Shown here one piece after another: positions 1 through 20,883 of a DNA stretch of 20,883 bases (positions are counted from its first letter, which is position 1; every line of letters starts with the position of its first letter). Source of the DNA: a virus; the IMG/VR virus record IMGVR_UViG_3300004460_001808, positions 1 through 20,883 of that record; one strand, given 5' to 3'. A program made the translations under genes and the position numbers. The notes under the pieces were generated by a model. That model worked only from the letters and a program-made list of their open reading frames with translations. It did not search any database and was not told the DNA's origin.

Positions 1-778
1 AACGTTCTTCAAAGTCACCTCTATACTTTGACCCTGCTATCAAAGAACCAACATCAACAGAATAAATTGTGTGATCTTTCAGCACGTCTGGCACTTTGTT
101 GTCCACAATCATATGAGCCAATCCTTCTGCAATAGCAGTCTTACCAACACCAGGATCACCTATCATAATAACATTGTTCTTAATTTTTCTTCCTAGAATC
201 AAAGTGATTTCATCTACAACATCTTGTCTACCAATACACGTGAAAGTTTTATTTGCTCTGGCTTGTTCGTTAAGATTCACGGTGTACTGTTTTAAGATCT
301 TGGATGCTTGTTTTTGACTGACTTTTGTATCATCAAGATCTTCTAAACCGTGTTCTACAGTGTAATCTATAATTGACTTCTTAGTGATCCCATTTTTTAA
401 GAGATAAAAAAGTGCATGTGAATTCTTTTCCGAGTATATAGAGTTGAGCAAGTGGAAACAGTTCACTTGTTCTTGTCCGGAGAATATTGCTTGAGTAAAT
501 GCTCTGTTTACTACTCTGTCTGTGCTTTGAGTACGTTTAGGATAGATGTCATCTGCTGTTTTTATATCGTTCAATTTGCTTTTAATGTGTTCATCTAGAT
601 CAATCACCAGTTGCTCATATTTTGCATCTTTATCACTTTTAATCATTTCCTGGACTTCAGGTTGTGCTACCAACACAAGTAACACATGCTCTAGTGTAAT
701 GTATTCATGCTTGTTGAGTCTAGCAACTTTAAGTGCTTCATCAAATATTATTTTCAATCTATCGTCTGCTTGGATCAT
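1..778 (-). CDS. clpA: ClpA-like AAA+ unfoldase, N-terminal part (partial, runs off left edge)
   Basis: The 259 residues visible read as a ClpA-type Hsp100 unfoldase, which feeds proteins to the ClpP protease in the cytoplasm. Two Clp_N-like repeats lie at about residues 5-65 (HEYITLEHVLLVL) and 85-140 (NCFHLLNSIYSE). The first AAA+ domain starts near residue 182, with Walker A GDPGVGKT at 207-214. The stretch IYSVDVGSLIAGSKYRGDFE at 238-257 matches ClpA closely. The start ATG at 778-776 is the only one available, because an in-frame stop lies a few codons upstream. The start overlaps the deformylase gene by 20 bases, so the two are co-transcribed. The C-terminal half, including the second AAA+ domain and any ClpP-docking loop, is outside the window, so I cannot say whether it uses host ClpP. 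ClpC or ClpB is less likely given the match to ClpA. Confidence 0.9.
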   Translation of the reverse strand, partial: MIQADDRLKIIFDEALKVARLNKHEYITLEHVLLVLVAQPEVQEMIKSDKDAKYEQLVIDLDEHIKSKLNDIKTADDIYPKRTQSTDRVVNRAFTQAIFSGQEQVNCFHLLNSIYSEKNSHALFYLLKNGITKKSIIDYTVEHGLEDLDDTKVSQKQASKILKQYTVNLNEQARANKTFTCIGRQDVVDEITLILGRKIKNNVIMIGDPGVGKTAIAEGLAHMIVDNKVPDVLKDHTIYSVDVGSLIAGSKYRGDFEER

Positions 779-1274
779 TTGCTTTACTCTGTCTCTTTCT
801 TGCCATGTCTAATTTAAGTTTACTTGCATAATCAATAAACAGTTTCCCATCTAAGTGATCAATTTCATGTGTTATACATTGTGCCCACATATCTTGAAAT
901 CTGTCAACTTGTTTTTCTAGTTTTTCATTATAATATTCTAACACTATAGATTTTGGTCTAGATAATTTTAAAAACAGATTTGGAAAAGAAAGACAACCTT
1001 CTTCATTTAACTGTTGCTCTTGTGAACGTTCTATGATACGAGGATTAATAAAAGTTTTAAATCCGTGCATCACAAACATTCGAATGTCTACACTGACCTG
1101 GTTGGCCGCCAATCCTAAACCGTTTGCACCTATCATGGTCCAGTGCATTAGGTCTGCAATTTTGTCCCATTCAAGATCCTTAGTAAGATCTGTTTCAGGT
1201 AAATTGTGTCTAAGCACTTCATTGCCTTCAAGATTCAGTTTAAGAATATGTTTCTGAGATTGTTCTAATGTCAT
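759..1274 (-). CDS. def: Peptide deformylase
   Basis: Removes the formyl group from the N-terminal methionine of new proteins. All three family motifs are intact in 171 residues: motif I GLGLAANQV (52-60, family GxGLAAxQ), motif II EEGCLS (91-96, metal ligand Cys94) and motif III HEIDH (136-140, two His ligands and the catalytic Glu). The length is normal for the family. The ATG at 1274 lies inside the end of the dnaJ-like gene (35-base overlap), and the 3' end overlaps clpA by 20 bases, so the three form one tightly packed block. Phage deformylases are known from marine T4-like phages, where they are thought to keep protein maturation going during infection. Its place between a DnaJ and a Clp unfoldase supports a protein quality-control role. 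Confidence 0.95.
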   Translation of the reverse strand: MTLEQSQKHILKLNLEGNEVLRHNLPETDLTKDLEWDKIADLMHWTMIGANGLGLAANQVSVDIRMFVMHGFKTFINPRIIERSQEQQLNEEGCLSFPNLFLKLSRPKSIVLEYYNEKLEKQVDRFQDMWAQCITHEIDHLDGKLFIDYASKLKLDMARKRQSKANDPSRR

Positions 1275-2073
1275 TTTTATCCTTTTCTGTTAAGTTGTTA
1301 GGAATACTGATGTTAATTCTTACATACAAGTTCCCCATTTGTCCGTTCATACCATGCATGCCGTGTTCTGGTATTCTCATTACTGTGCCTGGTTGCGTAC
1401 CCGCTGGCACTTTTAATTTGATTACTTTGCTGTCAATGTTATGCACATCTATATTAGTGCCCAACATTGCTGTGAAACAGTTTACAGACTCTTCAACATG
1501 TAGATCTAGTCTTTGCCTTGTGTATCTAGGATGTTTTTTTACGTATATCCTACAGAGTAGATCACCTGCAGGAGCATTAGGTACTTGATTCAATCCTAGT
1601 CCTTTGTATCTTACAGATTGTCCGTTGTCTATTCCACGCGGTACATCAATTGCAATAGTCTTGCCAATTTGATCAATGGTTACTTCTTTTTTACAACCAT
1701 AGTAAACTTCTTCAAGAGTGCATTCCAATCCAATTTGTATGTTTTTATTTGTTGGTTTTCTTCTTTGTGGTCTTACAGTTTGGCCAAAGAAGGATGTAAA
1801 CATGTCCTGCATGTCGAAAGGCTGTCCATCATTGAAGTTAAATTGAAATCCATCACTGCCAAATCTTTTAGACGTGTCATACTGCTTTCTTTTATCTGCA
1901 GTTTTTATTGTGTCATATGCTGTGTTGATCTCTTTGAACTTGGATTCGTCTCCGCCTCTATCTGGATGATACTGTACTGCTAATCTTCTAAATGCTTTTT
2001 TGATGTCGGCATCAGTCGCAGAAGCGTCAACACCAAGAGTCTTATACGGATCCATAGCCATAGTATATAACAT
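1240..2073 (-). CDS. dnaJ: DnaJ/CbpA-like J-domain co-chaperone without zinc finger
   Basis: A J-domain protein that would stimulate host DnaK. The J domain spans about residues 7-66 with the essential HPD at 36-38 (AVQYHPDRGG). A Gly/Phe-rich linker follows (about 70-97), then a DnaJ C-terminal substrate-binding domain (about 105-270; VPRGIDNGQSVRYKGLG, VPAGTQPGTVMRI). There is no CxxCxGxG zinc-finger repeat, so it is a CbpA-type (type II) protein. Three in-frame ATGs (2073, 2061, 2055) are possible starts; none has a clear SD. The one at 2055 gives the conserved MDPYKTLGV N-terminus and is equally plausible. It is followed by a 35-base overlap with deformylase. It could recruit host DnaK to phage proteins; that target is inferred. 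Confidence 0.93.
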   Translation of the reverse strand: MLYTMAMDPYKTLGVDASATDADIKKAFRRLAVQYHPDRGGDESKFKEINTAYDTIKTADKRKQYDTSKRFGSDGFQFNFNDGQPFDMQDMFTSFFGQTVRPQRRKPTNKNIQIGLECTLEEVYYGCKKEVTIDQIGKTIAIDVPRGIDNGQSVRYKGLGLNQVPNAPAGDLLCRIYVKKHPRYTRQRLDLHVEESVNCFTAMLGTNIDVHNIDSKVIKLKVPAGTQPGTVMRIPEHGMHGMNGQMGNLYVRINISIPNNLTEKDKNDIRTISETYS

Positions 2074-2100
2074 ATGTACTATCTGTCAAACTACAAGTTA

Positions 2101-2388
2101 TTATTTTTTGCTTGTGCCAGTGTATAATCCAAACCATGCCGCACCAGCACCTACTACGATACTGATCAAACCTGATTGTTCCATGGATGGAGTTGGTAAA
2201 TTCATATACCAAATCACACACTTATACAATAGAATAATGTAGACAGTCAAGAATAATCTTGGAAAAATTCTCCAAGCATCAACGGCTTTTGCTAAGTGTA
2301 TTAACGATTGGAAAGGATTTTTTGAACTATCAGTGGTGGCAGTGTCAACTTCAAGTTCAATTTGAACTTTTTTCTTTATGTCTGCCAT
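2101..2388 (-). CDS. Small two-helix membrane protein, holin candidate
   Basis: A 95-residue protein starting MADIKKKVQI. It has a charged N-terminus, a hydrophobic helix at about 45-64 (LFLTVYIILLYKCVIWYM) and a second at about 74-91 (ISIVVGAGAAWFGLY), ending in Lys. Similar small proteins occur in marine T4-like phages, but I know of no proven function. Two short helices, small size and position just after the endolysin-spanin genes make it a holin candidate by context only. A GTG directly before the ATG could also start it. A perfect TATAAATA box ends 6 bases before the ATG and there is no SD, so this gene probably has its own late promoter. Confidence 0.75.
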   Translation of the reverse strand: MADIKKKVQIELEVDTATTDSSKNPFQSLIHLAKAVDAWRIFPRLFLTVYIILLYKCVIWYMNLPTPSMEQSGLISIVVGAGAAWFGLYTGTSKK

Positions 2389-2394
2389 CACTGA

Positions 2395-2402
2395 TATTTA
2401 TA
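2395..2402 (-). promoter_or_regulatory. T4-type late promoter box (TATAAATA)
   Basis: On the minus strand the sequence reads TATAAATA, an exact match to the T4 late consensus, followed by TCAGTG and then the ATG at 2388. In T4 the transcript begins about 5-6 bases after this box, so the mRNA would start at or next to the start codon. It lies just upstream of the stop of the 53-aa gene, in a 20-base gap. Confidence 0.7.
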
Positions 2403-2408
2403 TTGAGG

Positions 2409-2570
2409 TTAGTCTTTCTTAAGAATTTGCCATATGGAATAGGCAAGTCCAAGATAAGCAATTATTTTTGCTAAACCGCCAAATGCAATTATAAGGATAC
2501 ATGCAATTAAAATACCTGCTCCATTAAGAGTGCTGGCTTCTTTTATTCTTGATTTAATATAGTTGATCAT
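2409..2570 (-). CDS. 53-aa single-helix membrane protein
   Basis: A short open frame coding for 53 residues that begins MINYIKSRIKEAS and ends IWQILKKD. A long hydrophobic stretch at about 18-46 is rich in Ile, Leu, Ala and Gly, flanked by basic residues at both ends. The ATG overlaps the stop of the upstream gene as ATGA (2567-2570), the usual translational coupling in this genome, which supports it as a real gene. It sits between two other small membrane proteins downstream of the lysis genes. The function is unknown; a holin or antiholin part is possible from size and place only. Confidence 0.75.
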   Translation of the reverse strand: MINYIKSRIKEASTLNGAGILIACILIIAFGGLAKIIAYLGLAYSIWQILKKD

Positions 2571-2851
2571 TTTTTCTTTTTCTCCAGTTTTTCTAGACGT
2601 GTTTCTAACTCATCTATTTTTTTGGTTACATATGGATATTTCTTTCGCCAAGCATCGGTTGGTTGTTGTAACCAAGTCCACCCATATCGCTTAACAAAAA
2701 AATCAACTATACGATCAAAATGACCATACAGCCAAAGTCCAATCCGTGTGCTTTTGAAATATGTTGAAAATGCAAGTCCAAACAGAGAACCAACTAATGC
2801 TGTGTAAATCCACAGACGGTCGCTCGCCATTCTTTCGATCATTTCCATCAT
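2567..2851 (-). CDS. Membrane-anchored protein with C-terminal coiled coil
   Basis: 94 residues. One transmembrane helix lies at about 14-31 (IYTALVGSLFGLAFSTYF), then an amphipathic, Trp-rich middle (GWTWLQQPTDAWRKKYPY) and a highly charged C-terminus (DELETRLEKLEKKKK) that looks like a short coiled coil. I do not recognise a named family, though similar short membrane proteins are found next to lysis genes of marine T4-like phages. Several in-frame ATGs exist (2851, 2848, 2842, 2830); the first is used here because it lies just after the o-spanin stop, with only 5 bases between. It is translationally coupled to the 53-aa gene by ATGA. A role in lysis is inferred from context. Confidence 0.75.
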   Translation of the reverse strand: MMEMIERMASDRLWIYTALVGSLFGLAFSTYFKSTRIGLWLYGHFDRIVDFFVKRYGWTWLQQPTDAWRKKYPYVTKKIDELETRLEKLEKKKK

Positions 2852-2856
2852 CGCAC

Positions 2857-3222
2857 TTACTTATCTGTTTTTGAAGGTTCGTAATAGTCTTTGTATTGAT
2901 TGATTACTAATGACTGTTTTAATATATAAGCACGGATCTGTGCAAAGTTTTTTGCTAACAGTTCATAATCTTCATCTGACAGACCAAACAGCACGGGATC
3001 CAAATTATTCTTTTTCATCTTTTCAAACACTTCATCTGCGTTCTCAGACGTAATAATAATAAACTTAATGTCTTCCAATGTTAATGATGGTGGCGTTTTC
3101 AAATTGAGTGGTTCACGCTCAATGGCTGTGGTCACTGTTTCTAACTTTTTTACACCTCTAATACAACCTGTGGTCATCAATACTAATAAAAGTAAAATGA
3201 ATATGTTTTTAATATGGTACAT
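2857..3222 (-). CDS. Putative outer-membrane spanin lipoprotein (o-spanin, Rz1-like)
   Basis: 121 residues with a lipoprotein signal: a basic start, a Leu/Ile-rich core (IFILLLLVLM) and Cys20 in MTTGC. The -3 residue is Thr rather than the usual Leu/Val/Ile, so the lipobox is imperfect. The mature part is soluble and charged, ending KDYYEPSKTDK. It overlaps the upstream membrane coiled-coil gene by 14 bases, and that gene follows the endolysin. Endolysin, then a membrane-anchored coiled-coil protein, then an overlapping lipoprotein is the standard layout of two-component spanins, which fuse the inner and outer membranes at lysis of Gram-negative hosts. The assignment rests on architecture and order. 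Spanins diverge too fast for sequence alone to settle it. Confidence 0.75.
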   Translation of the reverse strand: MYHIKNIFILLLLVLMTTGCIRGVKKLETVTTAIEREPLNLKTPPSLTLEDIKFIIITSENADEVFEKMKKNNLDPVLFGLSDEDYELLAKNFAQIRAYILKQSLVINQYKDYYEPSKTDK

Positions 3223-3691
3223 AATTTGGATTTGCTATTGAAGTACATTCAGGATTGATCTGTGACTTCTTGGTAGCATTTTCCTCTTTCTCTGTTAGTG
3301 GTGCACCAGTAGCAATTTCTACACATCGTGTTGCATTGCTTGATGCTTTGTTTATAATTTTTTCTACTGTACTTGATCTAGCAATTGCAAGATCGCCCAT
3401 GTCACGTTTCTTACCTGATGCATTTGTTTTATTAAACTTGTTATCTAAAGTTTTAAGATCATTATTAAGTTTTTGATTCAGTACTTGAGTCTCTTCGTTT
3501 GCTTTAATAATTTTATCGAAGTCTTGTTTTTGCTGTGCAATTACTGCCTTTTGTTGTGTGATTGATTGCTCAAGAACAAGATTGTTTGCTTCAGACACTG
3601 CCAAATCTGCTTTGAGACCTTTGACATAGAGGTAGGCTCCTCCTGCTCCTGCCATCAGTAACACTGCTATAAAAATTTTTACTTGTAGCAT
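3209..3691 (-). CDS. Putative inner-membrane spanin (i-spanin, Rz-like)
   Basis: 160 residues from the ATG at 3691 (MLQVKIFIAVLLMAGAGG). This ATG overlaps the endolysin stop as TAATG, so it is preferred to the longer frame reaching 3742. One N-terminal transmembrane helix (about 4-23) is followed by a long Gln/Lys/Glu/Asn-rich periplasmic coiled coil (about 25-90), an Ala/Ser/Thr-rich region with Cys residues, and the tail NPECTSIANPNYVPY. This N-in, coiled-coil layout is typical of Rz-type i-spanins. Its 3' end overlaps the lipoprotein partner by 14 bases. It would span the periplasm and pair with the lipoprotein to disrupt the outer membrane after the endolysin has cut the wall. The function is inferred from structure and gene order. 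Confidence 0.78.
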   Translation of the reverse strand: MLQVKIFIAVLLMAGAGGAYLYVKGLKADLAVSEANNLVLEQSITQQKAVIAQQKQDFDKIIKANEETQVLNQKLNNDLKTLDNKFNKTNASGKKRDMGDLAIARSSTVEKIINKASSNATRCVEIATGAPLTEKEENATKKSQINPECTSIANPNYVPY

Positions 3692-4200
3692 TATACGAGT
3701 GTTAGTGCAAGTTCTGTAGTTTCTACTACACGTCTTGTCCAACCTTTACCAAATGTAGCAAATGTGCTTAACGATTTATAGTATTCTTGTCTACGCTTTT
3801 GATATTCTTTTACGGATGCTTCTATGCCATTCTCTGCAACATATTCAGCAACCTTCTTTAATGTATTAGGTCCGATGCCACCATCTGCAACTGTGCCAAT
3901 CATTGTTTGCAAATATTTGGCCGCTCTTCCTGGGCCTGCATTTACACCAAAGTCGAATACACATAAATCTAATCCACCTGGCAAATCATCACCTTTCATT
4001 TTGTCCCAATAATTCTTTTTATAAATTGGAGCAACATCTTCAACCAATAAGTCTTTCATGTCTTTGTCGCCGCCCCATTCTTCGTAAACTCTTTTCGTAA
4101 CACCCAAGTTAGTTTCACCACCTGGATCTTTAGGATGATTTACGTATCCACCCTCGTGGTGTAATATTGTTTCTAAACATTTTTGATAGTTTGATTGCAC
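3691..4200 (-). CDS. Endolysin, GH108-type lysozyme with peptidoglycan-binding domain
   Basis: 169 residues. The N-terminus carries the GH108 signature HHEGGYVNHPKDPGGETNLG (14-33), in which Glu16 is the expected catalytic acid. The C-terminal half (about 75-165; LPGGLDLCVFDFGVNAGPGRA) matches the peptidoglycan-binding domain paired with GH108. There is no signal peptide or membrane helix, so export should need a holin. The start is GTG at 4200, backed by an AGGAG SD (4206-4210), and it overlaps the upstream stop as TAGTG. It is the first gene of the lysis cassette, followed directly by both spanin genes. Confidence 0.92.
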   Translation of the reverse strand: MQSNYQKCLETILHHEGGYVNHPKDPGGETNLGVTKRVYEEWGGDKDMKDLLVEDVAPIYKKNYWDKMKGDDLPGGLDLCVFDFGVNAGPGRAAKYLQTMIGTVADGGIGPNTLKKVAEYVAENGIEASVKEYQKRRQEYYKSLSTFATFGKGWTRRVVETTELALTLV

Positions 4201-4916
4201 TATAACTCCTCTGATTTTAGTATAATGTTCTTATCTTCTTTGGATATTTTAAACATGTCGTCTACTTTCACTATTTTATAAACATGTCCCAACCAATTGT
4301 TAAGATACTGAGATTGTGATGTTGATGATTCATCTATTCTGTAAACACCATTAACATCTTTTGATGGTACATTTATTCCTTCAATAATAAATTCATGTTT
4401 ATTATAGAGTGTTTTGAGTGTTAATCTTTTGCCGTTTCTTATCACAGTGGCTTTTGACTCATTGAACACTGTGTTTATGTCATCATCTATTTTGTCATCT
4501 GTCAAAAACTTATACTGTTCAGGTGAAGTTGGTACAATATTCTGTAAGTTTTGTTCATCTAGATGATAGAAAGATTCATTTTTATGAAATCTAAATTTCC
4601 AAGGCAACAATCCTGTAACTTGTTCTGCATCTCTTACTAGTTTTATTATATTAGATGGCAGTTCATCGTTGCGTTCTAGTTCAACAAATACATTATATCT
4701 TTTTTGTGTGTTTTTAGCAGGTGAATAATCTGCATCAAGCACATAATCGTGTCCTGATTCTATAAATTGTACAAGATCACTTGCAACATCTTTATTGTCT
4801 GATTGAAATTGTACGACAGAAACATCTTCGTCTCGGCCCAACTTTGCCTGGAATGCGTCAATGACTACTTCATTGCTTACATGATTTGCCATCTCTAAAT
4901 TTATTATTGATTTCAT
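4200..4916 (-). CDS. Conserved phage protein of unknown function (238 aa)
   Basis: I do not recognise a named family. The protein is soluble, acidic and rich in Asp, Asn and Ile, with no membrane helix or signal. It has a charged middle (KNTQKRYNVFVELERNDE) and a mixed alpha/beta pattern. Its ATG overlaps the stop of the 158-aa gene as ATGA, and its stop overlaps the endolysin GTG, so it lies in one operon with both. A second in-frame ATG at 4892 (MANHVSNEVVIDAF) could be the true start. The place between a likely structural gene and lysis genes suggests late expression; a virion or assembly role is only a guess. Confidence 0.8.
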   Translation of the reverse strand: MKSIINLEMANHVSNEVVIDAFQAKLGRDEDVSVVQFQSDNKDVASDLVQFIESGHDYVLDADYSPAKNTQKRYNVFVELERNDELPSNIIKLVRDAEQVTGLLPWKFRFHKNESFYHLDEQNLQNIVPTSPEQYKFLTDDKIDDDINTVFNESKATVIRNGKRLTLKTLYNKHEFIIEGINVPSKDVNGVYRIDESSTSQSQYLNNWLGHVYKIVKVDDMFKISKEDKNIILKSEEL

Positions 4917-5389
4917 AGTTCTGATGCGTCTTGGGTCGACTGGTCAACTTGCAGTCCGCTAACAGTTTTGGTCTTTGTAGTTTCTGCATTGAAATCTTCA
5001 ACCACTGTTTTAGGAATTGTTACTTTGACCAACCAAATAGGATGCTCCTCTAATTTTGCTTTTCTTGTACCTGGTCTAAAGTCTGCATATGATTTAATTC
5101 TTTTGGGTGTCAGACGTACATCTTTTTTGTATTCTACTCTTGCGCCAAGTGTTAGCAGTCTCTTGCCTGCTTCTGGATCAGGCATTTGAGCCTGTTCCCA
5201 CATGAATGTTGCTGATATGTCATATTTGCTTTCGTATGGCCCATCGACTAGTTCGCCTTTAGTCCAGTTCTTGTACGCATACATGTTCACATCGTCCATT
5301 ACTTTCTCCATGCTCACAAGTGAATTGATCACATTGTCTGAAGCATAAATCTTTTTTATATTACGGATAACGTCTAAGGTATCAATCAT
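4913..5389 (-). CDS. Conserved T4-like marine phage protein of unknown function (158 aa)
   Basis: A soluble protein with many aromatic and charged residues (MYAYKNWTKGELVDGPYESK, WEQAQMPDPEAGKRLLTLG, DFRPGTRKAKLEEHPIWLVK). From memory, similar proteins recur in marine T4-like phages as possible virion or assembly proteins; I cannot name a function. The C-terminus is Thr/Lys/Gln/Ser-rich and looks disordered. There is no SD. An ATAAATA late-promoter box ends 7 bases before the ATG at 5389, which marks it as the first gene of the block that goes on to the endolysin and spanins. It diverges from phoH. Confidence 0.82.
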   Translation of the reverse strand: MIDTLDVIRNIKKIYASDNVINSLVSMEKVMDDVNMYAYKNWTKGELVDGPYESKYDISATFMWEQAQMPDPEAGKRLLTLGARVEYKKDVRLTPKRIKSYADFRPGTRKAKLEEHPIWLVKVTIPKTVVEDFNAETTKTKTVSGLQVDQSTQDASEL

Positions 5390-5396
5390 AGCATAT

Positions 5397-5404
5397 TATT
5401 TATC
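5397..5404 (-). promoter_or_regulatory. T4-type late promoter box (GATAAATA)
   Basis: The minus strand reads GATAAATA, 7 of 8 bases of the T4 late consensus, followed by ATATGCT and the ATG at 5389. It would drive the 158-aa gene and the lysis block. The predicted transcript starts within about 2 bases of the ATG. Confidence 0.6.
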
Positions 5405-5407
5405 GCT

Positions 5408-5436
5408 TTGCCTAATGCCAACAAGAATTCTATTCT
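5408..5436 (+). promoter_or_regulatory. Possible sigma70-like promoter for phoH
   Basis: TTGCCT (5408-5413) and TATTCT (5431-5436) are separated by 17 bases; each matches 4 of 6 bases of the sigma70 consensus. It lies about 100 bases before the SD-backed phoH start. The leader also holds the short inverted repeat TAGGA/TCCTA. In such AT-rich DNA a match of this quality can arise by chance, so this is tentative. No late box faces phoH, which would fit an earlier time of expression. Confidence 0.3.
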
Positions 5437-5533
5437 AACGTCATATATCTTAGGAATACAATCCTATAGATACTTTTATATGCATTCGCATAACAGACAA
5501 AAAAGACACTTCAATCAAAAACCGGAGATACCT

Positions 5534-6220
5534 ATGAGACACAAGACCGTACTATCCTTCCAAGATCTGCGTGACGAATTTTCACGTTACCAAGTACAAC
5601 CAAGATCACCAAATCAGCACAAATACTGGAATATGTTAAAAGACAGTAAAAAGTCTATTGTTATTGCTCATGGCCCTGCAGGGTGCGGAAAAACGCTTTT
5701 AGCCACCCAAAACGGCATTGATCTTATGAAACTACAAAAGATCGAAAAGATTGTTATCACACGTCCTGTGGTGGGCGCAGATGAAGAAATTGGTTTTTTG
5801 CCCGGTAATTTGAATAAAAAGATGGAACCATGGACAAGACCCTTAATAGATATTTTTCACAAAAATTACACAGTGAACAAAGTGCAAAAAATGATTCAGT
5901 CAGAACAGATTGAGATTGCTCCATTGGCATTTATGCGAGGCAGAACATTTGAAAACTGTTACATTATTGCAGATGAAATGCAAAATACAACAGTCAACCA
6001 ATTCAAAATGTTATTAACAAGAATAGGTGAAGGTTCTAAACTAGTCATTACAGGAGATTTAGGGCAAACAGATAGAGGTAAGCAAAACGGTATGGCAGAC
6101 TTTTTACACAAATTGTGGCGTGCTGAATCTAATCACATATGCAATGTTCAATTACAAGGTGAAGATATTGTCAGACACAAAGCAGTCACTGAGGCACTAA
6201 AGATTTACGAAGAAGTTTAA
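5534..6220 (+). CDS. phoH: PhoH-family P-loop ATPase
   Basis: 228 residues from the ATG at 5534, chosen because a GGAG SD (5524-5527) lies 6 bases before it; longer frames from 5408 or 5480 have no SD and an unconvincing N-terminus. Walker A GPAGCGKT is at 47-54, TRPVVGADEEIGFLPG at 76-91, Walker B YIIADEMQN at 143-151 and the motif TGDLGQTD follows. PhoH proteins are ATPases, probably RNA-related, very common in marine phages; the exact role is unsettled. The PIN domain found in PhoH2 is absent. It is one of two plus-strand genes here and converges on gp44, sharing a TTAA that holds both stops. The opposite strand and separate leader suggest a different expression time from the late genes. 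Confidence 0.95.
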   Translation: MRHKTVLSFQDLRDEFSRYQVQPRSPNQHKYWNMLKDSKKSIVIAHGPAGCGKTLLATQNGIDLMKLQKIEKIVITRPVVGADEEIGFLPGNLNKKMEPWTRPLIDIFHKNYTVNKVQKMIQSEQIEIAPLAFMRGRTFENCYIIADEMQNTTVNQFKMLLTRIGEGSKLVITGDLGQTDRGKQNGMADFLHKLWRAESNHICNVQLQGEDIVRHKAVTEALKIYEEV

Positions 6221-7143
6221 GAGTTTCTTATTCTTGCTAGTTTTATTAATGTAGCGGATAAATTAATTTCTGCTTCTGCTACAAATGAGTGATCAACCAG
6301 TCCTTGTTTAATTACAAGTATTGCTGAGTCTTGTTGATCTTCTGTGTCACCAAACATTTCTACATTGTCATACATCCATTTGTAGATGTCTTCCATCTCT
6401 TCTGGCCTTGCTTGTGAGCACAATAGTTTTCTTGCTTCTGTAATTTTTCCTGTTTTGAAAAGATCAACCATTTCTATTCTATAATCTTTCTCTCCAGTAT
6501 CTGCTGTGTTTGGTTGTTGTAGTTTGCCATCTGCAGAATTCATTTGCACTGTGTTAATGCATTTTCTAAGATCAGGATAGGTTGCTTTCACATAAGTGTC
6601 CAGCGTGTCCAAATCCATTTCGATATTCTCTTCGACTAGTATTGTTGCTACTCTGGCTGTAAATTCTGTTTTATCAATTTTTTCAATGTGGAATCCTTGA
6701 CATCTACTGTGTAGTGCAGGAATAACTCTATTTGGATAGTTGCAAGTTAAAATAAATCTTGCAGATTGATGATACATTTCCATAACACCACGCAGAGCCG
6801 CTTGACCATTAGGAGTAATGTAATCAGCCTCATCTAACAGTACAACTTTGAAATCACCAAAAGGCATTGTTTGCACAAAGTTTGTAATTTTGTCTCTGAT
6901 TGTGTCTACTGAGTTTTCTCTAGAAGCATTTATTTCAAGTACATCTGTTGGTTCTACTTCTAACAAGTTTAACAATATCTTTGCTAGTGTTGTTTTACCA
7001 GTACCCGGAGCACCTGAAAATAATAGATGTGGAATAGTGTTGGATTTTATCCAGTGTTCTACTTGTGCCTTTTGGTTTGCATCACGGAAAACATACCCAT
7101 TTAAAGTATCAGGCCGATACTTCTCTACCCATAGTGTATTCAT
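6217..7143 (-). CDS. 44: Sliding-clamp loader large subunit (T4 gp44-like AAA+ ATPase)
   Basis: 308 residues; loads the gp45 clamp onto primed DNA for the phage polymerase. The AAA+ core is complete: EKYRP near the start (7-11), Walker A GAPGTGKT (44-51), Walker B with DEAD (104-107), a sensor-1 region TCNYPNR (133-139) and the clamp-loader SRC motif (146-148). The C-terminal collar helices follow. The size fits gp44, and T4-like phages encode one such subunit. In T4 the partner gene 62 lies directly upstream; here a GroES-like gene does, so a gp62 counterpart was not recognised. The start ATG at 7143 is conserved (MNTLWVEKYRP). No SD is seen, but promoter-like elements lie just before the ATG. 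Confidence 0.95.
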   Translation of the reverse strand: MNTLWVEKYRPDTLNGYVFRDANQKAQVEHWIKSNTIPHLLFSGAPGTGKTTLAKILLNLLEVEPTDVLEINASRENSVDTIRDKITNFVQTMPFGDFKVVLLDEADYITPNGQAALRGVMEMYHQSARFILTCNYPNRVIPALHSRCQGFHIEKIDKTEFTARVATILVEENIEMDLDTLDTYVKATYPDLRKCINTVQMNSADGKLQQPNTADTGEKDYRIEMVDLFKTGKITEARKLLCSQARPEEMEDIYKWMYDNVEMFGDTEDQQDSAILVIKQGLVDHSFVAEAEINLSATLIKLARIRNS

Positions 7144-7149
7144 AAAATT

Positions 7150-7178
7150 ATTATACTTGATTTATAGACAACAATCAA
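7150..7178 (-). promoter_or_regulatory. Promoter candidate for gp44 (sigma70-like, with embedded late-like box)
   Basis: On the minus strand TTGATT (7173-7178) and a perfect TATAAT (7150-7155) are 17 bases apart, a good sigma70 match. Only 6 bases separate TATAAT from the ATG at 7143, so the transcript would start at about the start codon. Inside the spacer lies TATAAATC (7159-7166), 7 of 8 bases of the late consensus and 15 bases from the ATG. Either or both may be used; early use would suit a replication gene. Confidence 0.5.
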
Positions 7179-7181
7179 GTG

Positions 7182-7700
7182 TTAACCACTGATGTTGTTT
7201 ATATTATTTCTGTAAGTTTTTTTTCTGTATGTGTAAGGTTTGCGATTGCTGTTGCTGTAGTAGGCTGCCGTGCCTTGCCCTGCCGCTTTTTGTTCTGCTA
7301 TTAACGACGCCTGTTCAGATGTTATATCAAGATTGCCACCAGTGTTGATATAGCCGGCCATAATATAATCCTCGTATGGTGGTTTTTCATTACTTGAAAC
7401 TAAAATATCATCTTCATCAACCATGCGTATTTCTATATGTTCTTTACCATCCTGCTGTAATTCTATTGATCTAGTCCATCTTCCATGTGCAACCAAAATC
7501 CATTCTCCAACTTCAACGTCTTTTTGTGTTGGCCCAACGGCCCATACTTGGCACCATCTTGGGTGTACACCAAGATCTTTTCCATCATCATCAAGAATAA
7601 TTAGGCCACCTTTTGATTTAGTTTGACCAAAGTGCATGTCTGTGACTAAAATTCTATTCTTGATAGGCTTAATTGTTCCTTGTACTATGGTTTTAGGCAT
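7182..7700 (-). CDS. GroES-like co-chaperonin with C-terminal extension (gp31-type)
   Basis: 172 residues. The N-terminal 100 or so read as a GroES fold: IKPIKNRILV opening strand, a mobile-loop-like segment ending in GGLIILDDDG (31-40), VWAVGP (52-57) and VEVGEWILV (62-70), matching the GroES pattern of loop, 'GE(V)xAVGxG' and 'VKVGDxV'. Phage co-chaperonins such as T4 gp31 replace GroES on host GroEL to fold the capsid protein. The last 55 residues are a Gln/Asn/Ser/Tyr/Arg-rich tail (AAYYSNSNRKPYTYRKKTYR), absent from GroES and probably disordered. The start follows the upstream stop by one base. The assignment rests on motifs; a loss of chaperonin function cannot be excluded. Confidence 0.72.
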   Translation of the reverse strand: MPKTIVQGTIKPIKNRILVTDMHFGQTKSKGGLIILDDDGKDLGVHPRWCQVWAVGPTQKDVEVGEWILVAHGRWTRSIELQQDGKEHIEIRMVDEDDILVSSNEKPPYEDYIMAGYINTGGNLDITSEQASLIAEQKAAGQGTAAYYSNSNRKPYTYRKKTYRNNINNISG

Positions 7701-7701
7701 T

Positions 7702-7881
7702 TTATAATTCGTCCCTCTTTTTTACTATTTTTCCACCTTTGCCTAGCACATCGCCTCTAGCATTGGTTTTTACGTTGCCAACTGCAACTGTTTTTTCGTG
7801 TTTGGTTCTTAGTGCATCAAAATCTACAGGCTTGCCCTGTGCAGATAGATGTACTTTCTTCGGTGTCATTTTTCTTGCCAT
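7702..7881 (-). CDS. Conserved 59-aa basic phage protein
   Basis: A short gene of 59 residues, MARKMTPKKVHLSAQGKPVD to KIVKKRDEL, strongly basic and lacking hydrophobic segments. The middle TVAVGNVKTNARGDVLGKGG resembles a short protein that I recall from many marine T4-like phages, which has no known function. The GGAG SD (7888-7891) lies 6 bases before the ATG. The stop is one base from the next ATG (TAAAATG), so translation is probably coupled to the GroES-like gene. Its charge would suit nucleic-acid or scaffold binding, but nothing in the sequence shows this. Confidence 0.8.
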   Translation of the reverse strand: MARKMTPKKVHLSAQGKPVDFDALRTKHEKTVAVGNVKTNARGDVLGKGGKIVKKRDEL

Positions 7882-7886
7882 CTTTA

Positions 7887-8096
7887 TTACTCCTTAAAGT
7901 ATTTTTCTAACATTGCAATTTGGTCATCATACATTGCAACAATATTAAGTTCTTTTTCTATTGCTTCTAAAACGTCAGCGGAGTTCTCACTACTAACACC
8001 TACTGCATTTTGTAGATATATTTCCACATTCATCTTGTGTTTTGCAATGTGTCCTTTTGCATGTTCTATCATTGCACTTCTTATATGACTTCTCAT
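7887..8096 (-). CDS. Conserved 69-aa helical phage protein
   Basis: 69 residues, predicted almost all helical (EHAKGHIAKHKMNVEIYLQN, VLEAIEKELNIVAMYDDQI), with no membrane segment or signal. I recognise it only as a small protein recurring in marine T4-like phages; the function is unknown. It has a strong AAGGAG SD (8105-8110) inside the end of the DnaE-like gene and overlaps its stop as ATGA. It lies in the replication block that leads to gp44. Confidence 0.8.
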   Translation of the reverse strand: MRSHIRSAMIEHAKGHIAKHKMNVEIYLQNAVGVSSENSADVLEAIEKELNIVAMYDDQIAMLEKYFKE

Positions 8097-8623
8097 CTTA
8101 AAAACTCCTTGTAATTTAAATTGTATTTAATGGGGTCGATATGGTGTACCCCTATCAAATAGAGAACCAAACTTGAAACTGATGATCCTCTACCTACACC
8201 TGTAACAATGTCGTTTTCATTAACAACTTTTACCATGTAACACATGAATCTTAGTATATCCATCATGTCACGTTTAGCAAACTCGTGAAGTTCATCTTCA
8301 AGTATGGCTTGATATCTTGCATCTACTAATCCAAGTGTTTCTAATTTGTTTCTGCAGATGTAGTGTACGTCTAAATTTTTATATTCATCAGGCATTTGCC
8401 AATCGCTGGATAAAAGTTTATGATACTCAATAGGATCCATATCTGGCATACTCGGTGTTGTAAGTTTAGCAATATCAAAATGTTTGCAGTATTGTGAATG
8501 TTTCTTTATTTCTTCATCTTCATACACAAATGTTGTACCGATATCATAAGAGGGGTCTGCATACAAGTTGTTTAATACATCTTGTTGAGAAAGATACACC
8601 TGTCCATATTCGTCAACAGTCAT
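8093..8623 (-). CDS. Truncated DnaE-like protein (DNA polymerase III alpha fragment)
   Basis: 176 residues. The C-terminal third aligns by eye with bacterial DNA polymerase III alpha just before its active site: residues 106-141 (ILEDELHEFAKRDMMDILRF and on) match the helical lead-in, TGVGRGSSVSSLVLYLIGVH (141-160) matches 'VGPGRGSxAGSLVAYxLGIT', and HIDPIKYNLNYKEFLR (161-176) matches 'DIDPLxFxLLFERFLN'. The protein stops exactly there, before the PDFDID catalytic aspartates, so it cannot polymerise by itself. The following sequence does not continue the domain in another frame. The AAGGAGG SD (8630-8636) is strong and the gene is ATGA-coupled at both ends, so this looks like a stable gene, not debris. 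Similar short proteins occur in other marine T4-like phages, as I recall. The function is unknown; a binding role near gp44 is possible. Confidence 0.75.
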   Translation of the reverse strand: MTVDEYGQVYLSQQDVLNNLYADPSYDIGTTFVYEDEEIKKHSQYCKHFDIAKLTTPSMPDMDPIEYHKLLSSDWQMPDEYKNLDVHYICRNKLETLGLVDARYQAILEDELHEFAKRDMMDILRFMCYMVKVVNENDIVTGVGRGSSVSSLVLYLIGVHHIDPIKYNLNYKEFLR

Positions 8624-9189
8624 TGTAATCCTCCTTTAATAACTTGTAATTTTCTATCATCATTTATTGTAAAACCTATTTCGTCCCATGTCAAGTCATC
8701 TTTAAAAAAACTACAAAAACTTGGCAATTCAGTCTTCCACCATGGATTATCTATGTCCCGTTCGAGGTCTTGTAAAATTTCCCATTCTGGCGATTCTGTT
8801 CCTATGGTGTATCTTATATTTTCACCTTGCCAGGATTCAATCTCTAATGCTTCTACTTTTAAAAATTCTCCTCCTATAGAATTCAATTTAGAAAATATTT
8901 GCACGCCTACTAATTGATCATATGGATCGGAAACAAAATCAATAACATCGTTCCTGTAATGATTTAATTGTTGATAGGTTTTTTTATCGTGTTTGATAAA
9001 GATAGCATTTTGAAATACTTTGTTAAACAGATATTTGTATTTGTCATAGGTTAAATTTTGCACAGCAGGATTATCAGTCTGTGGCACAAAGACAATGTTT
9101 ACTTCATAATCGTTGGGCCAAAGTTTGTTATTAAGTAGAATTGTGTTTGTAAATCTTGTTTTCCAAGACATTCCGTCTTCAATCAACAT
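8620..9189 (-). CDS. Hypothetical phage protein (189 aa)
   Basis: I do not recognise this protein. It is soluble, rich in aromatic, Asn and Asp residues, with no signal or membrane helix. Readable segments are NDYEVNIVFVPQTDNPAVQN, KNAIFIKHDKKTY-like basic stretches and FCSFFKDDLTWDEIGF. The pattern suggests an alpha/beta globular fold. The first ATG (9189) overlaps the upstream gene by 11 bases; a second one at 9171 (MSWKTRF) follows GACGGA and may be the true start. Its stop is coupled by ATGA to the DnaE-like gene, so it belongs to the replication block. Confidence 0.75.
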   Translation of the reverse strand: MLIEDGMSWKTRFTNTILLNNKLWPNDYEVNIVFVPQTDNPAVQNLTYDKYKYLFNKVFQNAIFIKHDKKTYQQLNHYRNDVIDFVSDPYDQLVGVQIFSKLNSIGGEFLKVEALEIESWQGENIRYTIGTESPEWEILQDLERDIDNPWWKTELPSFCSFFKDDLTWDEIGFTINDDRKLQVIKGGLQ

Positions 9190-9418
9190 TTATTAATCCG
9201 TCTAATTCGGAATCGGTTTTAGACTGTTCTTTATTTGCTTTCTTTATTGCTCTTTCTGATTTTTCCAACTGCAAATTTTCATTCATGGCTATCAGTTGAT
9301 TGTACAATTCTAAATGATTCATTCTTCTTGCTTGATTAATTTTTATTGTAACATCATTTATCTTTGATTCCAACTCTGGATCAGACAGCCCTTTGGGGTC
9401 ATAAGTGGGATGAAACAT
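9179..9418 (-). CDS. Small charged helical protein (79 aa)
   Basis: 79 residues, mostly helical and charged (DPELESKINDVTIKINQARR, NENLQLEKSERAIKKANKEQ), ending in an acidic tail. It looks like a short coiled coil; no family was recognised. The ATG at 9418 lies 4 bases after the stop of the fibre-like gene, and its end overlaps the next gene by 11 bases. No SD or late box is visible, so translation probably depends on the upstream gene. Confidence 0.7.
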   Translation of the reverse strand: MFHPTYDPKGLSDPELESKINDVTIKINQARRMNHLELYNQLIAMNENLQLEKSERAIKKANKEQSKTDSELDGLINVD

Positions 9419-9422
9419 TTAA

Positions 9423-10004
9423 TTAGGATGGATATTCGAGCACTTGACTCATGAACTTTGTAGTTCCGCCATCAACTGAAAACACATCAAAAACAAAAAC
9501 GCCAACTCTTTCAGAGAAGTCTGCACTTACTGTTGACGAATCTGACAAAGAAACCAGTTCATTTGGTCTTTTAATACCAGTAAGGGTGACTGTGTGCGTG
9601 GATACGCCTTTTGTAAGTATTATTCGCATTGAAGCATATACATTTGTTGATGCATCATCTTCTAATGGAAAATTTGTAAATGTTAAAGTAGTATTACCAC
9701 TGGTTGTTAGTGTTGTAACATTACCATCTGCAAAACTACAAGCAACACTGCCTGAAACTGAACCTTTTGCTACAATTTTTTGTCCAAAATCTTTTAGTAC
9801 TAGTTGTGATTGGTCATTGCCATTAAAGTTAGTGTCAGCATTTGTTACCGCACTGTTAGTTTGGAGTGATGTAATCTCAGTTGCCGCAGTTGCTAATTGT
9901 GTGTTAATCTGTGTAAAATTGGTTCTAAAACCCTGTGAATCATTATCTTGTCCTGCGACAGGAAATGTTGCGTCTATTTGTGATGTTGATATATTACTTG
10001 CCAT
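9423..10004 (-). CDS. Virion fibre-like structural protein (193 aa)
   Basis: 193 residues, low in charge and rich in Thr, Ser, Asn and Val. The N-terminus FPVAGQDNDSQGFRTNFTQI (14-33) is typical of structural proteins in marine T4-like phages. It resembles the 'DGTGDPLRTAFDKINDNF' start of the repeat fibre at 16080-17819, which suggests a shared attachment segment. A helical heptad-like part follows (INTQLATAATEITSLQT, 33-49), then a beta-rich C-terminal domain. An AATAAATA late box ends 7 bases before the ATG, with no SD. It is probably part of the neck, whisker or tail fibres; the exact site is unknown. Confidence 0.75.
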   Translation of the reverse strand: MASNISTSQIDATFPVAGQDNDSQGFRTNFTQINTQLATAATEITSLQTNSAVTNADTNFNGNDQSQLVLKDFGQKIVAKGSVSGSVACSFADGNVTTLTTSGNTTLTFTNFPLEDDASTNVYASMRIILTKGVSTHTVTLTGIKRPNELVSLSDSSTVSADFSERVGVFVFDVFSVDGGTTKFMSQVLEYPS

Positions 10005-10011
10005 TGCGTTG

Positions 10012-10019
10012 TATTTATT
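10012..10019 (-). promoter_or_regulatory. T4-type late promoter box (AATAAATA)
   Basis: The minus strand reads AATAAATA, then CAACGCA and the ATG at 10004. The box overlaps the stop codon of the upstream He_PIG gene (10018-10020). It would start a near-leaderless late transcript for the 193-aa gene and the following block. Confidence 0.6.
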
Positions 10020-11496
10020 AAGTTGTTCTCAGTAGTTCACGCTGTTTTGATACATGTGTAATTCTATCTGTGATCGAACTTCTTTGCATCACTATTGCTT
10101 GTTCTTCAACATCTTTACGATCAAATGTTACCAATTCATTTGAGAAAGATGTTCCAGAGTCATCAAAAGTGGTTAGATATGATGTGCTAGAATCTGAATC
10201 AAACACAGTGGTAAGTGATTTACCAAACGTAGTCTTATTGAGTGTGATCACAATAGCAGTGCCTGTTATAGGTGCTGTGTTAAACTCTAATTGTAAACCA
10301 TTAAGACTTATATCTGCAGAAATATCGGCGGTAGATACAAATATATCTGTAGTATCTGCAGAGTCATTTGCCACAAAATCTGTAGTTGCCACACCACCCA
10401 ATGTGACAGACAACGAACTTGATCGATTTACATTGTAAGGAATAGAAAATATTTTGGTAGACCCGTCACCTGTATGTGTAGACACATAAGGCCCCTGATC
10501 AAATGCTGTTGCTAGGTATCGATCAATATACCATCTATCAATATTGCACGGTAATGATTGTATATTATATGTAGATTCATTTTTCAGTCTATACAAAGTT
10601 TTAGCACCTTCACCAGGTTTTAGATATCTAATTACTAAAGCAATCTTGTGTCCTAATACCAATCCATCGCTTTGTGGTGATTTCATCCACAGTGGCAAAT
10701 ATTCAAAATTTTCTATAGTAAGTCCTGCTTTAACTTCATCTTGCATTCTAGTAATTACGTTGAGATATAAATCGCTGATTTCTGAATTCGAAATAGGAAT
10801 GTTACTATCTGTTAAAATCTTTGATGTGCCTGCTGTTAGATCTACTGTGATAGAAGGAAGATTTACATCAGTAAGAGTAATTTTATTTGGGCCACCTGCT
10901 TTAGGATCAATTAGATCAACATATACAACTTCATATAACACAGTGCCATCAGGTGCTTTTGCTTCTGCTAGTTTGTATTCTCCCATATAGAGTGTTGTGT
11001 TGTAATTGTTGTTCACCAATAGTGCAGAAACGGTTGATAAGAAAGTCGCATGTACTCCAGCCAAGAATAAAAATTTTGGTCGATTTGTGTTAAAATTTGG
11101 ATCAGAAGGTCTAAACAGCGAAGTAGTAGGGAACAATGATCTGCTGTTTACAAAATTTTGATATGCTGTAAGTGTATTTTGATCAGTATGCAATTTGCCA
11201 TACATGTTAGCAATTTGATCAGTGGTTGGCACTTTGACTCTAATCGAATAATCCTGTGTGACTGTTATATTACCAAAAGAACCAGATGCTTCTACCTTGA
11301 ATGTAAAATTAGTTTCTGTGTTGACATCGCCACATATGCCAATTATCTCTCCATCTGCCTGAATTTTTAGCCCTGGAGGTAAACTTCCTGATTTATATGA
11401 GTAAGTCAATGTGGTGTTAGATATGCTACTCACTGCTCCAACTTTAAACAAAGATACTTTCCCTGGTGTTATAGATCCTAAACTAATTGTTGTCAT
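10018..11496 (-). CDS. Large virion structural protein with one N-terminal He_PIG Ig-like domain
   Basis: 492 residues. Residues 1-90 form a He_PIG-type Ig domain (SGSLPPGLKIQADGEIIGICG, 37-57). A central region (about 95-330; FLFLAGVHATFLSTVSALLV, YKLAEAKAPDGTVLYEVVYV) has no family that I know. Near 345-430 lies a beta domain (THTGDGSTKIFSIPYNVNRS) of the type common in phage fibres and baseplate proteins. The ATG overlaps the stop of the preceding gene as TAATG. That gene is built of the same kind of Ig repeats, so the two products probably act together on the virion. The function is inferred from composition and neighbours. Confidence 0.75.
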   Translation of the reverse strand: MTTISLGSITPGKVSLFKVGAVSSISNTTLTYSYKSGSLPPGLKIQADGEIIGICGDVNTETNFTFKVEASGSFGNITVTQDYSIRVKVPTTDQIANMYGKLHTDQNTLTAYQNFVNSRSLFPTTSLFRPSDPNFNTNRPKFLFLAGVHATFLSTVSALLVNNNYNTTLYMGEYKLAEAKAPDGTVLYEVVYVDLIDPKAGGPNKITLTDVNLPSITVDLTAGTSKILTDSNIPISNSEISDLYLNVITRMQDEVKAGLTIENFEYLPLWMKSPQSDGLVLGHKIALVIRYLKPGEGAKTLYRLKNESTYNIQSLPCNIDRWYIDRYLATAFDQGPYVSTHTGDGSTKIFSIPYNVNRSSSLSVTLGGVATTDFVANDSADTTDIFVSTADISADISLNGLQLEFNTAPITGTAIVITLNKTTFGKSLTTVFDSDSSTSYLTTFDDSGTSFSNELVTFDRKDVEEQAIVMQRSSITDRITHVSKQRELLRTT

Positions 11497-12611
11497 TATA
11501 AAACCAACTCTCTATCGACAGCATTCCATGTCACTGAACTAAATGCACTGCCTAATACCACAATGTTGAATTCGCGATCAACTGTTTGATCCACAAACAG
11601 TGGAGATGATTTAGTTACTCTCACAGTAAATGTAAACTTTGTTTCTGCAGGAGTAAAACTAGTCAATGAACCATACACTTCGCCAGTCGCAGTATCCAAA
11701 ATCATGCCTGTTGGCAATTCACTTACTGTGCTGTCTGCATTTTCAGTAAGCAGTTCATAAGTCAATGTAGTGGCACCCGCGGCTCCAAGAGCGTCGTCAG
11801 GATCGACTACATCAATGTTAACAATTTGATAATTTTCATGTGTAATTCTTGCTAGTTCGCCTGCTGGTTGTACAAAATGCATTGGTCTTACATCGCTTTC
11901 GTCTGCTGTAACCAATGTGTTGTCCGCAGAAGTTTGATCTGTATCTGTTTTTTTATTTGATGTACCTCGCACGTCTATAGTGAACACTCTATCTGAATGA
12001 CTTACGCCGTCTGACACCCTAACAGTAAATCCATACAGTCTATCAATTGAACCTGTACGCACTATATGATCAAAATAGTAAGTATCCCAGGCCTGAACAT
12101 CCCATCCTAAGTTAGTTGAATCAAAATTACTTTCCGCCACAGGCAAAATCAATCCTGATAATTTTCCTGATTTAGTATCCAGCGTGACATCTTCTGGCAA
12201 TTCACCTGATATAATTTTGTAAAATTTTATATCATTGTCTGCGTCTGACGCCTGCAGTTGATAATCAAAAAATTCACCATCTTGTATTATTCCTAAACTT
12301 CCTGCAGATGTTGACCATGTTGGAGCATCTGATCCTAGCACAAAAAGTTTAAATGTTCGATCCACACTGTTTACACCGTCAGTGACTCGGACAACAAATT
12401 GTTTTTCTGTGCGTCTTGCAACTTCGTCTGGCGTTCCACTAATTACTCCGTTGGTAGCAAGAGTAAGTCCATCAGGTAATGCACCTGCTACAACAGTATA
12501 TGTCAGTGTGTCGTTGTCAGAATCTGTGGCTGATAGTGTTAAAGAGTATGCAACTCCTTCGTCTATTTCAGCAATAGTTCCAGCCGCTGTTATCCAGATA
12601 GGTATAGCCAT
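11496..12611 (-). CDS. Virion protein of three He_PIG/cadherin-like Ig repeats
   Basis: 371 residues made of three Ig-like repeats: about 5-93 (GALPDGLTLATNGVISGTPD, VRVTDGVNSVDRTFKLFVLG), about 94-214 (GELPEDVTLDTKSGKLSG, VRVSDGVSHSDRVFTIDVRG) and about 240-360 (ELPTGMILDTATGEVYGSL, DREFNIVVLG). Each shows the He_PIG pattern 'LPxGLxLDxxTGxISGxP'. There is no signal peptide, which fits a virion part and not a secreted one. Such repeats often serve as surface binding modules in phages. An AATAAATA box ends 6 bases before the ATG and there is no SD. It is coupled by TAATG to the next He_PIG gene. Confidence 0.82.
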   Translation of the reverse strand: MAIPIWITAAGTIAEIDEGVAYSLTLSATDSDNDTLTYTVVAGALPDGLTLATNGVISGTPDEVARRTEKQFVVRVTDGVNSVDRTFKLFVLGSDAPTWSTSAGSLGIIQDGEFFDYQLQASDADNDIKFYKIISGELPEDVTLDTKSGKLSGLILPVAESNFDSTNLGWDVQAWDTYYFDHIVRTGSIDRLYGFTVRVSDGVSHSDRVFTIDVRGTSNKKTDTDQTSADNTLVTADESDVRPMHFVQPAGELARITHENYQIVNIDVVDPDDALGAAGATTLTYELLTENADSTVSELPTGMILDTATGEVYGSLTSFTPAETKFTFTVRVTKSSPLFVDQTVDREFNIVVLGSAFSSVTWNAVDRELVL

Positions 12612-12617
12612 TTACAA

Positions 12618-12625
12618 TATTTATT
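12618..12625 (-). promoter_or_regulatory. T4-type late promoter box (AATAAATA)
   Basis: The minus strand reads AATAAATA, then TTGTAA and the ATG at 12611. It lies in the 24-base gap before the He_PIG gene pair and would start their late transcript at or next to the ATG. Confidence 0.65.
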
Positions 12626-12635
12626 GGTATGGGTT

Positions 12636-13034
12636 TTATTCAGAAGTGTCAGATTTTTTGCGTACGCCAGCACATTTCTCACGCACTGTGGCAAATTCTT
12701 CGCCTAATTCTAACTCTTTGTATTTGCCACACATTTTAAGCATTTCAAGTTCCTGTTTCAGTCTTTCATTCTGCAACATGATATCCTTATATTCTTTGGT
12801 GCAAGTACCGCCAAAACTGTAACTGTAACGCAATCCTATCCTGCCGCTATCGCCTCTACTGTTATTACTACTTGAATTATCATACAGTTGTTCCTGCAGA
12901 TTATATTCCATGTAAGGCTCTAACCTATGATTATTACAATGATTGCCACCATTTAAATAATCGTTTTGTGCTTGGGCAGGCTTGATAATCCATGCTACAA
13001 GGACAATTGCTAATATGATTATGCCTCTGCCCAT
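12636..13034 (-). CDS. Exported Cys-containing protein with signal peptide (132 aa)
   Basis: A Sec signal peptide is clear: MGRG, a hydrophobic core IIILAIVLVAWII, then PAQA with likely cleavage before QN at about residue 23. The mature protein has an Asn/Ser-rich part, a short beta-like stretch GRIGLRYSYSFGGTC (65-79), a helical coiled-coil-like segment (KDIMLQNERLKQELEMLK) and a charged tail. It has four Cys residues in the mature part, which could form disulphides in the periplasm. No known family was recognised. It follows the coiled-coil membrane gene by 3 bases. Exported proteins are unusual among virion genes; a periplasmic or envelope role in the infected cell, or a late envelope change, is possible. 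Confidence 0.75.
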   Translation of the reverse strand: MGRGIIILAIVLVAWIIKPAQAQNDYLNGGNHCNNHRLEPYMEYNLQEQLYDNSSSNNSRGDSGRIGLRYSYSFGGTCTKEYKDIMLQNERLKQELEMLKMCGKYKELELGEEFATVREKCAGVRKKSDTSE

Positions 13035-13037
13035 GTA

Positions 13038-13484
13038 TTAGTACCCACCGGCTTTGATATCTTTGATGTCATATTCCACCTGTCTGATTGAATCCTGTAA
13101 TTTGTAGTAACTATCTTCCAATGCTCTTAATTCTTTTTCTGAAGCACCATCATCTGCAAGTTTATAATAACTGTTATTCAATGCCTTTAATTCTGCTTCT
13201 AATGAACTGATTCTTGTGACAAGACTAACTGTTTCTCTCATCATTTCTTCTCTGGCTTCTTGATACATGATAGTTAATGTTGCATCTTTTGATGAGAATT
13301 TATCATCAAGGTTATTAATATCTTTGAACACAGCCATTTCAATTGTGTTTTCCATTTCACTGATTGCAATGCTATGATTTTCGATGGTTTGATTCAATTT
13401 TGAAACCACTGTCACTCCAGTGTATAAAGAACCTATTACTGCCAGTCCGATCGGAACCCATGTGATCACTTGTGTAATTTTCAT
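13038..13484 (-). CDS. Membrane-anchored coiled-coil protein (148 aa)
   Basis: One N-terminal transmembrane helix at about 8-29 (TWVPIGLAVIGSLYTGVTVV) is followed by a long coiled coil (about 30-142). An internal repeat is visible: ALNNSYYKLADD (104-115) and ALEDSYYKLQDS (121-132). Most of the protein would lie in the periplasm or cytoplasm; the topology is not clear from the sequence. It resembles an i-spanin in outline, but it is far from the endolysin and next to an exported protein. A TTTAAATA box ends 7 bases before the ATG. The function is unknown; the pair with the exported gene may form an envelope complex. Confidence 0.75.
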   Translation of the reverse strand: MKITQVITWVPIGLAVIGSLYTGVTVVSKLNQTIENHSIAISEMENTIEMAVFKDINNLDDKFSSKDATLTIMYQEAREEMMRETVSLVTRISSLEAELKALNNSYYKLADDGASEKELRALEDSYYKLQDSIRQVEYDIKDIKAGGY

Positions 13485-13491
13485 ATACAGA

Positions 13492-13499
13492 TATTTAAA
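13492..13499 (-). promoter_or_regulatory. Late-promoter-like box (TTTAAATA)
   Basis: The minus strand reads TTTAAATA, 7 of 8 bases of the late consensus, followed by TCTGTAT and the ATG at 13484. It is in the 42-base gap between two minus-strand genes, at the same spacing as the better boxes. Confidence 0.5.
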
Positions 13500-13526
13500 G
13501 TCGGTACTTAATTAAAATAGTGGTGT

Positions 13527-13808
13527 TTAATAGGAAGTCTTTTTGCCACCCACTGTGAGAGCGCGGTTGGTAATTTTTGACACATTGCCTTTTTCAGTCT
13601 CAACACGAAACTCGCTAGGCAGTAGTGTGCCTGCTTCTTTCGGCACAAGAGTCAGCACTTCAACTGTGTTGCCTATGGATATTTTGTATCGCTTGGTGGC
13701 TCTTTGAGATATAATTCTAGCAGACGGATCAGTTTTTTCTTCACCTGTGCTCAGTCTGAACGATGCAATAGTGATATCAGTAAAATATTTTTTGTTGAGT
13801 CGACCCAT
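13527..13808 (-). CDS. Conserved small phage protein (93 aa)
   Basis: 93 residues starting MGRLNKKYFTDITIASFRLS, basic and beta-rich, with no signal or membrane segment. The opening MGRLNxKYFTDITI and the ending TNRALTVGGKKTSY resemble short proteins that I recall near structural genes of marine T4-like phages. The role is unknown; a virion component is likely from context. It begins 19 bases after the stop of the sugar-dehydrogenase gene. No SD or late box is seen. Confidence 0.75.
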   Translation of the reverse strand: MGRLNKKYFTDITIASFRLSTGEEKTDPSARIISQRATKRYKISIGNTVEVLTLVPKEAGTLLPSEFRVETEKGNVSKITNRALTVGGKKTSY

Positions 13809-13827
13809 GTGGTGAGTTCAACATGTG

Positions 13828-15105
13828 TTATATTGATGCGCCACGCATACCATACCAAATGACTCTCACACCTTCACCTTTAGGTACCCACTTGCGATAC
13901 ATGTCCACCACAATTGATCCTGGAGCAGGGTCAAGTTCGTCATAGGTTGGTTTAGAGTAGGTCTGATCATGAGCCAATAGATACACTGCTGGTTCTTCAC
14001 TAGGAAGGTCATAGATTACAGTTTTCCCTGCTTGTTCCACATAGTGGCCAACCAACATACTGGCTGATCCATCTGTAAGATTCACAGCAGGTTTAAATGC
14101 TTTACCCATAATATGTACAGGTAAATTGTGTTTTAGTAATTCATCTGCAATGTTTTTGGCCTGTACTTCACGTGACCTAATAATGTCTGAAAAAAGATCA
14201 TATCCAAGATCCAGTTTTTCTGCCAACCAGGACAGTGCTATGTTGTCTCTTGGATGACATGGTCCACCGTCTCCCATACCAGGAGTCATATATCTTTTGC
14301 CGACAATCCTGTCTGCGTTCGACAATGACTGTGCCACCACACCCGGATCAGCCATGCCCATTTTGTGTGTGACATCTTGAATCATGTTGGCAATGCCAAT
14401 TTTTGCTGAAATGTATGTGTTGTGAAATATTTTTATGCACTCTGCTTCTTCAAATGTGCCACAGGTAATGTGTGGACCTCGACCGACATTTCTGTCTGGA
14501 TGCTTTTCATCATAGTTGTTCCACAGTGGTTGCATGAACTTTATCAATTGTCTTGCAAATGGATGTTTATTTTCGTTTTCAGGATCAATCCAGCCTGCGT
14601 TGTGTGTCCAATTTTCAAATCCTGCCACAAATATATCTGGCAACATGAAATCGTTGGCCACAGTGCCCATTGCAATCAAGGATGGATTGTAAACAAATCT
14701 GTGTGCAATGCCTAGGTCAGTAACAATTTTTCTAATTGTGCCAGGTAACACGGTTGAAATGTTAACAATTAATTGATTCTCATTGGTGTGCTTGGCCACA
14801 TCAGCCAACGCTTCTTTGAGTATGGTGTAGTCAAAATCTTTTGCTGGCAAATGAGATGAAGGAGTTTCTCCTCCGTACTCTGGATCATGTGGTGTTGGCA
14901 CTGCTATAAACACAATGTCACAATCTTCCACACACTGATCAAGTCTGTGATGAGTGATGACTCCTTTTGTTGATTCGATTAGTGGATCAGGATCATAGCC
15001 ATGAGTTTCGTATTTTTTTGCCATGACTTCTGCAACAGGTAATCCTAGTTTGCCCAACCCTATCATGCAAACTATACTGTCTGGTGTAATTCTTATCATA
15101 CCCAT
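13828..15105 (-). CDS. ugd: UDP-glucose/nucleotide-sugar 6-dehydrogenase family protein
   Basis: 425 residues, the normal family length. These enzymes oxidise a nucleotide sugar to its acid with NAD. The Rossmann motif GLGKLGLP is at 16-23, AVPTP at 68-72 and STVLPGT at 117-123. K225 and N229 (ECIKIFHNTY) and the catalytic Cys283 in GGPCHPRDN match the active site. The usual NPEFLRE is here NPSLIAM (140-146), so two conserved acidic residues are missing; substrate or rate may differ. The start at 15105 or the ATG at 15099 gives the expected N-terminus; the longer frame to 15267 runs into the upstream gene. It lies among virion genes, so it may supply sugar acids for surface glycans. Its true substrate is unknown. 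Confidence 0.88.
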   Translation of the reverse strand: MGMIRITPDSIVCMIGLGKLGLPVAEVMAKKYETHGYDPDPLIESTKGVITHHRLDQCVEDCDIVFIAVPTPHDPEYGGETPSSHLPAKDFDYTILKEALADVAKHTNENQLIVNISTVLPGTIRKIVTDLGIAHRFVYNPSLIAMGTVANDFMLPDIFVAGFENWTHNAGWIDPENENKHPFARQLIKFMQPLWNNYDEKHPDRNVGRGPHITCGTFEEAECIKIFHNTYISAKIGIANMIQDVTHKMGMADPGVVAQSLSNADRIVGKRYMTPGMGDGGPCHPRDNIALSWLAEKLDLGYDLFSDIIRSREVQAKNIADELLKHNLPVHIMGKAFKPAVNLTDGSASMLVGHYVEQAGKTVIYDLPSEEPAVYLLAHDQTYSKPTYDELDPAPGSIVVDMYRKWVPKGEGVRVIWYGMRGASI

Positions 15106-15112
15106 ACTTATA
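15105..15112 (-). promoter_or_regulatory. Late-promoter-like box (TATAAGTA)
   Basis: The minus strand reads TATAAGTA, 7 of 8 bases of the late consensus, right after a terminator. It overlaps the ATG at 15105 and ends 5 bases before the ATG at 15099. If real, it favours 15099 as the start of the dehydrogenase. Confidence 0.4.
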
Positions 15113-15117
15113 AAATG

Positions 15118-15149
15118 AAAAAACGGTGCCTGCAAAAACAGACACCGTT
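15118..15149 (-). terminator. Rho-independent terminator after the 239-aa structural gene
   Basis: On the minus strand the 11-base stem AACGGTGTCTG pairs with CAGGCACCGTT (one mismatch), loop TTTTTG, followed by a T run. It lies 24 bases after the stop at 15173 and before the sugar-dehydrogenase gene. Confidence 0.8.
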
Positions 15150-15172
15150 GATTGTGATATAAAAAATATATC

Positions 15173-15892
15173 TTATGAAGTTGCGAACACTGATAAGTTT
15201 GCCGCAATACCAGTTCCTGCGGATTCCATGTATGCGTCGACCATGAAGTTTGTACCGTTGAAACCAATTTTCACAGTACCACCAACACCAGGACCAGCGT
15301 TTGTTAAACCAACTAGGTTTAAGAAGTCATCGCCTGTGCCGTCTGCTAGGTCAATAGATGTGATCAAACCAACTGCTGAACCAGTTGCACCAGTGTGTCT
15401 TACCACTCTTGATTTTGCCATGAAGAACTGAGTAGCAGTTCCTATTTTCACAGTTTGACCGTTTGCGATTGCTGTGTCGATCTCAAGTACAATAAAGTCA
15501 CCTACTGCTGAAGCCGCATGTGTTGGAAGTGTTAACACACAGGCATTACCATCAGTTGGGTTCATTGAGATTGTGTTTTTCACAAGCGCCGCAGTGGCAC
15601 CGTTAGCAATCTGTGTTTTTGCAACCACAGTTGCTGCCGCATAACCTGAACCAGTTGCTAAACCACCAACAACTTTTACGTTGTCGTTGATTGTAACAAA
15701 GGCCGCATTGGCTGAACTGATAGCATCTGATTCGAGTGCTCCACCGAAGCCAACTGCCGCTCCACCGGCTGTTGAACCGTCTGATATTCTCAGAGCGTTT
15801 GTTGTTGTATCGTAGAATAAGTCACCGTCTGAACCGACATGTGAACCAATTGCTTCTACAATCGTTTTGGCTGGAATTTTTTTAGTAGCCAT
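15173..15892 (-). CDS. Probable abundant virion protein (239 aa), fibre-like
   Basis: 239 residues from the ATG at 15892 (MATKKIPAKTIVEAIG), chosen over a longer frame because AAGGAG (15902-15907) lies 9 bases before it. It is rich in Ala, Gly, Thr and Val with few charges. Residues about 23-43 (DLFYDTTTNALRISDGSTAG) match a short motif common in fibre proteins of marine T4-like phages; the rest is beta-rich with no family that I know. It is the only gene here with a terminator on both sides, a long leader and a strong SD. Together these suggest a monocistronic, heavily expressed virion part. A decoration or fibre protein is the best guess. Confidence 0.75.
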   Translation of the reverse strand: MATKKIPAKTIVEAIGSHVGSDGDLFYDTTTNALRISDGSTAGGAAVGFGGALESDAISSANAAFVTINDNVKVVGGLATGSGYAAATVVAKTQIANGATAALVKNTISMNPTDGNACVLTLPTHAASAVGDFIVLEIDTAIANGQTVKIGTATQFFMAKSRVVRHTGATGSAVGLITSIDLADGTGDDFLNLVGLTNAGPGVGGTVKIGFNGTNFMVDAYMESAGTGIAANLSVFATS

Positions 15893-15935
15893 TTTGTTTT
15901 TCTCCTTATATAAGGTCAAATGCAGGTTCTACCTA

Positions 15936-15992
15936 CTACGCGGTTAGTTCCGCATAAGTCTCAAACACCATTGTCTGAGCACTATTAGACAT
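15936..15992 (-). CDS. Possible 18-codon leader peptide
   Basis: A short frame, MSNSAQTMVFETYAELTA, ending in two TAG codons in a row, in the leader of the 239-aa gene. There is no SD; an AGTAAATA sequence (6 of 8 late consensus bases) overlaps its approach. Such a short frame can arise by chance. It may instead be a remnant of a longer gene or plain leader RNA. Confidence 0.2.
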   Translation of the reverse strand: MSNSAQTMVFETYAELTA

Positions 15993-16030
15993 TGTATTTA
16001 CTGTTACCAAGTGGAGTTTTAACTTGCCAT

Positions 16031-16060
16031 AAAAAAAGGGGGAATAAAATCCCCCCTTTT
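16031..16060 (-). terminator. Rho-independent terminator after the large repeat fibre gene
   Basis: On the minus strand AAAAGGGGGG, loop ATTTTATT, CCCCCTTTTTTT forms a stem of at least five G-C pairs extended by A-T pairs, with a seven-T tail. It lies 19 bases after the stop of the 579-aa fibre gene and separates it from the 239-aa gene. The remaining gap (15893-16030) holds only the leader described above. Confidence 0.88.
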
Positions 16061-16079
16061 GAATAAAAATATGTGCAGT

Positions 16080-17819
16080 TTAACTAACTGCCGCAGTAAA
16101 TGGTGTTGCTGGGTTAACCCCTGCTAGACATCTCTGTACACCTCTTACATGATACTGGTCAGCCGCTATATCAATTATCTCTAAATAGTCACCTATCTGA
16201 CCGCCTGTGGTACCACCGTTCAGTGTGATTGTGTCCGAAGCTGCCACTGTTGGGAAGGCCGTAACGGCTGTTCCGTCTTCGTCCAGGTACATCATGATGC
16301 CGTCGATTGTGTTGGCCGCATCTGGTACTTGAATTTTGTAGTTGGATGTGTTTACCACAGTTACAATGAATTTATATGTTGCACCCGAACCAGTTGCATC
16401 TGGGAGTGTTAAAGTCACTGCCGCGTTACCACCTACTTCACCAAGTAACAGTGTTCTACCTGCATGTTCTGCAACAGTAATTGCATCAGTGGCTACAAAT
16501 GTGTGTATCGCTGGTAGGAATGATCCAGTCATTGTTGTTTGACCTGATATGGTTACATCTCCTGCCGCTTCCAAAGTTCCATTCACTCCTAATCCATCTT
16601 GCACAGTAAGTTGTACAGAATCAACTGCGGATATATTTCCATTTATTCTTACTGCGGCATCGATTACAACACCGGATGAATCACCTGATGTAATTGTGTT
16701 TGTGTCAATAGAATCAACACCCAGTGTGCCTGATATGTTCACAGCATCATTGATTTGGATTGCTGTTGAATCGCCTGATGAAAGGTTATTAGTTTCCAGT
16801 GTTGCAATGTTTGCTGTGCCAGTCACTCTAAAACCATCATCTACAACAACTTCTGCAGAATCATCTGATGAAATGTTGTTAACAATTAAACCATCTACAA
16901 TATTAACAATGTCATTGAAAACAATCTCAGATGAATCACCATTGGATATTGGGCCATTCAATTCAATTCCACCAGTACCTTGTGGTTGAATGATTATGTT
17001 TCCGTTTGTTGTTCTGTTGTTGATCTGCACATCATTAGTGTTTGCGTCTTTGATTTCACCATTGGTTGAAAGTTTTACATTGCCAGAACCGATTCTTGAA
17101 ATGTTTGCTTGTTCGCCAAAATCTGAACTAATTGTGCCTTGTAAAGCACCTGTAAATGTATTAGCAGTGACACCATCAGTGACACTAACTGCTCCTTCAA
17201 CAAATAAAGCACTTGCTGATGAGTCATTGTTGTCAATGGTTAAGCCACCTCTGATCTGCATTGAATCATTCACAGTAACTTGTCCTTCTGCTAGAGCAGT
17301 GATTGTGTCTATAGCGGCAGCCGTTGCATCAATGTTAGCCACAATGGTTGCTGTTGCTGTGTCTGTGACAGCAGTTGTTACTGAATCATCTGAAGATGAC
17401 AAAACTGCTTTAAATTTGTCTTCACCTTCGTTCCAGTAAAAGAATGCTGAATTAAGTGCATTACCTCTGTTTACGAAAAAACCAGCATCAACGTCTCCAC
17501 CAGAAGAGTTTCTGTTAAGTTCTAATATGTTGTCTTCAATTTGTAATGTAGTTGCGTCCAACTGTGTAGTTGTGCCTTTAACTTCAAAATCTGAATTTAT
17601 TATGACTTTTCCTGTGCCATTTGGTGTAAGGTTAATATCTGCGTTGGTTACATCTGAAATAATTGCTGTGCCACTGAATGCCAAACTGGATAGTGATGTA
17701 CCGCCTAATTCTGTGTATACTTCTGAAAAGTTGTCGTTTATTTTATCAAACGCCGTTCTTAGTGGATCACCCGTCCCGTCATTGGCTGCTGATCCGATGT
17801 TAATTGTTTGTTGTGCCAT
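16080..17819 (-). CDS. Large repeat-containing tail fibre-like protein (579 aa)
   Basis: 579 residues. The N-terminus INIGSAANDGTGDPLRTAFD then KINDNFSEVY (5-34) is a common start of marine phage fibres. A region near 100-130 (LELNRNSSGGDVDAGFFVNR) matches another fibre module. From about 290 to 430 lie repeats of 25-30 residues of the form ISSGDSTAIQINDAVNISG with VDSIDTN spacers. The C-terminal 150 residues are a beta-rich domain (VTLTLPDATGSGATYKFIVT), likely the tip or trimer end. It has an SD (GAGGAG, 17829-17834) and a perfect late box. Its repeats are shared, at the DNA level too, with the second fibre at 18154-19131. It probably binds the host surface; this is inferred. Confidence 0.85.
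   Translation of the reverse strand: MAQQTINIGSAANDGTGDPLRTAFDKINDNFSEVYTELGGTSLSSLAFSGTAIISDVTNADINLTPNGTGKVIINSDFEVKGTTTQLDATTLQIEDNILELNRNSSGGDVDAGFFVNRGNALNSAFFYWNEGEDKFKAVLSSSDDSVTTAVTDTATATIVANIDATAAAIDTITALAEGQVTVNDSMQIRGGLTIDNNDSSASALFVEGAVSVTDGVTANTFTGALQGTISSDFGEQANISRIGSGNVKLSTNGEIKDANTNDVQINNRTTNGNIIIQPQGTGGIELNGPISNGDSSEIVFNDIVNIVDGLIVNNISSDDSAEVVVDDGFRVTGTANIATLETNNLSSGDSTAIQINDAVNISGTLGVDSIDTNTITSGDSSGVVIDAAVRINGNISAVDSVQLTVQDGLGVNGTLEAAGDVTISGQTTMTGSFLPAIHTFVATDAITVAEHAGRTLLLGEVGGNAAVTLTLPDATGSGATYKFIVTVVNTSNYKIQVPDAANTIDGIMMYLDEDGTAVTAFPTVAASDTITLNGGTTGGQIGDYLEIIDIAADQYHVRGVQRCLAGVNPATPFTAAVS
16729..16766 (-). repeat. Fibre repeat segment shared with 18419-18456
   Basis: 38 bases in the 579-aa fibre gene match 18419-18456 in the second fibre gene at 36 positions, with the last 23 bases (16744-16766) identical. 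They code for the AIQINDAVNISG repeat. They could allow recombination between the two genes. Confidence 0.85.
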
Positions 17820-17843
17820 TTATATAGTCTCCTCTGGTGTTTT

Positions 17844-17851
17844 TATTTATA
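17844..17851 (-). promoter_or_regulatory. T4-type late promoter box (TATAAATA) for the large fibre
   Basis: An exact consensus match on the minus strand, 24 bases before the ATG at 17819. This leaves room for a leader with the GAGGAG SD. It shares four bases with the opposite-strand box at 17848-17855. Confidence 0.75.
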
Positions 17852-17855
17852 AATA
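17848..17855 (+). promoter_or_regulatory. T4-type late promoter box (TATAAATA) for the zinc-ribbon gene
   Basis: An exact consensus match on the plus strand, 20 bases before the ATG at 17876. With the minus-strand box it forms the palindrome TATTTATAAATA (17844-17855). Confidence 0.7.
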
Positions 17856-17875
17856 ATTTTACAAACCTAATGTAA

Positions 17876-18157
17876 ATGTTCATAGAACAAACAACAAAAA
17901 TCCACTTGCATCAAAGAGAAAGCAAGTTAGGCAAAGTGCATAACTTCAAGCGTAAACGAACAATTTACCATTTTCGCTGTGACTGTTGCGAAAAACAATT
18001 TGTGCGTGACAAGAGCAAAGTCTCGCCCACAAGAGCAACTAATAATTTTCATCATGTGTGTGCTGATTGTGATCCTTATGTGTTTGCACAAAAAATTGGT
18101 GTGAAAATGCGTAAGGTATGGCAAATGGATGCCAGTTCCACTGAAATAAAACTTTAG
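17876..18157 (+). CDS. Small zinc-ribbon protein (93 aa)
   Basis: 93 residues, basic. Cysteines at CDCC (35-38) and CADC (62-65), with His nearby (NNFHHVC), look like a zinc-binding ribbon of the kind seen in small phage DNA-binding or HNH-related proteins; no HNH active site can be read. The opening half (KIHLHQRESKLGKVHNFKRK) is basic and could touch nucleic acid. It is one of two plus-strand genes and lies between the two paralogous fibre genes. It has a perfect late box but no clear SD. Its stop interlocks with the stop of the fibre on the other strand (18154-18157). The function is unknown; a nuclease or regulator is possible. Confidence 0.78.
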   Translation: MFIEQTTKIHLHQRESKLGKVHNFKRKRTIYHFRCDCCEKQFVRDKSKVSPTRATNNFHHVCADCDPYVFAQKIGVKMRKVWQMDASSTEIKL

Positions 18158-19131
18158 GCGATGTCTGTAGTATCTGCTCTGAGTGGCACCCAGGCATCGT
18201 TTTCGTATGCTTCTATTCTAGAAGTTGATGTGTTATAGATTAACATTCCATTAATAGCAGTTAAGGCATCTCGTGCTGTTGTGTCTAAGGAAGGAAGCAC
18301 AAATGCATTGTTATTGATTAACAGTTGCCCATTTATGTTAACTGCGTCATTGATCTGGATTGCAGTCGAATCTCCTGATGAAATTTGATTTGTATCAAGT
18401 GTGTCAACACTTAGTGCACCTGATATGTTAACTGCATCATTGATTTGGATTGCTGTGCTGGTTGAAGATGAAATTGAAACCACATCAATGTTGTTGATTT
18501 GTACAGCAGATGAGTCATTGCCTACAATTTCATCTACTTGTAATATGCCTGATATGTTAGTGTTGTCTTCAATGTTTAAAAATGTTGAGCCTTCTGCTTT
18601 CAGTGTTCCGGTGATTAACAGATTATCGTTAATGGTAACACCAGTAGAATCACCAGATGAAATATTTGTAACGTCAATAGTATCGGCACTCAATATACCT
18701 GACACATTTAATCCTTCATTTACTTGAATAGCAGTCGAAGTTGAACTAGAAATTGTATCTACATCTAAAGTTGAAATTTGCACAGCAGTTGAATCATCGG
18801 AAGAAATGTTGTTGGTAATTAATCCGCCAGTTACCCTTAAAGTTTCCTGTACTTCGATCAAAGTTGAATTGTCTGATTTAATTACGTCAACAACCAAATC
18901 TGCATTTACAACTAAATCACCAGTACCGTTTGGATCTAGCGTAATGTCAGCGTTTGTAGATGTTGAACCAATTGTGTTTCCTGTAATATCAATGGCTTTG
19001 CTGGTGGAGTCTAAACCAAAAAAATCATAAAGTTCTTCAAAGTTAGTGTTAACTTTGTTCATTGCTGAACGCAATGTATCTCCAGTGCCTGTGTTTACAC
19101 CTGTACCAATGTTAATGCTTAGACGTCCCAT
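18154..19131 (-). CDS. Second repeat-containing tail fibre-like protein (325 aa)
   Basis: 325 residues, a paralogue of the 579-aa fibre. The N-terminus SINIGTGVNTGTGDTLRSAM (5-24) then NKVNTNFEELY is the same anchor type. Repeats of 18-30 residues run from about 108 to 280 (ISSSTSTAIQINDAVNISG; ISSGDSTAIQINDAVNING). The C-terminus LPSLDTTARDALTAINGMLI then YNTSTSRIEAYENDAWVPL is a widespread phage fibre ending. An AATAAATA box ends 9 bases before the ATG, with no SD. The repeat blocks are close to those of the larger fibre, but the C-terminal tips differ. This suggests two fibres built on one shaft design. The host-binding role is inferred. Confidence 0.85.
   Translation of the reverse strand: MGRLSINIGTGVNTGTGDTLRSAMNKVNTNFEELYDFFGLDSTSKAIDITGNTIGSTSTNADITLDPNGTGDLVVNADLVVDVIKSDNSTLIEVQETLRVTGGLITNNISSDDSTAVQISTLDVDTISSSTSTAIQVNEGLNVSGILSADTIDVTNISSGDSTGVTINDNLLITGTLKAEGSTFLNIEDNTNISGILQVDEIVGNDSSAVQINNIDVVSISSSTSTAIQINDAVNISGALSVDTLDTNQISSGDSTAIQINDAVNINGQLLINNNAFVLPSLDTTARDALTAINGMLIYNTSTSRIEAYENDAWVPLRADTTDIA
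18419..18456 (-). repeat. Fibre repeat segment shared with 16729-16766
   Basis: Matches the segment in the larger fibre gene at 36 of 38 positions. A further, more diverged copy lies in the same gene at about 18334-18366. All code for the repeat QINDAVNI(S/N)G. Confidence 0.85.
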
Positions 19132-19140
19132 ATGTGTGCT

Positions 19141-19148
19141 TATTTATT
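19141..19148 (-). promoter_or_regulatory. T4-type late promoter box (AATAAATA)
   Basis: The minus strand reads AATAAATA, then 9 bases and the ATG at 19131. It lies between the end of the Fe-S gene block and the first fibre gene, so the fibres can be expressed separately from the metabolic genes. Confidence 0.6.
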
Positions 19149-19149
19149 G

Positions 19150-19467
19150 CTACGTAGAAAAGGAAGTTCCACAACCACAGGATGATTTAGCATTTGGATT
19201 CTCATACGTAAAGTAGGATCCCATGATTTCATCTTTGAAATCTATCTGTACTCCAAGCACAAATAATTCACATTTAGGATCTATCAGTACTTTTACAGGC
19301 CCAAATGCTAGTTCTTGATCGGTTTCTTTCTTCTGATCAGTCACATCAAGGATATAATTGAATCCTGCACATCCTCCTCCTTTTACTCCGAAGCGAATGT
19401 ATGGTTTATTGGCAGACTCCATTACTGACTGCATTTTTGCAATTGCTGGTACTGTAACTTGTATCAT
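19150..19467 (-). CDS. sufA: A-type Fe-S cluster carrier (SufA/IscA/ErpA family)
   Basis: 105 residues, the normal length. All three cluster-ligand cysteines are present: Cys33 in GGGCAGFNY, and Cys97 and Cys99 in SSCGCG near the C-terminus. A-type proteins receive [Fe-S] clusters from a scaffold and pass them to client enzymes. It overlaps the SufT-like gene by ATGA. In many alphaproteobacterial suf operons sufT is also followed by sufA, so the pair could have been taken from a host suf operon as one piece. SufA, IscA and ErpA cannot be told apart by eye. The stop is 19 bases from the fibre start, with a late box in between. Confidence 0.93.
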   Translation of the reverse strand: MIQVTVPAIAKMQSVMESANKPYIRFGVKGGGCAGFNYILDVTDQKKETDQELAFGPVKVLIDPKCELFVLGVQIDFKDEIMGSYFTYENPNAKSSCGCGTSFST

Positions 19468-19760
19468 ATGCCGAGTGCTAGCCTTACATCTTCTGACATC
19501 ATCTCAGGACCAAATGTTGGAGTAAATGTTGTCACGACTTGTACTTCTTCAATGCCTTCTACCATACCTGCATTTTTAATGTCATCTTTGATTTGATCGG
19601 CCGCAGGACACCATGCTGAGGTCAGCGTGTGTGTTATGATTACTTTTGGTTTGATAGAAAGATCTATGTCATATATAAGTCCTAGATCGTAAATGTTCAC
19701 ACTGATTTCAGGATCATGTACCTTCCTTAAATTAGCAATTATGTTTTCTAATTGGCTCAT
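19464..19760 (-). CDS. sufT: SufT/MIP18-family (DUF59) Fe-S maturation protein
   Basis: 98 residues, a single DUF59 domain. Conserved features: DPEISVNIYDLGLIYDI (16-32; family DPEIPVNIxDLGLIY) and LTSAWCP with Cys51 (family TxxxCP). SufT helps in Fe-S protein maturation, mainly under high demand for clusters, and works with carriers such as Nfu and A-type proteins. The C-terminus (TFTPTFGPEMMSEDVRLALG) also fits the family. It is 22 bases downstream of nfu, with a short inverted repeat in the gap, and is coupled by ATGA to sufA. A PaaD-like role is less likely since no phenylacetate genes are near. Confidence 0.92.
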   Translation of the reverse strand: MSQLENIIANLRKVHDPEISVNIYDLGLIYDIDLSIKPKVIITHTLTSAWCPAADQIKDDIKNAGMVEGIEEVQVVTTFTPTFGPEMMSEDVRLALGI

Positions 19761-19782
19761 ACTTGTAATTAGTAAGTTTTGG

Positions 19783-20301
19783 TCACACTAATTTTACAAT
19801 TTGGACTTCAGGAATACGTGAGTGTAGTTTGTTGTACAGTGCACCAAGTGTGGCTTCATGGTTAGGACAACCAAAGCATGATCCTTGCATCTTTACTTCC
19901 ACCACTCCGTTTTTGAATCTTATAAATTTTACATCACCGCCATCTAAATTCACAGCAGGTTGTATTTCCTTTGCAATTATATCTCCAACAGCACAACAAA
20001 TCTCATCGTCACATCCTTCACCGACTGATCCTGATTCAATGTAAAAATCTGTGCCAAGCATTAGTTCTTTCACTTTCATGGTCATATCATTCCAAGACCA
20101 TTGTGAATATTTTGTGATAGTCATGTAGTTGTCTTGAAGCAGTATAAATCTTACTCCTGCTATTCTAAAAATATTTTTTATAAAGTCGTTCGCCTGTTGT
20201 GCAATGTCAATGTCGTAAAATACTGATCCTTCACCTACAATTTTATTGTTGAAAATAAATTTTAAAGCATTAGGATTAGGAGTTGGTTCTGTTGGAAACA
20301 T
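19783..20301 (-). CDS. nfu: Two-domain Nfu Fe-S carrier protein
   Basis: 172 residues in the full two-domain layout of mitochondrial and alphaproteobacterial Nfu. The N-terminal Nfu_N domain begins TPNPNALKFIF (7-17), and the C-terminal NifU-like domain (about 105-172; PAVNLDGGDVKFIRFKNGVV) holds the cluster motif GSCFGCP with Cys142 and Cys145. Nfu carries a [4Fe-4S] cluster, shared between two copies, to target enzymes. Extra cysteines (97, 102, 103; EGCDDEICC) lie in the linker and are unusual. The ATG overlaps the stop of the superoxide dismutase gene as TAATG. No scaffold gene (sufBCD, iscU) is in the window, so the cluster must come from host machinery or from genes outside. Confidence 0.93.
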   Translation of the reverse strand: MFPTEPTPNPNALKFIFNNKIVGEGSVFYDIDIAQQANDFIKNIFRIAGVRFILLQDNYMTITKYSQWSWNDMTMKVKELMLGTDFYIESGSVGEGCDDEICCAVGDIIAKEIQPAVNLDGGDVKFIRFKNGVVEVKMQGSCFGCPNHEATLGALYNKLHSRIPEVQIVKLV

Positions 20302-20883
20302 TAGGCTTCCAACAGTCTCGATTCTAAAAATGCATAGTTGATAATGTCACTCATGAATGTTTCTAAAAACTTTTTACGATCGTTTTTGTAATCCAAATAG
20401 TAAGTGTGTTCCCATACATCCACTGCTAATAATATATCCGTGTCTTCGCCTACAGGATTATCAGCATTAGAATATGTTTTCCATGCCAGTTTTCCATTTT
20501 CCATAATGAGGAAAACCCAACCTGAACCAAATCTTTTCATTCCAGCATCTACAAATTCTGACACAAACTTATCCATAGATTCGAATGAATCTTCAATTTT
20601 CTTCTGCATTGTTTCTGAAGGATCTTGATAGTTGTCTGTCATGCTCTGCCAAAATATAATATGATTAAAATTCTGTGCCGCATTGTTAAAAATACCATCA
20701 TTATTATCACGTGTCGCAACAATGATTTCTTTGAGACTCATGTTTTCATACTCAGTGCCTTTGATCAAATCATTTAGTTTGTCCACATAGGCCTGATGAT
20801 GTTTGCCATAGTGTGTGTCTAGTGTATCTCTGCCCATAAAAGGCTCAAGATCAGTACGACCATATGGCAAGTCCATCAATGTA
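20301..20883 (-). CDS. sodB: Fe-type superoxide dismutase (5' end probably outside the window)
   Basis: About 194 residues visible. It turns superoxide into hydrogen peroxide and oxygen. Metal ligands are all present: His in THYGKHH, His in NFNHIIFW, Asp and His in DVWEH. The Gln of NNAAQ marks the Fe-type. The frame stays open to the right edge and reads T-L-M-D-L-P-Y, like the normal SOD opening, so the true start is probably just beyond 20883; the ATG at 20876 is a possible but less likely start. There is no signal peptide in view, so it should be cytoplasmic. It is the first visible gene of the block with nfu, sufT and sufA, and its stop overlaps the nfu start. Confidence 0.93.
   Translation of the reverse strand, partial: TLMDLPYGRTDLEPFMGRDTLDTHYGKHHQAYVDKLNDLIKGTEYENMSLKEIIVATRDNNDGIFNNAAQNFNHIIFWQSMTDNYQDPSETMQKKIEDSFESMDKFVSEFVDAGMKRFGSGWVFLIMENGKLAWKTYSNADNPVGEDTDILLAVDVWEHTYYLDYKNDRKKFLETFMSDIINYAFLESRLLEA

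Follow-up and report, generated by a model that had tools for sequence, protein, structure and literature searches.

The window analysed here is an entire virus record, a linear sequence of 20,883 bases. Four adjacent genes lie at its end on the minus strand, from position 20882 to position 19150, and encode an Fe-type superoxide dismutase (SOD), Nfu, a short DUF59 (MIP18/SufT-like) protein and an A-type Fe-S carrier. The initial annotation had placed the four genes at these positions, and all of them scored above the Pfam curated cut-offs. The sod stop codon and the nfu start codon overlap as TAATG (20299 to 20303, minus strand), and the carrier start codon and the DUF59 stop codon overlap as ATGA (19464 to 19467, minus strand); between nfu and the DUF59 gene there is a 22-nt gap. 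Both couplings, as first described, were confirmed from the sequence. The same −1 overlap of sod and nfu is found in most relatives, and the −4 spacing of the DUF59 and carrier genes is found in relatives of the window type. Alignments confirmed that the ligand residues are intact in SOD, Nfu, the DUF59 protein and the carrier, again as first described. A late-promoter motif, TATAAATA, was not enriched inside the block over shuffled sequences.

The SOD gene (20301 to 20882, minus strand) has 193 codons present, and its 5′ end is cut by the contig edge. Since the record ends there, the SOD of the window lacks its N-terminus; the full-length protein in relatives has 210 amino acids and starts 17 codons earlier, with MK(I/L)..VADD. 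Both SOD domains were above the Pfam cut-off (Sod_Fe_N and Sod_Fe_C, 87.7 and 102.9 bits), and the metal ligand motifs (His, His, Asp-x-x-His) were invariant in alignment A5. Specificity for Fe rather than Mn is putative. The best NCBIfam score was for the Fe-SOD model PRK10543 (187 bits, below the cut-off of 348 for that model), versus 113 bits for Mn-SOD. The phage protein has an A-x-Gln-x-x-Asn-His type motif, as found in Fe-SOD.

Nfu (19783 to 20301, minus strand) has an Nfu_N domain and a C-terminal NifU domain with a CxxC motif (65 and 62.3 bits, both above the Pfam curated cut-offs). An AlphaFold model (pLDDT, 78.6) matched NFU1/NifU structures in the PDB, including human NFU1. The CxxC cysteines, C142 and C145 (19867 to 19878, minus strand), are the predicted cluster ligands and were invariant in alignment A2. 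Between the two domains, the same alignment revealed an additional C-x4-C-C motif (C97, C102 and C103; 19993 to 20013, minus strand). Phage Nfu proteins occur in two forms, and the window has the one that we call "near." The C-x4-C-C motif was invariant in all eight near-form phage proteins and was present in none of the 58 cellular Nfu proteins sampled; a genome scan by patterns found no cellular relative of the near form.

The 98-aa DUF59 protein (19464 to 19760, minus strand) matched FeS_assembly_P (DUF59, PF01883) with 48.4 bits, above the curated cut-off, and retains the ligand C51. PaaD is a DUF59 protein as well. The 105-aa carrier (19150 to 19467, minus strand) belongs to the SufA/IscA/ErpA superfamily; it matched Fe-S_biosyn (PF01521) with 58.9 bits, above the curated cut-off, and the A-type subfamily model TIGR00049 with 106.1 bits, over a cut-off of 58.8. 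Its cysteine ligands, C33, C97 and C99, were invariant in alignment A1. These two genes were originally named sufT and sufA. The families were correctly recognized, but the names are too specific. The SufT model TIGR02945 (SUF_assoc), with a cut-off of 143.4 bits, gave 96.3 bits for the protein of the window and 125 bits for that of contig L013, which establishes the DUF59 domain alone, and the SufA model TIGR01997 gave 91.1 bits for the carrier, with a cut-off of 136.2. Judged by these scores, "short DUF59 protein" and "A-type carrier" are the safe names.

Directly downstream of the block, and forming the boundary of the locus, is a tail-fibre/baseplate-connector-like gene (18154 to 19131, minus strand; PHROG 677, 6942 and 958) that has the same place in most relatives. 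It is followed, on the opposite strand, by a conserved gene for a 93-aa protein (17876 to 18157, plus strand), which we used as a landmark. The landmark protein has no Pfam match; its two CxxC pairs (C35/C38 and C62/C65; alignment A3) are both invariant and may possibly form a metal site. These direct neighbours raise the idea that the carriers serve not enzymes but a protein of the virion or of the locus (at the tail tip, or the 93-aa protein), which would receive a metal or Fe-S centre from them, and Fe-S tail-tip proteins do exist in lambda-like phages, as indicated by a title cited in PMC8163748. However, the fibre protein adjoining the block in the window contains no cysteine, and metal binding by the 93-aa protein is putative. 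We regard this idea as very improbable.

On the other side of the block, uvdE, encoding the UV endonuclease UvdE, and a small Lys-rich open reading frame (ORF) were found upstream of SOD wherever contigs extend that far and were read. The Lys-rich ORF (49 to 74 aa, with a hydrophobic start) lies just upstream of SOD, with uvdE above it, for example at positions 12920 to 13069 (minus strand) of L046, 15384 to 15608 (minus strand) of L047 and 4125 to 4334 of G002. Several copies have an AT-hook-like RGRPKKK tail.

Elsewhere in the window, Pfam and PHROG matches indicate genes for fibre and baseplate proteins, PhoH, a peptide deformylase, a gp44-type clamp loader and part of a DNA polymerase. The closest matches of the clamp loader (56% identity) and of PhoH (about 50% identity) were in PA5oct, Callisto and Paride, which are jumbo phages of Pseudomonas. 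We concluded that the window is a fragment of a marine myovirus and that, among named phages, Pseudomonas jumbo phages such as PA5oct are closest to it; the source is a real, uncultured phage far from named phages. We also considered a pelagimyophage identity and rejected it, since the clamp loader and PhoH are closest to those of PA5oct-type phages. A DnaE-like polymerase fragment (GRGSSVSSLV) has a small gene to itself, which is accompanied by a conserved partner ORF (8093 to 8623 and 8620 to 9189, minus strand; PHROG 11127 match).

We scanned IMG/VR with SOD and Nfu. Relatives had the full order SOD-nfu-DUF59-carrier beside the same fibre gene, with the exception of L018, which had SOD only. 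For sampling independent of the block, we searched with the 93-aa landmark gene and obtained 26 contigs; several are near-identical, 23 reach the slot of the block, and about 17 are distinct where the slot is covered. The carrier was present in 23 of 23 contigs, DUF59 in 22 of 22, SOD in 22 of 22 (19 Fe-type and 3 Cu/Zn-type) and nfu in 18 of 22. The landmark gene accompanies the block in 23 contigs and is also present in most of the loci with a Cu/Zn SOD and a carrier that are described below. The initial annotation had suggested searching related phages for the same block, and the genes do stay together across relatives, contrary to the refuting outcome named there, in which they would not. 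Its four-gene unit is kept, but not strictly as four genes, since Nfu can be absent and the SOD can be of either type. All relatives that cover the slot show the block with its genes in the same order, save for loss of nfu and exchange of SOD type, and we concluded that it is not a chance arrangement.

Inspection of phage contigs by eye identified several other genes. Genes for a TctA-like membrane protein and a TctC-like binding protein (G001, 9504 to 11596; G002, 8337 to 10480) may encode a phage-borne tricarboxylate-type transporter. G010 has a gene for an OpuAC-like (glycine-betaine-type) periplasmic binding protein (36913 to 37920), and G007 has a partial gene for a curlin-like repeat protein (47239 to 47961). 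Curlin-like repeat proteins have been reported for pelagimyophages.

In three of the landmark contigs (L045, L046 and L049), the Fe-SOD slot is filled by an unrelated Cu/Zn SOD (PF00080; 155.7 bits for the L046 copy, over a cut-off of 28.9), with no obvious signal peptide by eye. These three contigs are without nfu, and their carrier has diverged. A scan for this Cu/Zn SOD identified 76 viral contigs, 45 of which carry an A-type carrier downstream, on the same strand and within 4 kb. Most of these 45 loci have UvdE upstream and the landmark gene alongside; DUF59 is present in 6. For the other 31 of the 76 contigs, no carrier was found within the stretch examined. When 31 Cu/Zn-SOD contigs were searched in full, 20 had a carrier. 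An Nfu-domain ORF (3107 to 3457 of L299) was seen about 0.5 kb upstream of a Cu/Zn SOD, in a different genomic context. The widespread core is the pair of SOD and carrier; Nfu is optional, and so is DUF59 in much of the wider group. Many marine phages thus have a SOD accompanied, at a fixed genomic position, by one to three Fe-S delivery proteins. The occurrence of two unrelated SOD families in the same slot suggests that the pairing itself is under selection.

The locus is not free of disruption: L047 has a 1-kb insertion between carrier and DUF59, L014 has a 2-kb gap before the fibre gene, and in L040 an additional gene separates SOD from the Lys-rich ORF. These insertions, with the loss of nfu from 4 of 22 contigs, would fit a cassette of independently useful genes beside a variable tail-fibre region; its genes would be neighbours because they are transcribed together, rather than because they share a single biochemical function. 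Nevertheless, a SOD persists even where its fold has changed, the carrier is never missing from the slot, and the pairing of the two recurs in the Cu/Zn-SOD contigs. A mere cassette is improbable in our judgement.

We compared the four genes with cellular homologs, sampled mostly from one phylum, in phylogenetic trees. The phage Fe-SODs formed one group relative to the 25 cellular SODs sampled, and a modestly supported branch (81) had all the phage carriers, including the diverged ones, on the same side. The far form of Nfu grouped with alphaproteobacteria, its nearest neighbour being from a Pelagibacteraceae metagenome-assembled genome. DUF59 likewise occurs in two forms. The initial annotation had favoured a host origin of the genes as an alphaproteobacterial sufT-sufA piece. 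This was not borne out, since the phage SODs and carriers stand apart from the cellular sequences sampled and, of the two Nfu forms, just one is placed with alphaproteobacteria; the trees do not support descent of all four genes from one alphaproteobacterial source. Identity between the phage groups is 28% for Nfu and about 42% for DUF59, versus about 70 to 75% for SOD and the carrier. This gap makes a recombination swap of the middle pair, nfu and DUF59, attractive. However, a single clade of both forms was not rejected for either protein (p-AU = 0.776 for Nfu and 0.175 for DUF59), and we did not retain the swap; rapid divergence of nfu and DUF59 is possible instead.

The observation that no scaffold genes are present was correct for the window; as the window is the entire record, it covers only 20.9 kb. 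IscU was not found in the window or in 24 related contigs, and SufB/D was not found in 15. A search of 15 contigs gave no convincing cysteine desulfurase, the single weak Aminotran_5 match being probably a DegT-like aminotransferase, from its position beside uvdE. None of the contigs searched has a complete SUF or ISC system (SufBCD or IscU plus a cysteine desulfurase). As all these records are fragments, the largest of 114.8 kb, the absence of scaffold and desulfurase genes is no more than suggestive. The view of the block as a late-acting Fe-S delivery set with SOD is upheld by the lack of a scaffold or SufB/D in any relative examined.

Radical SAM genes are abundant in the clade of the window, with 5.9 per 100 kb, versus 0.3 in ten reference phages that were chosen by hand. 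At least one is present in each of the 7 non-redundant contigs of the clade over 40 kb, and L013 has 7 in 114.8 kb; the CxxxCxxC motifs of the phage enzymes are intact. Two of the phage radical SAM proteins are encoded at 25909 to 27768 and 49824 to 51350 of G010. Outside this clade, the link between carrier and radical SAM clients is weak. Among Cu/Zn-SOD contigs, radical SAM density was 4.4 per 100 kb with a carrier and 2.35 without, a difference that is not significant (p = 0.49), and a 123-kb contig has a carrier and zero radical SAM genes. A 180-kb contig, G366 (the contig of L315), has 23 radical SAM matches from 3.9 to 51.7 kb, most of them within about 35 kb.

These data bear on a further explanation, namely, general protection of the host from oxidative stress. 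SOD and the carriers would then sustain host respiratory and tricarboxylic acid cycle Fe-S enzymes for the length of a prolonged infection in sunlit water that is poor in iron, UvdE would belong to the same stress-tolerance locus, and the phage radical SAM genes would be incidental. The position of uvdE and the Lys-rich ORF immediately upstream of SOD is consistent with this, as are the many Cu/Zn-SOD contigs of 20 to 60 kb that have a carrier and no radical SAM gene. In contrast, every larger contig of the window's clade carries radical SAM genes, up to the seven in L013. Host protection strikes us as unlikely, though less so than the two explanations considered above.

We lean towards a conserved phage module that pairs removal of superoxide with delivery of finished Fe-S clusters. 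The Isc/Suf machinery of the host would build the clusters. The phage A-type carrier and DUF59 protein, joined by Nfu in most window-type phages, would hand them to oxygen-sensitive Fe-S enzymes during infection, and the adjacent cytosolic SOD would stop superoxide from destroying solvent-exposed [4Fe-4S] clusters. In Staphylococcus aureus, SufT matters at high Fe-S demand, and a sufT mutant is sensitive to paraquat (PMC4982691). The phage proteins may redirect host clusters to chosen clients, for which radical SAM enzymes are the best candidates; in the clade of the window, radical SAM enzymes of the phage itself are probably the principal clients. We infer the flow of clusters, the clients, the benefit and the timing of expression. 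A broader version of the module is tentative and falls somewhat short of being probable: SOD defence and Fe-S delivery would be one selected unit that is widespread, with SOD replaced by an unrelated metalloenzyme, and oxygen-exposed marine phages would run batteries of radical SAM enzymes on host clusters.

Fe-S genes in marine viromes had been noted singly, mostly as an aid to host electron transport. A fixed locus of SOD and carrier, with SOD exchanged, points to a defined problem that the phage solves, namely, how oxygen-sensitive Fe-S enzymes stay alive once the cell is infected. The locus offers an explanation, open to testing, of why these phages have so many radical SAM enzymes, and it ties viral metal use to the availability of iron and copper in the sea.

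Several known systems resemble parts of this locus. The end piece of bacterial SUF operons (DUF59/SufT, then SufA) and S. aureus SufT and Nfu involve the same late-acting families and the same link to oxidative stress and high Fe-S demand (PMC4982691). Unlike in the bacterial operon, SOD is included here, SufB, SufD, IscU and a convincing desulfurase are absent from the contigs searched, and the proteins score below ortholog cut-offs. Other phages also carry SODs: sodB is found in Pseudomonas jumbo phages (Callisto and PA5oct), and SodC is found in the Salmonella prophages Fels-1 and Gifsy-2. Clamp loader and PhoH also make Callisto-type phages the closest named relatives, but the Callisto sodB product is only 28% identical, and its gene has clpS and hsp20 as neighbours, with no Fe-S genes annotated in the vicinity. 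Salmonella prophage SodC is about 33% identical. INPHARED tblastn matches to "phages" named for Staphylococcus, Listeria, Salmonella and Acinetobacter were left out, as they look like host DNA in those records.

Among phage Fe-S genes, nifU-like viral genes have been reported from oxygen-poor waters (PMC8940887 and PMC7785012), and HMO-2011-type phages carry iscU and erpA (PMC9038755). The latter likewise have Fe-S biogenesis genes that include an A-type carrier; they differ in belonging to another phage group and in having the scaffold IscU, and the passage on them names no SOD, DUF59 or Nfu. Nishimura et al. (2017) reported both IscU and A-type carriers from marine viral genomes and suggested that these serve Fe-S proteins of the virus as well as of the host (PMC5332604). 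One marine T4-like genome in that study, TARA_ERS488813_N000010, has 12 radical SAM genes together with an A-type carrier and "paaD"; like the phages described here, it combines a carrier, a DUF59-type gene and radical SAM genes. Some phages in that study carry IscU, whereas none of our contigs do, and its text does not mention the SOD, Nfu, fixed four-gene order or exchange of SOD type that we observed. The word "superoxide" is not mentioned in PMC5332604, PMC8940887 or PMC7785012, and we found no description in the open-access literature searched of a phage SOD with Fe-S genes at such a locus. The linkage to SOD, the presence of Nfu and the exchange of SOD hence appear to be undescribed in the papers covered. 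Phage Fe-S genes were already known; the present findings are new, and strongest, where they show SOD coupled to such genes and one SOD family exchanged for another.
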